Shown: one piece after another, positions 1 through 64,000 of the stretch
How the letters are laid out: each line of letters begins with the position of its first letter
Numbering within the stretch: the stretch's first letter is position 1
From: Anoxynatronum buryatiense
Lineage (GTDB): Bacteria > Bacillota > Clostridia > Peptostreptococcales > Tindalliaceae
DNA: 64,000 bases
Assembly (NCBI RefSeq): GCF_900182905.1
Contig: NZ_FXUF01000005.1
Coordinates: 62,001-126,000 of the forward strand
Direction: 5' to 3'
Made by a program: the position numbers and the translations under genes
Notes under the pieces: generated by a model
Seen by the model: the letters and a program-made list of their open reading frames with translations, nothing else
Told to the model about the DNA's origin: nothing
Databases searched by the model: none

Positions 1-1813
1 TTAGCGTTTCTGGCAGCGGCCTTCCGGTATCGGGATCCCAGCCCATGGTTTCGTAGTAGGTTTTTTGCATCACATCCCATTTTTCCATGATGTTTTTGCC
101 TTCTGCCGGTCCGTCCACCGGCGTGGACCCGTATCGAACAGAGGGTTTTTCATCTTCCGCTTTCAGGCCATGTTCCACATTAAACTGGCGCAGCAGGTGA
201 ACAATCCGCTTGCCTGTTCGGAAGGCATCTTCCAGTTCCCAGTTCCATCCGGTGACCGCATTCAGGGATTTCAACAGTTCTTTAGGCTGGGGAGAAATGA
301 TGCGGCAGGTTCCCAGACAGTCATCAATCTGACGAATACCATTGTATTTGGCCGTGAATGCTGCCACGCCCTCATGATCAAAAGGATCTTCCACACCTTC
401 CATCTCCACAAACTGGGGCTGCACCCCGCCAAAGGTGGACTCGATGGTGCCTGTGTTGCTGATGCACGTATCGAAGAGTTCAAACCAGCGGGTAACGCCC
501 CTGTGGTCATGGCCGCGGGGAGCTGCTCCCTTGCCGCCGTAGATGGCCCACTGGGCTGCCTCGCCGCCCACTTTTCGGGAAGCCCGCATGGTGCCTTCTG
601 CCAAAAGGTTGGCAAAACTGCCTTCCCGCCGTGCAATCCGGTTCAACAGGGTTTTGACGGCTTCCACATTTCCCCAAGTCAGGTCCAACCCATTGGTATC
701 TTCTATGGTAAAAACGCCTTTCTCATAGCACTCCATGGCCCATCCTATCACCCATGAGGCTTCATTACAGTCCATTCCCACCTTGTCCACTTCCGACCCC
801 AGCATCACCACCGACCCCAGTTCGGTGTTGCCAATCTGTGGACCCCAGGCAGCCATCTGCTCGTATTCGGGTTCTTCGCCGACGAACCCCTGGTAGGGGC
901 CTTCAGTGACGGTACACTCCTTTACATGGGCAACCGGACACATGTAACAGGGCGTGGATTTCAGCTTGTAGTGTGTCCGCAGGTACTTGCCGCCCATCTC
1001 TTCATGCTCCGGATAAATGCTGGTGGTGTAGTTGCGAACAGGGAGTGCCCCGATGGTGTGCATATTGGAGAAGTTTCCTCCGGTGCCCCATTCATAAACG
1101 CCTGCAAAGGTTTTCCCAAATTCAAACATTTCCTTGTTCACTTGCTTCAAAGCTTCGGGATCTTTTACCGGTACTTTCTGGCTGCCTTTGTAAACGACGA
1201 CTGCTTTCAGCTTTTTCGAACCCATTACCGCCCCCATGCCATTGTGTGCCACCACATGCCCACGGTCTCCCACAATGGCTGCAAAACGCACCAGGTTTTC
1301 GCCGGCGGGCCCAATGCCGTAGACGCTGACTTCCTTTTCACCGGCGCTCAGCTTTTCCCGTATGGCATCTTCCAGCTCCACGGTGTCCATGCCCACCAGA
1401 TCGGCGGCATCTTCCAACCGGGCTTCACCGTTCTGAACCACCAGGTACACCCATTTTTCTGAAGCCCCCTGAACAATGATTCCATCAATCCCGGCCAGTT
1501 TCATGTATGCACCCATAAACCCGTTGGCCTGAGAAGCACCCGCCAGCTCGGTCACTGCTCCCTTGGTTGTGATGTTAAAGGTTCCTGCGCCTACTGCCCC
1601 GCTGCCTGCCAAGGGGCCCGTTGTCATAATCAGCCGGTTTTCCGGGTCGCTCCAGCCCACCGATGGCTTCACCTCATCATACAGGTACTTGGCACCGAAT
1701 CCCACACCGCCAAGCCATGTTTTCGCCATTTCTTCCGTCACCAACTCTTTCGACAAGATGCCGGTGGTCAAATCACAGCGCAGAATCTGTTCTGCATAAC
1801 CATACAAACTCAT
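1..1813 (-). CDS. Aldehyde:ferredoxin oxidoreductase family protein, 3' end cut by window edge
   Basis: AOR-family tungsto/molybdopterin enzyme; the family oxidises aldehydes (or related substrates) to acids and passes electrons to ferredoxin in the cytoplasm. I translated this frame by hand: 604 codons from an ATG at 1813 behind AAAGGAGG, still open at base 1, so only a few C-terminal residues should be missing (family length about 605-620). The N-terminal glycine-rich segment LGGVGFGAKYLYDE fits the pterin-binding domain. Probable [4Fe-4S] ligands are C289, C292 and C499, with C503 and C300 close by. Odd point: the position of the third ligand of Pyrococcus AOR (Cys295) is His here (H296). 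It is the last visible gene of a five-gene operon starting at 5486. The substrate is unknown; the family call is firm. Confidence 0.93.
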   Translation of the reverse strand, partial: MSLYGYAEQILRCDLTTGILSKELVTEEMAKTWLGGVGFGAKYLYDEVKPSVGWSDPENRLIMTTGPLAGSGAVGAGTFNITTKGAVTELAGASQANGFMGAYMKLAGIDGIIVQGASEKWVYLVVQNGEARLEDAADLVGMDTVELEDAIREKLSAGEKEVSVYGIGPAGENLVRFAAIVGDRGHVVAHNGMGAVMGSKKLKAVVVYKGSQKVPVKDPEALKQVNKEMFEFGKTFAGVYEWGTGGNFSNMHTIGALPVRNYTTSIYPEHEEMGGKYLRTHYKLKSTPCYMCPVAHVKECTVTEGPYQGFVGEEPEYEQMAAWGPQIGNTELGSVVMLGSEVDKVGMDCNEASWVIGWAMECYEKGVFTIEDTNGLDLTWGNVEAVKTLLNRIARREGSFANLLAEGTMRASRKVGGEAAQWAIYGGKGAAPRGHDHRGVTRWFELFDTCISNTGTIESTFGGVQPQFVEMEGVEDPFDHEGVAAFTAKYNGIRQIDDCLGTCRIISPQPKELLKSLNAVTGWNWELEDAFRTGKRIVHLLRQFNVEHGLKAEDEKPSVRYGSTPVDGPAEGKNIMEKWDVMQKTYYETMGWDPDTGRPLPETL

Positions 1814-1843
1814 TGCATCTCCTCCTTTGCTCCATTTCCTTCA

Positions 1844-2470
1844 TTACTGGTCGTCCACCATTCGCCTGAGAATTTTTTCCGCCCGGTCCGGATTAAAAAT
1901 GCCGCACTGGCATTGCTTCGCCAGGTCAATGGCATATTCCCGATAATCTCCCCGGCCTTTTTTCAGGTCAAGAACCATCTGTTTTACCAAATTGGCGGAA
2001 ATAAGGCCATGACCGCACATGGTAGTAATTTCCAAAACCGACGCTTCCGGCAGCCGGCCGGTATTGCCCAGAATGCCTCCGGAGAAGTTCACTGTGTGCA
2101 TGTTCAGGCCGGCTTTTTCACAGGCTTTTTTCACTTCCTCCACCACACCGCTGACCACCACCGACATGGCATAGTCAGCTTCTTTCAGTTCGCGAAGAAA
2201 ACCTGCCACCTTTTCCTGTTCGTCAAAAACAAAGTGAATGTAGGAGTTATCTTTCATATTTTTCAGCATTTCTTCGTTGGAACTGCGGAAAATGGGTCCG
2301 GAAAACACTTCTCCATAGTTCACCGGTTCATATTTGACGATAATGTTGAAGATTTCCCGGAGCTTATCGGCTGACTGAACGTTGTTGAATCCCTGCGCTG
2401 CCATGGACAGTACCACAAAATCACGGTTCAGATCTGATGGTTCTCCTTTTCGGTGCAATGAGTGGGTCAT
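1844..2470 (-). CDS. Unknown protein of the AOR operon, 208 aa
   Basis: I do not recognise a named family. The protein is soluble, with no signal peptide or membrane segment. Its N-terminal half is mixed alpha/beta. The C-terminal half has a conserved-looking patch EITTMCGHGLIS followed by a Lys/Arg-rich helix and a terminal KQCQCGIFNPDRAEKIL. The Cys, His and CxC residues could bind metal or a cluster, but this is inference. Its ATG overlaps the TGA of the upstream ferredoxin gene by four bases (ATGA), so the two are translationally coupled. The AOR gene follows 30 bases downstream. The context suggests an accessory or partner subunit of the AOR. Confidence 0.85.
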   Translation of the reverse strand: MTHSLHRKGEPSDLNRDFVVLSMAAQGFNNVQSADKLREIFNIIVKYEPVNYGEVFSGPIFRSSNEEMLKNMKDNSYIHFVFDEQEKVAGFLRELKEADYAMSVVVSGVVEEVKKACEKAGLNMHTVNFSGGILGNTGRLPEASVLEITTMCGHGLISANLVKQMVLDLKKGRGDYREYAIDLAKQCQCGIFNPDRAEKILRRMVDDQ

Positions 2471-3198
2471 TTCGCCACCATCCTTCCCAAACCAACATTC
2501 ACTTTTCCGTTGGGTGCTACCCGCAGGCCGGCTTTTTCAACTTCCTGCATCACGGGGATGGAGCCATCTGCCGACACTTTGCCCACAATGTCCAGACTGA
2601 AGACAGTTTCTGTTGCCTGGGCTGCTTCACGGATAATATCAAAAACTTCTTCTGCCTGTTCCAGGGGAGCGATGAATTCCACAATGGCGGAAAGTACTTT
2701 TTCGTTGGCAGCATCTGTCTTTAACTGGCCGGTGTTTTCATCGGTGATCAGTTCGGTCAAAGGATTGCAGGGTTCCAGTTTGATGCCGGATTCCAGCAAA
2801 CGTCGGATCACCGGCTCAGTTTCTTTCAACCGAAGTCCAATGCCCGGCCGGCCAAACTCCAGGCCAATACCAATCGTTCCTTCAGGAAACCGGTTGGTGA
2901 TATCGGTGGTTTTCATTTCTTCCGTTCCCCTTCCTGGAACATTAGTTCCTTTGTGGGGGTTAAAGGGGTCGCTGAAGGCACTTCGCAAGATACGGGGCCA
3001 GTCCAGGGCTTCCTGAACAAAAGCATCCGTCGGACATACCCGCGCCCGGTAGCAGACAGCGCATTCCACACACTCATCCCTGTTAATAAACGCATAGGCT
3101 TTCTGGTCTTTGCTGCGCCCGCTGTATTCAATGGCCGCTACCGGGCAATAGTTCAGGCATTTCTGGCAGCCGATGCACTTTTCTTGATCAATATACAT
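2467..3198 (-). CDS. Two-cluster ferredoxin with unknown C-terminal domain, 243 aa
   Basis: Residues 1-55 form a bacterial-type ferredoxin. The first cluster motif CIGCQKCLNYCP is canonical; the second, CVECAVCYRARVCP, has five rather than three residues before the last Cys. Residues 90-243 form a domain I do not recognise, probably alpha/beta, containing LEFGRPGIGLRLKE and ending VGLGRMVAK. The likely role is electron transfer to or from the AOR encoded two genes downstream, with the tail docking to a partner. The ATG at 3198 follows GGATGG at a usable distance. A 145-base gap separates it from the upstream 420-residue gene, and its stop overlaps the next start. Confidence 0.9.
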   Translation of the reverse strand: MYIDQEKCIGCQKCLNYCPVAAIEYSGRSKDQKAYAFINRDECVECAVCYRARVCPTDAFVQEALDWPRILRSAFSDPFNPHKGTNVPGRGTEEMKTTDITNRFPEGTIGIGLEFGRPGIGLRLKETEPVIRRLLESGIKLEPCNPLTELITDENTGQLKTDAANEKVLSAIVEFIAPLEQAEEVFDIIREAAQATETVFSLDIVGKVSADGSIPVMQEVEKAGLRVAPNGKVNVGLGRMVAK

Positions 3199-3343
3199 GC
3201 TTATTCACCATCCTTCGTTTACCATCCATTATTGTAGAAAAAGCATCCTGGGACTGCCAGATAACCGCTCCATGAATCTTGTGCACAAAACAACCACCTG
3301 GCAATCCTGGAGTGCTTTAGAGATGAAGTCTGACAGAAAACCG

Positions 3344-4606
3344 CTAGATGCGATGTAGCTTTCGGGCCGGAATGAAGGAGAGTCCTTTTTCCGTCAAAGC
3401 TGCTGCGGTTCGATTGACGGCCTGATGCTTGTCCAGATAATTCTGCTCCAGGCTGGCCATATCGCCGGCTTCCAGAATTTCCGATTTGTCCCGGAAGTAG
3501 TGGAGAATGCTGGAAGGGCTTTCCCGTTCGGCTTCCACATCCGGGTCTCCGCCTTCATGCTTGGCAGCAATGTTAGGTACGCTGGCGGCTATTTCCAGCA
3601 GTTCATCCCTTCGGTTGTAGGGCTGCCGCACAATACTCTGGTAGGTTTCAGTAATGTGGTGTTCAATGCGCACATTGTTTTCTAGATCCAATCGATTGCG
3701 AATGAGCGAACTGATTTCAATGGTTTCATTATCCACGGAGTTGCTCAGGTTAAAGCCCACCAGGGGGGTGGTGCCGTCATCCCGCGAAAACATTTTGGCC
3801 ATCATCAGTGTCCAGAGTACCGAGAAGGGATTGTCGTTACCCATGAACACAGATATCTTGAATTCAATGTCAATTCCCATCTTGTGAAGCATATAGGCGA
3901 TGAACACAGTGCCGGGATTGATGTTTAGTACCTGACTGACACCATACTGGGTATAGTAATAGAGGTATTCGTCAATCCATTTCAATGGATGTTTGTTGGG
4001 TTGTCCAATACCGCCGAAATAGCCGGTGATGGTCTCCGGTCCTCCCAAATGAACGTTGGAGCCGTCTGTTCCTTTGGTATCCAGTGTCTCCACATAGCTG
4101 GCCCCGATGATTTCCATGGCGGCAGCGATGGCGATGGTGTCTCCGTTGTCTCCTTCTGCTTCTTTCATTTTACGCACCCGAATATAACGGCCGGGCATCA
4201 TTTCTTTTTTTTCAATGGCTTGTTTGGCTTCGGTGATCAGCCAAGGAAAGTACTGCAGCGCACTGATTTCAAGGGTAACTGCCTTGCCTTCCTCAAAATA
4301 GGTGCGGGCTGCCAAATCCCCCATGATATTCTGACGGTATTCGCCTACGGTGATAAACGCGCCCTGATCCCGCTGTTCCATCAACCATTCCAGATCCTTC
4401 ACATAGGGTGAATTCATCCGCTTCAACCGATCCATCATCACCGGCAGCTGCCGGGCCTGGCGGGCTTTGGCATTGATCTGCTCGGGTGTTCCGTATTTGC
4501 CAACCACCCGTGTAATTTCCTGGATCAGCGGGTTTCCCGGATCCTTTAAAAATGCATTAATCTCTTCCACTCGTTTCAGGTCAATTTCCAATCGATCTTT
4601 CAACAC
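3344..4606 (-). CDS. Unknown 420-aa protein of the AOR operon
   Basis: I cannot name this family. It is cytoplasmic with a helical N-terminus of about 90 residues. A core at roughly 95-300 is rich in conserved-looking glycine and acidic segments (LDTKGTDGSNVHLGGPET; ISVFMGNDNPFSVLW) that could form a TIM-barrel-like or transferase fold, but that is only an impression. The C-terminus is charged and helical. A GTG start is preceded by AAAGGAG at a rather long 11-base spacing; an earlier ATG at 4610 is in another frame and stops quickly. It lies between the ThiF-like gene and the ferredoxin gene, so a role in AOR substrate supply or cofactor handling is plausible but unproven. Confidence 0.85.
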   Translation of the reverse strand: MLKDRLEIDLKRVEEINAFLKDPGNPLIQEITRVVGKYGTPEQINAKARQARQLPVMMDRLKRMNSPYVKDLEWLMEQRDQGAFITVGEYRQNIMGDLAARTYFEEGKAVTLEISALQYFPWLITEAKQAIEKKEMMPGRYIRVRKMKEAEGDNGDTIAIAAAMEIIGASYVETLDTKGTDGSNVHLGGPETITGYFGGIGQPNKHPLKWIDEYLYYYTQYGVSQVLNINPGTVFIAYMLHKMGIDIEFKISVFMGNDNPFSVLWTLMMAKMFSRDDGTTPLVGFNLSNSVDNETIEISSLIRNRLDLENNVRIEHHITETYQSIVRQPYNRRDELLEIAASVPNIAAKHEGGDPDVEAERESPSSILHYFRDKSEILEAGDMASLEQNYLDKHQAVNRTAAALTEKGLSFIPARKLHRI

Positions 4607-4628
4607 GCATCTTCACGCTCCTTTTTTG

Positions 4629-5486
4629 TTATACTTCTATGGTCTGCACCGTCCCCTGATATGCGTCCATAATCAGCATCCGGTTGCGGATCAACGTCCC
4701 TTTTCCCGTGATCACTTTAATGGCCTCCTGTACCTGCCAGGCAGCGACCATGGCGGGGCTGGCGGAGGGTGTTCCCATCACTTTTTCAGCGCCCTTCCCA
4801 TCCTGTGAAACACGCATCAACCCGGCAACCCGCTGGTCTTCGGGGAAAACTGTCATCACTTGCCCCCGAAAACCGGCAACGGCACCATGAATCCAGGGAA
4901 TGTTCAGTTCCACGGCCGCCTGCATCAAGTGATTTCGCGAATCTGACGAATCAAGGCAATCCATCAGCAGTTGGCAGTCTTTAAAGCAGTTGATAAAATC
5001 TTCTGCTGTGCATTTCATTGCCACCGCAACGGCTTCGACGGCTGGATTGATTTCCCGGATCCTTCCAACGGCAGCGTCTGCCTTGGAGGTACCCAGCAAA
5101 TCATACCGGGAAAGCGTTTGCCGGTTAAGATTACTTTCTTCAAAGTCATCGCCATCCACACAAACGATGGATCCAAACCCCATTCGTGCCGCCAGTTCTG
5201 CCACATGTCCTCCCAATCCGCCTGCGCCCGCAATGCCAATACGGCTGCGGATAAGAGCTGTTTGCCCGGCAGTGCCAATGGCACGTATATTTCGCACGTA
5301 TTTCTCAGGAATAATCCCTTGCGCCAGGCAGCGAATTTCGAGAATATGAACACTCACATCAAACTGCTTCTGAATTTCCAGCAGCGTTGTCCATACAATT
5401 GACTTGTACCGCTGATTCTGAGATGTTTCTATGACCCGACTGCCTCTCCTGATCGATTCGTCTATTTCTTTCCATTGACCGTCCAC
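4629..5486 (-). CDS. ThiF/MoeB/HesA-family E1-like adenylyltransferase, 285 aa
   Basis: E1-like enzymes adenylate the C-terminal glycine of MoaD/ThiS-type sulfur carriers during pterin-cofactor or thiamine synthesis. The Rossmann nucleotide site IGIAGAGGLGGHVAELAARMG lies near residues 90-110. It is followed by VCVDGDDFEESNLNRQ, the family's D-x-N-R signature, and LMDCLDSSDSRN. The zinc CxxC pairs of classical MoeB are not evident. About 75 N-terminal residues precede the E1 core, as I recall for ThiF-like proteins next to AOR genes. The start is a GTG with GAGGTG upstream. It is the first gene of the operon, 23 bases before the next gene, and is likely to serve pterin sulfuration for the AOR. 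No MoaD-like carrier gene is visible here. Confidence 0.88.
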   Translation of the reverse strand: MDGQWKEIDESIRRGSRVIETSQNQRYKSIVWTTLLEIQKQFDVSVHILEIRCLAQGIIPEKYVRNIRAIGTAGQTALIRSRIGIAGAGGLGGHVAELAARMGFGSIVCVDGDDFEESNLNRQTLSRYDLLGTSKADAAVGRIREINPAVEAVAVAMKCTAEDFINCFKDCQLLMDCLDSSDSRNHLMQAAVELNIPWIHGAVAGFRGQVMTVFPEDQRVAGLMRVSQDGKGAEKVMGTPSASPAMVAAWQVQEAIKVITGKGTLIRNRMLIMDAYQGTVQTIEV

Positions 5487-5595
5487 TCCCTAGCACCTCA
5501 CTTTGCAGGTCAGAAACGCCTTGATTCTCCAGCATGATGTTTCCTTTATGATTATGATCAACATTGTGATTTTTTAATGGTTTCCACATTAATAA

Positions 5596-5611
5596 TGCAA
5601 AGAGTGTGCCA
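5596..5611 (-). promoter_or_regulatory. Sigma-54 (RpoN) promoter of the AOR operon
   Basis: On the minus strand the sequence TGGCAC-ACTCT-TTGCA matches the -24/-12 consensus exactly, with the GG and GC dinucleotides correctly spaced. Transcription should begin near 5584, about 100 bases before the ThiF-like GTG. The repeat arrays at 5673-5730 and 5771-5820 lie upstream where enhancer-binding activators normally bind. Confidence 0.9.
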
Positions 5612-5672
5612 TCTCTGAAAAGTGTGTATTTTCAGCATTTAGTGCCCGTCTTGGAACATCTGATTAAAACTT

Positions 5673-5730
5673 GTTTCATTATTTGTTTCATAATTCGTTT
5701 CATTTGTTTCATATGTTTCATTTGTTTCAA
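5673..5730 (-). repeat. Six direct repeats of GTTTCAT, likely activator (enhancer) sites
   Basis: On the plus strand GTTTCAT or GTTTCAA begins at 5673, 5685, 5697, 5706, 5715 and 5724, with periods of 12, 12, 9, 9 and 9. The array lies about 90-145 bases upstream of the predicted start of the sigma-54 transcript. That is the classical distance for an upstream activating sequence; a repeat with no function is the alternative. Confidence 0.7.
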
Positions 5731-5770
5731 CCATTACGCTTGCTGCCGCCTCTTAATGACGCAACTTCTG

Positions 5771-5820
5771 CCCGTTACTTGCTGTTACTTACTGTTACTT
5801 GCTGTTACTTACTGTTAGTA
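5771..5820 (-). repeat. Ten-base tandem repeat CTGTTACTTR, second upstream array
   Basis: The motif GTTACTT recurs at 5774, 5784, 5794 and 5804, with a partial fifth copy, at an exact 10-base period (about one helical turn). It sits upstream of the GTTTCAT array and the sigma-54 promoter. It could be a second activator or IHF-type site, or simple tandem-repeat expansion. Confidence 0.6.
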
Positions 5821-5964
5821 GTCTTTAATTGCGGCATAAAAAAACTGAACCCCATCATTGATGGAGCTCAGCAGTCTGGTTATCTTATCATCTGTCAATT
5901 TTACCGGGAATATTTCAGTACAGCAGCTGTTTCTTTTTTTCCATGCTGTTTTCAGCACTCAAAA

Positions 5965-7053
5965 TCAGGGGGCCAGCGCTTCCAGTTTGGCAATCACCGC
6001 GTCTCCCACGTCACTGGTGGTGGCGGTGCCACCCAGATCAGGCGTGAGGGCCTGCTCTTCCTGAAGCACCGCTTCCATGGCTTCGAGAATGGCGGCTCCC
6101 CAATCTTCCCGGCCGAAGAAGTCCATCATCTGACTGGCGGACCAGATGGCCGCCAGGGGGTTGGATTTCTGCTGCCCGGCGATGTCGGGAGCTGACCCGT
6201 GGATGGGCTCGAACATGGAGGGGTACTTTCTCTCCGGGTTCAGATTGGCACCTGCGGCCAGGCCCATACCGCCAGCGATGGCGGCTCCCAGGTCGGTGAG
6301 GATATCACCAAAGAGGTTGGAGGTGACCACCACTTCAAAGCGTCCCGGATCACGCACCATGAACATGGCGGCAGCGTCTACCAGGTAGGAATAGGTGACC
6401 ACCTCGGGGTACTCCCGGGCCACTTCCTGAAACACCTGGTCCCAGAACACCATGGAATAGTTCAGGGCATTGGCTTTACTGATACTGGTCAGGCTTCGTC
6501 CTTCTTTTCGGGCCACTTCGAAGGCGTGACGGATGATGCGCTCCGTTCCCTTCCGGGAAAAGACGCCGGTTTGCAGCACCACTTCTTCCGGCTGACCCTT
6601 AAAAAGCCAGTCGCCGGCACCAGCATACTCTCCTTCGGAGTTTTCCCGAATTACCGTCATATTCACGGCTTCCCGCTCCACACCCTTTAGAGGGCAGGGG
6701 GCGCCCTTTAACAGCTTCACCGGCCGCAGGTTGACGTATTGGTCAAAGCCTTTTCGAATCTTTAAGAGCAGGTCCCACAGGGAGATATGATCTGGAACAC
6801 CCGGGTAACCCACGGCTCCCAGGAAGATGGCGTCAAAGGCTTTCAGCTGTTCCAGCCCGTCGTCGGCCATCATTTTTCCTTCCCGCAGGTAATATTCGCA
6901 GCCCCAGGGGAATGCTTCGAAGGTAAAGGCCACGCTGCTGTCCAGTGCCTGGATTTTTTCCAGCACCTTCACACCTTCAGCTACCACTTCAGGACCCACC
7001 CCGTCGCCTCCGATAACGGCTATTTTAAATGGTTGTGTCGTTGGTTCTGTCAT
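5965..7053 (-). CDS. Tartrate/D-malate-type beta-decarboxylating dehydrogenase, 362 aa
   Basis: A member of the isopropylmalate/isocitrate/tartrate dehydrogenase family, NAD-dependent with Mg/Mn. Visible signatures are IAVIGGDGVGPEVV at the N-terminus, the substrate loop VIRENSEGEYAGAG near 135, the catalytic Lys in SISKANALNYS near 190, and the metal-binding NLFGDILTDLGAAI near 245. GDWLFKG and the overall length point to the tartrate dehydrogenase/D-malate dehydrogenase branch rather than LeuB. It ends the serA transcription unit, starting 18 bases after the serA stop. Its true substrate in serine metabolism is an open question; a leucine or isocitrate role is less likely because no leu or TCA genes adjoin. 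Confidence 0.88.
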   Translation of the reverse strand: MTEPTTQPFKIAVIGGDGVGPEVVAEGVKVLEKIQALDSSVAFTFEAFPWGCEYYLREGKMMADDGLEQLKAFDAIFLGAVGYPGVPDHISLWDLLLKIRKGFDQYVNLRPVKLLKGAPCPLKGVEREAVNMTVIRENSEGEYAGAGDWLFKGQPEEVVLQTGVFSRKGTERIIRHAFEVARKEGRSLTSISKANALNYSMVFWDQVFQEVAREYPEVVTYSYLVDAAAMFMVRDPGRFEVVVTSNLFGDILTDLGAAIAGGMGLAAGANLNPERKYPSMFEPIHGSAPDIAGQQKSNPLAAIWSASQMMDFFGREDWGAAILEAMEAVLQEEQALTPDLGGTATTSDVGDAVIAKLEALAP

Positions 7054-7071
7054 TAGTCTGCTCCTTTCCGC

Positions 7072-8655
7072 CTATGCCATCTTGACGAACTGCACCTTCA
7101 GAATACCGTCCACCGTGGTGATCTTGTTCAGGTCTGCTTCTGTGGGCTCTGTGTCGATGGCCATGAACATCATGGCTTTCTCTCCCTGTACGTTGCGACT
7201 TACCTGCATGGTGGCAATGTTGATATTGTTCTGCCCCAGCATGGTACCAATTTTGCCGATCATTCCCGGTTGGTCGATGTTTTCAGCAATGAGCATGTAA
7301 TCGGTGGGAATGACATCAAAGACAAACCCATTAACTTCGGCAATGCGCAGTTCGTTTTTACCGAAAACAGTGCCGCCGATGGTGAAGGTTTTTTCTTTCG
7401 AGTGGACCTTCAGCTGAATGAAGTTCAGGTAGTGTTCGTTGTCGGCAATTTTGCTTTCCACTACTTCGATGCCCCGGTTTTTCGCCAGCAGACCTGCGTT
7501 CACATAGTTCACCTTTTCCTGAATCACCGGCTCCATGAGTCCTTTCAAGACTGCCAGGGTGATCATTTCCGTTTCCATTTTGGCGGTTTCACCGCTGTAG
7601 ATGATTTCAAGCTGTTCCACCGGCTCTTTGTTCAGCTGGTAGTAGCATTTGCCCATGATTTCACCCAGTTTCAGGCTCTGCTTCACCTGCTCCAGCTCCT
7701 GGCGCTGCATGGTGGGCATGTTCACGGCGTTGGGTACCACTTCGCCCCGCAGGGCACTGAGTACCTCGTGGGCAATGCTGACACCCACATTGTCCTGCGC
7801 TTCCACGGTATCAGCCCCAATGTGAGGGGTCTGAATGATGTGTTCCAGATCAAAAAGGGGCGAGGTGGTGGCGGGTTCATCCTGCAGCACATCCACGCCG
7901 CCGGCAACCACAATACCCTCTGTCACTGCCCAAGCAATGGCTTCTTCGTCGATGATGCCTCCCCGGGCGCAGTTGACAATGTGTAGGCCCTTTTTCGCCA
8001 GGGAAAACTGCTCTTTACCGATCATTCCCAGGGTTTCCTTGGTTTTAGGCGTGTGGACGGTGAGGAAGTCGGCTTCCTGCATCAGTTCTGCCAGGGTTTC
8101 TTTTTTCTCTACACCAAATTTTTCAAATCGGCTGTCGGCAATGTAAGGGTCGTAGGCAATCACCTTCATATCAAAGGCTTGCAGCCGAGTGGCCACCAAA
8201 GCACCAATACGTCCCAGGCCCACAATGCCCACGGTTTTTCGGTAGAGCTCGGTGCCGGTGAAGGGAGAACGGTCCCAGATGCGGTTCTTCATGGCCGTGT
8301 TGGCCTGGGGGCTTTTGCGGCTGGAAGCCAGCATCAGCCCGATGGTGTGCTCTGCAGCGGATACACTGTTGGCATCAGGGGTATTCACCACGATGACCCC
8401 GTGCTTGGTGGCGGCGGTCATGTCGATGTTGTCCACCCCGTTGCCGGCCCGGCCCACCACTTTCACATTGGCGGCATGGGCGAAGAATTCTTCGTCAATT
8501 TTCGTGGCACTGCGCACCACAATGGCATCATAGTCAGGGATGATTGCCAGCAGTTCTTCCCGGGGAATTTTTAACTTTAGGTCCACCTGAGCGCCGGATG
8601 CCTGCAACACCTCCATGCCTTTATCCGATATTTTTTCTGCCACAATGATTTTCAT
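7072..8655 (-). CDS. serA: D-3-phosphoglycerate dehydrogenase (long form with ACT domain), 527 aa
   Basis: Catalyses the first step of serine biosynthesis, 3-phosphoglycerate to 3-phosphohydroxypyruvate with NAD. The substrate domain is followed by a Rossmann domain with GIVGLGRIGALVA (about 145-157). Catalytic residues are visible in NCARGGIID (Arg), the Glu of QDEPAT, and the His in TPHIGAD near 280. Residues about 320-450 are the regulatory intervening domain and the last 75 form an ACT domain (MIGKIGTMLGQNNINIATMQ) for serine feedback. An ATG at 8655 follows AGGAGG. Its mRNA leader contains the serine T-box riboswitch at 8850-9100, so transcription should rise when tRNA-Ser is uncharged. 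Confidence 0.97.
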   Translation of the reverse strand: MKIIVAEKISDKGMEVLQASGAQVDLKLKIPREELLAIIPDYDAIVVRSATKIDEEFFAHAANVKVVGRAGNGVDNIDMTAATKHGVIVVNTPDANSVSAAEHTIGLMLASSRKSPQANTAMKNRIWDRSPFTGTELYRKTVGIVGLGRIGALVATRLQAFDMKVIAYDPYIADSRFEKFGVEKKETLAELMQEADFLTVHTPKTKETLGMIGKEQFSLAKKGLHIVNCARGGIIDEEAIAWAVTEGIVVAGGVDVLQDEPATTSPLFDLEHIIQTPHIGADTVEAQDNVGVSIAHEVLSALRGEVVPNAVNMPTMQRQELEQVKQSLKLGEIMGKCYYQLNKEPVEQLEIIYSGETAKMETEMITLAVLKGLMEPVIQEKVNYVNAGLLAKNRGIEVVESKIADNEHYLNFIQLKVHSKEKTFTIGGTVFGKNELRIAEVNGFVFDVIPTDYMLIAENIDQPGMIGKIGTMLGQNNINIATMQVSRNVQGEKAMMFMAIDTEPTEADLNKITTVDGILKVQFVKMA

Positions 8656-8782
8656 GTTTTTTCCTCCTTTTTTTGAAGACCCGGCAGATGACCCGACAGC
8701 GGCTTATAAGCCTTACTGCCTGTTCCCTGCCTTTCCCTGCTTTTACTGCACCGACAAGTGCTTCACATGGATGTGTGTTACT

Positions 8783-8809
8783 GTTTCGGCAGTAAATGAT
8801 GGCCGAAAC
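8783..8809. repeat. 8-bp inverted repeat in the serA leader
   Basis: GTTTCGGC and GCCGAAAC are separated by 11 bases, between the T-box terminator and serA. It would form a modest hairpin in the read-through transcript. No function is assigned. Confidence 0.5.
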
Positions 8810-8849
8810 TGAAGAGGGGTGCTGCCTGTTGCTGCCGGTATGCGTCTTC

Positions 8850-8897
8850 AAAAAAAACGAAGCCTCCGCCCGGCAGACGTCTGCCAAGGGCGGAAGC
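8850..8897 (-). terminator. T-box intrinsic terminator
   Basis: On the minus strand a GC-rich hairpin (CTTCCGCCC / GGGCGGAGG with an inner GGCAGAC/GTCTGCC stem) is followed by eight T residues. The 5' side overlaps the region needed by the T-box antiterminator. Confidence 0.9.
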
Positions 8898-9100
8898 TAG
8901 ATCTCTTCCACGGTGCCACCTTGATTTGCCTGGGGAATGGGGTTCATTCACCTGCCAGGCCTCATTACTGACTGATAACGGTCTTCCACCGGACGGGTTG
9001 CAACACCCATCATCTCTGGAGCGGATTCAACAGTGTGGGGTACCGGCTCCCACCAACCGCCGGCTCTCTGAAACCTTGACCTGTTTACTGTTCTCCTTCA
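8850..9100 (-). promoter_or_regulatory. Serine-specific T-box riboswitch (UCC specifier)
   Basis: A leader RNA read on the minus strand. Stem I is closed by GGAG/CTCC and AACAG/CTGTT, which enclose a specifier loop GAATCCG with codon UCC (Ser) at 9023-9025. The AGAGAG bulge and GGTTGGTGGGAGCC (GNUG-type loop) follow the usual order. The T-box core AAGGTGGCACCGTG lies at 8909-8922; its UGGC bulge can pair with the GCCA end of tRNA-Ser (discriminator G). An intrinsic terminator follows. Family knowledge: uncharged tRNA-Ser stabilises the antiterminator and turns on serA. Confidence 0.95.
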
Positions 9101-9412
9101 TCGACTGCATGACTGTCATATACATGACTATCATAGTTCCTTGTTCACCCGGCCAATCACTTTAGTGTGGTGGTGTGCCAAGTGGATTTTCATCATCATA
9201 CAGCGGACCTTATTTTTTGTCAACCGCTTTTCTGTATTTTTTTCTCACATTGCTCATTAACAGAACGTTAATTGTAACATTTCTCTTTATTATTCTGTTA
9301 TTTGTGCCATTGAATGTCTTTTTTGCTTGCCGCAACCTTATCCACTCATCAAATCACGAACATTGTTTCATTGGCAAGTGGCCGATTGGGACGGATGACG
9401 GCTGATGACGGT
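9101..9412. other. Non-coding stretch between the T-box leader and the peptidase gene
   Basis: It should contain the serA promoter on the minus strand. A possible -10 (TATGAT) lies about 15-17 bases after a weak TTGGCC -35, just upstream of the T-box stem I. It also holds the 3' flank of the peptidase gene. No convincing terminator or gene is seen; the short plus-strand reading frame here has no ribosome site. Confidence 0.5.
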
Positions 9413-11938
9413 TTACTGAATCAGGTTCATCAGCGCTTCTGCCTGTGTGATGGGCAGCAGATTGCCCGCTCGCTGCCACATGGCCAGATCATCCCGGTAA
9501 GCTTGTGCCAGCCGGGCTTCTGCGTCTGCTTTAAACCCTTCGAAGGCGGCTATTTCAGCTGTGAAATCCGTGTCGCCTGCGGCGGTTTTTTCCCGGATGC
9601 TTTCCAGGGTGCGGTAGTGGTTGTAGAATTTCAGCAACCGGCCTTCTGACCAGAACAGGTCATTGCCCAGAGTTTCTGAATCGATGGCAGCCCGGTAGGA
9701 ATTGTACCAGGTTTCGTAGTCATAGAACTCGGCGTAGTACTTGCCGGGGAAGCTGAGCTCTTCCAGCACCGACGCGCCATCGCCTGCTTCCAGATACTCA
9801 ATGGCCTGCTGGAAGGTGTTTGGCAGGTTCTGATAGAAATGCACCCGGTGGACCAGGCTTTCCTGAGACAGGTATTGGGATTCGGTGATCACGTAGCGGG
9901 CCACATTGCGCAGCGCCTGGTTCAGGGCGGGCAGGGCGGCTGCCGCTGCTTCCGGCAGTTCTTCCATTTCCATGAGGCGGGCAGTGAGCGCCAACGTCAT
10001 ATCCAGCAGATCGTTGGCCTGGTCCTGATAGGCAGCGGCTGCTTCAGCCAGTTCTGTCCCCAGCCCCTGGGCGGTGAGGGCTTCCTGGTTCAGACTTTCC
10101 AGATAGCGGTGGGGGGTATGGGCCAGGTCATAGGGCATCACCGGGGTTTGGTCGTAGCGCATCATCAGGGTGGTGAAGGCGCGCAGGTTGGCAACATATT
10201 TGTCAAAGTCCACCCGGTCGGCCTGATCCAGCTGGGAATGGTAGAAATTGTAGGTGATGTTGTAGTCGGTGTGGGTGCGCATGGTGGGGATGCCGTGGTA
10301 AGAGTAAGACCACTCGTCAGACCAGGTGCCCACGGTGTTGCGAATTTCAACTCCCGGCTCTTCGAATCCGGTGGTATCAAGGCCCTGTGTCATATTCATC
10401 AGGTGGAAATAAAGGGTATCGGAGGAACGCATGGGCAGCTGAGGAGTCCCTTCATAGCCCAGAAGTTCCAGGGTGATGGTGGCCACGGTGCTGCCGGCCC
10501 ATTCGCCCTTCATTTCTCCCAGTAAGGCCCAGGAACCAATGAGCCAGTCGTAGACGGTGTCCATGACACCAAATTCTTCTGCTTCATGGGCTACAAAAAC
10601 CATGGTGCGATGGGGCTCGTAACCGGCATCCACCATTGCCTTGGCGATGGTCATCATCAGACCCACCGGCAGAGAGTCATCCATGAAACCCTGGAAATAG
10701 GCGTCGGTATGACCGTTGATGATGACGAATTCATTGGGATAAACGGTTCCCGGGATCATGCCCACCACGTTATAGCCGGTGGCATTCTCATCGATTTCCA
10801 CCAATGAGAACAGGTTGACCGTGAGGGGTTCGTCCGCCAGCATTTCCGCCAGCATCTCGCCGTATTTTTTAGGGGTGTTCCAGACGGGAATGTCAATATC
10901 GGCACCGCTCCAGTCAGCCACGTAGAAGGCTTCGCCGGATTCATCCTGCCCGTAGCCGTCTTCGCAGAAGTAGAGTGCCCCAATGGCTCCCTGGCGGCGC
11001 ACCTGATGCCCCACTTGGGCGATCCATGAAACATAGTCTTCATTCCAGGCCACCAGAGCAATTTTGCCGGTGAGATCAATGCCTTCAAGGTCTTCCCGGG
11101 TGGCATTGCCCACATAAACCAGCTCTGCGGTGATGCCTTCGGCATCAGTGCCGGCAGGGCCGGGGGCGGGTACCACAGGAATGTCCACATCAGGCATTTC
11201 CAGAATGGTCATGCCGGCATCCAGGGGATTCCAGCCATACATTTCAAAGGGATGAAGGGCTGCTTCAACACCCATTTCCAGAAAAGCGTCATAAGCCAGC
11301 ATGGAGGCTTCACGTCCGGCATCGGTGGCGCCCATGCGGAAACCCCAGTCGTTGACATAGCTGCCGATTTCTCCCAGTGCCAGGGCAAAATCCCAGCCGT
11401 ACTGAGGATCAAGGGCTGCCAGCACTTCAGCCTCCCCTGCCACCGGTTGGGTATACAGTTCTTCAGCCAGCGCCATTTGAGGCGCAGCTGTTACATGAAC
11501 ACTTTTGGTTTCGGCATCCCAGACAGCTTCGGCTCCCAGGGCTCGGGTAATAAAGCTGAGGGGCACCAGGGTGCGGCCTGCCATGATCACAGCAGGCGTA
11601 TCGAGGGCCACTGTCTCCCCATTCACTTCTGCCGTTGTTTCGTTAATGGTCAACACAACGGCCCCGTCGGCACCAAGGGTCACTTGTTGGTTAGCGGCGT
11701 TCCATTTGGCGGGCACTTTCATTTGTTCTGTCAGAAATGACAGAGGGACCAGGGTGCGGCCATTGACGATTTGTGCCGGCACCTCTAATGTGACGGAAGC
11801 CCCATTCACCATGACTTCTGATTCGTTCAGGGGCAGGTGGATCTCCATCTGGCGGTAGGCCAGTGCCGGTGAGGTGGTCATGAGGCACATAACCACCACC
11901 AGGAGAATGATCGACAGGCGATGTTGACGTAACTGCAT
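9413..11938 (-). CDS. Secreted M28-type aminopeptidase with copper-amine-oxidase-like N-terminal domains, about 841 aa
   Basis: An exported metallopeptidase. Residues 1-27 are a signal peptide (SIILLVVVMCLMTT, cleavage after ALA). About 30-155 hold two copper-amine-oxidase N-terminal-like repeats (VNGRTLVPLSFL; MAGRTLVPLSFI), common wall-exposed modules in clostridia. About 270-370 resemble a PA domain. The M28 core has zinc-type residues in NGHTDAY near 410 and HEAEEFG near 452; the usual DNASG-type site is altered to MDDSLPVG. The last 230 residues are helical and unassigned. I chose the ATG at 11938 because AGGAGG precedes it; the TTG seven codons upstream lies before the ribosome site. 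It is monocistronic, with three short repeats upstream. Confidence 0.88.
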   Translation of the reverse strand: MQLRQHRLSIILLVVVMCLMTTSPALAYRQMEIHLPLNESEVMVNGASVTLEVPAQIVNGRTLVPLSFLTEQMKVPAKWNAANQQVTLGADGAVVLTINETTAEVNGETVALDTPAVIMAGRTLVPLSFITRALGAEAVWDAETKSVHVTAAPQMALAEELYTQPVAGEAEVLAALDPQYGWDFALALGEIGSYVNDWGFRMGATDAGREASMLAYDAFLEMGVEAALHPFEMYGWNPLDAGMTILEMPDVDIPVVPAPGPAGTDAEGITAELVYVGNATREDLEGIDLTGKIALVAWNEDYVSWIAQVGHQVRRQGAIGALYFCEDGYGQDESGEAFYVADWSGADIDIPVWNTPKKYGEMLAEMLADEPLTVNLFSLVEIDENATGYNVVGMIPGTVYPNEFVIINGHTDAYFQGFMDDSLPVGLMMTIAKAMVDAGYEPHRTMVFVAHEAEEFGVMDTVYDWLIGSWALLGEMKGEWAGSTVATITLELLGYEGTPQLPMRSSDTLYFHLMNMTQGLDTTGFEEPGVEIRNTVGTWSDEWSYSYHGIPTMRTHTDYNITYNFYHSQLDQADRVDFDKYVANLRAFTTLMMRYDQTPVMPYDLAHTPHRYLESLNQEALTAQGLGTELAEAAAAYQDQANDLLDMTLALTARLMEMEELPEAAAAALPALNQALRNVARYVITESQYLSQESLVHRVHFYQNLPNTFQQAIEYLEAGDGASVLEELSFPGKYYAEFYDYETWYNSYRAAIDSETLGNDLFWSEGRLLKFYNHYRTLESIREKTAAGDTDFTAEIAAFEGFKADAEARLAQAYRDDLAMWQRAGNLLPITQAEALMNLIQ

Positions 11939-12054
11939 AGATAGCAGCCTCCTTTTCAAAACTTTTCATGGGTGGACGGTGTGACGATTCTGCCTGGGGG
12001 CGGCACCCTCCTTTCGGTTCTCTCCGGATGCGCATGGGCCGGTGTTTTCTGCCG

Positions 12055-12106
12055 GCATCTTCTGAAAAACTGTAGCATCTTCTGGAAAGAGCTGTAGCAT
12101 CTTCTG
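12055..12106 (-). repeat. Three direct repeats of GCATCTTCTG upstream of the peptidase
   Basis: GCATCTTCTG occurs at 12055, 12075 and 12097, about two helical turns apart, and the last two copies share a wider TGTAGCATCTTCTG core. They lie 117-168 bases upstream of the peptidase start on its own strand, so they may be regulator sites. Confidence 0.55.
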
Positions 12107-12665
12107 AAAGAACATTTACACGATTTGTTGACTTTTTTCCGGATAGACACGCGCGGCATTCTCATTTGTGAGACTATTCCGAAATTTCACTTTCTGTTTT
12201 ATTATACCGCCTCCTGTCGGAAATATCCAGCCCATCCCACCAGTATTTTGACAGTGATGTTGATTTCCGCCTTTTGGTCTTGTTGCCATTGAGTTGACAA
12301 ATTTTCCTGTGATTCATGGAGCAGTTACAATTTTCCCTGGCATTCATTTTCTTTAGGATTTATTGATTTGCTTCATTTCCTTAATCGGTGAAACAATATC
12401 ACCAACACCACAGTCAATCCATTAAAACGACAAGTTTTCTTTGGTGTTCACCATTTCACCCAACCGGTGAACTCCGGTATAATAGAGATATCCCAATATC
12501 TGAGAAGTGTGCGCCAGTTCGGTTTCAGATGTTTAACCGGTGGGAATCCGGTCCGTTAGAATTTAGATAATGCTTATTAGCTCTTAAAAATGAAGATATT
12601 GTGCAAGCTTTTCTCTCTTATGCATGGTAAATTGGAAAAAACTATTATTCAGGAGGGATGCCGCC
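12107..12665. other. Divergent intergenic region before the AraC-type regulator
   Basis: It holds a TATAAT at 12478-12483 in the plus direction with no good -35, preceded by several GGTGAA/TTCACC half-sites (12386-12475) in inverted pairs that could be operators. About 180 bases of leader follow, including a small ACCGG/CCGGT hairpin near 12535. I could not match the leader to a known riboswitch. Confidence 0.5.
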
Positions 12666-13520
12666 GTGAAAAAGGAAGTACGTACGATATGCTATGACGA
12701 AGAACTTCATATAGAAGCGTATCATTTTGAAGGAATTATGAAACCTTTCCCTAACCATTTCCATGAATATTATGTGATAGGATTTATTGAGGGCGGGCAA
12801 AGAATTTTGTCCTGCAGAAACAGTGAGTATGTCATTCAGAGGGGAAATATCGTCTTGTTTAATCCGGGAGATAATCACGCTTGTGTACAAAATGATGAGG
12901 GGACCTTTGATTATCGTGGGTTTAATATATCTCAAAATGTTATGCTGGATTTGGCAAGAGAATTGACGGGAAAGTGTGAACTGCCGGGATTTTCACAGCA
13001 CGTAATCTTTGATGAAGAATTGACCTGCTACCTGCAGCCACTTCACCAATTAATTATGCGCGGCTCCAATGAGTTTGAGAAAGAAGAACATCTGCTGTTG
13101 ATGCTTTCTTTGTTATTCCAGAAGTATGGTCAGCCTTTTGAATGTTGTATTCCAGAGTGCAGGGAAGAAATTGAAAATGTATGCTCATTCCTGCAGGAAA
13201 ACTACGCTGAGAAAATTTGCCTGGATGAACTGTGCAACCATGCACATTTGAGCAAATCTACTTTGCTGCGGGCATTTGTAAATTCAAAGGGCGTTACGCC
13301 TTACCTTTACTTGGAAGCCATCAGGATTAATGAGGCAAAAAAACTGTTGAAACAGGGGATGCCGCCTGTCGAGGCGGCTTTACAGACGGGTTTTTCTGAC
13401 CAGAGCCACTTCACAAATTTCTTTAACCGGTTTATTGGACTTTCACCTGGCATCTACCGGGATATTTTCCTGAAAAAAGATATTAATGCAGTCGTCGGAG
13501 TCAGTCATGATGAAAAATAA
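12666..13520 (+). CDS. AraC-family transcriptional regulator with cupin-type sensor domain, 284 aa
   Basis: A DNA-binding regulator. The N-terminal cupin-like sensor contains FPNHFHEYYVIGFIEGG and VLFNPGDNHACVQND (about 25-85). The two C-terminal helix-turn-helix motifs are LDELCNHAHLSKSTLLRAF and the signature AALQTGFSDQSHFTNFFNRF near the end. The GTG at 12666 is chosen because AGGAGG ends nine bases earlier; the ATG 14 codons upstream lacks a ribosome site. Downstream on the same strand are a DUF2000 gene and an aminotransferase, which are probable targets. The effector is unknown. Confidence 0.93.
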   Translation: MKKEVRTICYDEELHIEAYHFEGIMKPFPNHFHEYYVIGFIEGGQRILSCRNSEYVIQRGNIVLFNPGDNHACVQNDEGTFDYRGFNISQNVMLDLARELTGKCELPGFSQHVIFDEELTCYLQPLHQLIMRGSNEFEKEEHLLLMLSLLFQKYGQPFECCIPECREEIENVCSFLQENYAEKICLDELCNHAHLSKSTLLRAFVNSKGVTPYLYLEAIRINEAKKLLKQGMPPVEAALQTGFSDQSHFTNFFNRFIGLSPGIYRDIFLKKDINAVVGVSHDEK

Positions 13521-13619
13521 CATCAACGCCGGCCATATTTCACCTTGCAATTAAGTGCTAAATGATCAATGTTCCCGGGTTTCAGAGAGGGTTATGCTAC
13601 GAAAAGGAGGAAAACAGAA

Positions 13620-14042
13620 ATGGATTCACGAAATGAAAAGTGTGTTATGGTAATTGATGAAAATTTGCCGCTAGGCATTATTGTCAATACTGCAGCTATT
13701 CTTGGCATTACTATGGGAATGAGAGTACCGGAAGTGGTTGGTGATGACGTTATAGACGGGAGCGGTCAATTACATCCGGGGATTATTGAATTTCCGGTAC
13801 CTATTCTTAAAGGGAACAGGGAGCTGATAAAAAGTATCCGAGAAAAATTGTATCAACCAGATTATGGGAATTTGACCGTTGTTGATTTTTCTGATTTGGC
13901 TCAGGGTTGCAAGACTTATGAGGAGTTTATCGAAAAAATGACGGGTGTCCAGGAAAACGAACTGCAGTACTTGGGGATTGCAATTTGTGGCATTGAAAAG
14001 AAGATAAATAAGCTGACAGGGAGTATACCCCTGCTTCGTTAA
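13620..14042 (+). CDS. DUF2000 family protein, 140 aa
   Basis: A small cytoplasmic protein of the DUF2000 type, recognised by the opening CVMVIDENLPLGIIVNTAAILGI and the middle PEVVGDDVIDGSGQLHPGI. No enzymatic function is established to my knowledge. The ATG at 13620 has AAAGGAGG eight bases upstream; upstream in-frame codons are not needed. It lies 99 bases after the AraC-type regulator and 146 bases before the aminotransferase, suggesting one regulated unit. Confidence 0.85.
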   Translation: MDSRNEKCVMVIDENLPLGIIVNTAAILGITMGMRVPEVVGDDVIDGSGQLHPGIIEFPVPILKGNRELIKSIREKLYQPDYGNLTVVDFSDLAQGCKTYEEFIEKMTGVQENELQYLGIAICGIEKKINKLTGSIPLLR

Positions 14043-14188
14043 GACTCCTGTTGGAATTAATCAACAAGAGATTGTATCTGCAGGCGGATGAAGAATAATG
14101 AGTGATGCATGACCTTAACGTTTCTGTGCAATCAAGTGTAGCCTATCCAAAATGTAAAAGAAATAGAAATAAGGGAGGTTAAAAGAAA

Positions 14189-15340
14189 ATGGAGCATATT
14201 TTAATAAGTACTGGTTTTGAACTGAAATATGAAAATTTTATTAGTGCAGAAAATTGTGCCCTTTTTGATTCTGATGGAAACAAATATCTGGATCTTGAAT
14301 CTGGTGTTTGGTGTACTTCAATAGGCCATTGTCATCCGAAGATTACTCAAACTATCACTGAACAATCCGAGAAAATGATTCATACCGGCTATTGCTATCT
14401 CAATCCAGTCATTAATGCAGCGGCTGCAAGTATATTAAGAATTACTGGAATCAATTCTGGAAAATGCGTTTTTCTTTGTTCTGGAAGCGAGGCGGTAGAG
14501 TATTCAATAAAAATGACAAAAAGTTTTTCTAACAAGCCGTATTTTTTAACTCTGAAAAACAGCTATTTATCGGCCTATGGTATTTCAGGTGAACGGTCTG
14601 AATCAAATTGGATTGAATTTGACTGGTTGAACAATCAAGACATCAATACAATTGATTTTAAAAAAGTATCTGCATTTGTTTTTGAGCCTGGGAGTTCCTT
14701 GGGACTTGTGCATTTTCCACCTAAAGAATTGATTATAAAAATAAATCAAAAAGTCAAAGAAAATGGGGGAATTGTAATAGCAAATGAAGTTACTACTGGC
14801 ATTGGAAGAACTGGTGAGTGGTTTGGATATAATCATTATGATTTTACCCCAGATATTATTGCAATAGGTAAAGGTTTAGGGAATGGATATCCTGTCAGTT
14901 GTGTTGTCATTTCCGAAAATGTGCTGAATAAATTAAACTTAAACGATTTTCATTATGCGCAATCTCATCAAAATGATCCTTTAGGAGCAGCAGTTGCAAA
15001 TACTGTTATTGAAATTATCGAGAACGAAAACCTTCTACAAAGATCCAGAGAAATCGGAGAAGAACTTTATAAAGGATTAAGTCAAATAAATGACAGATAT
15101 GGGATTATCAAAGAAATTCGAAGAAGAGGCATGATGTTTGCAATTGAATTTGAGAAAAACGAAAACTTTTCTTATGCCGATATAATAAATGCGGAGTTAC
15201 ATAAAAAGAATATAATCCTTGTGAAACGCCCTGGTGTTGAGGTTTTTCGGCTTGATCCAGCATTAACTATAAGCCATGAAGATATTGAATATTTCATAAA
15301 AAGCATAGAAGCGATTATTTCCGGTGTCGTGTGTCGTTGA
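14189..15340 (+). CDS. Class-III PLP-dependent aminotransferase, 383 aa
   Basis: A fold-type I PLP enzyme of the acetylornithine/4-aminobutyrate aminotransferase class. Features are GIGHCHP-like SIGHCHPKI near 45, the PLP phosphate region CSGSEAVEYSIKM near 100, and the PLP lysine in IAIGKGLGNGYPVS near 228. The Asp that normally bonds the pyridine nitrogen (DEVQTG) is Asn here (ANEVTTGIGRTG), so the chemistry may differ from simple transamination. The gene is much richer in A and T than its neighbours (AAA, AAT, TTA codons), which suggests transfer. An AGGGAGG-like site precedes the ATG. The substrate cannot be called. Confidence 0.88.
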   Translation: MEHILISTGFELKYENFISAENCALFDSDGNKYLDLESGVWCTSIGHCHPKITQTITEQSEKMIHTGYCYLNPVINAAAASILRITGINSGKCVFLCSGSEAVEYSIKMTKSFSNKPYFLTLKNSYLSAYGISGERSESNWIEFDWLNNQDINTIDFKKVSAFVFEPGSSLGLVHFPPKELIIKINQKVKENGGIVIANEVTTGIGRTGEWFGYNHYDFTPDIIAIGKGLGNGYPVSCVVISENVLNKLNLNDFHYAQSHQNDPLGAAVANTVIEIIENENLLQRSREIGEELYKGLSQINDRYGIIKEIRRRGMMFAIEFEKNENFSYADIINAELHKKNIILVKRPGVEVFRLDPALTISHEDIEYFIKSIEAIISGVVCR

Positions 15341-15591
15341 TAATTAGAGTAGTGACTGCTCTTCTCCGGCTGACCCAGCCAGCAGGATCAGGAAGCAAAG
15401 TTACATCGGCCGTTTAATGGATAATTGACCCGGTATTAGTGGAAAAATTTGGAGTTGTTGAGCTTATGAGGCTGTATCAGTTGTTTTCTTAGTACATGCC
15501 ACGGGTTCAGGTCAATTTGTTAACCGAATATTTTTCATCAGGCAGCCAGTCTCATCTCCGATTAGGTCAACTTAGTCTGGCTTCATTTAGC
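15341..15591. other. Convergent intergenic gap
   Basis: The 251 bases lie between the aminotransferase and the HsdS-like gene, which point towards each other. I see no clear terminator, repeat or gene in it. Confidence 0.4.
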
Positions 15592-16368
15592 TTAGTCCAG
15601 TTCAATAAGCAGTCTGTCTTTCGTTTGAGTGGATACCTTTGGTTTTGGAGCTATCTTTTCCATGGGGGCCATTGTCTGAACACGCTGCCACACATGCAAG
15701 AGCTGGGTAGCTTCTTCGGTGACATCCCCGAAAGCTTTGCCCTTGGTTTCATCAAATAACGCATTGATTTCTCTACAGGCCGTTTTCCACTCTCTTGCCG
15801 CCTGGGTGATCGCTTCTTCATGAGCCCGAAGGGCGTTTTGATACCGTGCTGCCATGGCCGCCATCACTTCTCTGGAATGCCATGGAATCAGCAGGCTTTC
15901 CAGTTGTTTTTTTCCAAGATTGATCCCTGAGGCACCTTCAGAAAGTGTGGTCAGCTGGTGCATTCCCTGGGGGCTGTTGAAAAAAATATTTACATATTCT
16001 GCCAGCACCTCATCCTGAAACCGCAGCCCTGTCAGGTTGGCAGAAAGAATCACCGCCGACGGTTGTTTCTGGTGTTGAGCAGGGCCGTTCTTTCTGGTGG
16101 TGTCATGCCACGGCATTTCACGATAGACCCCGGCCCGCAGCTGTGTGCCCCGGCTGGTGATCACCACATCTCCCGGCAGTACCTGATACCTGGTCATGTC
16201 TTCATCATTTTCCCGAATGCGGTCCTGTTCATCCTCCCCACGAAGCCGCACCCAGCCTGGGGTGACATGGGCCACACTCAGCACTGCAATGTTTCCCCCG
16301 GGGCTCAGTTCTTCCTTTCGAATCAGACGCCCCCGGTAAATGGTTGCCAGTTCTCCCAGCTTTTTCAT
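15592..16368 (-). CDS. Orphan HsdS-like (type I restriction specificity) half-subunit, 258 aa
   Basis: Resembles one half of a type I restriction-modification specificity subunit. A single target-recognition domain starts KKLGELATIYRGR and includes LPGDVVITSRGTQLRAG and the typical EGASGINLGKKQLESLLIP near 160. A helical, coiled-coil-like segment follows, with a charged tail. Complete HsdS proteins have two such domains and about 400 residues. No hsdM or hsdR gene is within the window, so it may be an orphan, a specificity module for a distant system, or unrelated in function. The ATG at 16368 is behind GAGGAGG. No downstream partner shares its operon. Confidence 0.78.
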   Translation of the reverse strand: MKKLGELATIYRGRLIRKEELSPGGNIAVLSVAHVTPGWVRLRGEDEQDRIRENDEDMTRYQVLPGDVVITSRGTQLRAGVYREMPWHDTTRKNGPAQHQKQPSAVILSANLTGLRFQDEVLAEYVNIFFNSPQGMHQLTTLSEGASGINLGKKQLESLLIPWHSREVMAAMAARYQNALRAHEEAITQAAREWKTACREINALFDETKGKAFGDVTEEATQLLHVWQRVQTMAPMEKIAPKPKVSTQTKDRLLIELD

Positions 16369-16629
16369 CTGCTTTACCTCCTCATGGTGTTATTAATGGG
16401 ACTTAGATAATTCTGTCGGATCACTTGCATGAGATCCTCTGTCTATTTTTATGAACACTCACTCATGCCATTCAATCATTTTAACTTTCCCCTGAGATAA
16501 AAGGTGATGTTGTTTAACCATGATCCGAAGCATTACCGAGAAAATGACACATTGCCTGGACTTGACTCTGACTCTGACCATTTTACACTTTGGCGTGATT
16601 TCATTGTATTTTTGGTAATGATCATTAAA

Positions 16630-16673
16630 GCAAAGCCCTTAAATAATATTATCATATTATTTAAGGGCTTTGC
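16630..16673. terminator. Perfect 20-bp stem hairpin, probable sbcDC terminator
   Basis: The arms GCAAAGCCCTTAAATAATAT and its exact complement are separated by four bases. It lies about 50 bases after the sbcC stop (minus strand) and before the HsdS-like promoter. It has AT-rich sides but only a short external T run, so it may also act as an mRNA-stabilising hairpin. Confidence 0.7.
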
Positions 16674-16724
16674 AGTACATTTATGATTTTTTTGTATTTT
16701 TCTGCTGGTTGATTCCTTAATGCC

Positions 16725-19700
16725 TTATCCTTTCACCTGGATACTGGTGCGGCTGCTGCCATCTGATTGCTTCTGAACTGACAGCACAGCCGGCAACCGC
16801 TCTTTCAGCTCTTCCACATGGGAGATGATGCCAATGACCCGGCCAGCCTGCTGGATTTCCATGAGCAGGTCCACTGCCCGGGGGAGGGATTCGTGGGTAT
16901 CCAGGGAACCGAAGCCTTCGTCGATGAACATGGTTTCCATGATGGTACCGCCGCTCTCCTGCTGAATGATGTCGTAAAGCCCCAGAGCCAGGCAGAGGGA
17001 GGCATTGAATTTTTCCCCTCCTGAAAGGGTGTGCACGCTGCGGGTACTGCCGCTGTGCATGTCGAAAACTTCAATGCCCAGACCGCTGCGCTTTCCGTGC
17101 TTTTCCCGCTCTTCCCGGTGTACCAGTTCAATGCGGCCATCGGTGAGGAGCCGCAGCCGCCGGTTGGCGGCCTGGAGGATCTGGTGGAAATAGGTTTGCT
17201 GCACGTAGGTTTCCAGGCTGATGCGCTCCTGGTTGTCACTGCCGTTGGCGGTGCGGTGGAGGGTGGTGAGGCGGTTGCGAAGGGCTTCCTGAGTTTCCAG
17301 CAGTATCCCTTCTTTTTCCATTTGAAGGCGGCACTGCCGGCCCTGACGAAGCTGTTCTTCCCGATTGGCTTCCTGCTGTCGGCGGGTTTCCAGATTTTTC
17401 GACAGGGTGTCGGCAGCTTCTTTCAAGGCCATGAGGTCTGCCTTTTTGGCTCCCTTCAGTGCCTCCCGCTGCTCCCGGAGTTGCTGGGTGAGGAGGTTTT
17501 TTTCTTCCCGGTAGGCTTTCAGATCTGCCTCATCTGTTGCCATGGCTTCCCGGCTCATCTGCGCCTGTTTGAAGGCGGCTTCATCAGCAAAGTCTTCCTG
17601 TTTCAAAGCCTGGAGCCATACCTGCTGCTGGTGTGCCCCTTGCTCTTCAGTGGTTTTCAGGTTTTGCCGGGCATTTTGAACCTTGGTTTCTGCCCGGGCG
17701 AAGGTATTCTGGCTGCGGGTCATGGCCTGTTGCACTTTCTCCCAGACCTGTTGGGCTTCTTCCCGCTTTTTGTCCGCTTCATTGATGGCTTTCTCCAGGG
17801 CAGTGATTTGATGCAGCTCTTGGGGAATCTGCTTCTGACGGGCCTCCAGACTTCCCTGGAGCTGATTTAGCTGCTCCTTCAACTGCTGGAGCGTTTCATC
17901 CTTGGCGCCATGCTTCTGTTCCAGTTCTTCCAGCAGCTTTTCGCTCTTCACTTGTTCTACTTTTAGTTTTTTCAAATCGTTTCGTTTTTCCTGAACAGCT
18001 TTCACCTGATTGGTGAGGGTTGTCAACTGTCGGGTTGTGTTTTCAAGGGATCCTGTCAGGTCTTCCAATGGAATTTCTTTTTTCTTCAGCCATTCTTCCA
18101 CCTTACTCAGCTGTTCTTTGGTGGCCTTGGCCTGGGCGGCTGCCTGCTGGTAAACGCCAGAGGCGGCTTCCACCTGTTTACCGGCCTGCTGAACAGCTTC
18201 CCGGGAGATGGGCGGGGTGGCTGCCGAGGCCGGCTGGGGGTGATGCTGGCTGCCGCAGACGGGGCAGGGTTCTCCGTCTTTTAAATGGGCTGCCAACTGC
18301 AGGGCCTGGCCCTCCACCCACTGCTGTTCCAAGGCTTCAAAGTCTTTTTTGTTTGCTTCCCATTTTTTGAGAGCCTTGTGGGCATTTAACTTCTGTTCTT
18401 TCAGCAGTTGTGTCAGCTCTACCCCGTTGGTTAACTGGTTTTTCAGCTCTGTTAACCGTGCCTGCTCCTCCGGCAGTGTTTCACTGTCTTCCAGGACGTT
18501 TTCCAGGGTCTCCTGTTCCTGCTTTTGCTGTTTCCGCAGTTCTTTCCCCTTCTTGATCCGATTCACCAGGGTTTCCAGTGCTTCTTTTTCCACTTTATAT
18601 TGAAGGGTTAGTTTTTGAGCCCTGGCGGTTTCTTCTGCCAGCGTCTTCACCGCCGGCAGGTACCCCCGAAGCAGGGTGGCTTTTTCTGTCAGGCTGGCCC
18701 GCAGAGGTTCCCGGTCTTTTTCTTCCTCATAGGCCTTATTGGCGGCATTCTGCTCCTGATCTGCCAGTTTCAGGTGTTCTTCGGCTTCTTTCAGCAGCTT
18801 CTTCTGTGCAGCTGCCTCCTTCATGCGCTCTTCCAACAGCCGGTGTTCGCCTTCAATTCGCTGGGCTTTCCGGGCCTGGTCCAGTAATTCTTCCTGTTTT
18901 TCCCTGGTTTCCTTTTCTTCTTCCAGTGCCTGAAACCGTTGTTCGCGTACTGCCAAGGCCTCCAGCTGCTGGTTGATGGTTTGGGCTTTCAGCAAATCTT
19001 CGGCGGCTTGCTGCGATGCCTTTGCCAGTGCTTTCAGATCTTCTTTCCCCTGGCTCACTGCCTGTTGCAGCTGTTCCAGTTCTTCATCCAGAGCGGCCAT
19101 CACCTGGCGGGTGTTCCACTGCTCCTGGGAGAAGACGCTGTCAAGGGCTCCCACCGTCATTTCGAAAGGTACTGATACGGCCTGTTGCGATTCATTGGCG
19201 AGGGAAGCAAGGGTTTCCTGAGGGCTCACTGCAGCATCAGCTTTGCGTTGAAACAGGCTCCGGGCCTGTTCTTCCAGCAGCTTCAGTTTTTCCGCCTGTT
19301 TCTCGTACTGCCGGGAGGCTTCCCGGGCCTGGTGTTCCAGTTTTTTGGTGAAGCGTTCATAAAGACCGGTGTCAAAAATCTGCCGGAGAATCACGCCTTT
19401 TTCTGTGGAGTCTGACAGCAGCAGTTTTTCAAATTCTCCCTGGGGCAACATGACAATCTGGGTGAACTGTCGTTGATCAAGGCCCAGAAGCTGTTGAATG
19501 GTGTCGTTCATTTCCCGCACCCGGTTGCGTTCCAGCATCAGTTCCCACCGGCCTGCTTCGCTGCCAGGAGTTGCTTCAGATTCAGGCACCCACCGTTCCA
19601 GCAGGTGTTCTTCTCCGGTGGCTGTTTTGTTCCCCGGTTTCACAAGCCCCATGCGCCGCTGGGCCCGGTAACGGTGTTGGCCCATGGCAAAGGTGAGGCC

Positions 19701-19940
19701 CACTTCGGTGTGGGTGACCGGATCGGCCAGCAGGCAGCGCAGCCCCTGGGAGTCTTTTCGGCTGGTACCGCTGGCCTGGCCGTAGAGGGCAAAGCAAACG
19801 GCATCAAAAATGGCGGTTTTACCGGCACCGGTGTTGCCGGAAATGACGAAAAGCCGGGCGGCATTGAGTTTTTCAAAGTCAATCACTTCCTGTGACCGGT
19901 AGGGGCCAAAGGCTGTCATGGTGAGCCTTAACAATTTCAT
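16725..19940 (-). CDS. sbcC: Nuclease SbcCD subunit C (Rad50-like ATPase), 1071 aa
   Basis: The ATPase of the SbcCD complex, which opens DNA hairpins and processes double-strand breaks. Walker A SGNTGAGKTAIFDA lies near residues 34-47. Two long coiled-coil arms flank the zinc hook DGEPCPVCGSQHH (CPVC) in the middle. The ABC signature HTLSGGEKFNASLCLALGL and Walker B MFIDEGFGSLD lie near the C-terminus. Length fits the family. Its ATG overlaps the sbcD TGA by four bases, so the two subunits are coupled. A strong hairpin follows the gene. Confidence 0.97.
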   Translation of the reverse strand: MKLLRLTMTAFGPYRSQEVIDFEKLNAARLFVISGNTGAGKTAIFDAVCFALYGQASGTSRKDSQGLRCLLADPVTHTEVGLTFAMGQHRYRAQRRMGLVKPGNKTATGEEHLLERWVPESEATPGSEAGRWELMLERNRVREMNDTIQQLLGLDQRQFTQIVMLPQGEFEKLLLSDSTEKGVILRQIFDTGLYERFTKKLEHQAREASRQYEKQAEKLKLLEEQARSLFQRKADAAVSPQETLASLANESQQAVSVPFEMTVGALDSVFSQEQWNTRQVMAALDEELEQLQQAVSQGKEDLKALAKASQQAAEDLLKAQTINQQLEALAVREQRFQALEEEKETREKQEELLDQARKAQRIEGEHRLLEERMKEAAAQKKLLKEAEEHLKLADQEQNAANKAYEEEKDREPLRASLTEKATLLRGYLPAVKTLAEETARAQKLTLQYKVEKEALETLVNRIKKGKELRKQQKQEQETLENVLEDSETLPEEQARLTELKNQLTNGVELTQLLKEQKLNAHKALKKWEANKKDFEALEQQWVEGQALQLAAHLKDGEPCPVCGSQHHPQPASAATPPISREAVQQAGKQVEAASGVYQQAAAQAKATKEQLSKVEEWLKKKEIPLEDLTGSLENTTRQLTTLTNQVKAVQEKRNDLKKLKVEQVKSEKLLEELEQKHGAKDETLQQLKEQLNQLQGSLEARQKQIPQELHQITALEKAINEADKKREEAQQVWEKVQQAMTRSQNTFARAETKVQNARQNLKTTEEQGAHQQQVWLQALKQEDFADEAAFKQAQMSREAMATDEADLKAYREEKNLLTQQLREQREALKGAKKADLMALKEAADTLSKNLETRRQQEANREEQLRQGRQCRLQMEKEGILLETQEALRNRLTTLHRTANGSDNQERISLETYVQQTYFHQILQAANRRLRLLTDGRIELVHREEREKHGKRSGLGIEVFDMHSGSTRSVHTLSGGEKFNASLCLALGLYDIIQQESGGTIMETMFIDEGFGSLDTHESLPRAVDLLMEIQQAGRVIGIISHVEELKERLPAVLSVQKQSDGSSRTSIQVKG

Positions 19941-21094
19941 GCCTCTGTCCCCCCTTCTTCCCGCATGGCTTCTTCCAGCAGGTCTGTCACCAGCTTCCTG
20001 TCATCTGTTGACAAGGCCTGTCCCGTAAAGGTTTCAAAAAAGCTTTCCACGATTTCTGACGGCCGGTGGCGCTCCAGGGTGAGGGGGGCTGTTTCCATGG
20101 CCAGTTTCCGGTGGAGGGCTTCCCAGCGAAGGCCCAGGGCATTGGGATAAACGGAGCGGATCCGTTCCATGGCCTCTGGTGCCGGGTGTTCATCGGTAAG
20201 GCTGACCCACACGTAATCCTGACACAGGGGGTGGTTTTCCACCTCTTGCAGCCGCCCGGTGACGGTGCGTACATCTCGACGGGCTTTCACCGGCCAGGGA
20301 GTGATGGTTACCTGACCTGCTGCGTCCAGTTCCACCACATCGAAGGCTTTGGCGTGGTGAGCTTCCCGAATGGAATATTTCAGAGGGGAACCGGCGTAGC
20401 GAATCTTCTTTTCCATTACCTGACGCCCCTGGTGCAGGTGGCCCAGAGCGGTGTAATGGAAGGTCTGAAAGAATTCTGCGGGCACAAACTCCACGCCGCC
20501 CACAGAAAGTTGTTTTTCGGCATCACTGGTGTTGGCCTCCGGTTCACCCCCGGGAGTGACAAAAGCGTGGGTCACCAGCACACATCGGGTTTCCGGGTGT
20601 CGGTGCCTGTCAATATCTGCCAGCAGCAGTTGATACGCATCCCCATACCCGGTGATTTCTGCCTCTGGATAGTGTTGACGGATGGTGCCCAGATCGGCAT
20701 AGGGGAGGAGGAAAAATGCCACGGGACCGTGGGCATCGGTAAGAGTGACGGGCTGAAAGGCATCGGTCAGCTCCCCGGCGATGTGGTACCCGGCTGCCTG
20801 CATCAGCCGGTTGCCGAAACGCAGGCGGCTGGGACTGTCGTGATTGCCTGCCACTGCCAGCACAGGTGTCTCAAGGGTCACCACCAGCTCATAGAGGGTG
20901 TCATCCAGCAGTTTCACCGCCTCTGCCGGGGGAATGGAGCGGTCATAAAGATCGCCGGCGATGATGACGGCCGCCGGTTTTTCTGACTCAACTGCCGCCA
21001 CCAGCTGGCGAAGCATGTGCTGCTGGTCTTCCAGCAGGGATTGGCCCTGAAGGATTTTGCCCAAATGCCAGTCGGATGTGTGAATGAACTTCAT
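19937..21094 (-). CDS. sbcD: Nuclease SbcCD subunit D (Mre11-like), 385 aa
   Basis: The metallophosphoesterase nuclease partner of SbcC. The Mn-binding motifs appear in order: HTSDWHLGK at residues 5-13, AGDLYDRSIP near 50, GNHDSPSRL near 84, THAFVTPGG near 160 and GHLHQGRQV near 205. A C-terminal capping domain of about 120 residues follows. I place the start at the ATG at 21094 because AGGAGG lies seven bases upstream; the ATG two codons earlier is too close to it. It is the first gene of the sbcDC operon. Confidence 0.97.
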   Translation of the reverse strand: MKFIHTSDWHLGKILQGQSLLEDQQHMLRQLVAAVESEKPAAVIIAGDLYDRSIPPAEAVKLLDDTLYELVVTLETPVLAVAGNHDSPSRLRFGNRLMQAAGYHIAGELTDAFQPVTLTDAHGPVAFFLLPYADLGTIRQHYPEAEITGYGDAYQLLLADIDRHRHPETRCVLVTHAFVTPGGEPEANTSDAEKQLSVGGVEFVPAEFFQTFHYTALGHLHQGRQVMEKKIRYAGSPLKYSIREAHHAKAFDVVELDAAGQVTITPWPVKARRDVRTVTGRLQEVENHPLCQDYVWVSLTDEHPAPEAMERIRSVYPNALGLRWEALHRKLAMETAPLTLERHRPSEIVESFFETFTGQALSTDDRKLVTDLLEEAMREEGGTEA

Positions 21095-21274
21095 GTGCAT
21101 GCCTCCTGTTTCAGTACATCGACACATGGTCGTCTAATGGTACTGGTGTGTACGTGTACAGATGAATACGTGTATAAGTGTCTGGGTTTATGAATGGATG
21201 GATATATAGATCTATGGACGTAAGGATGTGTTGTATGGATGTATGGCTAGAAGGGTGTGTCACAACCGACGCCA
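21095..21274. other. Low-complexity spacer upstream of sbcD
   Basis: The 180 bases are rich in ATGGATG, TATGGATGTATGG and GTGTAC-like words without a clean period. The sbcDC promoter should be here, but I cannot pick a convincing -35/-10 pair. Confidence 0.4.
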
Positions 21275-21949
21275 TTAGAGCTTTATCACATCTTCACCGA
21301 TCACCTTCACCCCGGGAGAGGCCAGTGTGGCATACTGTTTCAGGTCTTTAAGATGTTCTTCCACCAATGCCTGCGAAATTCCAGGCGGTGCGTAAACGGT
21401 ATACACCACCTGCTCTGTTTCAGGTGTGATGCGGGTGCGCTGATCGGGGCCGTAAATGATGCTGGAAAGAATGCCCTGGTCATCGGTGATCATCATATCT
21501 CCTTCAGCTGTTTCAATGGTCTTTCCGCTCATGGATTCATAGGTCATCCCTTGGCGGGTCACGTCTGCTTTCAGGGTTCCCGCCACCACATCCAAGTCAT
21601 GTCCGGCTGTGAGCATCTGATTTTTCAGTTCTGCCATGAACATCATTGTCACAGCCGGTGATACCGTTGGAATGGATTTGCCTTTAAAGACAATGGATTC
21701 CAACTGAAGCAGCACATGATAGGTTTTCCGGAAAGACTGATAGTAGTCACGATAGGTACTGATAGGGTCCATGGACTTCAGGTAAGCACGATCATAGTGC
21801 TGCAACCGGGACCGCAGCGTCTCCTCCACGGCTTTTTTCTCCTGCTCCAGCTGAGGTGTCGCTTCTCTGTTTGACATGCCTGACAAGGCCAACACACCGA
21901 TATGTCCGCCTGAATACGCTTTTTTCAATTCCTGTGTCACTTCCAACAT
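21275..21949 (-). CDS. B3/B4 tRNA-binding-domain protein (PheT-like), 224 aa
   Basis: Resembles the stand-alone B3/4 domain of the phenylalanyl-tRNA synthetase beta subunit, which in the synthetase takes part in tRNA and editing functions. Visible elements are GHIGVLALSGMSN at the N-terminus and SMDPISTYRDYYQSFRKTYHVLL, SPAVTMMFMAEL and LDVVAGTLKADV in the core. Free-standing members may check mischarged amino acids, but this is not established for this one. I chose the ATG at 21949 (GGGAG eight bases upstream); the upstream in-frame codons have no ribosome site. It may be cotranscribed with the DUF362 gene upstream (106-base gap). Confidence 0.82.
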   Translation of the reverse strand: MLEVTQELKKAYSGGHIGVLALSGMSNREATPQLEQEKKAVEETLRSRLQHYDRAYLKSMDPISTYRDYYQSFRKTYHVLLQLESIVFKGKSIPTVSPAVTMMFMAELKNQMLTAGHDLDVVAGTLKADVTRQGMTYESMSGKTIETAEGDMMITDDQGILSSIIYGPDQRTRITPETEQVVYTVYAPPGISQALVEEHLKDLKQYATLASPGVKVIGEDVIKL

Positions 21950-22054
21950 GCTGGTTGCTCCCTTCTCCGCTGTTTTGTTCACATTCAGTCGTCAGTCGTC
22001 CACCGAAAATCATTGGCGCCGCCGGTGGCGGTGTCGTTGGTTGACTTGTTAAAG

Positions 22055-23158
22055 TCAGTGAGAATCCCGCAAATAGGCTTCCAAAAATGCCACGATTGCC
22101 TCCGGATCTGGCGGGCAACCGTCCACGTGCTGTTCCAATCCGGCGGCACAGGTGCCGATGCCCAGCCCAGGTCCCAGAATGCCCTGAAAACCTTGACCCA
22201 CTGCCAGGGTTTCTTTCAGCTGCGTCAGTTTTCCCTGATGCTCCAGCTGCCGCAGGGCGTGAATCACGGTGGCATAGCAGGCGGAGCAGGCGGAACGTTC
22301 ATCAATGTAGCGTTTAAATGCGGCAGCATCGCCCCGAATGGCTTTCTGATCAATTTTGCCGGTGGCTTTGCCTTCCTGGAGGATTTCTGCCTGTGTCAGG
22401 TCCCCAGAGCCAACCCCTTTGGCGGCGGCTAAAGCCACGTGTTCAATTTCTTCCATCTGATACCCCATAAACCGGGCTGCCCAGGCATCCACCAGTACCG
22501 GATCTTTTCCCAGAATCAGACGGTTCAGCGGCACTGGGGAACCACCGCCTTCGTAGGTGAGGTCGCCGTTTAGGGCGTCCACCAGAATCAGGTTTTGTTT
22601 CAGCAGGGTATTGACTGCTGCAATGGGTTCGTGGAGGCCGATGGTGTGGTACCGGCTTTTTTCAGTGTCAGGGATACAGCCCTTCATGTTTTTCAGGGCG
22701 CAGGTCATTCGGGTCTGGCAGTGGCCTTTCATCACCGGCAGGTTGATGAGGTAGTCCACCTCAAGCGGTGCTTTGCAGACCTTCAATTTCAGGGAGCCTG
22801 CCTGCAGGGTGACGGTGGGAGCGGTTTTCAGATCCAGCAGTTTCACATTGGTTTCCTGGGCCAGGGCTTCGTAGCCGCAGACTTTAAAGGCTTTTCGGGT
22901 GCTGTCACCCACCCAGGCACTTTCCATAATGGTAATATCTGTGATCCCCCACTCCTGAAGGGTTTCCACCAGTGCCCTGACAATGGACACATGGGTGGTG
23001 GCACCTTCTGAGGCGGGCTTGGCCATCACCAGATTGGGCTTCAGCCCCACTTTCATTCCCGGCTTGATTTCCTGCCGGACACCGGATCGTTCCAGCAGCC
23101 GGCGAGTCATTGCCGCCGGATTGTCGCCGTGCTGGATCAGCAGTTGATGTGCCTGCAT
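22055..23158 (-). CDS. DUF362 domain protein, 367 aa
   Basis: Members of the DUF362 family are often annotated as iron-sulfur-related; the biochemical function is uncertain. Visible features are VGLKPNLVMAKPASEGATTH near 37-56 with the following helix, VDYLINLPVMKGHCQTRMT near 145, ALKNMKGC, and ILGKDPVLVDAWAARFMGY near 225. C-terminal cysteines (SACSACYATV; GTCAAGLEQHVDGC) might bind a metal, though a standard ferredoxin motif is missing. The ATG at 23158 has AGGAGG eight bases upstream. Downstream is the B3/B4-domain gene. Confidence 0.85.
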   Translation of the reverse strand: MQAHQLLIQHGDNPAAMTRRLLERSGVRQEIKPGMKVGLKPNLVMAKPASEGATTHVSIVRALVETLQEWGITDITIMESAWVGDSTRKAFKVCGYEALAQETNVKLLDLKTAPTVTLQAGSLKLKVCKAPLEVDYLINLPVMKGHCQTRMTCALKNMKGCIPDTEKSRYHTIGLHEPIAAVNTLLKQNLILVDALNGDLTYEGGGSPVPLNRLILGKDPVLVDAWAARFMGYQMEEIEHVALAAAKGVGSGDLTQAEILQEGKATGKIDQKAIRGDAAAFKRYIDERSACSACYATVIHALRQLEHQGKLTQLKETLAVGQGFQGILGPGLGIGTCAAGLEQHVDGCPPDPEAIVAFLEAYLRDSH

Positions 23159-23345
23159 TTGCAACGCCTCCTGTTCATGACGATGGTGACTGTTCACGGA
23201 CTTCTTTTTCTATTGTAGCATGTACCGAACCACTGTTGGTGCTTTGTTTGCAATAGATGCTAGATTGTTGTTACCTATTTCTCAAGGGTGCTGGCATAGA
23301 AGTTACCTACATAATCCACCAGGCCTGCTTTATTAGGCGCAACAG

Positions 23346-23500
23346 TCATATTGGAAGAACTATTAGCGTCGACACTTCGTCAAAGGTGAGTTCGTAGCTT
23401 ACTTCATCCCAATTTTTTTCCAGGTGATATTCACCAGCTTCTTTTCGCCTGACACTGCGGTAAAGATAAAGTCGTCTATTGTCACCTTGGTGGTTAAAAA
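23346..23500 (-). pseudogene. Fragment of an unidentified coding sequence
   Basis: On the minus strand about 50 codons without a start codon run to a TGA at 23346 and read like protein (RRLYLYRSVRRKEAG, EKNWDEVSYELTFDE). An in-frame TAA bounds it upstream. It lies downstream of the RDD gene in an AT-rich, apparently decayed patch, so I take it as the tail of a lost gene; the family is not recognised. Confidence 0.35.
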
Positions 23501-23504
23501 CTTT

Positions 23505-24680
23505 TTATCCAATATAGAAATAAAAGACCATAATACTAAAAGCTGTTATATACCCGATTGATCTAATGAACCCGATCTTTTTGTGAACGACAGTTAATCC
23601 CAGCCGCTGATCCCATGGTGTAGAGCTATAATTCGTTAGAAAGTTATAAGCATACATCCTAGTAATGAGATTCACCAAAGGCACTTCAAGACCTAGACCT
23701 TTAATGTAAGCTTCATTACTCCTTTGAAGTGCAGTTGTCAGAGATGGTCTGTTTCCTTTTATATCGACTACTCGTGTGTTGAGAAGCCATTTCCCAGGTG
23801 TTGTTCCTAAAATTGACAACACAAATGCTTCAAGTTGAATAGCAATTGCTACAACAATCCAGTTCATTATATACACAGATTGAATCTCATCATATATTGA
23901 CAATGGTAAACTCACGTATAGTAGCACCCATACACATATCGAGAAAAGCTGAATATCGAATGTTTTTGCAAACAGACGAATAAATGGTCTTACTTGATTA
24001 CATATTTTATTGCCATCAGACTTGACAATCATTGGGTTTTCGTCTATTCCATCCGCATCTCCTATATCGACTATTTCTGCATCCACAGTTTCTGCGTTAA
24101 CCATTTTTGCACCTACATCAAAGTCCTTCTTACAACAAAGCTGATCAGTGCTATTGTTTGTACTGCTTTCTCTCTTTTCATAGCTTGCCTCAAAAAAAGA
24201 TTGGCTTCTCCTAATATATTCTGCTATATCAGGAAATAGAGTGTCATCTGTAGTTAATTGATACTCTGCAAGCACTCTCTGCGGTTCTCTAAGTATAGAA
24301 TTAAAAAACTCAGGCTCAATTCTTCTCCCATCTTCAAAAGCATTTGAATAATTAACCAAGGCACTAATGTGTACAGTATCTCTAATAAGTTGCTTTATTT
24401 CTCCATTTGGCTTGATGTTCTCAAATATGATTTTTGATGTTGCATATTGGTTATAGCTGTTTATCAAAAAATCTGCTTCACTTTCACTACTTGGCATTTC
24501 GGAAAATAGCATGTTAATAATCGCTTTTGACAAATTTTCAGCGTAATCTAAATCATGCTTACTTTCTGCTTGTGTTACTAACCAGACAAGTAGTCCACTT
24601 TTGACTTTGTCCACAGCATTCTTCAGTTCTTTAATGGTGTTTTTTTGAATTTCCAGACTTTCTTGAGCATTGTTCATCAA
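23505..24680 (-). CDS. RDD-family membrane protein with long N-terminal cytoplasmic region, 391 aa
   Basis: The C-terminal 170 residues are an RDD domain. It contains RPFIRLFAKTFDIQLFS, then hydrophobic segments near 245-262, 275-295 and 370-390, with LGTTPGKWLLNTRVVD and the conserved WDQRLGLTVVHKK. RDD proteins are integral membrane proteins of mostly unknown function; some are linked to ion or compatible-solute transport. The N-terminal 220 residues are helical, soluble and not recognised. The gene is clearly AT-rich relative to its surroundings and is flanked by fragments, which suggests acquisition. Its ATG lies behind AAAGGGG. Confidence 0.82.
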   Translation of the reverse strand: MMNNAQESLEIQKNTIKELKNAVDKVKSGLLVWLVTQAESKHDLDYAENLSKAIINMLFSEMPSSESEADFLINSYNQYATSKIIFENIKPNGEIKQLIRDTVHISALVNYSNAFEDGRRIEPEFFNSILREPQRVLAEYQLTTDDTLFPDIAEYIRRSQSFFEASYEKRESSTNNSTDQLCCKKDFDVGAKMVNAETVDAEIVDIGDADGIDENPMIVKSDGNKICNQVRPFIRLFAKTFDIQLFSICVWVLLYVSLPLSIYDEIQSVYIMNWIVVAIAIQLEAFVLSILGTTPGKWLLNTRVVDIKGNRPSLTTALQRSNEAYIKGLGLEVPLVNLITRMYAYNFLTNYSSTPWDQRLGLTVVHKKIGFIRSIGYITAFSIMVFYFYIG

Positions 24681-25309
24681 ACCACACCCCTTTCATTCTT
24701 TCATTAAATAATAAAAATTCTGACACTAATTCTTTCTTCATCTAAGTTGCCACTCATTCTGAATTCTATCACTACTGACCAAGCTCTTGAAAACTTGACC
24801 ATAAAAGCTTCGCACCCTCAACATCGATTAGCTTTATCTTGCTAAATTGCTGTATTTTTTGTTTTTATCCTTACCATGGTTGAAGGTTGTTCTTCGTGGC
24901 TAGCTTGTCTGTATTATTTGTTTTTTATTATTGAAACTGCACATTTTTTCTTCAATGATAGCGAATTAGACATTCATTATGTCCATATGCTCCACACTCC
25001 TAGCTAGTTTTTGATAACACTATCAACATACCGTCTACATTTGGTCGCCAATCCCGGAGCTGGATGCATGCTGGTAGGTAGTGAATCAGATCATCATATC
25101 ATCCTCAAAGGTTCCATAGGTTTCTTCCATGGTGATCCTTTTTTCAATGTGGATCATTTGTTCTTCAGCTTTGTCATGAAACCGCTTTGATTCAAAGAAT
25201 GATGATTCCTGTTGCCACCGAAATCACTCCTTTTGGTATAATGTTACCAAGACCTTGCAGGCATATGGTCGTTTCTGAAGCGACATTTTTTAGGGAAGGT
25301 GTGTTTCTC
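24681..25309. other. AT-rich intergenic region with a decayed small frame and a promoter/operator
   Basis: The first 400 bases show nothing I can name. On the minus strand a frame from about 25191 to 25086 (EKRITMEETYGTF, stop TGA) looks like a short coding remnant. A GTG at 25218 behind AAAGGAG would enter it only after a frameshift. At the right end are the promoter and inverted repeat of the next gene. Confidence 0.4.
25233..25250 (+). promoter_or_regulatory. Extended -10 promoter embedded in a perfect inverted repeat
   Basis: TTGGTA-TAATGT-TACCAA is a perfect 6-6-6 inverted repeat. It contains TGG-TATAAT (extended -10; TATAAT at 25237-25242), with a possible TTGCCA -35 nineteen bases upstream. 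This arrangement suggests repressor binding over the -10 of the gene at 25310, possibly autoregulation. Confidence 0.65.
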
Positions 25310-25828
25310 ATGGATCAGGTCACATTTTTGAACCAACTTAAGAAACATGTTCAAGCTCAATTAGATTCTAATAAGCAAGAATCGCAACCAGATTCAAATA
25401 TTTGTTACCATGCTACAATCCTTCCAGCACCTTGGCGTGATGTGAAGTATTCAGATCTGACAGCCTACATCCAACATGAAAAGAAACCTGCTTTTGGCGA
25501 GCTCCTATTTTGGTTTGTTGATCAGAAAGAGCTTGATGAAGTATCCGTTTACAAAGGTGCAAGAATGGATCGACGGCTGTTCTCACGAATCCGCAGTGCT
25601 GCGGATTACCAACCCAGCAAACGAACAGTGTTTTCTTTGATCATCGGCCTTCAGTTGGATGAATATGAAGCTGCCACACTACTTGAATCTGCCGGGTTTA
25701 GTTTTTCTTACAGCCTGGAAATGGACCTGATTCTTAGGTTTTTTATCAAAGAGAAAATTTATAACATGGACCTGTTAAACCAGGCTTTGATGGAGTTTGA
25801 TCTGGAACCTGTGGGTTGTATCCGATAA
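25310..25828 (+). CDS. Small HTH-like domain protein resembling the tail of macro-domain proteins, 172 aa
   Basis: Residues 60-172 match from memory a domain found at the C-terminus of several Firmicute macro-domain (ADP-ribose) and other proteins: the segment VYKGARMDRRLFSRIRS, then YQPSKRTVFSLIIGLQL, LLESAGFSFS and LILRFFIKEKIYN. It looks like a helix-turn-helix of the XRE kind. Residues 1-60 are unassigned. The start ATG at 25310 has AAGGTG eight bases upstream, and I reject a longer in-frame extension because it begins before the promoter. Transcription likely starts from the TTGGTA-N6-TACCAA promoter. The partner gene is not visible. Confidence 0.75.
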   Translation: MDQVTFLNQLKKHVQAQLDSNKQESQPDSNICYHATILPAPWRDVKYSDLTAYIQHEKKPAFGELLFWFVDQKELDEVSVYKGARMDRRLFSRIRSAADYQPSKRTVFSLIIGLQLDEYEAATLLESAGFSFSYSLEMDLILRFFIKEKIYNMDLLNQALMEFDLEPVGCIR

Positions 25829-26261
25829 GACAGGTTTAGTGGTGCTTTTATTTTTTTAGACCACTCTTAAGGTCCAGGCATTCTCCTGTTATTGATAAAT
25901 AAAGGCAATGGATTAATTTTCGACGCATCAAGGGTCAGGTTCAGTTTCTTAACGCATGAGTTCTGTTGTCCATCAATAAATTTTCTTCCAGATCATTGTT
26001 TAAAATAACCATTTCAACCATACGCTGCTTTGCTATCATTGAGCGAGGGACCTAATTTGGTTGCTTCATTTTTAATCCTGATGCTTCGGGTTTGCTCCCA
26101 CGCTATAAAAACATTATAGTCGTTGGAAAGCAACCCTTGCCTCCTGTTAATGCCGGCAGTGTCATTTTCGTTTGCGAAAATTTTGTATGATGGCACTTCA
26201 TCAATCGTATTAATTTGTATAAATTTTGAATTACTCCGGGTTGACCAGCCTTAACTCCTTC
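25829..26261. other. AT-rich intergenic region
   Basis: No gene can be supported. A 60-codon minus-strand frame at 26014-26196 has no ribosome site or recognisable family and is treated as non-coding or a relic. Confidence 0.4.
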
Positions 26262-26710
26262 TATATAAGTAGACCGCTGATTTCAATGGGTGACCTAGCG
26301 GGTCGCCCATTTACTATCCAGCCCCCCATCAAACTTAACGTGAGGTTTTCCACATACAGTTTTTCTGTTCTCTTCATCAAATGCAGTTACAGTTATTCCT
26401 AAGCAAGTTTGAGCAGTTTCCCTTCAAGCCATTTTTTGACTGTTTCCAGCTACTGCGCTTATTCTTGTTGGTACGCTGTTTTTGAAAATTTCCTATTGTG
26501 AAGCCCCAGAAAATCATATCCATCTTTGCCGTCTTTGATATTGACGATTTTGCTATTCTTTGGGTTGCTCGCCCGATTCACCGGTGCTTTGTCACAGGGC
26601 TTTAATCTTAGGATTTCTCCACCAGTTGCCTGTTAGCAGCTACTGAACATCTTGATACTAACTCAGACTGGACTTTCACCCGTTGGACTGCGCTCATGCA
26701 GGGCGTGCAC
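26262..26710 (-). mobile_element. Degenerate group II intron remnant inserted behind the sod terminator
   Basis: Read on the minus strand it begins GTGCACGCCC (group II GUGYG-like 5' end), exactly after the T run of the sod terminator. It continues with a domain-I-like segment (AACGGGTGAAAGTCC). A short remnant of the reverse transcriptase follows: about 25 codons containing DGKDGYDFLGLHNRKF and then a stop. The end is a domain-V-like hairpin (AACTGTATGTGG ... CACGTTAAGTTTG) and GGGGGGCTGG. More than 1.5 kb of intron coding sequence is missing, so it is inactive. Class C group II introns are known to insert after terminator hairpins, which fits. The 3' boundary is approximate. Confidence 0.78.
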
Positions 26711-26712
26711 CC

Positions 26713-26746
26713 AAAAAGAGTCAACCTCCTGAGAGATTGACTCTTT
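26713..26746 (-). terminator. Intrinsic terminator of the superoxide dismutase gene
   Basis: AAAGAGTCAA and TTGACTCTTT form a perfect 10-bp stem on the minus strand, followed directly by further T residues and then the group II intron 5' end. Confidence 0.9.
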
Positions 26747-26777
26747 GATCTGATTACATTACCTCTGCTGATCGTCG

Positions 26778-27872
26778 CTATTTGGCTTCTGAATAGCGCC
26801 TTGCCACTTCATCCCAGTTCACAATAAACCAGAAGTTGCTTACATAATCCCCACGCATATTCTGGTAAGTGAGGTAGTATGCATGTTCCCAAACATCAAG
26901 TCCGAGAAGCGGTATTTGCCCCTCCATATAAGGGCTGTCCTGGTTTGCGGTACTTATTACTTTCAAGTCGCCATTATCTACCACCAACCACGCCCAACCG
27001 CTACCAAAGCGACTTTTCGCGGCTTCTTCAAATTCATTTCTAAACTCTTCGAAGTTTCCAAACGTTTCATCAATCCTGGCTGCCAGTTCCCCGGCAGGCA
27101 TTCTCATTTCATTATCCGCCAGAGCAGGAGACATAACCTCCCAAAACAGTTCATGATTGGTATGGCCACCGACATGATTTCTAATGGTATTTATAACAGA
27201 AGCTGGCAGGTCTGTAGGTAAATCATTAAACCCAGCCAAAAGTTCCACCGAGGTTAAATCATGCAGCTGTGGGAACTCTGCCAAGCCACTATTGGCAGAA
27301 TTTACATATGCATTGTGGTGTCGGGTATGATGGATATTCATTGTCATTTCATCAATATAGGGCTCCAGGGAATCATAAGTGTAAGGCAAAGGGTTTAAAT
27401 TGAATGGGTAGGTTTGTTCTTCAGCAGGCGTTATATCTTCCCGAACTGAGATCCCCTGTACAACAGGGAAGGTTATTTTCGCCCCAAAGAGCTCCACCAC
27501 TGTATTGATGGGAATCATCGCCTGATTACCCACGATAATCGCTGGGGTTTCCATCTCAAGTGGAGTGCCGCCAACGTTGATGATGCGCTCCCCGATGGGT
27601 GCCATCACCGTCAGATTATCCTTTTCAATCATGACGGTCTTCGTCTCTTTCTGCCATGTCACTGTAGCACCCAAGGCTTCAAAAACTGCCCGCATCGGTA
27701 CCAGTACGACACCATCAACATTGACAGAAGCCGTAGGGGCATTAATCAGTTCATCATTAACCATGATCCGGTTTCCTCCTGCATCGACAGTTGTTGCAAA
27801 AGTGACCTGAACCATCGCTAACAGTAATGCGATCGTGGCTACCAGTGTGATATGATTCCTAAATCTTTTCAC
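26778..27872 (-). CDS. Exported Mn/Fe superoxide dismutase with N-terminal copper-amine-oxidase-like domain, 364 aa
   Basis: Converts superoxide to peroxide and oxygen. Residues 1-27 are a signal peptide. About 30-145 are a copper-amine-oxidase N-terminal-like domain (GVVLVPMRAVFEALGATVTW; VGNQAMIPINTVVELFGA), which here probably anchors or positions the enzyme outside the membrane. Residues 155-364 are a complete superoxide dismutase close in pattern to E. coli SodA, with metal ligands H181, H240, D326 and H330. STANQDSP (Gln) and GGHTNH favour Mn use. GTG start behind AAGGAGGAG. Most SodA proteins are cytoplasmic and about 200 residues, so the fusion is unusual. It is monocistronic. Confidence 0.93.
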   Translation of the reverse strand: MKRFRNHITLVATIALLLAMVQVTFATTVDAGGNRIMVNDELINAPTASVNVDGVVLVPMRAVFEALGATVTWQKETKTVMIEKDNLTVMAPIGERIINVGGTPLEMETPAIIVGNQAMIPINTVVELFGAKITFPVVQGISVREDITPAEEQTYPFNLNPLPYTYDSLEPYIDEMTMNIHHTRHHNAYVNSANSGLAEFPQLHDLTSVELLAGFNDLPTDLPASVINTIRNHVGGHTNHELFWEVMSPALADNEMRMPAGELAARIDETFGNFEEFRNEFEEAAKSRFGSGWAWLVVDNGDLKVISTANQDSPYMEGQIPLLGLDVWEHAYYLTYQNMRGDYVSNFWFIVNWDEVARRYSEAK

Positions 27873-28148
27873 GGTACTCCTCCTTAAAATTTTCCCTGTA
27901 AATAGCAGCTTTCAATTGCTAATAGTCATTATTTTCTGAATGCCCCGCCATTGTCTCTGGCAAACAGTCATCTTCTCTAATAAATAGTCATTGTTTCTAA
28001 TCCAGTAAGAATTTTTATTTGGGAATTCCTCAGTGTGCTTGCTGCCCGCAGTACCCTGGCAAGGTCACCAGGGGTACTATTTCATGACAACTATTTTGAT
28101 CTTCCATCAAAATAGAAACAATTAGCGGCTTGCTGGGCACACGTGCAC
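27873..28148. other. Promoter region of sod with direct and inverted repeats
   Basis: Three loose copies of TAGTCATTRTTTCT-like sequence occur at about 27920, 27963 and 27986. A perfect inverted repeat CTATTTTGAT-CTTCC-ATCAAAATAG lies at 28091-28115. These could be stress-regulator operators. I see no consensus PerR or Fur box and no assured -35/-10 pair. Confidence 0.5.
28091..28115. repeat. Perfect 10-bp inverted repeat upstream of sod
   Basis: CTATTTTGAT and ATCAAAATAG are separated by five bases. It lies 219 bases upstream of the sod start and 33 bases from the terminator of the flavoprotein gene. Operator or hairpin; undecided. Confidence 0.55.
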
Positions 28149-28175
28149 AAAAAAACCGGGATGTGCTCCCGGTTT
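28149..28175 (-). terminator. Intrinsic terminator of the fumarate-reductase-like gene
   Basis: On the minus strand AAACCGGG ... CCCGGTTT is followed by a run of T residues (seven in all), 28 bases after the stop codon. Confidence 0.92.
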
Positions 28176-28202
28176 CAAATTGAATGAAATATGGTTTGCC
28201 GG

Positions 28203-30182
28203 TTATCGTCCCATCGCCCACTTGCCGGCCTCTTCACCACCCAGTCTTCCTGAGGTGAAGGCATACCCGATGCCCACACCGTTGCCCACATAGGTGTCGT
28301 TGTAAAGCACACCGGCAGCTTCCATACCCACGGCATAGAGACCGCCAATGGGTACCCGGGCTTCATTCAACACTTGAAAGTTGCGATTAATGGTCAGACC
28401 GCCAATGGATCCCAGGTTGTTGATTTCGGCAATGATGGCGTAGTAAGGGCCTTCACTGCCCATAGGCAGCAGGTATTCGGACGCTTTACCAAAGGCACTG
28501 TCAGTTCCTGATTCAGCTGCTTCTTCGTAATGGCGGAAGGTTTCGGTGAAGACGGTCACATCCATCCCGGCGTTTTCTGCCAATGCTTCAATGGTCTCAC
28601 CCTTGAAGCCATTGCCCTGTTCCACCATGGTGTCAAAGACCTCATAGACGTTCTCCCAGGGATTTTCCAGGGTGAACTGCTCTGCAAAGGAGGCGTAGAA
28701 TTCCGGCGGCATTCCCGGCAGGCGGGGGGCCTGAATCCCGCTCATCCCCGTACTTTCCAGGGCATCCAGCTGAGTCGCCGACACAATCACATAGTGGAAG
28801 GGGCCGTGGAAGGCGCTGGTGTTGGCAGCTGCCACGGCTTTCAGGGTGGCGGCTTCATCCCGGAAACGGGCACCGGAAGTTCCCACATTCATCAGTGTGG
28901 GCAGGTAGGTGAGCATCAGGGGATAACTGGCTTCAAAGGGTTCATACACTGTTTTCAGATCGGCTGTTCCCCGGGCCAGGGTTTGGTGGAGCATCTGGCC
29001 TCCGAAGTTGTCGGGCACCCGTGCTCCCGCTTCCCAGGCCATTTGCAGGCCTTCTCCCACGTTCTGCCCCAATCCGCCGTTGACACCTTCGAAACCGAAG
29101 TGTTCTTTCACCATTTCCCGGTTGGCTGCATAGCCGCCGGTGGCCAATACCACACTTTTAGCTGTGATTTCCAGCGTGGTACCGTCTGCCTGTTCTGCCA
29201 CAACGCCGGTAACATCGCCGTTTTCGCTGGTGATGAGGGACTTTGCCGTGGTTTCGGTGATCACCTGACCGCCCTGTTGTTCCACCGAAGCTGCCAGCAT
29301 GCTGCGCAGTGTTTCCTCACGGGTGTCATAGGGCGGCAGCATGTGCATCTGTTCATTGAAGAAGTTCAGGAACATGGTTTCATAGCCCCGTTCCTTCAGC
29401 CAGTCATAGGTTTCCCCGGACTGGGTGACGTACCTGCGAATCACTGCTGCGTCCACTCGCCAGTGGCTGTCTTCAATCCAGTGAGTGATAGCAGCTTCCA
29501 GATCAACTTCCAGCTCGTTTTCCAGGGCGATGGTGGAGTTGAAGAACTTGCCGGCCCAGGAAAGGTTGCTGGCCCCTCCGATGACACCGGTTTTCTCCAG
29601 AAGGATCACCGATGCCCCTTCTTCAGCTGCTACAATGGCTGCTGAAACGCCGGAGGCTCCACCGCCGATCACCACCACGTCGGCTGCCAGCTCTTCCACC
29701 ACGCCGTCTCCCGGGCGCACCACTGCGGCAGCTTTCAGAGCTGACACATCGCCATCGGCCTGTAAAACCGCTGCTTCAACTGCTGCCAGCATGGCCTGGC
29801 TGGAGATGGTGGCACCACTGACCACATCTGCTGCCAGGGTCTGGCCTTCCAAAATCTGGTCTTTCACCCGCTCAAGGGCGGCATCGCCCAAGCCGGCAGT
29901 TTCCGCCTGGCTGACGATGGCAATTTCGGTGATGGCCGTCTCACTAAAAGTGACTTCCACCACCACCGGGCCGCTGTGACCCGTTGCTTCTGCCGTATAG
30001 GTTCCCGGTGTATATCCCTGTGCTGTTGTCTGTTGGGCAGGGGCTGGTTCTTCATCGGCAGCGGGTGCCGGAGCCGGCTGGGTACAGCCTGCCACCAGTG
30101 ACACCACCAGCATCAGGCACAGTGCCAGCAGCCATGTTCTTTTCAGCCTTGATGACTTCTCAGCATTGGTTAACGGTTTCAT
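28203..30182 (-). CDS. Lipoprotein FMN-binding, FAD-dependent fumarate-reductase-like flavoprotein, 659 aa
   Basis: Probably an extracytoplasmic reductase of the fumarate/urocanate/methacrylate reductase group. A lipoprotein signal ends VSLVAGC (C33). A Pro/Ala-rich linker follows, then an FMN-binding domain at about 55-140 with DVVSGATISS (SGAT 122-125, where FMN is attached covalently in such domains). The FAD domain starts DVVVIGGGASGVSAAI near 168 and continues to the end, with the active-site region ETFRHYEEAAESG and the FAD-contacting GGLTINRNFQVL / GGLYAVGMEAAGVLY. ATG behind AGGAGG. No cytochrome gene adjoins, so electrons probably come from a membrane flavin/quinone system. The substrate is not determinable. 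Confidence 0.93.
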   Translation of the reverse strand: MKPLTNAEKSSRLKRTWLLALCLMLVVSLVAGCTQPAPAPAADEEPAPAQQTTAQGYTPGTYTAEATGHSGPVVVEVTFSETAITEIAIVSQAETAGLGDAALERVKDQILEGQTLAADVVSGATISSQAMLAAVEAAVLQADGDVSALKAAAVVRPGDGVVEELAADVVVIGGGASGVSAAIVAAEEGASVILLEKTGVIGGASNLSWAGKFFNSTIALENELEVDLEAAITHWIEDSHWRVDAAVIRRYVTQSGETYDWLKERGYETMFLNFFNEQMHMLPPYDTREETLRSMLAASVEQQGGQVITETTAKSLITSENGDVTGVVAEQADGTTLEITAKSVVLATGGYAANREMVKEHFGFEGVNGGLGQNVGEGLQMAWEAGARVPDNFGGQMLHQTLARGTADLKTVYEPFEASYPLMLTYLPTLMNVGTSGARFRDEAATLKAVAAANTSAFHGPFHYVIVSATQLDALESTGMSGIQAPRLPGMPPEFYASFAEQFTLENPWENVYEVFDTMVEQGNGFKGETIEALAENAGMDVTVFTETFRHYEEAAESGTDSAFGKASEYLLPMGSEGPYYAIIAEINNLGSIGGLTINRNFQVLNEARVPIGGLYAVGMEAAGVLYNDTYVGNGVGIGYAFTSGRLGGEEAGKWAMGR

Positions 30183-30329
30183 TTCATTTCCTCCTGTTCT
30201 CCAAGGTTTTTCAGTGAATTGGATGGGTGCAACAAGACACTTTATCTCTCGTTACTCTATCTCCACTGTAAACCCTGGTGCAGCACCGGAGTCAATGATT
30301 TTGTTAAAAAATAATCGAAGTTATCTGGT

Positions 30330-31139
30330 TTAAGAAACTGGAATATTGACCTCCAAATAGGCCCATCGTTTCCCCTGGTGCCGGTGGGTCAGCACAATCT
30401 TCCCAAAAACATCCCCATCAGGATGCAGGCCTTGCCCCCTGATGTTTTCCAGCATAAAGACAATGGATTTACGGGTGATATCTTCATCGCCGGTCCCTCG
30501 AATCACCGCCGTCAGGCAGGAGGCCGGTGGAATGATTTCGATGTGTTCATCAATGGTGATCTGCCGTCGTGCCGCCTCATCCACTTCCATGGCCAATCCC
30601 CAGCTGTAGGGAAATATGGCCGCCTCTGACGTGATGGCTTCCTGTTCAATGCGAAAGGAAAAAAAGGCAAAGGGCAGGCTGTTCATCCATTCACTGACCC
30701 GTTGCAACAGGGCTTCGTTTTTCAGCAGGGTGTTCATGTCTGTTTGCCGCAGCCTGTAAAAACCTGGCATCTGGCGAAAATAGCATTGGTTCAGGCGCGT
30801 GTTCAGAGCAGCAATCTCTTCGTTTGTTTCTTTCAGCCGCTGTAACTGCCTTTCTTTTTCCCGAATTTCTGCTTCCAGTGTTTGTGCTGCCTGCTGCAGA
30901 CTGCCGGTAATCTGCTGCAAGGGCACATCTCCTGTGAGGCGGGCAGCTTCAGGCAGTGAAAGGGACAGGCTGCGGAGCCATCGGCTGCTTAGCAGATTGC
31001 GGGCATCCAGGTCATCGAAGTAGCGATATTGGTTCTTGTCATTTTTCATGGGGCTGATGATGCCGTGCTTTTCGTAAAGCCGCAGGGTGTCCACCGTGAC
31101 TCCCAAAAGAGCGGCAAATTCACCAATGGTATATTTCAC
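30330..31139 (-). CDS. MerR-family transcriptional regulator, 269 aa
   Basis: N-terminal MerR winged helix (YTIGEFAALLGVTVDTLRLYEKHGIIS, residues 3-30; QYRYFDDLDARNL), then a dimerisation coiled coil at about 80-120. The C-terminal domain of 150 residues resembles GyrI/BmrR-type ligand sensors in layout. GTG start behind AAGGTG. It begins 13 bases after the MFS gene stop on the same strand, so it is cotranscribed and is likely to control that transporter. The ligand is unknown; the family as a whole often senses drugs or metals. Confidence 0.9.
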   Translation of the reverse strand: MKYTIGEFAALLGVTVDTLRLYEKHGIISPMKNDKNQYRYFDDLDARNLLSSRWLRSLSLSLPEAARLTGDVPLQQITGSLQQAAQTLEAEIREKERQLQRLKETNEEIAALNTRLNQCYFRQMPGFYRLRQTDMNTLLKNEALLQRVSEWMNSLPFAFFSFRIEQEAITSEAAIFPYSWGLAMEVDEAARRQITIDEHIEIIPPASCLTAVIRGTGDEDITRKSIVFMLENIRGQGLHPDGDVFGKIVLTHRHQGKRWAYLEVNIPVS

Positions 31140-31152
31140 GGGGTAATCACCT

Positions 31153-32349
31153 TCATGTGATGGCTCCTTTCTTTTCCTTCACCCACAAATGGTTGTTGAC
31201 CGCCACGCTGACCATCATCAGAGCGATGGCCATGACAACCGCTGCCATGCCGATAAAAATGCCGAACTGGTCTGACAGCGCTCCTGTGATAATGGGCATC
31301 ATCACTGAACCGATGCCGCTGATGATGAGTAAAATCCCCATGGCCATGGGGTACTCCTTTAAGGTGCCTCCCACGCTGGCCACCGTGGTGGGATAAATGC
31401 CTGCCATGGAGAAACCCAGGCCCATGATGGCGATGGTAATCACCGTCACTTGCCGGGTTGACAACAGGAGCAGGTAGAAAAGGGCAAAACCCAGACCCAT
31501 GGCAGTGAGCAGCTTCTCCTTGGGGATGCGTGATCCAATGTAGGTGCAGGTGAGTCTGCCCGCCAGAATCACTGTCCACAAAAGTGCATTGAGCACCTGG
31601 GCATAGGCGGTTGTCATGATTCCCGCATCAATGAAATATTTCACCAGCCAGCCGGTGATGGCCGCCTCGGCACAGAGGTAGAAAAAAAGAATGCCCACTC
31701 CCACCTGAAAATTCCTGTTTTTCATGAACTCATATGAAGTGACTTTTCTCTTCTTTCTGGCGGTATCATCCAGATTCATTCGGGAGAAGAATCCCATGGC
31801 CAGGATCACAAGAAAGACCACAAAGCCTGTGGCGATACGCCAGCCGCCGGCGCCGCCAAGATGCATGGAAAGAATGACGATGAAGGGTGCTGTCAGGGCG
31901 CCGATGGCAAAAATGCTGTGAAGCAGGTTGAGTGCTGCCGGATTGCTGTCTGATACTTCATTCACCACTGTGTTATTGAAATTGGCAATGCTTCCCCGGC
32001 TGATTCCAATAAATAGGAACCCCAGCAACAGCCATACCGGGTTGCCTGTTGTCATCATGATGATGAAGCCCACTGCCACAAAACTGCATAAAAACAGAAT
32101 GGCTTTTTTTCGGCCCAGATATACCGGCAGAATGCCTGCAATGAACCCGGCAGCCAGATTGCCCACCTGGTGAGCCGACAGCAGGCTGCCGCTGATGGTG
32201 TTGCTCAGGCTGTATTCACTGCTGATAAGGGGCAGCAGTGACCCCAGCATCACTGCATAGATGCCGTTGACGGCAAAAACAAAAAAACAGCACTTAAGAA
32301 TATACTGTTCGTCGCTGGTGAGGTGGGTGTAGAAAGAAGGTTTGCTCAT
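31153..32349 (-). CDS. MFS transporter, 398 aa (possible His-rich N-terminal extension)
   Basis: Twelve hydrophobic segments of a major facilitator protein start at FVFAVNGIYAVMLGSLLPL. The loop motif YLGRKKAILF lies between segments 2 and 3. I chose the ATG at 32349; its AGGAG is 12 bases upstream, a bit far. The open frame continues 39 codons further to a TTG with no ribosome site. That extension is repetitive and His/Thr/Glu-rich (HTSHTKHTEHTEHKAHAE) and may be spurious or a metal-binding tail. The gene precedes a MerR regulator, suggesting regulated efflux of a toxic or small compound. The substrate is unknown. Confidence 0.88.
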   Translation of the reverse strand: MSKPSFYTHLTSDEQYILKCCFFVFAVNGIYAVMLGSLLPLISSEYSLSNTISGSLLSAHQVGNLAAGFIAGILPVYLGRKKAILFLCSFVAVGFIIMMTTGNPVWLLLGFLFIGISRGSIANFNNTVVNEVSDSNPAALNLLHSIFAIGALTAPFIVILSMHLGGAGGWRIATGFVVFLVILAMGFFSRMNLDDTARKKRKVTSYEFMKNRNFQVGVGILFFYLCAEAAITGWLVKYFIDAGIMTTAYAQVLNALLWTVILAGRLTCTYIGSRIPKEKLLTAMGLGFALFYLLLLSTRQVTVITIAIMGLGFSMAGIYPTTVASVGGTLKEYPMAMGILLIISGIGSVMMPIITGALSDQFGIFIGMAAVVMAIALMMVSVAVNNHLWVKEKKGAIT

Positions 32350-32547
32350 TGGTTTATGCTGCTCCTGTCTTGTATGTTCTGCAGGTTCTGCATGCGCTTT
32401 ATGTTCAGTATGCTCCGTATGTTTCGTGTGGGATGTGTGGCAGGTACCATACGCCAGTTTGGCCAACAGATGATGGTTTGTGATGGTTTGCGGATGATGG
32501 TGCTTCTGGCGGCTATGCCATTACCTGATGCATTGTTCACTGATGCA

Positions 32548-32991
32548 TTACTCTCTGATAAACCGAATGGTCAGGGGATAGCGGTAATCTTCATTGTTGG
32601 AGGCTTTCATGGTGGCAATAATGGAGCAGATGAGGTCCAGCAGCCCAAAAATAATGAATCCTAAAATGCCAATAAGGATGAGGGATAAAATACCGGAAAC
32701 AAAAAAGGCAATCATGAGGGTGATCTGAAAATTCAATGCTTCGGCGGCATGGCGCTTGGCAAAGGGCTTGCTTTGATCCACCAGTAAGTAAATGATCAGC
32801 GGTACCAAAAATCCGGTGACCAGTCCCAGTAAATGGGCGATCATGGCCAGGCCTCTTCCCGGTTGCTCACCCCTGTATTCTTGATGCTGCTGATAATCCT
32901 GCCGATAAACGGGCTGGTTTTGCTGTGGATGCTGATGGTGTTGGTTTTCCTGATTCTCCTGTTGTTGATATCGTTCTTCATAGTTAACCAT
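32548..32991 (-). CDS. DUF4870 family membrane protein, 147 aa
   Basis: The first 45 residues are a Gln/His-rich low-complexity tail (ENQHHQHPQQNQ). Three hydrophobic segments at about 47-70, 90-115 and 105-128 follow the DUF4870 pattern: LAMIAHLLGLVTGFLVPLII, then KRHAAEALNFQITL, then a last helix before RYPLTIRFI. ATG behind AAAGGAAG. It stands 206 bases downstream of the histidine kinase and 198 bases upstream of the MFS gene on the same strand. The function is unknown; it is a small membrane component. Confidence 0.85.
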   Translation of the reverse strand: MVNYEERYQQQENQENQHHQHPQQNQPVYRQDYQQHQEYRGEQPGRGLAMIAHLLGLVTGFLVPLIIYLLVDQSKPFAKRHAAEALNFQITLMIAFFVSGILSLILIGILGFIIFGLLDLICSIIATMKASNNEDYRYPLTIRFIRE

Positions 32992-33197
32992 TGGTTGTCT
33001 TCCTTTCTGTTACCACTTGTTTTGTCATCTTGCTCTCCTATATTCTACACGTTTTGTCACTCATTTGTCTCATTTTTTGTTATTTGCATCACTTCACCTG
33101 AGCGTTCCCCTGATTCCCTTCCCACCACTTTCTATATTCTTTTCTTTCGTTACATTTTCTTCATTTTCTTCATTAGGGTTCAATCCCATCGGTTTCT

Positions 33198-34745
33198 TCA
33201 CTGGGATTCAAACCCGTCGGGCTGCTCAGTCACCGCTTTTTCAGAAGCTGCAACAGCAGCTTTTTTAGGCAGCATAATGGTGGTGCGGGTGCCGATATCC
33301 ACCCGGCTGATCACTTCCACATGACCGTGATGACGCTGGATAATCCATTTGGCAATGGCCAGCCCCAACCCTGAGCCGCCGGTTTTTCGCGCCCGGGATT
33401 CGTCAGACCGGTAAAACCTGTCAAAAATATGGGGCAGGTCTTCCGGTTCAATGCCAATGCCGTTATCCTGTACGGTGATGTGCACCTGGCTGTCCATCTG
33501 ATTCACCCGCAGTGAGATCACTTCGCCTGCAGGGGTATATTTCATGCTGTTTTCCAGCAAAATGCGGATGGCCTGCTTCATCAGCTGCCGGTCTGCCGTC
33601 AGCAGGGCCGCTGTTTGCAGCCGGGTTTCAAAAATGTGATGGGGATCAATGAGCCGGGCTTCTTTCACGATTTCTTCCACCAGTTCTCCCGCTTCCACCG
33701 ATTCCAGATGCAGCTGCATGGATTCGTTGTCTCCCCGGGCCAGAAAAAGCAGCTGTTCCACCAGGGCTTTCATACTTTCAGTTTCTCCCTTAATGGCATC
33801 AATGGATTCCTGAAGAGTTTTTTCATCCTTTTTGCCCCATCGGTCCAACAGGTTCACATAACCCTGAATCACCGATATGGGGGTGCGCAGTTCGTGGGAA
33901 GCGTCTGAAACAAATCTGACCTGGGACTGGTAGGCAGCATTGATGCGGTTCAACATCTGGTTGATGGCCTGGGCCAGCTCTTTCAGTTCTTTCTGGGATT
34001 CATCCACCGCCAGGCGCCTGTCAAGCTGGCTGGCATCAATACTGCTGATTTCTCCTGCCAAATTTTTCAGGCCGGTTCCGTCGGCCCCCAGTGCTGCCAC
34101 CTGATCGTTCAGGCTTCTGGTGGTGGCCGCCATGTCTGCAATGGGCTTCAGGGTCTTGCGAATGGCCCCGACGCCTTCCACCAGACTGCCCAGGAAGACA
34201 AAAAGCTCCAGCGCCAGAAGCAGGATCCCTGCCAGCAACAGGCGGTTCAGGTCAGGCCCGATCTGATAGATGATTTCATGGGGTTGGTGATGGATCGTCA
34301 GGTTCATGTGATAAGTGGCTTGGTCAATTCGCTGGGCCAGGGAAATATCCTGCTGGCGGGGTGGCAGTTTCAGATCACGCCGGGCTTCCAGTGATTCCAC
34401 CGGAAGCATTTCTTGCAAAGCCCGCGGGAGAAGACGTCCGGATGGCTCCACCACACCATTTTTCACAGTTTCTGAACGCACCTGAAACCCCTTTTCTTCG
34501 AAAAGGGGCTGGTAAACCATGTAGGTGGCATTTTCCAGACTGTCGATGACCATCTGTGTTTCTCGTTCGATGCGAAAGAGAGTAGTGCCGATGACCCCGA
34601 TGACCAGCACCAGGTTCACGGTGAAAAAGGCAGAAAACAGCATGACCGCCAGGTGAACATTCAGCTTCAACGCCAGGGAAGATTTTATTTTGTCGGTCAG
34701 AGAGGCTCCTCTTCCACCACTTTTGTGGCCTTTCTGTTTATTCAT
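33198..34745 (-). CDS. Sensor histidine kinase, 515 aa
   Basis: A membrane sensor with a first transmembrane helix near 32-56 and an external sensor of about 115 residues without a recognised fold. A second helix lies near 168-190, then a HAMP-like linker, the HisKA box DASHELRTPISVIQGYVNLL (phospho-acceptor His) near 285, and an HATPase domain with N (LLENSMKYTPAG), G1 (DNGIGIEPED), F and G2 (GGSGLGLAIAKWI) boxes. The ATG at 34745 overlaps the end of the response regulator gene, so the pair is coupled. Partner: the OmpR-type regulator upstream. The signal is unknown. Confidence 0.95.
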   Translation of the reverse strand: MNKQKGHKSGGRGASLTDKIKSSLALKLNVHLAVMLFSAFFTVNLVLVIGVIGTTLFRIERETQMVIDSLENATYMVYQPLFEEKGFQVRSETVKNGVVEPSGRLLPRALQEMLPVESLEARRDLKLPPRQQDISLAQRIDQATYHMNLTIHHQPHEIIYQIGPDLNRLLLAGILLLALELFVFLGSLVEGVGAIRKTLKPIADMAATTRSLNDQVAALGADGTGLKNLAGEISSIDASQLDRRLAVDESQKELKELAQAINQMLNRINAAYQSQVRFVSDASHELRTPISVIQGYVNLLDRWGKKDEKTLQESIDAIKGETESMKALVEQLLFLARGDNESMQLHLESVEAGELVEEIVKEARLIDPHHIFETRLQTAALLTADRQLMKQAIRILLENSMKYTPAGEVISLRVNQMDSQVHITVQDNGIGIEPEDLPHIFDRFYRSDESRARKTGGSGLGLAIAKWIIQRHHGHVEVISRVDIGTRTTIMLPKKAAVAASEKAVTEQPDGFESQ

Positions 34746-35430
34746 CACGAATCACGTATCCCACTCCCCGTACCGTCTGAATGATTTTCTGATGATAGGG
34801 TTCTTCTATTTTTGCCCGCAGGTACCGCACGTATACGTCGACGGCATTGGTGCCGCCTGAAAAATCATATCCCCATATTTTATCAAGCAGGACTTCCCGC
34901 TTCATGACAATGTTCTTATTTTCCAGCAGACACTGCAGCAGATCAAATTCCCGTTTAGTCAAGTCCAGAGGGTTTGCCGCCATCCAAGCTTCCCGACGTT
35001 CCGGGTCCAGCTTCAGTGGGCCTGCCTGCAGGGAGGCATCGGCAATGGGTGCGGTCTTCTTTCGCAGAGCCACCCGAATGCGGGCCAGCAGTTCTTCAAT
35101 GGCAAAGGGCTTGGTGATGTAGTCATCGGCACCGCCATCCAGACCTGTGACTTTATCCACCACGCCGTCCCGGGCGGTGAGCAGGATCACCGGCAGTTGG
35201 GAAAACTGGCGAATGCGCCGCAACACCTCGATACCATTAAGGCCGGGCAGCATGACATCCAGCAGCACGAGATCAAAGGGGCGGGCTTTGATCAATTCCA
35301 GCCCGTCCCTTCCATTTAACGCCTTCTCCACCCGGTAGCCTTCATATTCCAGCTCCAGCTGGACAAAGCGGGCTATTTTCTCCTCATCTTCAATAATGAG
35401 AATTTCTGTCGGTTTCTCCTGATGTTCCAT
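34738..35430 (-). CDS. OmpR/PhoB-family response regulator, 230 aa
   Basis: The receiver domain (residues 8-120) has the acidic pair in IIEDEEK, the phosphorylated Asp in DLVLLDVMLPG near 54, Thr in LLTAR and Lys in YITKPF. The C-terminal winged helix (about 130-228) ends VDVYVRYLRAKIEEP and VRGVGYVIRDE. I placed the start at the ATG at 35430, seven bases after AAGGTGAG, because an upstream extension would enter the preceding gene. It overlaps the DUF4342 gene by 41 bases and the kinase by eight, forming one tight operon. Confidence 0.95.
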   Translation of the reverse strand: MEHQEKPTEILIIEDEEKIARFVQLELEYEGYRVEKALNGRDGLELIKARPFDLVLLDVMLPGLNGIEVLRRIRQFSQLPVILLTARDGVVDKVTGLDGGADDYITKPFAIEELLARIRVALRKKTAPIADASLQAGPLKLDPERREAWMAANPLDLTKREFDLLQCLLENKNIVMKREVLLDKIWGYDFSGGTNAVDVYVRYLRAKIEEPYHQKIIQTVRGVGYVIRDE

Positions 35431-36052
35431 GCTGGTTCTCACCTTTATCTGTTTGATGTGACTCCGCCTGATTTGACTGCTGTTTGTTGCCGGCAACATC
35501 ATTCTTGAAGTTTTCGGCAGCATTAGCCACAGAATCCATGGCTTTGTTCACGGAAGGTTTCCCCAGGTCAGGGCCTTCAAACCGGTAGCTGTAATCGAAA
35601 AAGAGTCCGATGATCAGCAGCGGTATAATGATCCAGAAGGCAAAGACCAGCAGCAGCACCATGGCTGTCAGGGGGATCACCATGATTTTTTCATTATCCT
35701 TTAAGACTCTGAACCCATTGCTGTTTCCTTTATGAATCACTTTTCCGCACCAGCGGAAGAAATTACCCACCATTTCTCCAAAGGTGGTGCCGCCATTCTT
35801 AGCTTGTTCCTGTCCGAATGATTCTTTTTCGCCATGCGCACCCGTTTGCTGGTGTTGTTGGTGGTGATGGTTTCCCGCCTGACCGGTATGATAATATCCA
35901 CCTCCGGCAGGGGTGCCGATTTGCTGTCTTTTTTCCAGCAGTATCACTGCTTCCAGCAAATCCCCATTGGCTTCCTCCAGTACCTTTTTAGCTTCTTCGT
36001 AACTGACACCCGTTCGTTCCTTGAGTTTCTCAACCTGTTCAAGTGTGACCAT
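35390..36052 (-). CDS. DUF4342-type protein with UBA-like N-terminus, 220 aa
   Basis: Residues 1-42 resemble a UBA/EF-Ts-like helical domain (LKERTGVSYEEAKKVLEEANGD). A His/Gln-rich linker follows (GNHHHQQHQQ). A DUF4342-like part contains FFRWCGKVIHKGNSNGFRV, and one or two membrane helices lie near 128-152. The tail is hydrophilic. It is the first gene of the two-component operon and overlaps the regulator gene by 41 bases, so its product may be a membrane-associated accessory or sensor of that system. Function unknown. The ATG at 36052 follows GGAGGG. Confidence 0.85.
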   Translation of the reverse strand: MVTLEQVEKLKERTGVSYEEAKKVLEEANGDLLEAVILLEKRQQIGTPAGGGYYHTGQAGNHHHQQHQQTGAHGEKESFGQEQAKNGGTTFGEMVGNFFRWCGKVIHKGNSNGFRVLKDNEKIMVIPLTAMVLLLVFAFWIIIPLLIIGLFFDYSYRFEGPDLGKPSVNKAMDSVANAAENFKNDVAGNKQQSNQAESHQTDKGENQHGTSGETDRNSHY

Positions 36053-36178
36053 AATATTCCCTCCTGTTCATTTGATTATGGTCATTGTAACGCTTCAACA
36101 TGAGAACCCCATTCAGACAAGATTAAAATTGCATTAGAAAACAAAAAAGATTTCTCATCAAATAACTTCAAGCACCCG

Positions 36179-36262
36179 CTCAGTTAACCACTCAGTTAAC
36201 CATTCAGTAGATATTCAATCGTTGCTCAATAGATATTCAATAAATGCGCAATAGATGCTGCA
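36179..36262. repeat. Short tandem repeats upstream of the DUF4342 operon
   Basis: CTCAGTTAACCA is repeated twice with a partial third copy, followed by alternating AGATATTCAAT and CAATAGAT words. It lies between the GGDEF-EAL gene end and the DUF4342 start; the AT-rich repeats may be regulator sites or slippage products. Confidence 0.45.
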
Positions 36263-36308
36263 AGTTGCCTTCTAAGGGTTTTTGCCACTAACCCGCTGCC
36301 CTGAACAC

Positions 36309-39266
36309 TTACTGCGATGCACCTGCTGGTGACGCATTATCTGAAATCAACCGGCTGTTATAAATTGGTGTCACCTCTTCCGCTGGAAGCGGCCGGCTGA
36401 ACAGGTAGCCCTGCATAAAGTCGCAGCCGCTTTTTTTAAGCTTTCGGTACTGTTCCAGTTCTTCCACCCCTTCGGCGGTGATCTCCATATGAAGGCTATG
36501 CCCCAGGGTAATGATGCTGTTCATGACTTCCACCGATTCATCTTTCAGGAAACGATCGCTGAGAGTTTTATCCAGTTTGATTTTTTGAATGGGCAGGTAG
36601 GTCAGGTAAATCAGTGAAGAATAGCCGGTTCCAAAATCATCGAGGGCAATGCGAATCCCAATTTCCCGAAGCCGGTTCAAAAATGTCGTCGTATCCGCGC
36701 TTTCTTCCAGAAGCACGCTTTCGGTGATCTCAACTTCCAGATATTCGGCAGGGATTTTCTTCTCCAAGAGCTTTTGTTGAAGATATCCATGAAGGCCTTC
36801 GTCGCTGAGCTGTTTGCTGGATAGATTAATGGCCACCGGTTTAAGAGGCAGTCCCTGATCACGCCAGGATGCCATCTGACGAATTGTTTCCCCCGCCACC
36901 CATCGGCCAATGGGAATAATTTGACCCGTTTCTTCTGCCACGGGAATGAATCGGTCTGGCAGAATGGCAATACCCTTTAACCGCAGCAACGCCTCAAATC
37001 CCACAATATTGCCAGAAGCAGACTCCACCTGTGGCTGATACACCAATCTGAAACCGTCTTCTGCAAGGGCTTCTGTCAAGCGCCGTTCTATTTCTACTTT
37101 TTCCTTCAGTACTTCAATCATCTCCTGCTGAAAGTACATATAATGATTCTTGCCGGAATGTTTCACCTGGAACATGGCGGTGTCGGCGTTCATGATCAAC
37201 TGTTCCATGTCACTGCTGTCATCAGGAAACCGGGTGATACCCATGCTGAAATGGATCTGCCGGCGGCTGTTATGTACCTGGAAGGGCGATCCAAAAACAT
37301 TGAAAATTTGACGTACGTGTCCTTCAATGACTTCCTGATCAGCTTCCCGGCTTAGAAGAATCAAAAATTCATCGCCTCCAAATCTGGAGACAAAAAAATT
37401 CTCATCGGCCAGTTGTTGAAACCGCAGGGCAATTTCTCTGAGCACATCATCCCCCACAGCATGTCCCAGGGTATCGTTGATGGCTTTGAAATTATCCAGA
37501 TCAAGGAGCATAACGGTTCCGGCATGTCCCGCAGCAATTTCTTCCTGTATTCGATTCATGAAACTGATACGGTTGGGCAGCCGGGTGAGGGGATCATGGT
37601 GCGCTAAAAAATCAATATGTGCTTCCTGTTCTTTTATGTGGGTGATATCCAGCAATATACCCGCCAGTTTCACCAGTTCGCCATTTTGCAGGTAGACGCC
37701 GCGGCCCTGAAACAACACCCAGCGCGTTGATTTCCCTGTTTCTTCCATAGGAATCTGCAGGGAAATTTCATCTGCCGTTCCGCTTTGGTAGCGGGTGAAG
37801 GCATGGCGAATCCGATTGATCTCCCGGCGGGGAAAGAGTTGGTTCAAAGTACTTTCCACATTTCCCGAAGGATTGATTTCGACGGAGAGAATATGCTTCA
37901 GGTCATCTGACAGAAACATCCGATCGGTTTCCAGGTCGATCTCCCACACGCAGCTATTGGTACCGCTGGTGGCAATTTCATACTTTTGATTCAACACCGT
38001 CAGCTCTTCCATATGTTCCTGAATCGTCTGGTATTGAGCTGTGAGTTCTTCTTCTGTTGCCAGCATTTCTTCATTGTAGGCTGCCAGTTCTTCATTTTTT
38101 TCATGAAGCTCCCGCTCAATGCGGCGGCGTCTCACATTGTCATAGGCCACCACCAGCAATAACGCCACCAGAAAGGCCAGCACTGCCAGTGCATTGTTCA
38201 CCAGCCCGCGATTTTCGGTGTAAAAAGAAGTGGGTTCGTTCAACAATATGGAACCTCTGGGAACCAGGTTTCTGTCAATGCCATATTCCCGAAGGAGTTC
38301 ATCGTCAAAAAAATACTGGTTGGGGCTTTCCGAGACCATGGGAATGGCCGAAACCGGTGTTCCCTGAAGGATTTGCACCACCATATCGGCAGCCACCCGT
38401 CCCTGTTCAAAGTAGGAGACCATTTTTCCACCCATGAGGCCGTCACCCACGCCCCCCACCGAAGCGCGGTAAACAGGCACCTGTGCATGTTCTCTCAGAA
38501 AAGCCACGGCCTCGTCGATGGTCATGGTGGCTCCATTTCTGTCCTGAAACATGCTCATGTAAAGAAGAATGGTTTCCGCACCCACGGCTTCCAGCGTTTC
38601 TCCCAAGGCTTCGTAGGTATGTTCAGAAGCATTCAGGGACTCAAATGATAACTCCGGCAGTGCCGTTGCCGCCTGATAAAACTGGTTTTTGTCTCCCTGC
38701 CCGGTAAGGGTATCGTCCACAATCGCCATCACCCGGGTGGCCTCAGGCTGAAACTGGTGGGCTATTTCAATGGTTTCCACCAGTGAGAACGCCTCCACCA
38801 CACCGGTGATCATGGGGTCGGATGCTGCCAGGGCAGCCCGCTGCAGATCATTGATTCCCAAAAATACAATGGGAATACCGGCAAATAGTTCTTTCTGATG
38901 ATCCAGGGCGAACTGCAACGCGTTATCATCCCCCACCAGCACAGCATCGTAGGGAGGAAGCTGGTTCAGCTTATAGGAGAGTATCCGATGAAATATTTCA
39001 ATATTTTCCTGTGCTTCAATGCGCCGGGTATCCATGTACTCAATTTCAAGTTGAATGGGATGGGGTGCAAAGGCGGCGCGAATTCCGTCTATCTGCTCCG
39101 GTACAATGACAAAGCTTTCAGAATAGGCACTGATAAAAAGCACCGATTTGGGCTGCTCCAGAGCACGCACCCAAGAACAGGTGGACACCAACAGCAATAA
39201 CAAGGCAATTAGGAATATCGGCAGATGTTGGCGGCGATGTGTGCCACGAATAAGCTGGATTGGCAT
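36309..39266 (-). CDS. GGDEF-EAL protein with periplasmic-binding-like sensor and PAS domain, 985 aa
   Basis: A cyclic-di-GMP turnover protein. A membrane anchor near 16-36 and a second helix near 362-384 bracket an extracellular domain of the ABC-substrate-binding type (KSVLFISAYSESFVIVPEQ; GIPIVFLGINDL). A coiled coil and a PAS/PAC region (about 440-545) follow. GGDEF is intact (RFGGDEFLIL near 630), preceded by DPLTRLPNR. EAL is intact (VGFEALLRL near 760, with later ITESVLLEE and DDFGTGYSSL). Both activities could therefore be present. I start at the ATG at 39266, behind AGGAGG. Monocistronic. The sensed ligand is unknown. Confidence 0.93.
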   Translation of the reverse strand: MPIQLIRGTHRRQHLPIFLIALLLLLVSTCSWVRALEQPKSVLFISAYSESFVIVPEQIDGIRAAFAPHPIQLEIEYMDTRRIEAQENIEIFHRILSYKLNQLPPYDAVLVGDDNALQFALDHQKELFAGIPIVFLGINDLQRAALAASDPMITGVVEAFSLVETIEIAHQFQPEATRVMAIVDDTLTGQGDKNQFYQAATALPELSFESLNASEHTYEALGETLEAVGAETILLYMSMFQDRNGATMTIDEAVAFLREHAQVPVYRASVGGVGDGLMGGKMVSYFEQGRVAADMVVQILQGTPVSAIPMVSESPNQYFFDDELLREYGIDRNLVPRGSILLNEPTSFYTENRGLVNNALAVLAFLVALLLVVAYDNVRRRRIERELHEKNEELAAYNEEMLATEEELTAQYQTIQEHMEELTVLNQKYEIATSGTNSCVWEIDLETDRMFLSDDLKHILSVEINPSGNVESTLNQLFPRREINRIRHAFTRYQSGTADEISLQIPMEETGKSTRWVLFQGRGVYLQNGELVKLAGILLDITHIKEQEAHIDFLAHHDPLTRLPNRISFMNRIQEEIAAGHAGTVMLLDLDNFKAINDTLGHAVGDDVLREIALRFQQLADENFFVSRFGGDEFLILLSREADQEVIEGHVRQIFNVFGSPFQVHNSRRQIHFSMGITRFPDDSSDMEQLIMNADTAMFQVKHSGKNHYMYFQQEMIEVLKEKVEIERRLTEALAEDGFRLVYQPQVESASGNIVGFEALLRLKGIAILPDRFIPVAEETGQIIPIGRWVAGETIRQMASWRDQGLPLKPVAINLSSKQLSDEGLHGYLQQKLLEKKIPAEYLEVEITESVLLEESADTTTFLNRLREIGIRIALDDFGTGYSSLIYLTYLPIQKIKLDKTLSDRFLKDESVEVMNSIITLGHSLHMEITAEGVEELEQYRKLKKSGCDFMQGYLFSRPLPAEEVTPIYNSRLISDNASPAGASQ

Positions 39267-39578
39267 CGTCTTTTCCTCCTGTCTGAAAAGAAAAAATCGC
39301 AGCAACCGGTACAGCAGGGTTCCTCAACATGCAGTACAACGATTTCTGCGACAGCAGGCAATGCATGATCATGAAAGCTTCGAAACGCCGCATGAACAGC
39401 CATTTTTCTGCTTAAGCTAAGGATACCACATTCGTTGCCTTTTAAACAGTCGCCCCTTCTGATATCGTTACTTCAGGTGCCCTGTTCTCCATTCAACTGG
39501 ATGAACTGCGAATCCCCTTTCACAGAATGATTTTTTCATCAGCCAACGGGTAAAAAGGAACTCAGGAGGCGATCACCC
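39267..39578. other. Divergent promoter region between the GGDEF-EAL gene and namA
   Basis: Both genes are read outward from these 312 bases. I see ribosome sites at each end but no sigma-54 site, repeat array or confident -35/-10 pair. Confidence 0.4.
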
Positions 39579-40619
39579 ATGCAGACAAAACTCTTCAGTC
39601 CTTTCAAACTGAAAAGAATCACGCTTAAAAACCGGATTGTCATGGCCCCCATGTGCCAGTACTCTGCAGGCGATGACGGCTATGCCAACGACTGGCATTT
39701 GGTTCATTACACCACGCGGGCGGTGGGGGGTGCCGGCTTGATTTTGCTGGAAGCCACAGCAGTGGAGCCCCGGGGCCGCATTTCTTCTCAGGATCTGGGT
39801 ATCTGGGAAGACAGCCAGATGGATGCGTTGCGGCGCATTGTGAATGCCGGACGCCGCCATGGCGCGGTGATGGGCATCCAGCTGGGTCACGCCGGGCGAA
39901 AATGCGAGGCCGCCGGAGAGGCGGTGATTGCGCCCAGCGCCCTTTCTTTCGATGCTGCCGACCCCCGGTTTCAGGTTCCACAAGCCATGAGTGTAACGGA
40001 CATTGCCCAGGTGACGGCATCTTTTCAGCAGGCCGCCCGCCGGGCGGTGGCAGCCGGCTTTCAGGTGCTGGAGATTCACGCCGCTCACGGCTATCTGATC
40101 AATCAGTTTCTCTCTCCCCTTGCCAACCACCGCACCGATGACTACGGGGGCTCTCCTGAAAACCGGGCGCGATTTTTGAGAGAGGTGCTGGCAGCTGTGA
40201 AAGAAGTCATTCCCGAAGAACTGCCGTTGATCGTGAGAGTTTCTGCTGAGGACTATGTACCGGAGGGCAATCACCCTGAAGATCTGGCAGTCCTGCTGAA
40301 TCTGGCCAAAGACACTGGCATCGATCTGGTGAATGTCAGCTCTGGCGCGGTGGTGAATGCCCGCATCAATACCTACCCCGGTTATCAGGTGCGCTTTGCC
40401 GAAACCATCCGGCAACTCACCGGGTTACCGGTGATGGCCGGCGGGCTCATCACCAGCCCCTTGATGGCAGAAGAAGTTCTCCAGAATGAACGGGCTGATT
40501 TGATCTTTTTGGGCCGGGAGTTGCTGCGCAACCCTTACTGGCCCCTGCAGGCTGCCCGAGAGCTTCGTGAAGAACTGGAATGGCCCATTCAATACCAGCG
40601 CAGCCAACCGAAGTGGTAG
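39579..40619 (+). CDS. namA: NADPH dehydrogenase NamA/YqjM-type old yellow enzyme, 346 aa
   Basis: An FMN ene-reductase that reduces activated alkenes with NADPH. It has the YqjM-type redox-tuning Cys26 in APMCQYSAGD and QLGHAGRKCE near 105. The substrate-binding histidines are in EIHAAHGYLINQFLSPL near 165-180, and NHRTDDYGGSPENRARF follows. FMN phosphate contacts are AGGLITSP and LIFLGRELLRNPYWP near the end. Length matches YqjM (338). The ATG follows AGGAGG. Physiological substrates are not known for the family; a detoxification role is often inferred. Confidence 0.95.
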   Translation: MQTKLFSPFKLKRITLKNRIVMAPMCQYSAGDDGYANDWHLVHYTTRAVGGAGLILLEATAVEPRGRISSQDLGIWEDSQMDALRRIVNAGRRHGAVMGIQLGHAGRKCEAAGEAVIAPSALSFDAADPRFQVPQAMSVTDIAQVTASFQQAARRAVAAGFQVLEIHAAHGYLINQFLSPLANHRTDDYGGSPENRARFLREVLAAVKEVIPEELPLIVRVSAEDYVPEGNHPEDLAVLLNLAKDTGIDLVNVSSGAVVNARINTYPGYQVRFAETIRQLTGLPVMAGGLITSPLMAEEVLQNERADLIFLGRELLRNPYWPLQAARELREELEWPIQYQRSQPKW

Positions 40620-40701
40620 TTCAACGTCATTCTATGAACAAAGCCGCCTGGGTTGGGTTAAATGTGAAGACAAAAGGACTTACCGCACACGGAGGATGAA
40701 C

Positions 40702-40874
40702 ATGAAAGCCACAGCTACAAACAGAACGGTCGACACGGAACATTCGTTATCTGTAGTGAAACAAGAAAGCAAGCAGGGATTTTGGGCAGTTATTGTCATT
40801 ATGTTGGTGTGGTGATCATCCTTCATTACTTCATGAAGTGGTTTCTGCAGCGGTCTATATCATCTATGAACTAA
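40702..40874 (+). pseudogene. codB: Collapsed cytosine permease (codB) remnant
   Basis: After a good ribosome site (GGAGG, six bases) the frame starts MKATATNRT and reaches KQGFWAVIVIMLVW, matching the N-terminus of NCS1 cytosine permeases up to the first membrane helix, then stops at 40815. In another frame the following bases read GVVIILHYFMKWF, which resembles the late GGVIIADYLMN segment of CodB, and end at TAA 40874. About 300 codons are therefore missing, with a frameshift at the junction. It sits directly upstream of codA, the usual codBA order. Confidence 0.75.
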
Positions 40875-40908
40875 TTGTCAAAAATCACAAGGATTCCAGG
40901 TAAAGGGG

Positions 40909-42153
40909 TTGGAGATCATACTGATTAAAAACATTAGCATCGAAAACGCATCCGAAAAAAAAGATGTATTGATAAAAGATGGTCAGTTTTTTAAAATTGC
41001 AGATCACATTGAAGCAGATAACAACGTGGAAATCATTGACGGGGAAGGAAAGTTAATGCTTCCACAATTTATTGAATCCCATGTTCATCTTGATTCAGCC
41101 TTGACTGCAGGAGATCCCCGATGGAATTTGTCAGGCACCCTCTTTGAAGGGATTGCTTGCTGGTCAGAAAGAAAAGAGAAGCTTTCTAAGAAAGATGTGA
41201 TGGACCGGGCAAGAAATACCATTCGTAAACAGGCAAAAAATGGAATCGGTCATGTTCGAACTCATGTTGATGTGACGGATCCATCTTTAGTGGCATTGGA
41301 AGGATTGCTGGAACTAAAAGAAGAACTGAAGGACAAAGTGAACGTACAGATTGTGGCTTTTCCCCAAGAAGGGATTTTAAGCTTTCCAAACGGCAAAGAA
41401 CTGATGGAAGATGCCCTTAAAATGGGGGCTGACGTTGTGGGCGGCATCCCCCACTTCGAATTTACAAGAGAGTACGGGGTGGAAAGTGTCAATTTTCTCA
41501 TGGCACTTGCGGAAAAATACGATAAACTGGTGGATGTTCATTGTGATGAGATTGATGACGAACAGTCACGCTTCATTGAAACCCTTGCAACCAGAGCGTA
41601 TGAATCCGGTCTTAAGGAAAGAGTGACCGCCAGTCATACCACCTCCATGCATTCCTTTAACAATGCCTACACCTCAAAGCTATTCAGAATTCTTCGAATG
41701 AGTGAAATAAACTTTATTGCCAATCCCCTTGTTAACACCCACTTGCAGGGACGTTTTGATACTTATCCCAAAAGAAGGGGTGTCACAAGGGTCAAAGAAT
41801 TGTTAGAAGCGCAAATCAACGTCTCTTTCGGTCATGATGATATTTTTGATCCCTGGTATCCTCTGGGGGACGGAAATATGTTGGATGTGATTCATATGGG
41901 ACTTCACGTCTGTCAGATGATGGGTTATGAAGAAATCCTCAACTCTTATATGCTTGTGACCCATAATGCGGCCAGAACCTTACATCTTGGGGAAGCGTAT
42001 CAGATCAAAGAGGGGAATCCGGCAAGCTTTATTATGATGAACGATGACAATTTTTACCATGTGCTGAACGAGAAAAAGGAAGTACTGTACAATTTCACAA
42101 AGGGAAAGCTGATTGCATCGTCACAGCCGGCTATGAAAAAGACCCTTTTTTAG
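40909..42153 (+). CDS. codA: Cytosine deaminase, 414 aa
   Basis: Hydrolyses cytosine to uracil and ammonia. It aligns by eye along most of its length with E. coli CodA. Metal ligands are visible in ESHVHLDSA (H58, H60), [15 protein letters not shown] near 207, [12 protein letters not shown] near 240 and [13 protein letters not shown] near 306. The start is uncertain: a TTG at 40909 sits almost on top of AAAGGGG, and no ATG is nearby. It follows a codB remnant, so uptake of cytosine must rely on another permease. It is convergent with the sigma-54 activator gene. Confidence 0.95.
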
Positions 42154-42189
42154 CTGTTTTAAGAACTGATCTGACTTCAGGAAAACCCA

Positions 42190-42221
42190 CGAAACCCCAC
42201 ATTATTGTATGTGGGGTTTCG
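42190..42221. terminator. Hairpin between convergent codA and the activator gene
   Basis: CGAAACCCCACAT and ATGTGGGGTTTCG form a perfect 13-bp stem with a six-base loop. It lies where both convergent genes would need termination; T runs are short on each side. Confidence 0.75.
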
Positions 42222-42245
42222 GTGTTAAACAAGATGCCTTCACCT

Positions 42246-43691
42246 CTAAATCAAATCATACTGCTTCGACTTTCTCTGCAGTGTCTGACGTGGCACCGAC
42301 AATAATTTTGCTGCTTTTGACACATTGTAATCTGTTTTTCGCAACACCTGGTGAATGGCTGTTTTTTCGTAATCCTGCACCATTTCATTCAACGGTGTAA
42401 TCAGCATATCTGTTTGTTTGTTTTGACCGTCATACAGTCTCAATTCTTCCATTTTCATTGCAATATCTTCATAGCTCAATCGTTCCTGCTCCGGTTTTGC
42501 CATACTGATACCGTGAATGATGATATTTTCCAATTCTCTTATATTACCCGGCCAATGATACTTGGATAATTCTTCCAACAAATTCTGACAAATATATTTC
42601 ACTTTTTTACCGAAAGTCTTATTATGCTTCAGAACCATGAAATTCACCAGTAACGGAATATCGTCTTTACGTTGCCTTAAAGGTGGAATGTTCATATTCA
42701 AAGCACTCAGCCGATAATAAATATCTCTTCTTAAAATACCTTTTTCAATACATTTCAATGGTTCTTCATTAATGGCTGCAATGATCTTGACATCCACCGC
42801 AATTTCTTTCTTGGAACCCACGCTTCTGACAGTTCCTTCTTCTAAAACCCGCAACAATTTAGATTGTAAATGCATCGGCATGGAATTAATTTCATCCAAT
42901 AAGAGAGTTCCTCCATCAGCCATTTCCAATAGGCCCACATTATCCACCGCTCCTGTAAATGCACCTTTGGCGGTGCCAAACAAAATGCTTTCCAATAGGT
43001 TCTCCGGAATCGCCGCGCAGTTCTGTGAAATAAACGGGCGATTTCTTCTTTCGCTTACCTGGTGAATGGCATGGGCAAACAGCTCTTTACCCGTGCCCGT
43101 TTCGCCATAGATCAATGTGGGCAAATCACATCCGGCTGCCACCGTCACATACTCTTTCAGCGCCTTCATTTCCCGATTATTGGTGATAACACTGTCCAAA
43201 GAATACTTGGCAATTCTTTCATGGCCTTTCAAAGTGCCAACCCGATGGTTTTCAAAAGCAGCTGCATTCATATTTAGAGACCCGACATCCGATAATTGGA
43301 TCTCTTTGATTGCCATTAAATCTTTTTTAAATGCTTCTGCATTTGTCTCGTCGACAGACAAATCAACAGCTCCAACAATTGAGTTCCCCGATTTAATGGG
43401 AATGGACAAGGAGGTGATCCTGATTTCATGTCTGTCCTTTGATTTTAAAACCTGGTTTTCCACATAAATTGGAACCCCCAGTGTCATGGCCCGATAGGTA
43501 CTGCTGGTTTCTTCATTCAGATTTTCATATACCTCTAAAAATTTTTTTCCCACTACCTCATACTGGATTTCCGGAGCATTCATCAATTTATTATTGAACT
43601 TTGCCGTAAATAAAATTTCACCCTTTAAGTTGATAATCGTAATACCATCAATGTATCCCCGTCCATTAAACAGCTTTTCCATTAATTTCAT
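42246..43691 (-). CDS. Sigma-54-dependent transcriptional activator (PAS-AAA+-Fis), 481 aa
   Basis: An enhancer-binding protein of the RocR/AcoR style. Residues 1-125 form a PAS-like ligand sensor (YIDGITIINLKGEIL; SIVGAVDLSVDET). The AAA+ domain has Walker A GETGTGKE (196-203), the sigma-54 contact loop GAFTGA (243-248), Walker B TLLLDEIN and the arginine-finger region RRDIYYRL. A Fis-type helix-turn-helix closes the protein (NVSKAAKLLSVPRQTLQRK). The gene is divergent from the alanine-dehydrogenase-like/NhaC operon. That operon has a sigma-54 promoter and a perfect inverted repeat between the two genes, so this protein almost certainly activates it. Confidence 0.95.
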   Translation of the reverse strand: MKLMEKLFNGRGYIDGITIINLKGEILFTAKFNNKLMNAPEIQYEVVGKKFLEVYENLNEETSSTYRAMTLGVPIYVENQVLKSKDRHEIRITSLSIPIKSGNSIVGAVDLSVDETNAEAFKKDLMAIKEIQLSDVGSLNMNAAAFENHRVGTLKGHERIAKYSLDSVITNNREMKALKEYVTVAAGCDLPTLIYGETGTGKELFAHAIHQVSERRNRPFISQNCAAIPENLLESILFGTAKGAFTGAVDNVGLLEMADGGTLLLDEINSMPMHLQSKLLRVLEEGTVRSVGSKKEIAVDVKIIAAINEEPLKCIEKGILRRDIYYRLSALNMNIPPLRQRKDDIPLLVNFMVLKHNKTFGKKVKYICQNLLEELSKYHWPGNIRELENIIIHGISMAKPEQERLSYEDIAMKMEELRLYDGQNKQTDMLITPLNEMVQDYEKTAIHQVLRKTDYNVSKAAKLLSVPRQTLQRKSKQYDLI

Positions 43692-43888
43692 CTTATTGAC
43701 TCCTCGTATGATAAATTAACCGTTAATGCACTCATCTGTGATTATATCACCTGAATCTGTGACATTCTATCAAAAAACGACTGCTGCTGCTTCAAAAGCC
43801 CGGGATGATTCCCCGTATTTAACCATGGCTGAATGAAGAGGCAATGGTTGCCTTCTGTTTTCCATTGAGCATCGCGTTACGGCGAAGT

Positions 43889-43938
43889 AATCATTGCTCA
43901 TATATGAGCTCTCATGCGCCCATATATGAGCAATGATT
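43889..43938. promoter_or_regulatory. Upstream activating sequence: perfect 18-bp inverted repeat
   Basis: AATCATTGCTCATATATG and CATATATGAGCAATGATT are exact complements separated by 14 bases. Each arm contains a palindromic CTCATATATGAG-like core, centred 22 bases (two helical turns) apart. It lies about 90-135 bases upstream of the sigma-54 promoter at 44025, the usual place for activator binding, and next to the activator gene, so it may also serve autoregulation. Confidence 0.88.
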
Positions 43939-44024
43939 CTTCGTGTTGAGAGACACCCTATTCAGCTGTCGTCTGTAACCTCTTCACAAAGCCATTTGTG
44001 ATCAAAAAAACCGTTCTGTAAAGT

Positions 44025-44040
44025 TGGCATTGAAGTTGCA
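44025..44040 (+). promoter_or_regulatory. Sigma-54 promoter of the dehydrogenase/NhaC operon
   Basis: TGGCAT-TGAAG-TTGCA matches the -24/-12 consensus with one mismatch (T for C at the end of the first element). Transcription should start near 44052, leaving a leader of about 43 bases to the GTG. Confidence 0.88.
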
Positions 44041-44094
44041 TAATAATTGAAATTGTATCATAATTAATCGATTCAGTTCTAAGGAGGTCATCCA

Positions 44095-45258
44095 GTGAAG
44101 TTTGGCGTGTTAAAAGACATCAAAGTGGGGGAGTTTCGCGTGATTGCCACTCCCTCTGAAGTATCAACGATGATTGATGACGGCCATCAGGTGCTTGTGC
44201 AAAAGGGTGCCGGTAAGCTGGCCGGATTCAGTGATTCGTCTTACTCAGATGCAGGAGCAGAAATGATTGAGACGATGGAAGAGATTTACGCCAGCTGTGA
44301 CCTTGTGGCTAAAGTCAAAGAAATTGAGCCCGTGGAGTACGACTTGTTGAGAGAAAATCAGATTATTTTCACTTGTATTCACCCAGCTGCCCATCCTGAA
44401 GAAGTACAGGCATTGTTGGATAAAAAGGTGATTGCTTTTACTGCCGAAGATTCCCACCGACATGGATCTCCAAATTGTGAGGCCGCAGGAAAGCAAGGTG
44501 CTTTGATGGGTTTGGAATCACTGCTGTCAATTCATGGTGGCAGCGGAAAATTTGTCAATGGACTGGCAGGCGCACCCGGGATTAAAGTGTTAATTCTTGG
44601 TGGTGGTATTGTTGGTAAGGCAGCCCTGCAAGTTCTTCAATCTCTGGGGGCCTGGGTAACGGTTTTAGATATCAATATTACAACCCTCAGAGAAATAGGC
44701 GCCACTTATGATGAAAAAGTGAATACTGGCATTTCTTCCAAATACAATATCAAGCAATTATTGCATGAGATGGATTTAGTGATTAACTGTGTCAAATGGC
44801 CAAAAGACAGCAAGGATTTCTTAATGGATCGGGCAATGGTTGGTATGATGCCCAAGGGTTCGGTTATCGTTGATATTAGTAACGACTATGGCGTGATCGA
44901 GACTTTTAGAGAAACAACACATGACAATCCCCGGTATGTTGAAGAAGGCGTTGTGCACTACTGTGTCAGCAATATACCGGGAGCTATTTCTCATTCCACC
45001 TCCATTGCTTACGCAGCTTCTGTTCTTCCCCATTTCAGAAACATCATGAATTTAGGAATCAAGGCAGCCTGTATCAAAGATGGCTATCTTCGAAGAAGTC
45101 TGACGGCTTACAAGGGATATTTAACTCATGAAGAAACCAGCGGGCTTCAAAACAGGCCCTGGATTAAACCAGAGGATATTCTGGGCATTACTGATCAGGC
45201 ATTGGATCCGGCACCACCTGCCACAGTGACAAGGTCCTCAAATTTCATTAAAAAATAA
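44095..45258 (+). CDS. Alanine dehydrogenase/transhydrogenase-family protein, 387 aa
   Basis: Probably an NAD-linked amino-acid dehydrogenase. Relative to alanine dehydrogenases it keeps the N-terminal substrate residues (GEFRVIATPSEV), Lys in VAKVKEIEP, His in FTCIHPAAHPEE, the NAD site VLILGGGIVGKAALQVLQSLG near 165, the Asp of IVDISNDYG, and HYCVSNIPGAISHSTSIA near 295. The segment after HP is diverged (EDSHRHGSPNCEAAGKQG), so the substrate may not be alanine. GTG start behind AAGGAGG. First gene of a sigma-54 operon with an NhaC-type transporter, which suggests amino-acid catabolism with sodium-coupled uptake or exchange. Confidence 0.88.
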   Translation: MKFGVLKDIKVGEFRVIATPSEVSTMIDDGHQVLVQKGAGKLAGFSDSSYSDAGAEMIETMEEIYASCDLVAKVKEIEPVEYDLLRENQIIFTCIHPAAHPEEVQALLDKKVIAFTAEDSHRHGSPNCEAAGKQGALMGLESLLSIHGGSGKFVNGLAGAPGIKVLILGGGIVGKAALQVLQSLGAWVTVLDINITTLREIGATYDEKVNTGISSKYNIKQLLHEMDLVINCVKWPKDSKDFLMDRAMVGMMPKGSVIVDISNDYGVIETFRETTHDNPRYVEEGVVHYCVSNIPGAISHSTSIAYAASVLPHFRNIMNLGIKAACIKDGYLRRSLTAYKGYLTHEETSGLQNRPWIKPEDILGITDQALDPAPPATVTRSSNFIKK

Positions 45259-45278
45259 ATTAAATGGAGGGAACAAAC

Positions 45279-46685
45279 ATGGAACCAGTCCACATGGGGA
45301 TTATTTCAATCATCCCCGCCATCATTGCCATTGCTTTGTCGTTTTATACGCGTAATACGGTGATCTCTTTGATGATTGCCATTATTACAGGAACTATTCT
45401 GGCAGGACAAGGTATTTTGGGGTTTCCGGCATTATTGAGAAGCAGTATCGGAACATCTGGCTTTGCCTGGGTGATGCTATTGAATACGTTTATTGGGGTG
45501 TTGGTTGCCTTTTTCCAAAAGACAGGAGCCATTCAAGGTTTTTCCCAGTACATGCAGGATCGAAATCTGAGCAGAAAAGCCATTACGCTGGTTGCCTGGT
45601 TATTAGGGTTTGTTGTTTATTTCAGTGACTCTTTCAGCCCGTTATTTGTGGGTTCAACCATGCGAAATATTTCTGACAAGGCAAAAATCTCCAGAGAAAA
45701 GCTGGCTTATATTGCCGACTCAGGAGCAGCTCCCGTCAGTGTTATTGTTCCCATCACCGGTTGGGCGGCGTTCTTAAGTGGGTTGGCCATTGGTGTTGGT
45801 AACATTGTCACGCAGGATGACGCGATGAAATTATTCATTCAAGCGATTCCTTTTAATCTTTATGCCTTAATCACCATCGTATTTGTTGGATTAGTGGCTG
45901 GTGGCGTGATCAAAGACTTTGGCCCGATGAAAAAAGCTGAAGACAGAGCGATGAACGAAGGGAAAGTGCTTCGTGACGGTGCCATTCCATTGGTGGGTAA
46001 AGAGTTGACAGAGATGGAAGCTTACCCCGATATCAAACCAAGAATTTTCTTGAACTTCCTGTTCCCGGTGATGCTGATTATTGCCATTGCTTTAGGAACC
46101 TATGTCTTGACCAGATCAGCCAAAACAATGGAAGCCTTTTTGCTGGTCATCATATTTATGTTTGTGAGTATGCTGATTCAGGGAATTCCCATGACAGTCA
46201 TCATGGATGCAGCAACAAATGGTATTAAAGGAGCTGTTCCAGCCATTATGATATTGGCGCTTGCCTACACAATCAAATCGTTAAGCGTTGATATGGGAAC
46301 CGCTGAGTTCATCATTTCAACCACCGAAGGATTCCTGACGCCCCAAATATTGCCGGCTATCATCTTTTTGATCGCTGCAATAGTGGCTTTCTCCACAGGA
46401 ACTTCCTGGGGAACCTTTGCCATTACGATGCCCATTGCCCTGCCACTGGCCTTCAATTTCTCAGGCGGGGTTGTGACACCATTGGTAATGGCTTCCTTTG
46501 CCGCTGTTGCAGGTGGCGGGGTTTTCGGAGATCACTGTTCCCCCTTATCAGATACCACCATTTTAGCTTCAACAGGTGCAGCCGCCGACCATATTGATCA
46601 CGTGAAAACGCAATTGCCTTACGCACTCATCACAGGAGGCATTGCCCTGGTTGCTTACCTGGTAATCGGTTTTACCAGTTTTTAA
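45279..46685 (+). CDS. NhaC-family Na+/H+ or Na+-coupled transporter, 468 aa
   Basis: A polytopic membrane protein of the NhaC group with about eleven hydrophobic segments. Conserved stretches are FSDSFSPLFVGSTM, ADSGAAPVSVIVPITGWAAF, FSTGTSWGTFAITMPIALPL, and the terminal GGGVFGDHCSPLSDTTILAST. NhaC proteins include both sodium/proton antiporters and organic-solute exchangers. In this operon a carrier for the dehydrogenase's amino acid is plausible. I use the ATG at 45279 (GGAGGG upstream); an ATG five codons earlier overlaps the ribosome site. It lies 20 bases after the dehydrogenase gene. Confidence 0.92.
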   Translation: MEPVHMGIISIIPAIIAIALSFYTRNTVISLMIAIITGTILAGQGILGFPALLRSSIGTSGFAWVMLLNTFIGVLVAFFQKTGAIQGFSQYMQDRNLSRKAITLVAWLLGFVVYFSDSFSPLFVGSTMRNISDKAKISREKLAYIADSGAAPVSVIVPITGWAAFLSGLAIGVGNIVTQDDAMKLFIQAIPFNLYALITIVFVGLVAGGVIKDFGPMKKAEDRAMNEGKVLRDGAIPLVGKELTEMEAYPDIKPRIFLNFLFPVMLIIAIALGTYVLTRSAKTMEAFLLVIIFMFVSMLIQGIPMTVIMDAATNGIKGAVPAIMILALAYTIKSLSVDMGTAEFIISTTEGFLTPQILPAIIFLIAAIVAFSTGTSWGTFAITMPIALPLAFNFSGGVVTPLVMASFAAVAGGGVFGDHCSPLSDTTILASTGAAADHIDHVKTQLPYALITGGIALVAYLVIGFTSF

Positions 46686-46777
46686 TGAGATCATTTGTGT
46701 AAAGAGCACCCATTCGGTACCAACGCAGCCAATCGAAAAAAGAGTCTCTGAATGGGTTCAGGAATCTAAGCAGTACG

Positions 46778-46821
46778 AAAGAAATGGCGGCGCCTGTCAC
46801 ACAGGCACCGCCATTTCTTTT
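46778..46821. terminator. Bidirectional terminator between nhaC-like gene and azlD
   Basis: AAAGAAATGGCGG-c-GCCTGT and its complement ACAGGC-a-CCGCCATTTCTTT form a long hairpin with a tiny loop and flanking A and T runs on both sides, serving the two convergent operons. Confidence 0.93.
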
Positions 46822-46889
46822 GGTTGATCATCATGTAGTTGATCGTCATGTGTGATATGCGGCAGGGTGAAATGCTGTGATTGGCCGCA

Positions 46890-47213
46890 CTACCCGGCGA
46901 TGAGCAGCACCCCATAGGTGACGGCGATGGCTCCCACCACCGGCACCACGATGCCGCCCTTGTACCAGGCCCATACTGCGGCAACACCGATGCCGGCGGC
47001 CATGGCCAGAGGGTGGCCGGGTACCGAAGTAAGCACACCAGGCAGAATAAGTGCTCCCAGCGCTGTGAAGGGAATCAGCTCCAAAAATCGTTTCAGTCGG
47101 GGAGCCAGCCGGAGATCCCGCATCATAAAGAAGGGGGCCAGCCGGGGCAGGTAGGTGGCCAGCAGCATGCCTGCCAGTAAAAGCAACAGCCGGTTCGGTT
47201 CATTCAGCCACAC
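46890..47213 (-). CDS. azlD: AzlD-type branched-chain amino acid exporter subunit, about 107 aa
   Basis: A small membrane partner of AzlC. Four hydrophobic segments begin with LLLLLAGMLLATYLPRLAPFF, followed by RLKRFLELIPFTALGALILP, as in the AzlD family. The likely start is the GTG at 47213 (AGGTG seven bases upstream), overlapping the azlC end; a GTG three codons earlier is also possible. It is the last gene of the long heme/azl operon before the bidirectional terminator. Confidence 0.9.
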   Translation of the reverse strand: MWLNEPNRLLLLLAGMLLATYLPRLAPFFMMRDLRLAPRLKRFLELIPFTALGALILPGVLTSVPGHPLAMAAGIGVAAVWAWYKGGIVVPVVGAIAVTYGVLLIAG

Positions 47214-48030
47214 GGGATTCACCTGCCTTTTTCTGAGAGTCTGATTTGGTCCGGTTTTCAGGCCAGTAAGTGCCCAGCCAGGAAACCAGCACAATCACTG
47301 CCACCAGATTCCAGCCTCCCGGCAGCAGGTCTGCTTTTTCCAGCAGGGTATGCAGCAACCCGGCACCCAGGGCCAGTACCAGCACCTGACGGGAACGGCG
47401 CATTTCCGGCAGGAGAATGGCGACGAACAGCGCATAGAGGGCGATGCCCAGGCTGGCCTGTACCATGGCGGGCAAAATGTCACCCAGCCAGTAGCCCAGG
47501 AACGTGCCGCTGTTCCAGGAAAGGTAGGCCATGACCTCCAGTACCAGCACAAACGAAGGGCTGAGGGATTCCCGCCGGGTCATGGCCACGGAAAAAACCT
47601 CGTCTGTGACACCGAAGGCCAACAGCGGAATCCGGGTTTTGGGCTGGGGCCCCAGCCGCTGGGACAGGGAGGCGCTCATGAGAAAATGCCGAAAGTTCAT
47701 CAGCAGCGTGGTAAGGATAATCTGCCCCATCCCCGTTCCCAGTGCAATGAGGTTAATGGCCATAAACTGGCTGGCCCCGGCAAACACCACAAGGGAAAAC
47801 AGCTGGGTGTGGAGCAGAGAAATCCCCACGTTCCGGGACAACACGCCAAAGGCAATGGCAACGGGTACATATCCCATGATAATGGGAACGCCGGCCGCGA
47901 GACCGTCTTTTGCCTTTAGAGAACTCTCTGAGGCGGGTTCAGAGGCAGATTCAGAGGCGGGCTCAGTGCCCCCAGGTGACTCTCCCTCAGGCGATGCTAT
48001 CTTATAAGTGCTTTGTTTCTCAGGGTTCAT
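47200..48030 (-). CDS. azlC: AzlC-type branched-chain amino acid exporter, about 276 aa
   Basis: The large subunit of the AzlCD exporter, known for azaleucine resistance. After a Ser/Glu/Pro-rich N-terminal tail (ASESASEPASESS) come the family segments GVPIIMGYVPVAIAFGVLSR, FAGASQFMAINLI, LMNFRHFLMSASL and FGVTDEVFSVA, with more membrane helices behind. The start is either the ATG at 48030 or a GTG at 48039 that overlaps the hemB stop as GTGA; neither ribosome site is ideal. Its presence downstream of heme genes is unexplained and may be read-through convenience. Confidence 0.9.
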   Translation of the reverse strand: MNPEKQSTYKIASPEGESPGGTEPASESASEPASESSLKAKDGLAAGVPIIMGYVPVAIAFGVLSRNVGISLLHTQLFSLVVFAGASQFMAINLIALGTGMGQIILTTLLMNFRHFLMSASLSQRLGPQPKTRIPLLAFGVTDEVFSVAMTRRESLSPSFVLVLEVMAYLSWNSGTFLGYWLGDILPAMVQASLGIALYALFVAILLPEMRRSRQVLVLALGAGLLHTLLEKADLLPGGWNLVAVIVLVSWLGTYWPENRTKSDSQKKAGESRVAE

Positions 48031-48035
48031 AGAGA

Positions 48036-49016
48036 TCACTGGCCTTTCTGTTGAAGCAGCCGGGCCATGTCTTTTGCAAAATAAGTGAGAATCACATCGG
48101 CTCCAGCCCGTTTGATACTGGTGAGAATCTCCACCATGATTTTGTCGTGATCCAGCAACTCTGCTGCGACGGCAGCTTTCACCATGGCGTACTCACCACT
48201 CACATGGTAAGCTCCCAGGGGCAGAGAGAACTTGTTTTTCACTTCCCGAATGATATCCAGATAGGCGAGAGCCGGTTTCACCATCAGCATATCTGCGCCT
48301 TCTTCAATGTCCAAAGCTGACTCCCGCAGGGCTTCCAGCCGGTTGGCCGGGTCCATCTGGTAGGTTTTCCGGTCGCCAAACTGGGGGGCTGAGGCCACCG
48401 CCTGGCGGAAGGGGCCATAGAAGGCGGAGGCATATTTCACGCTGTAGCTCATGATGCTCACCTGTTGAAAACCGTGGGCATCAAGGGTTTCCCGAATGGC
48501 GGCCACCCGGCCGTCCATCATGTCGGAGGGGGCCACCACGTGGGCCCCGGCTTTGGCATGGGACAAGGCTGTTTTTGCCAGCACCGACAGGCTCTCGTCG
48601 TTGAGAATCTGATCTCCCGCCACCATGCCGCAGTGGCCGTGGTCGGTGTACTGGCACAAACAGACATCGGTCATCACCAGCATCTCCGGCACCTGGCTTC
48701 GAATGGCCCGTACCGCCTGCTGCACAATGCCTTCGTCAGAAAAAGCCTGTGAAGCGGCAGCGTCTTTGATCTCCGGCAAACCAAAAATCAGAACAGCCCG
48801 AATGCCCAGGGACTGGAGTTCTTTCACTTCTTCAGCCAGTCGATCCACAGAAAAGTGATATTGGCCGGGGAGTTTGGGGATTTCTCTTTTGATATTGGTG
48901 CCGTGCACTGCGAAAAGGGGTTGGATCAAATCGGCGGCATCCACCCGGGTTTCCTGCACCATGGCCCGAAGGGCCTCATGATCCCGCAGTCGGCGGGGAC
49001 GTTTTGTCAGATTCAC
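48036..49016 (-). CDS. hemB: Delta-aminolevulinic acid dehydratase (porphobilinogen synthase), 326 aa
   Basis: Condenses two 5-aminolevulinates to porphobilinogen. The zinc-binding cysteines are in TDVCLCQYTDHGHCG near 118-132. Schiff-base lysines lie in MSYSVKYASAFYGPFR near 195 and DMLMVKPALAYLD near 248. Length is normal. GTG start behind AAGGAG, overlapping the cobA-hemD stop by four bases (GTGA). It is part of the minus-strand operon precorrin-2 dehydrogenase-hemC-cobA/hemD-hemB. Confidence 0.97.
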   Translation of the reverse strand: MNLTKRPRRLRDHEALRAMVQETRVDAADLIQPLFAVHGTNIKREIPKLPGQYHFSVDRLAEEVKELQSLGIRAVLIFGLPEIKDAAASQAFSDEGIVQQAVRAIRSQVPEMLVMTDVCLCQYTDHGHCGMVAGDQILNDESLSVLAKTALSHAKAGAHVVAPSDMMDGRVAAIRETLDAHGFQQVSIMSYSVKYASAFYGPFRQAVASAPQFGDRKTYQMDPANRLEALRESALDIEEGADMLMVKPALAYLDIIREVKNKFSLPLGAYHVSGEYAMVKAAVAAELLDHDKIMVEILTSIKRAGADVILTYFAKDMARLLQQKGQ

Positions 49017-50620
49017 TGGAAAGACTCCTTTCTTCGTTCATTGAGGGAAACATCAGCAGCCTGAATGGCGGCCACCAGGGCATCAATGGTATGGGGCTCT
49101 GCCTCCGCTGCCACTTCCAGGCCATGGTGCCGGACGGCAGATGCCGTCACCGGTCCGATGGCAGCAATATGGGTTCCCCTGGGAAAAGGAAGCCCCGCCT
49201 GATTCAGCATGGCCATGAAGTGGTTGATGGTGGAGGCACTGGTGAAGGTGATCCAGTGAGGCGGGTGCTTCACCAGTTGTTGCAGTTTCGCCGGATCAGC
49301 TTCAGGAATCACCGTCTCATAGACGGGTAAATCGGTCACAATGGCCTCCAGAGCTTCCAGCCCTTTCACCAGCTGTGGACGGCCGATTTCAGCCCGGGGA
49401 AGAAGCACCTGCTGCCCCTTCCGGATAATGGGTGTCAATGCTTCCAATACTCCTTCACCGGTGAAGACTTCCGGCATTCGTGTCACTCGCAGCCCCCGGG
49501 ATTCAATGGCTGTCCCAGTGGCCTGGCCGATGGCGGTGATTTCTGTTTCCGGCGACAGGCACCGCACATCCCGCCCGGTTTCCTGCAACAGCTGGAAAAA
49601 GGCTTCCACCCCGTTGACACTGGTGAAGATCAGATGGTCATAAACTGCCAGGTCTTCCAGGGCGTTGGTCAGTTTTGCCGGGTCTTTCGGCGGACGAATG
49701 GCGATGGTGGGCAGCTCTTCCACCTGAGCCCCCAGCCACGTAAGTTTGGCTGTCAGGCCGCTGGCCTGCTGCCGGGAACGGGTCACCAGCACCCGGCGTC
49801 CGAAAAGAGGTTTCCGTTCCACCCAGGAAAGGGCGGGCTGCAGGGATACCACTTCTCCCACCACAATGACGCAGGGCGGTTTCAGCCTGGCAATTTCAAC
49901 CCGCTCCACAATGTTTGCCAGATTGCCGCAGACAGTCTTCTGACTGGGGGTGGTCCCCCGGTGAATCAGGGCCACGGGGGTGCGGGGATCTTTGCCATGG
50001 GTCATGAGCTGCCGGGTAATCTGGGGCAGCCTGCCCACGCCCATGAGAAACACCAATGTGCCGGAGAGCTGTGCCAACAACTGATAGTTCACTGTTTCTT
50101 CCGGTTTATCCGGGTCTTCGTGACCGGTAATCACGTGAAAGGAAGTGCTCATATGGCGATGGGTCACCGGAATTCCCCCGTAGGAGGGTACTGCAATGGC
50201 GGAAGAAATGCCGGGAACAACCTCAAAGGGAATGCCCGCTGCTTCCAGGGCCAGGGCTTCTTCGCCACCCCTTCCAAACACAAAGGGATCACCGCCCTTT
50301 AAACGAACCACCAGTTTCCCTTCTCCGGCCTTCTCCACCAGCAGCTGGTTGATGGATTCCTGGGGAATGGGGTGGTGATCGGGTTGTTTGCCCACATCAA
50401 TAAGTTCCGCTTCCGGCGGGGCTTCTTTCAGCAGGTTTTCCCCAGAAAGGCGGTCATACAGCACCACCTGGGCCTGCTGCAAACAGCGCAGTCCTTTCAC
50501 GGTAATCAGGTCTTCAGCACCTGGGCCCGCCCCCACCAGGTACACCATGGGGCCAGTGAGAGAAATCGTCGGTGTATTTTCTGTTATGGCTGACGCTGGT
50601 ATGATCCTGGGGTTATTCAT
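49013..50620 (-). CDS. cobA-hemD: Fused uroporphyrinogen-III C-methyltransferase / uroporphyrinogen-III synthase, about 535 aa
   Basis: The N-terminal half (about 25-265) is the SAM-dependent methyltransferase that makes precorrin-2: VYLVGAGPGAEDLITVKGL, VVRLKGGDPFVFGRGGEEA, VVPGISSAIAVPSYGGIPV and MGVGRLPQI. The C-terminal half (about 270-530) is the HemD cyclase: RRVLVTRSRQQASGLTAKL ... FTSVNGVEAFF ... ITFTSASTINHF. The fusion is common in clostridia. I choose the ATG at 50620, overlapping the hemC stop; a GTG three codons upstream is possible. It supplies precorrin-2 for siroheme, the entry to the Ahb heme route. Confidence 0.96.
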   Translation of the reverse strand: MNNPRIIPASAITENTPTISLTGPMVYLVGAGPGAEDLITVKGLRCLQQAQVVLYDRLSGENLLKEAPPEAELIDVGKQPDHHPIPQESINQLLVEKAGEGKLVVRLKGGDPFVFGRGGEEALALEAAGIPFEVVPGISSAIAVPSYGGIPVTHRHMSTSFHVITGHEDPDKPEETVNYQLLAQLSGTLVFLMGVGRLPQITRQLMTHGKDPRTPVALIHRGTTPSQKTVCGNLANIVERVEIARLKPPCVIVVGEVVSLQPALSWVERKPLFGRRVLVTRSRQQASGLTAKLTWLGAQVEELPTIAIRPPKDPAKLTNALEDLAVYDHLIFTSVNGVEAFFQLLQETGRDVRCLSPETEITAIGQATGTAIESRGLRVTRMPEVFTGEGVLEALTPIIRKGQQVLLPRAEIGRPQLVKGLEALEAIVTDLPVYETVIPEADPAKLQQLVKHPPHWITFTSASTINHFMAMLNQAGLPFPRGTHIAAIGPVTASAVRHHGLEVAAEAEPHTIDALVAAIQAADVSLNERRKESFQ

Positions 50621-51542
50621 CACTGCCACCCGCTTTCATCAGTTCCCAGGCACCCTGGGCGATGAGATCTTCTGCCAGCGCACGTCCCAGGGCTTCCGCC
50701 TGGTTTTTATCTCCCGTCACTGTCTGCTGTAAACGTCGGCTGCCATCGGCGGCGGCCACCAGTCCGGTGAGCATCAGCTGGTTCTGCTCCAGGCGGCCAA
50801 AGGCTCCCACGGGCACGTGGCAATCCCCTTCCAAACGGTTGAGAAACGCCCGTTCTCCCAGAATGGCCACCCGGGTGTCCGCATCTTCCAGGGAGGCCAG
50901 CAGCGCTTTCATGGTAACGTCTGCTTCTCTGATTTCGCATCCCAACGCTCCCTGCCCAACGGCGGGAACAAAGGCCTGGGGGTCCAGGAGGGAGTGGGGA
51001 AGTTCGTCCAGTAGCTGTAACCGCTTCAGTCCTGCTGCCGCCAGGAGAATGCCCGTCAGTTGCTGTTCTTTCATCTTCTGAAGCCGGGTCTGCACATTTC
51101 CCCGCAGGGGAACCACCCGGCAGTCGGGCCGTAATGACCTTATCTGGGCCTGACGCCGCAGGCTGCTGGTGCCAATCACCGCGCCTTCGGGCAGGGTTTC
51201 CGGTGTGAAGCCCTCGGCTGTCACCAGTACGTCCCGGGGATCTTCCCGCCGTGTAACAGCAGCCATGGTCAGCCCTTCCGGTGCCACTCCGGGAACGTCT
51301 TTCATGCTGTGAACCGCCAGGTCGATGGATTTATCCAGGAGGGCCTGCTGAATTTCCTTTACAAAAAGACCCTTTCCCCCGATTTTGTCCAGGGTTCGGT
51401 CCAGAATCAAGTCGCCTTTTGTTTTGATGACTTTGATGGTCACCTGCAGCCCCGAATGGGCGGCTTCCAGTGCTGTTTTCACTGATTCTGCCTGAATCAA
51501 GGCCAGCCGGCTCCCCCGGGAGCCGATGATGATGGGTTTCAT
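50613..51542 (-). CDS. hemC: Hydroxymethylbilane synthase (porphobilinogen deaminase), 309 aa
   Basis: Polymerises four porphobilinogens. Substrate-binding arginines and lysines are in GSRGSRLALIQAESV and GTSSLRRQAQI; the catalytic Asp is in DLAVHSMKDVPG near 83. The cofactor-bearing Cys is in LEGDCHVPVGAFG near 240. ATG at 51542 behind AGGA, with a GTG one codon upstream. It overlaps cobA-hemD by eight bases and follows the precorrin-2 dehydrogenase gene by 78 bases. Confidence 0.97.
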   Translation of the reverse strand: MKPIIIGSRGSRLALIQAESVKTALEAAHSGLQVTIKVIKTKGDLILDRTLDKIGGKGLFVKEIQQALLDKSIDLAVHSMKDVPGVAPEGLTMAAVTRREDPRDVLVTAEGFTPETLPEGAVIGTSSLRRQAQIRSLRPDCRVVPLRGNVQTRLQKMKEQQLTGILLAAAGLKRLQLLDELPHSLLDPQAFVPAVGQGALGCEIREADVTMKALLASLEDADTRVAILGERAFLNRLEGDCHVPVGAFGRLEQNQLMLTGLVAAADGSRRLQQTVTGDKNQAEALGRALAEDLIAQGAWELMKAGGSDE

Positions 51543-51620
51543 CACGTCACATCCTGTCTAAATTGGTGGATTTATCTACTTTGATGGATCATTTTGATCA
51601 AGGCGATTCATCAATTTTTA

Positions 51621-52319
51621 TCAAGTTTCGTCTTGCTTCGTCATCTGCCGATAGGCTGCCCACAGATGCTGCCGGGCTTCCTCCGGCGGCAGGGTGAGGG
51701 CTTCATCCACCGGCCCGTCTTCAATGAGATGTCGAAAGACTTCCCGGCGGTGGCGAATATCCGGCAGATCCTGAAACGCCTGCTGCCGCAGTTCTCCCAT
51801 CACCTCAGCCACCCTCCCGTAGGCCGGGCCATACCGTTGCTGCAGCTCCTGCCGCAGCCGCTTGGTGAGCATGGGGCTTTTCCCCTGGCTGCACACCATA
51901 AACAGGAGATCCCCCTGCTGATGCACTGCCGGCATGATGAAATCACACAAATCAGGAACATCCACCACATTCAGCAGTGCACCGCTGTGTTCCGCTTCCT
52001 GACGGCAGGCTTCATTCACTTCCCGGTTGCCGGTGGCAGCAAAGATCAGGCGATATCCCTGCAGGTCTCCCGGGGCATAGGGGCGGTGAATCAATCGGAG
52101 GGAAGCAGTGCCTTCGGGTTGTGCGTCAGCGGCGTGTGCCGTTGCCAACGCTTCCAGTTCCGGTACCATTTGGGGGCTGATCACCGTCACCCGGGCCCCT
52201 GCCTGCAGCAGTGACTGGATTTTGCGATAGGCCACCCGACCACCGCCAATCACCAGACAAGGATGCCCGGTGAGTTGGAGCAATATGGGAAAGTAATCAC
52301 GCTGGGGGGGTGTTTTCAT
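51621..52319 (-). CDS. Precorrin-2 dehydrogenase (siroheme synthase N-terminal type), 232 aa
   Basis: Oxidises precorrin-2 to sirohydrochlorin with NAD, and in some relatives also inserts iron. The Rossmann motif CLVIGGGRVAYRKIQSLLQAGARV lies near 18-41, then LIFAATGNREVNEAC, NVVDVPDLCDFIMPA and SQGKSPMLTKRLRQEL near 145. A helical C-terminal part follows. The ATG at 52319 is chosen because AAAGGA lies eight bases upstream; the longer frame would overlap the repeat region. First gene of the minus-strand heme operon. No separate sirohydrochlorin ferrochelatase is visible here. Confidence 0.92.
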   Translation of the reverse strand: MKTPPQRDYFPILLQLTGHPCLVIGGGRVAYRKIQSLLQAGARVTVISPQMVPELEALATAHAADAQPEGTASLRLIHRPYAPGDLQGYRLIFAATGNREVNEACRQEAEHSGALLNVVDVPDLCDFIMPAVHQQGDLLFMVCSQGKSPMLTKRLRQELQQRYGPAYGRVAEVMGELRQQAFQDLPDIRHRREVFRHLIEDGPVDEALTLPPEEARQHLWAAYRQMTKQDET

Positions 52320-52400
52320 GGAAACAATCCTTTCAACTCTCAAAGTCATGCCTTTCCAATCTGTCTTTTCCTTCTCTGGACGAAAAACCATAACTACTTT

Positions 52401-52484
52401 ATAATGAATAGTGGGTGAAATAATGAATATAGTGGATGAAGTCATGCACCCGATAATGAATAGTGGGTGAAGTCATGCACCCGG
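52401..52484. repeat. Three tandem 31-33 bp repeats between the divergent heme operons
   Basis: Units starting ATAATGAATA(TA)GTGG begin at 52401, 52420 and 52453. The last two continue GAAGTCATGCACCCG, and the GGGTG...CACCC ends make an inverted pair. The array lies between the two heme operons, 82 bases upstream of the precorrin-2 dehydrogenase start and about 195 upstream of ahbC, and contains TATAAT-like words. It may be a shared control site. Confidence 0.65.
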
Positions 52485-52678
52485 AGAATCGTGTCTGTCT
52501 TATGATAACATAACCTCATGAAAATTTAAATTCCATCTCTTGACAGCAATGCGTCTTTCAACAATGTTCATTTCAACCAGATACCCTTCGTCAGATGCCA
52601 CCGGGCATCAGCCATGCTTCAAAATGAGTGAGCCAAAGCCTGAAACGGCATTCTGCAAATCAGAAAGGTGGACTTCCA

Positions 52679-53860
52679 TTGATCAGTCTCAGCAAACTTC
52701 TCACCGGTACCAGCCATTACGGTGACCGGCTGCGTTATACCGCCGGTGCCGCCCGCTCTTCCCACGGAGTTCGGGAAGGCCTGGGGCCTGTGGTGGCCTG
52801 GAACATGACCCGCACCTGCAACCTCACCTGCCGGCACTGTTACATGAACTCTGATCCAAAAGCTTATGAAGGTGAACTGAATACTGAAGAGGCCCTGACC
52901 TTTATCCAGTCCCTGGCGGATTTTCAGGTGCCGGTGCTGCTTTTTTCCGGCGGTGAACCTCTGATACGCCCGGATTTTTTCACTTTGGCTGAAGCCGCCG
53001 CCCGGTTGGAGATTCGCCCCACCCTCTCCACCAACGGCACTCTCATTGACCGGGCCACGGCCCATCGCCTGAAAGATATGGGGGTGGGTTATGTGGGCAT
53101 CAGCCTGGACGGCCTGGAGCCGGTTCACGATGCCTTTCGCTGTCAGCAGGGGGCTTTCCGCCGTGCCATGGAGGGCATCGAACACTGTGTGGCCGTGGGC
53201 CAGCGGGTGGGCCTCCGCTTCACCATCAACCGCCACAATTACGCGGATATCCCCCGAATTCTGGATCTGATGGAAGAAGCCCGCATTGACCGCATCTGTT
53301 TTTATCACCTGGTTTATTCCGGCCGGGGAAGTGAAATGATGAAGGAAGATGTGACCCACCATGAAACCCGACAGTTGATGGACCTGCTCATTGACCGCAC
53401 CCTTGACTTTCAGGCCCGGGGCCTGAAGAAAGAGCTGCTGACGGTGGATAACCATGCCGATGGTGTGTACCTTTATCTGAAGCTACGGGAAAAAGACCCG
53501 GCAGCGGCCGAAAGCCTGCTGAGCCTCTTGCGTCAAAACGGGGGGAACCGGTCGGGCATGGCCTTTGCCAATGTGGACCACCTGGGAAATGTGCACCCCG
53601 ACCAGTTCACCCAGCATGTTACCTTTGGCAATGTGCGGGAAAAACCCTTTGGCAGTATCTGGCAGAGCAGGGAGCATCCCCTGCAGGCCGGTCTGAAAGA
53701 CCGAAAATCTCTGCTTAAGGGCCGCTGTGCCCAGTGCCAGTGGCTGGATTGTTGCAATGGCAATTTCAGAGCCCGGGCCGAAGCTGTTACCGGCGATTTT
53801 TGGGAAGCCGACCCGGCCTGTTACCTGACGGATGAAGAAATTGGAGGTGCTTCCCAATGA
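52679..53860 (+). CDS. ahbC: AhbC-type radical SAM protein (12,18-didecarboxysiroheme deacetylase), 393 aa
   Basis: In the alternative heme pathway AhbC removes the acetate side chains of didecarboxysiroheme to give Fe-coproporphyrin III. The radical-SAM cluster is TRTCNLTCRHCYM (Cx3Cx2C) near 42-54, with LFSGGEPLIRPDF near 82. A C-terminal auxiliary cluster region has CAQCQWLDCCNGNFR plus later Cys. I take the TTG at 52679 as start because AAGGTGG lies seven bases upstream; an earlier in-frame GTG at 52628 has no ribosome site. It overlaps ahbD by ATGA. NirJ-like proteins are the close alternative, but the neighbours favour Ahb. Confidence 0.9.
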   Translation: MISLSKLLTGTSHYGDRLRYTAGAARSSHGVREGLGPVVAWNMTRTCNLTCRHCYMNSDPKAYEGELNTEEALTFIQSLADFQVPVLLFSGGEPLIRPDFFTLAEAAARLEIRPTLSTNGTLIDRATAHRLKDMGVGYVGISLDGLEPVHDAFRCQQGAFRRAMEGIEHCVAVGQRVGLRFTINRHNYADIPRILDLMEEARIDRICFYHLVYSGRGSEMMKEDVTHHETRQLMDLLIDRTLDFQARGLKKELLTVDNHADGVYLYLKLREKDPAAAESLLSLLRQNGGNRSGMAFANVDHLGNVHPDQFTQHVTFGNVREKPFGSIWQSREHPLQAGLKDRKSLLKGRCAQCQWLDCCNGNFRARAEAVTGDFWEADPACYLTDEEIGGASQ

Positions 53861-54861
53861 TCATTTCCTGGAATTCCACCAATCAGTGTAATATGTACTG
53901 CGACCATTGCTACCGGGATGCCGGCGCTCAGGCTTCCGATGAACTGAGTACCGCGGAAGCCAAAAACCTGCTGGATGAAATCGCCAAAGCCGGTTTTAAA
54001 ATCATGATTTTCAGCGGCGGCGAACCCCTGATGCGGCCCGACATTGTGGAACTCACTGCTTATGCCTCCCAGATCGGCCTGCGGCCGGTGATGGGAAGCA
54101 ACGGTACTTTGCTGACACCTTCTCTGGCCCGGGATCTGAAAGCCTCCGGCGTCATGGGCATCGGCATCAGCCTGGACAGCATGGACGTGGCACGCCATGA
54201 CCGGCTGCGCCAGTATGCCGGGGCATGGCAGGAGGCAGTGCGGGGCATGACCCTTTGCAAAGAGGCAGGGCTGGCCTTTCAGGTGCACACCACAGTGATG
54301 GACTGGAACCAGCATGAGCTGGAAGCCATCACCGACTTTGCCGTGGCCCAGGGAGCCGTGGCCCACCATTTATTCTTTCTGGTACCCACAGGCCGAGGGG
54401 CCAATCTGGAAGAAACCTCCCTGCAGGCGGCAGAGTATGAATCAGTGATTACCCGCATCATGGAAAAACAAAAAAGCGTCTCTATTGAGCTGAAGCCCAC
54501 CTGTGCCCCTCAGTTCATGCGCATTGCCAGCGAAATGGGCCTGAAAATGCGCTATGGCCGGGGCTGCCTGGCCGGCACCAGCTACTGCATCATCAGCCCA
54601 CGGGGACTGGTGCAGCCCTGTGCCTACATGGACATGGTGGTGGGTGATGTGCGCCAAACCCCCTTCAGCGACATCTGGGCCAACAGCCCGGTGTTTCAGC
54701 AACTGCGTACCATGGATTACGCCGGCTACTGCGGCCACTGCCGTTACAAAGTGGCCTGTGGCGGCTGCCGGGCCAGGGCGGCGGTATATCATGAAGGAGA
54801 TTACATGGCTGAGGAACCCTGGTGTCTTTACCGGGGCGGAGAGGCGGTGGATGTGCGATGA
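53857..54861 (+). CDS. ahbD: AhbD-type radical SAM heme synthase, 334 aa
   Basis: Oxidatively decarboxylates the two propionates of Fe-coproporphyrin III to give heme b. Cluster motif CNMYCDHCYRDAG near 11-23, SAM motif IFSGGEPLMRPD near 52, KPTCAPQFMRIA near 212, and a C-terminal Cys-rich part (GRGCLAGTSYC; YCGHCRYKVACGGCRAR; PWCLY) for an auxiliary cluster. Coupled to ahbC by a four-base overlap and to ahbA by another. The assignment rests on motif order and operon context. Confidence 0.9.
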   Translation: MIISWNSTNQCNMYCDHCYRDAGAQASDELSTAEAKNLLDEIAKAGFKIMIFSGGEPLMRPDIVELTAYASQIGLRPVMGSNGTLLTPSLARDLKASGVMGIGISLDSMDVARHDRLRQYAGAWQEAVRGMTLCKEAGLAFQVHTTVMDWNQHELEAITDFAVAQGAVAHHLFFLVPTGRGANLEETSLQAAEYESVITRIMEKQKSVSIELKPTCAPQFMRIASEMGLKMRYGRGCLAGTSYCIISPRGLVQPCAYMDMVVGDVRQTPFSDIWANSPVFQQLRTMDYAGYCGHCRYKVACGGCRARAAVYHEGDYMAEEPWCLYRGGEAVDVR

Positions 54862-55328
54862 ATGCCATTCAGGATCCCATTGATCAACAGCTGCTGAACC
54901 TGATACAGCGGGATTTCCCCGTTGCCTCCCGGCCTTATCAGGTACTGGGAGATGCTTTAGGCATCTCTGAATCTCAAGCTTTTCAGCGGGTGAACCGTTT
55001 GCGGGAAACAGGGGTCATTCGCCGGCTGGGCGGCGTTTTTGATTCCCGCAAGCTGGGATATGTGAGTACCCTGTGTGCCGTTTCGGTACCCGATCACCTG
55101 ATTCCCCAGGCAGCGGCCCTGATCAACCCCCTTCCAGGGGTTACCCATCATTACCAGCGCGATCACGCCTACAACCTGTGGTTTACCCTGATTGCCCCCT
55201 CCGACGCGAAACTGTCAGAGACCCTTGAGCAACTGGAAAAGGACCTTCGGGTCCAAGCTGATGCAGGGTCCCTGCTGAACCTGCCCGCCTGCCAAACCTT
55301 CAAAATCAAGGTGCAGTTCCAGCTTTGA
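54858..55328 (+). CDS. ahbA: Siroheme decarboxylase subunit AhbA (Lrp/AsnC-like), 156 aa
   Basis: AhbA and AhbB together decarboxylate siroheme to 12,18-didecarboxysiroheme. The protein has an AsnC-type winged helix (LNLIQRDFPVASRPYQVLGDA; RVNRLRETGVIRRLGGVFD) and a ligand-binding part with HHYQRDHAYNLWFTLIAP, the AhbA-type His/Arg/Tyr pattern. The ATG at 54858 overlaps the ahbD stop (ATGA). The regulator-like fold is typical of the enzyme and does not imply gene regulation. Confidence 0.9.
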   Translation: MNAIQDPIDQQLLNLIQRDFPVASRPYQVLGDALGISESQAFQRVNRLRETGVIRRLGGVFDSRKLGYVSTLCAVSVPDHLIPQAAALINPLPGVTHHYQRDHAYNLWFTLIAPSDAKLSETLEQLEKDLRVQADAGSLLNLPACQTFKIKVQFQL

Positions 55329-55454
55329 GCCGCTGGCGCTTGCTGAATATGAAACACTGGTTTTGTGCTGCCGAAAACCTCATTCCTGAAATCAAGTACC
55401 TTACATAAGCACATTACATAAGCACATTCATTTTTTTCTTGACTGGAGGATCCC

Positions 55455-56312
55455 ATGATAAAAAGAATCGCTCTTAAAACTGGCATTGTCCTTGTGGTGC
55501 TCCTGTTAACCTTGGTGGCCGCTTCAGGCATCGCCCATCTTTTCTTTCAGCAGCATGTGAAGCAGGAAGTGGAAAGTCTCTTTCATCAGGTGCAGCATTA
55601 TGATGAACTTGTGACTCAGGAACATCTTGAGGGCTTGCCGAAGAATGTGCAGGCATGGCTGGAATACAGTGGGATTGTCGGTAGAGAGAAAATTTCCGCT
55701 GTTCGACTGAAGCAGACAGCCTCCATGAGATTGGGAAAAGATCAGTCATGGTTGCCTGTGGAAGCCGAGCAATATTTCGCCTCTGAAAAACCTGGATTCA
55801 TTTGGAGAGCACGTGTTCAGGCCGCTCCGTTCATCCATATTGCCGCAAGAGACAAATATGATCACGGTCATGGAAACATGCTGATTAAACCCCTTTCTTT
55901 GATCACCCTCTCCGATGCCAAAGGAGCGGAAATTGATCAGGGAACAATGCTGCGATATCTAGCTGAGACCATGTGGTTTCCGTCAGCCGCCCTGGAAGAT
56001 TACATCGTCTGGGAAACAATTGATGACACTCATGCGAAAGCGACCATGACTTACGAAGATGTACAGGCCTCTGGCATCTTCACTTTCAACAGTGATGGCG
56101 CTGCCGTGAAGTTCGAGGCTGAACGTTATGGAGAATTTAACGGTGCCTTTCGTCTGCACACATGGGCGGTTCCCGTCAGTGATTATCGCTCCTTTGATGG
56201 CATGATGGTTCCGACTAAGGGAGAAGTCACCTGGAAACTACCTGAAGGAGACTTCAACTGGTTTCGCTTTGAAGTCATTGAGATGGAATATAATCAGCCG
56301 GCACCCTATTAA
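55455..56312 (+). CDS. DUF6544-like membrane-anchored protein, 285 aa
   Basis: An N-terminal membrane helix at 8-28 is followed by an extracellular domain. That domain has NVQAWLEYSGIVG near 64, VEAEQYFASEKPGFIWRAR near 100, RYLAETMWFPSAAL near 168 and YEDVQASGIFTFN near 200, a pattern I associate with DUF6544. The function is unknown. It sits between ahbA and ahbB on the same strand with a GGAGG site at its start, so it is probably cotranscribed with the heme genes. Confidence 0.8.
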   Translation: MIKRIALKTGIVLVVLLLTLVAASGIAHLFFQQHVKQEVESLFHQVQHYDELVTQEHLEGLPKNVQAWLEYSGIVGREKISAVRLKQTASMRLGKDQSWLPVEAEQYFASEKPGFIWRARVQAAPFIHIAARDKYDHGHGNMLIKPLSLITLSDAKGAEIDQGTMLRYLAETMWFPSAALEDYIVWETIDDTHAKATMTYEDVQASGIFTFNSDGAAVKFEAERYGEFNGAFRLHTWAVPVSDYRSFDGMMVPTKGEVTWKLPEGDFNWFRFEVIEMEYNQPAPY

Positions 56313-56381
56313 TGGATGAACCAGGACACCCCTTTCCACCAGCATCCTCAGAATCACTCAACTTCCGAAAGGAGACCCTTC

Positions 56382-56873
56382 ATGACCCTGACGTCACTGG
56401 ATAAAGAAATCATCAAAGCCCTGCAGCAGGATTTGCCCCAAACCCTTAACCCCTACGAAACCCTTGCACAACAGCTGCATCTCTCTGAAGAAGCCCTGCT
56501 GGAAAAGGTACGCCTCTTTCAGGAAAAAGGCCTTCTCAGACGCCTGGGAGCCGTGGTTCGGCACCATCAGGTGGGCTACACCCATAATGTGATGGTGGTG
56601 TGGCAGGTGCCGGAGCACCTGATCACCGCCACAGGTCATCACATGGCTGCCCGCCCTGAGATTTCCCATTGTTACCAGCGCCCCACCCGACCCAACTGGC
56701 CCTTCAACCTGTTTACCATGATTCACGGCACCAGCGAAGCTGCCTGCCTTGATTTCGTTCAGGAGCTGGCGGCTGAAACCGGCATTCAGCACTACCAGCT
56801 GCTTACCAGCCTCCGGGAACTGAAAAAAACCAGCATGCGATACTTTTGTGAATCCCCTGCCGCCACCGAGTAA
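56382..56873 (+). CDS. ahbB: Siroheme decarboxylase subunit AhbB (Lrp/AsnC-like), 163 aa
   Basis: The second subunit of siroheme decarboxylase. An AsnC-type N-terminal helix-turn-helix (LDKEIIKALQQDLPQTLNPY; RLFQEKGLLRRLGAVVRH) is followed by SHCYQRPTRPNWPFNLFTMIHG, the AhbB-type active-site pattern. I chose the ATG at 56382 (AAAGGAG upstream). It is separated from ahbA by the DUF6544 gene and followed by an intrinsic terminator. Confidence 0.92.
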   Translation: MTLTSLDKEIIKALQQDLPQTLNPYETLAQQLHLSEEALLEKVRLFQEKGLLRRLGAVVRHHQVGYTHNVMVVWQVPEHLITATGHHMAARPEISHCYQRPTRPNWPFNLFTMIHGTSEAACLDFVQELAAETGIQHYQLLTSLRELKKTSMRYFCESPAATE

Positions 56874-56918
56874 CTTTCCCCCTTTCGCGCCTTCGTCTTC
56901 GCATTCGTCTTCATCCTC

Positions 56919-56945
56919 ACCGCCCCATTCACTGAGGCGGTTTTT
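56919..56945 (+). terminator. Intrinsic terminator after ahbB
   Basis: ACCGCC ... GGCGGT hairpin followed by TTTTTCTTT, closing the plus-strand heme operon. Confidence 0.85.
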
Positions 56946-57013
56946 CTTTCTATGAAACAACTATCATCTTTTGGTCTGATGTATTATAATGGCATCGGAA
57001 AAGAAACCGTCTT

Positions 57014-57043
57014 TTGAAATATCGCAGCCACTTGTGATATGAT
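57014..57043 (+). promoter_or_regulatory. Probable sigma-A promoter of the topoisomerase genes
   Basis: TTGAAA at 57014-57019 and TATGAT at 57038-57043 with an 18-base spacer, about 35 bases upstream of the AAAGGAA ribosome site and the ATG at 57084. Confidence 0.65.
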
Positions 57044-57083
57044 CATACATGGACTTTGATTTTCACAGGAAAGGAACGAACCT

Positions 57084-59066
57084 ATGGTAAAAACCCAGCA
57101 AGCCTATAACAACGACAGCATTTCTTCCCTGAAAGGACCCGACAAGGTGCGGTTGCGCCCCGGTGTCATTTTTGGTTCCGACGATATCAGCGGCTGCCAG
57201 CATGCCGTTTTTGAAATTCTGGCCAACAGCATTGATGAAGCCCGGGAAGGTTTCGGCAACACCATTGAAGTGGAGCGGTTTGCCGACCACTCCATTCAGG
57301 TCACCGACCATGGCCGGGGCATTCCCCTGGAATACAACCCCCGGGAGGAACGCTACAACTGGGAACTGGTTTTCTGCGAACTCTATGCCGGCGGCAAATA
57401 CCAGAACATGACTGGCCTCACCTACGAATACAGCCTGGGCCTCAATGGCCTGGGTGCCTGTGCCACCCAGTTTGCATCGACTTTCATGGATGTAGAGGTG
57501 GTGCGGGACGGCCACCGGTATACCCTCCACTTTGAGAAAGGCCTTAACCCAGAAGGTCTGAAAAGCGAGAAACTCACCGGCTCCTCCATCGAAACCGGCA
57601 CCCGGATCCACTGGCTGCCGGATCTTGATGTGTTCACCGAAATTGCCATTCCCCGGGAATGGTTTCTGGAAACCCTGAAGCGCCAGGCGGTGGTAAATGC
57701 CGGCATCACCTTTCTCTTTCACGACCATCTGACGGATGAAACCGTGACCTTCTGTTATCCCAACGGTATTCTGGATTATATCCGGGAGATCAGCAAAGAG
57801 CAGGAACTCACCGAAGTACGCCATCTCACTCGTACCGCCACCGGCCGTGACCGTGAAGACAAACCGGAGTACAAGGTGAAAATGGAAATCGCCTTCTGCT
57901 TTAACAATCAGCAGCCCCTCATTGAGTACTACCACAACTCCAGCTTTCTTGAACATGGCGGTGCCCCCGACCGGGCGGTGAAAAATGCCTTCGTGGCGGT
58001 CATTGATCAGTTCTTAAAGGATGAGAATCTCTACCGTAAGAACGAGAAAAAAATTCTTTTCACCGATATCGAAGACAGCCTGCTCCTCCTCTCCAATTCC
58101 TTCTCCACGGTGACCAGCTATGCCAACCAGACCAAGAAATCCATCAGCAACCTGTTTATCCAGCAGGCCATGACGGCCCTCCTCAAGGAAAAGCTGGAAA
58201 TCTACTTCATTGAGAACAAACAGGACCGGGAGAAGATTCTGCAGCAGGTGCTCACCAATAAGCGAAGCCGGGAAACCGCGGAACAGACACGGCTGAACAT
58301 CAAAAAGAAGCTAAACGGCAAAATGGACCTGGGAAACCGGGTGAAAAAGTTTGTGGACTGCCGCAGCAAAGACCCAGATAAGCGGGAGCTGTTCATCGTG
58401 GAAGGCGATTCGGCCCTTGGCTCCACCAAAATGGGCCGGGATGCCGATTTTCAGGCCATCATCCCCGTACGCGGTAAAATTCTCAACTGCCTGAAGGCCA
58501 GCTATCAGCAGATCTTCGCCAACGATATCATCATTGATTTATTGAAAGTCATCGGCTGTGGCGTTGAAATCAAATCCCGCCATTCTGACCTGGCCACCTT
58601 TGATATCACCAAGCTGCGGTGGAATAAGATCATTCTGTGCACCGATGCCGACGTGGACGGTTTTCAGATTCGCACCCTGATTCTCACCATGCTGTATGTG
58701 CTCACTCCCCAGCTCATTGAAGAAGGCTATGTGTACATTGCTGAATCTCCCCTTTTTGAAATCACCGATCTGAAAAAGAGCGAAACCCATTTCGCCTACA
58801 ACGAACGGGAAAAGGAACAGATTCTGAAAAAGATCAAGGGCAACTTCCGCCTGCAGCGTTCCAAAGGACTGGGCGAAAACGAACCCCAGATGATGTGGGA
58901 AACCACCATGAATCCTGAAACCCGCCGACTCATTCAGGTCACCCCCTCTGAGGCTGCCGCCACCAAGGAAATGTTTGACGTGCTGCTGGGGAACAACCTG
59001 CCGGGCCGCAAGCTTTTCATTACAGAAAAAGGGCCTGACTACCTGGCCCAGGTGGATATTGACTAA
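57084..59066 (+). CDS. parE: Type IIA topoisomerase subunit B (ParE/GyrB-like), 660 aa
   Basis: ATPase and TOPRIM subunit. The GHKL ATPase shows VFEILANSIDEAREG near 42, DHGRGIPLEYN near 73 and YSLGLNGLGACATQFAS near 113. The transducer domain follows. The TOPRIM part has LFIVEGDSALGST near 438 (usually EGDSAGGSA) and the metal pair ILCTDADVDGFQI near 520. The tail is short, without the long insert of proteobacterial GyrB. Sequence is divergent from the main gyrase, so this is probably the second topoisomerase of the cell. It is followed 137 bases later by its A subunit. Confidence 0.88.
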   Translation: MVKTQQAYNNDSISSLKGPDKVRLRPGVIFGSDDISGCQHAVFEILANSIDEAREGFGNTIEVERFADHSIQVTDHGRGIPLEYNPREERYNWELVFCELYAGGKYQNMTGLTYEYSLGLNGLGACATQFASTFMDVEVVRDGHRYTLHFEKGLNPEGLKSEKLTGSSIETGTRIHWLPDLDVFTEIAIPREWFLETLKRQAVVNAGITFLFHDHLTDETVTFCYPNGILDYIREISKEQELTEVRHLTRTATGRDREDKPEYKVKMEIAFCFNNQQPLIEYYHNSSFLEHGGAPDRAVKNAFVAVIDQFLKDENLYRKNEKKILFTDIEDSLLLLSNSFSTVTSYANQTKKSISNLFIQQAMTALLKEKLEIYFIENKQDREKILQQVLTNKRSRETAEQTRLNIKKKLNGKMDLGNRVKKFVDCRSKDPDKRELFIVEGDSALGSTKMGRDADFQAIIPVRGKILNCLKASYQQIFANDIIIDLLKVIGCGVEIKSRHSDLATFDITKLRWNKIILCTDADVDGFQIRTLILTMLYVLTPQLIEEGYVYIAESPLFEITDLKKSETHFAYNEREKEQILKKIKGNFRLQRSKGLGENEPQMMWETTMNPETRRLIQVTPSEAAATKEMFDVLLGNNLPGRKLFITEKGPDYLAQVDID

Positions 59067-59203
59067 TTTCATCAGGTGTCCCGCCGGCAGCACCCCATGT
59101 TGCAGCGCTTACGATGCTGGTGACGCTGGTGATGCCGGATTCCGCCTAAACAGCTGAAATGCTTTAGATAGCTGGATTACTTTGAGATAAAGGAAGATGT
59201 CCC

Positions 59204-61447
59204 TTGAAAAACCCGAAAGTACAACAACTCAATGTGGTGGACACTCTGGAAACCAATTACATGCCCTATGCCATGAGTGTCATCATCTCCCGGGCCCTCC
59301 CGGAAATTGACGGGCTGAAGCCTTCCCACCGAAAAATCCTCTACACCATGTACGGCATGGGCCTTTTAAAGGGAAACCTCACCAAATCGGCCAACATTGT
59401 GGGCCAGACCATGAAGATTCACCCTCATGGCGACATGGCCATTTATGAAACCATGGTGCGCATGACCAAAGGAAACCAGAGCCTGCTGATGCCTCTGGTG
59501 GAAAGCAAGGGAAACTTTGGCCGGGCCTACTCCCGGGACATGGCCTTCGCCGCTCCCCGTTACACCGAAGCCAAGCTGATGCCGGTGATGACCGAGTTTT
59601 TTGCCGCCATCAACAAAGACACGGTACCCTTTGTGCCCAACTACGACAACACCACCAAAGAACCCACCCTGCTCCCCGTCACCTTCCCCAGCATTCTGGC
59701 GAACCCCAACCAGGGAATCGCCGTGGGCATGGCCAGCAATATTTGTCCCTTTAACCTGGTGGAACTGTGCGAAGCCACCAACAAACTCATTGACGATGAT
59801 GTGGAAGGCATGTATGAAGCCCTCCAGGCCCCGGATTTTCCCTCCGGCGGCGAAATTGTGCGAAACAAAGCCGAGCTGCGGCGCATTTACGAGACGGGCC
59901 TGGGCAGCTTCACCCTCCGCTCTGTCTATCACTACGATGCAAAAGATAATGTCATCGAAATCACTGAAATTCCCTATACCACCACCATTGAAGCCATCAT
60001 GGAAAAAATCACTGCCCTCATCAAATCCGGCAGTCTGAAAGAAATCAACGACCTGCGGGATGAAACCGACCTGAAAGGTCTCAAACTCACCCTGGATCTG
60101 AAAAAGGGTGTTGACCCGGAACGGGTGATGGTACGGCTTTTCCGCCAGACCCCTCTACAAGACTCTTTCAGCTGCAACTTCAACCTGATCATCGATGGCC
60201 GTCCTCAGGTGCTGGGAGTGAAGGGTATTCTGACAGAATGGCTGAAGTTCAGAATGGACACCCTGCAACGGCAGCTGATCTTTGAACGTAGCGAAAAGGA
60301 AAAACAGCTCCATGTACTGAAGGGGCTTGAAGTGATTCTGTTGGACATCGACAAGGCCATTGCCATCATTCGAAACACCGATAAAGAAAAACAGGTGGTT
60401 CCCAATCTGATGGATGCCTTTGGCATTGATGAAATACAGTCTGAATACGTGGCCGAAATCAAACTGCGCCATCTGAACCGGGAATACCTGCTGAAGCAGA
60501 CTAAGAATATCCAGGATCTGGAAAAAGCCATCAAAGAACTCACCGCCCTCATCGACAGCCCGGCCAAGCAGAAAAAACGCATCGCCCAAGAGCTGAAGCG
60601 CATTGCCGATACTTACGGCCAGCCGCGAAAAACCGCCATTGTCTCCCAGGACAAGCTGCCCGAGCCATCTCCTGTGCTGATGATCAGTGATTACAACCTG
60701 AAGGTGTTCCTCACCCGGGACGGTTACCTGAAAAAAATCCCCCTCACCTCCCTGCGTGGCAATTTTGAGCAGAAGCTGAAACCCAAAGACTGCCTAATTC
60801 AGGAAATGGACGGAGAAAACCGGGGAGACCTGATCCTTTTCTCCAACCGTCAAAAAGCATACAAGCTGAAGCTTTATGAGCTGGAGGATTCCAAGGCCAG
60901 TGATTTGGGGAACTACCTGCCCAATCTGGTGCCCATGGAACCAGAGGAAAAAATCCTCTATATGGTCGCCACCACTGATTACAGCGGTATGATGTTCTTC
61001 GCCTTCAGCAGCGGAAAAGCCGCCAAAATTCCTCTTTCCGCCTACGAAACCAAGACTAACCGGAAAGTACTGGCTAATGCCTACGGCGACCCGGCCCTGC
61101 GGGACATCCGGTTTTTCCAGGAAGACTGCCGGCTGGTGGCGGTGAGTAATATTAACAAAGTGCTGATTTTTGATACCGCTCAGATCAATCTCAAGACCAC
61201 CCGCAGCGCCATGGGGATTCAGGTAATCAAGTCCAAGAAAGGCAGCGAGCTGGTGGCTGTGTTGGCTCCTGAAGAAGTCACCTTCGCCAACCCCGATTAT
61301 TACCGGGCCAACATACCCGCTGTGGGCACCTACCTGAAGAAAGAAGACCGTCTGACGCTTCATGGTGAATGTGATACGGGCGAGAATGTTAATCTCATGG
61401 AATTACTGGAGTCCAACACGGAGGAATCCTCTGAGAAGCCCGAATAA
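59204..61447 (+). CDS. parC: Type IIA topoisomerase subunit A (ParC/GyrA-like), 747 aa
   Basis: The DNA cleavage-rejoining subunit. The catalytic Tyr120 is in FAAPRYTEAKL and the quinolone region reads KIHPHGDMAIYE. The residue equivalent to E. coli GyrA Ser83 is Met78, and that equivalent to Asp87 is Glu82. A coiled coil lies at about 330-470. The C-terminal beta-pinwheel is weakly conserved and lacks a clear GyrA box (QRRGGKG), which favours a topoisomerase IV-like enzyme. Starts at a TTG following AAAGGAAG. Forms an operon with the B subunit and ends at a strong terminator. Confidence 0.9.
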   Translation: MKNPKVQQLNVVDTLETNYMPYAMSVIISRALPEIDGLKPSHRKILYTMYGMGLLKGNLTKSANIVGQTMKIHPHGDMAIYETMVRMTKGNQSLLMPLVESKGNFGRAYSRDMAFAAPRYTEAKLMPVMTEFFAAINKDTVPFVPNYDNTTKEPTLLPVTFPSILANPNQGIAVGMASNICPFNLVELCEATNKLIDDDVEGMYEALQAPDFPSGGEIVRNKAELRRIYETGLGSFTLRSVYHYDAKDNVIEITEIPYTTTIEAIMEKITALIKSGSLKEINDLRDETDLKGLKLTLDLKKGVDPERVMVRLFRQTPLQDSFSCNFNLIIDGRPQVLGVKGILTEWLKFRMDTLQRQLIFERSEKEKQLHVLKGLEVILLDIDKAIAIIRNTDKEKQVVPNLMDAFGIDEIQSEYVAEIKLRHLNREYLLKQTKNIQDLEKAIKELTALIDSPAKQKKRIAQELKRIADTYGQPRKTAIVSQDKLPEPSPVLMISDYNLKVFLTRDGYLKKIPLTSLRGNFEQKLKPKDCLIQEMDGENRGDLILFSNRQKAYKLKLYELEDSKASDLGNYLPNLVPMEPEEKILYMVATTDYSGMMFFAFSSGKAAKIPLSAYETKTNRKVLANAYGDPALRDIRFFQEDCRLVAVSNINKVLIFDTAQINLKTTRSAMGIQVIKSKKGSELVAVLAPEEVTFANPDYYRANIPAVGTYLKKEDRLTLHGECDTGENVNLMELLESNTEESSEKPE

Positions 61448-61478
61448 TATTTCAATACTTTTTTCGCAGTTGCCATCG

Positions 61479-61517
61479 GGCTTTCGGTCTCATCTGAGCC
61501 GAAAGCCTTTGTTTTTT
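61479..61517 (+). terminator. Intrinsic terminator after the topoisomerase genes
   Basis: GGCTTTCGG ... CCGAAAGCC stem followed by TTTGTTTTTT. Confidence 0.92.
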
Positions 61518-61611
61518 ATCTCATTTGGGTATGATACAATGGAAAGCAGGGAATCGTGATGAAGGAATAGTGAATACTCAAGATAATGATCCTCTTGAAA
61601 GGACTGATTCT

Positions 61612-61965
61612 GTGTTGACCAACAATCATGTGTTTCTCATCAGATTTCTGTTGCCGCTGCTATTCACCTTTTTACCCGTCACACTCTTTTATGTTTTTGA
61701 CAAGCGGTTGCACTTAAAAACAAAGCTGATTCACAACTTCAACTCCATCAGGTCTTACAAGGTTTTTCTGGTGATCATCAGCTTGATCCTGTATGGGTTG
61801 TATATGACCTTGTTATACCGCATGGGCTCTTCCCTGTTTTATACGGGGTTTGCCGTTGTTTTCCTGTACCATTACCTGATGTATCAACCAGATCGACACT
61901 GGCAATCAAAAAAAGCCTCTATGAAGAAATGGATAAGGAAGGAAGAAAGCCATGAAACCCACTGA
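61612..61965 (+). CDS. Small membrane protein of unknown function, about 117 aa
   Basis: Three hydrophobic segments (FLIRFLLPLLFTFLPVTLF; KVFLVIISLILYGLYMTLL; LFYTGFAVVFLYHYLMY) and a basic C-terminus. No family is recognised. The GTG at 61612 is chosen because AAAGGA lies eight bases upstream; a TTG 29 codons earlier starts too near the terminator. It overlaps the hemolysin-III family gene by 14 bases, so the two are coupled and perhaps functionally linked. Confidence 0.75.
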   Translation: MLTNNHVFLIRFLLPLLFTFLPVTLFYVFDKRLHLKTKLIHNFNSIRSYKVFLVIISLILYGLYMTLLYRMGSSLFYTGFAVVFLYHYLMYQPDRHWQSKKASMKKWIRKEESHETH

Positions 61966-62581
61966 ACGCGTTTCCTTTTACTCCCATTTGGCCGGTGCCC
62001 TGCTCTTCGTGCCGGGAACCATTCTGTTATTGTTTCTCAGCCGCCAGCACTGGCCCCTGATGACGGTTTCGGCCATTTATGGCTTGTCGGTGATTTTTCT
62101 CTTCACCGCCAGCTCTCTTTACCATTACTTCAAAAAAGCCGAAGGCGAAGTATCCCTTTGGCGCAAACTGGATCACTTTGCGATTTTCGTCATGATCGCT
62201 GGCACCTACACGCCGGTGACTTATGTATACCTGACGGGATGGCTTCGCACCGGCATTCTGATTTTTCAGTGGTCGCTGGTTTTGGCCGGGTTTTTCTTCA
62301 AGTTTTTTTACCTGAAAGCTCCCCGCTGGGTGTATACCACCATTTACCTGCTCATGGGCTGGTCGGCCATTTTCACCATCAAGCCACTTTTTGCCGCCAT
62401 GAGTAATTGGTCTTTCTTTTTGCTATTTGCGGGCGGCGTCTCCTTCACCATTGGCGCTGTTTTCTACATGATTAAAAAGCCGGTATGCTTCCCCGGCTTT
62501 GGATTCCATGAAATATTCCACTTTTTTATTCTGGCCGGTGGTATTTTTCACTACCTGCTGGTATTACTGGCCGTGCGCTGA
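61952..62581 (+). CDS. Hemolysin III / PAQR family (TrhA-like) membrane protein, 209 aa
   Basis: A seven-helix membrane protein. The conserved polar residues of the family are visible in FTASSLYHYF near 50, WRKLDHFAIFVMIAGTYTPV near 70 and GFHEIFHFFILAGGIFHYL near 188, which together would form a metal site. Family members affect membrane homeostasis and lipid balance; the hemolysin name is historical and no haemolysis is implied. The ATG overlaps the preceding small membrane protein gene by 14 bases and is followed by a bidirectional terminator. Confidence 0.93.
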   Translation: MKPTERVSFYSHLAGALLFVPGTILLLFLSRQHWPLMTVSAIYGLSVIFLFTASSLYHYFKKAEGEVSLWRKLDHFAIFVMIAGTYTPVTYVYLTGWLRTGILIFQWSLVLAGFFFKFFYLKAPRWVYTTIYLLMGWSAIFTIKPLFAAMSNWSFFLLFAGGVSFTIGAVFYMIKKPVCFPGFGFHEIFHFFILAGGIFHYLLVLLAVR

Positions 62582-62598
62582 AACACCATTGACCCGCT

Positions 62599-62629
62599 AA
62601 AAGCGGCAGCCCCAAGGGCTGCCGCTTTT
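62599..62629. terminator. Bidirectional terminator between the PAQR gene and fapA
   Basis: AAAAGCGGCAGCCC and GGGCTGCCGCTTTT form a perfect 14-bp stem with a three-base loop, with A and T runs on both sides. Confidence 0.95.
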
Positions 62630-62663
62630 ATAATGATGATATAATGCTGAGAGTACCAGCTGT

Positions 62664-64000
62664 TTATAGTTCTGTTAGGTGAATTTTGTTGTCTTTGAAA
62701 TAAAGGGATCCGGTTAAATTTGATTTAACCACTTTCTGAAGGTTTTTAATTTCCAGGGTGGTATTGGGATAGGCATTCCCCATGATTTTCACTTCTCCTT
62801 CACCCCGGGTCGACAGCATCTCCTCCACCCGCTGATAGGCACTGTTCAGCCGGTTGATTTCATCGATCAAGCCTTCATAGGTAAAGAGCAGCCCTTCGTA
62901 GGTTGACTTTGCCCGCTGATCAAGGCTGCTTTGATTGGATTCCAGAATCTCCAGCTGCTTTTTCAGCCGTTTGGCCTTGACGATGGTTTCGTTAAAGTTG
63001 GCTTTGATCACATCCATTTGCTGTCTGATCAGCGTTCGGTCAAAACCTGCCACTTTCACCACCGTGGCTTTTTCTGTGCTGTTTCCAAGGGTTCCCGCCA
63101 CCACCAGATGTTCGGCTTCAATACTGCCGCCAATAATGCGGCCTCTTTCCTGCGAAACAACGATACGGCCGCCTTTCAATTTGCTGTCGAGGGCATACAG
63201 GCCGATATTGATTTCTCCGTCAGCCTCAATGTCGCCTTCATTCACGTATTTGATATACACATGGTTGCCGGCAATGATTTTGCCCTTGCCTTTGCCATTC
63301 ATGCCGCCTGTGACTGATACGCTGCCCTCCACCGAATGGATCAGCCCCACTGCACCAATTCCCATGGGCCCCTGAATGGCAATGTCTTTTGTCGCTTTCA
63401 CTGAAAAAAGATCCTCAACCGTTCCTTTAATGGTGACATACCCGTCAAAACGAATATGCCCTGTATTGTAATCCACATTGCCTTCAATCACCAGGTGATT
63501 CTCCACCCCTATTTTCCCTTCAAGAAATCGAACGGCACCGTTCGTCTGCGCTCTCAGGGTGGTTTTTCCGATTTCTTTCAGCTCCATCACTGATTTGGGG
63601 TCATATTTCAGCTGATAGTCCCGTCCCGGCTTCGCCGGGATGGACTCGCCGAAAATGGTTCTGCCCGGCATTCCCTTGGTGGCATGTATCTTTTCTCCCA
63701 GCCATGCTCCCGCATCCACCCGATCAAACAGATTAACTTCATAGTTGTCCACTTTTCCATCGCTGGTAATCACCGGTTTCTTGTCGGTAAGTTGAAAATA
63801 GGTGATTTTTGCATCTGTTCCCTGTACAGGCGGAATTCCTGCTGCAACCTGCGTCTGTTCCAGCGGTCTGAGACCTTCTTCCAGCACTTCATCCATGATC
63901 CCGGTGGTGACTCCTGCCTCCATCAGCGCCTGTCTGGCCGCTTCCTGCACCGCTTCCCTGTTTTCAGCATAGGGAGTCTCCTGACACTGATTCAGTATCA
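62664..64000 (-). CDS. FapA family (DUF342) polymer-forming protein, 5' end cut by window edge
   Basis: The reading frame stays open to base 64000, so the N-terminus is missing; at least 445 residues are visible. The beta-helix-like FapA core is recognisable by IHATKGMPGRTIFGESIPAKPG, IEGNVDYNTGHIRFDGYVTIKG, SVEGSVSVTGGMNGKGKGKI, GDIEADGEINIGLYALDSKLKGG and GRIIGGSIEAEHLVVAGTLG. A coiled coil (about 110 residues) and a short beta tail follow. FapA proteins are large clostridial proteins of unclear role, sometimes linked to flagella or polar assembly. The start visible at 63950 (GTG) is not the real one. Confidence 0.9.
   Translation of the reverse strand, partial: ILNQCQETPYAENREAVQEAARQALMEAGVTTGIMDEVLEEGLRPLEQTQVAAGIPPVQGTDAKITYFQLTDKKPVITSDGKVDNYEVNLFDRVDAGAWLGEKIHATKGMPGRTIFGESIPAKPGRDYQLKYDPKSVMELKEIGKTTLRAQTNGAVRFLEGKIGVENHLVIEGNVDYNTGHIRFDGYVTIKGTVEDLFSVKATKDIAIQGPMGIGAVGLIHSVEGSVSVTGGMNGKGKGKIIAGNHVYIKYVNEGDIEADGEINIGLYALDSKLKGGRIVVSQERGRIIGGSIEAEHLVVAGTLGNSTEKATVVKVAGFDRTLIRQQMDVIKANFNETIVKAKRLKKQLEILESNQSSLDQRAKSTYEGLLFTYEGLIDEINRLNSAYQRVEEMLSTRGEGEVKIMGNAYPNTTLEIKNLQKVVKSNLTGSLYFKDNKIHLTEL

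Follow-up and report, generated by a model that had tools for sequence, protein, structure and literature searches.

Sigma-54-dependent control of aor-moaD by AorR has been predicted in Clostridiales by comparative genomics (PMC6615313). The published AorR motif is an inverted TGT-N10-12-ACA, and aor-moaD is its only published target, while UAS are usually located 100-250 bp upstream, with multiple sites being common (PMC6615313). In the E. coli K-12 prpR-prpB region, which serves the methylcitrate cycle, TGAAAC is found 115, 105, 93 and 81 bp, and GTTTCA 133 bp, upstream of TGGCACACCCCTTGCT; inverted half-sites (GTTTCA, GTTGCA) are present there, and TGAAAC appears, judged from the sequence, to be the word used by E. 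coli PrpR. Bacillota also encode PrpR_N-type enhancer-binding proteins, with 36-45% identity to the activator described below over most of its length, and TG[ACT]AAC half-sites are located upstream of their -24/-12 sites as well.

Here, we analysed a stretch of 64,000 nucleotides of Anoxynatronum buryatiense DNA (the window), with an operon for tungsten aldehyde enzymes at its left end (Table 1). As in the AorR system, a sigma-54 promoter precedes an aldehyde oxidoreductase operon that comes with its own activator (PMC6615313), but while the published AorR motif is inverted, the repeats next to this promoter (array A) contain no inverted GTTNCA/TGNAAC pair. With E. coli prp the locus shares a consensus -24/-12 site, a PrpR_N-type activator with an RTT(F/L)WR(R/K)L helix, and the same word in the same direction, at a nearly equal distance upstream of the -24 element (67-118 bp as compared to 81-115 bp in E. 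coli), and partly with a 12-bp step. It differs from E. coli prp in that the activator gene is the last one in the operon and not divergent, a PAS domain is added in the activator, the operon serves aldehyde oxidation, and all six half-sites are direct, with none inverted. The promoters of the Bacillota PrpR_N-type proteins, unlike array A, mostly have inverted pairs and usually two to four half-sites. The locus is a variant of the type of control predicted for aor-moaD, in which the activator is PrpR-like and the putative enhancer consists of direct repeats.

Table 1. Features of the operon and its control region (window positions, except for the activator gene, which is given by contig)
Feature	Position	Strand	Basis
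Aldehyde:ferredoxin oxidoreductase 1 (AOR 1), continues left of the window	1..1813	-	
208-aa protein, recurs next to the 4Fe-4S protein in other genomes	1844..2470	-	
4Fe-4S dicluster protein	2467..3198	-	
420-aa protein, widespread unnamed family, TIM-barrel-like model	3344..4606	-	
ThiF/MoeB-type adenylyltransferase, first operon gene	4629..5486	-	
58-codon ATG leader frame with good ribosome-binding sequence; out of frame with the first gene, which it overlaps	5359..5535	-	
Sigma-54 -24/-12 promoter element TGGCACACTCTTTGCA	5596..5611	-	sequence match, genome-wide site count, rpoN in genome
Array A, six (A/T)TGAAAC words in one direction, putative enhancer of a PrpR-type activator	5673..5730	-	
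Array B, AAGTAACAGY every 10 bp	5774..5817	-	
Intrinsic-terminator-like hairpin, end of the upstream gene, bounds the control region	5844..5872	-	
Isocitrate/isopropylmalate dehydrogenase-type gene, upstream of the control region	5965-7053	-	
PrpR_N-PAS-AAA-HTH_8 sigma-54 activator, 642 aa, last operon gene	C5:50702-52630	-	

The initial annotation had placed a consensus-perfect -24/-12 site 110 bases before the first gene and taken it for the sigma-54 promoter of the AOR operon; the former was confirmed and the latter is supported. The site, TGGCACACTCTTTGCA, reads TGGCAC-ACTCT-TTGCA, has the fixed spacing of TGGCAC-N5-TTGCA/T with its GG and GC, and is located 110 bp ahead of the GTG (5486) of the first operon gene; transcription is predicted to start near 5585. 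The pattern TGGCAN6TTGCW occurs 78 times in the 4.16-Mb genome, as compared to 6 times for the reversed pattern, rpoN is encoded (PF04552, 225.6 bits), and about 33 sigma-54 activators are present. Judged by these numbers, sigma-54 control is a common device in A. buryatiense, a firmicute rich in it, and the TGGCACACTCTTTGCA site is a consensus member. On the minus strand, the order of elements between the end of the gene at 5965 and the GTG is hairpin, array B, array A, and the promoter site. A similarity search with the control-region DNA against plasmids found no match. A second genomic copy of GTTTCATATGTTTCAT (contig C16) lies within a coding gene and was put down to chance.

Array A consists of six GTTTCA words (in plus-strand reading) that start at 5673, 5685, 5697, 5706, 5715, and 5724. 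The steps from 5673 upward are 12, 12, 9, 9, and 9 bp, and the words lie, in the same order, 67, 79, 91, 100, 109, and 118 bp upstream of TGGCA, or at about -88 to -145 relative to the predicted start. The earlier description, GTTTCAT six times with 9/12-base periods about 90-145 bases upstream, was correct as to the number of words, the steps, and the distance, but only five of the words are GTTTCAT, the last one being GTTTCAA. Similarly, the phasing ascribed to both arrays applies to array B (10 bp), but not to array A, whose steps of 9 and 12 bp, 10.2 on average, do not keep even phase with the helix.

When the intergenic region was resampled 20,000 times under a Markov model, six TGAAAC or four AGTAAC words were never reached. 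Among 3,000 resamplings, the most frequent non-trivial hexamer usually occurred 3-4 times and at most 8 times, and the hexamer count of array A by itself is only modestly surprising. As such counts can reach 5-8, the case rests on spacing, uniqueness, and comparison. The other 77 -24/-12 sites of the genome have at most two TGAAAC words each, and TGAAAC-type words are at expectation there. Within array A the cores are identical while the spacers differ, unlike in simple slippage. PrpR-type enhancers are recognized by TG[AC]AAC half-sites upstream of a -24/-12 site, and six TGAAAC are present here; because inverted GTTNCA/TGNAAC pairs are absent from the whole control region, we term array A a variant and not a standard PrpR-type enhancer.

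Could array A be no more than a short tandem repeat, neutral and without a role in transcription? TGAAAC tandem repeats do occur inside genes of other genomes, with no sigma-54 site. However, array A is intergenic, between a terminator and a promoter, its cores are conserved while its spacers vary, and the same word is found at the corresponding place in the E. coli prp operator, which makes a neutral repeat highly improbable. Runs of at least three TGAAAC were found in 15 of the 398 phylum genomes; apart from array A, the runs that were read were mostly coding repeats, and no -24/-12 site was present downstream of any of them. The 9-bp ATGAAAC arrays of other class genomes were rejected as counterparts, as they were coding or devoid of a -24/-12 site. 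A search for the orthologous promoter in 148 relatives and 391 class genomes did not find any. The A. buryatiense genome has a second copy of the 420-aa gene (G000:C2:174761-176017), which was discarded as a source of an orthologous promoter, as it lies outside an AOR operon and has no ThiF. Three loci with relatives of the 420-aa protein, a sigma-54 site, and an activator (L045, L053, L056) were also discarded: their activators have a different helix, and their promoters lack TG[AC]AAC. In one genome (L137, G161:C69, about 294-318 and 445-465), intergenic GTGAAACATATGAAACATATGAAAC occurs just before a TctB-like gene, and another TGAAACATATGAAAC lies upstream; no -24/-12 site was seen there.

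A linked sigma-54 activator gene, predicted to lie left of the window, is indeed present, at the end of this operon. Its product combines a PrpR_N domain (PF06506, 77.3 bits) with a sigma-54 AAA domain (PF00158, 229.3 bits), the GAFTGA motif being present in the translation, and a Fis-type HTH (PF02954, 53.7 bits). Its score against the NCBIfam PrpR equivalog, 381.4 bits, is below the cut-off of 499.2; although expected to act in the manner of PrpR, it is not filed as such. The recognition helix, GRTTLWRKL, resembles that of E. coli PrpR, SRTTFWRRL, and among the 30 better-scoring of the genome's about 33 activators, which were compared, no other has a helix of this type.

To relate the helix type to the half-site, we used PrpR-like activators of relatives and of the 398 phylum genomes, and scanned the region 40-290 bp upstream of nearby -24/-12 sites. 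TG[AC]AAC was present in 22 of the 25 firmicute promoters near PrpR-like genes with an R[ST]T[LIF]WR[KR] helix and in 0 of the 14 near genes without it, although this is not an independent set, since the helix pattern was drawn up after sight of part of the tested data. Fisher's test gave 4.5e-8 for the 39 loci, and 1.6e-4 when these were collapsed to families (8/8 vs 0/7), both values being guides only, as the loci are related to one another. Of the words, the TGAAAC hypothesis predated the helix test, coming from the window and E. coli, while TGCAAC and TGTAAC emerged during it. Observed and expected numbers were 25 vs 3.8 for TGAAAC, 24 vs 3.2 for TGCAAC, and 13 vs 2.0 for TGTAAC; these three were the only clearly raised words among all 16 NGNAAC words, and those with a first base other than T were near expectation. 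Outside the phylum, the small sample contained one locus with a matching helix and a -24/-12 site, and its promoter had no TG[AC]AAC. At the promoters of relatives of the linked activator the half-sites mostly form inverted pairs, either GTTNCA-N3/4-TGNAAC or a version of it that is wider by about two helical turns (23 pairs vs 0.2 expected). A side observation on the relatives L199-L227 and on E. coli (L198) is that the RTTLWRK-type helix goes with TG[ACT]AAC in inverted pairs, which are either compact (N3/4) or expanded (about N24/25). Same-direction half-sites within 60 bp number six in the window, as compared to four in E. coli and no more than three in relatives. With the association of the RTTLWRK-type helix and TG[AC]AAC as a simple rule, targets can be predicted for many PrpR-like activators of anaerobes that are as yet uncharacterised.

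As its helix type and the half-site match, the linked activator should bind array A, which is very probably its enhancer; the initial view of these repeats as an activator-site array is in line with that, since they consist of the half-site found with matching-helix PrpR-like activators. It is unlikely that, at a sigma-54-dependent promoter, the protein on array A is another activator or an unrelated regulator. The genome does encode about 33 sigma-54 activators, and enhancer-binding proteins need not be linked to their targets (PMC6615313), but of the 30 activators compared only the linked one has the matching helix, and word and helix co-occur across families.

In the mechanism that we propose for the linked activator, each TGAAAC would be one half-site for its Fis-type recognition helix. 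Upon sensing a ligand through PrpR_N, the activator would assemble on array A, loop to E-sigma-54 at 5611-5596, and open the promoter, so that the tungsto-enzyme operon would be transcribed together with the activator's own gene, resulting in autoregulation. Binding, ligand control, looping, and autoregulation are expected here from what the activator family does. The initial proposal that the operon is tied to a specific signal can be narrowed to a PrpR_N-type ligand, but no further. The presence of epimerase-like and PanB-like genes and of a Liv-type transporter hints, as a guess, at branched or methylated acids. Taken as a whole, the explanation in which array A is the UAS of the operon's own PrpR-like activator, and array B a duplication with no demonstrated role, is probably correct. 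For an operon of tungsten aldehyde oxidoreductases, it pairs an activator with its DNA word.

Having direct repeats only, the layout offers a natural test case for the loading of Fis-type activators onto DNA. Six direct half-sites, one per protomer, might let the DNA template the assembly of a hexamer, in place of dimers bound to inverted sites, but we consider this decidedly unlikely.

Further up, the initial annotation had described a 10-base-period array of four to five CTGTTACTTR units, and array B is just that: four perfect AGTAAC words (minus strand) and one degenerate unit, 167-197 bp upstream, with an exact 10-bp period. In Tandem Repeats Finder it appears as 2.2 copies of a 20-bp unit, with 100% matches. 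The whole unit is identical, with no contrast between core and spacer, unlike in array A. As array A keeps its cores while its spacers vary, and all of array B is identical, we read the former as selected sites and the latter, most likely, as a tandem duplication of recent date, for which a weak role is conceivable. Its paired pattern does not occur elsewhere in the genome, and AGTAAC was not enriched upstream of PrpR-linked promoters (3 vs 2.6) or of the genome's own sigma-54 promoters (3 vs 4.0).

These results do not support array B as the array of a second activator, a reading that the initial annotation had suggested. Two activators, with array A serving the linked PrpR-like protein and array B another activator or a modulator, would provide combined control, and both the exact period of array B and its location, inside the 100-250 bp at which enhancers usually lie (PMC6615313), would fit. 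However, the lack of AGTAAC enrichment, the uniqueness of the paired pattern, and the perfect 20-bp identity, which fits a recent duplication, make this quite unlikely. Array B could also offer the linked activator additional, weaker half-sites, allowing cooperative or low-affinity loading, as if AGTAAC were a variant of TGTAAC, to which it is close and which is enriched; moreover, the relative L199 has AGTAACA just ahead of TGAAAC. Yet the first T of the half-site appears to be strict, as variants that start with A, C, or G are not enriched, and we regard a weaker set as rather unlikely.

The operon presumably controlled from this putative enhancer comprises 17 genes on the minus strand and extends to the left beyond the window; the same-strand genes from 5486 leftward presumably form one transcript. 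AOR 1 is followed by genes for a ThiS/MoaD-like protein, a PCC-domain protein, and a five-gene ABC transporter of the branched-chain-amino-acid type (Liv-type), and then by those for a glyoxalase/epimerase-type protein, AOR 2, a second ThiS-like protein, a PanB homologue, and, as the last one, the PrpR-like activator. The leader frame in front of the first gene had no family match and may be fortuitous. The family of the 420-aa protein is strongly conserved; its members range from Bacillota to Asgard archaea, and some are encoded next to a PanB homologue. No sequence matches to this protein were found in Pfam, NCBIfam, or PDB, and for its TIM-barrel-like model the matches in Foldseek were only weak (class II aldolase, E 5e-5, TM 0.34-0.46). 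The genes of the 4Fe-4S and 208-aa proteins (1844-3198, minus strand) are adjacent also in several distant class members (L131-L134), where they occur without the rest of the operon.
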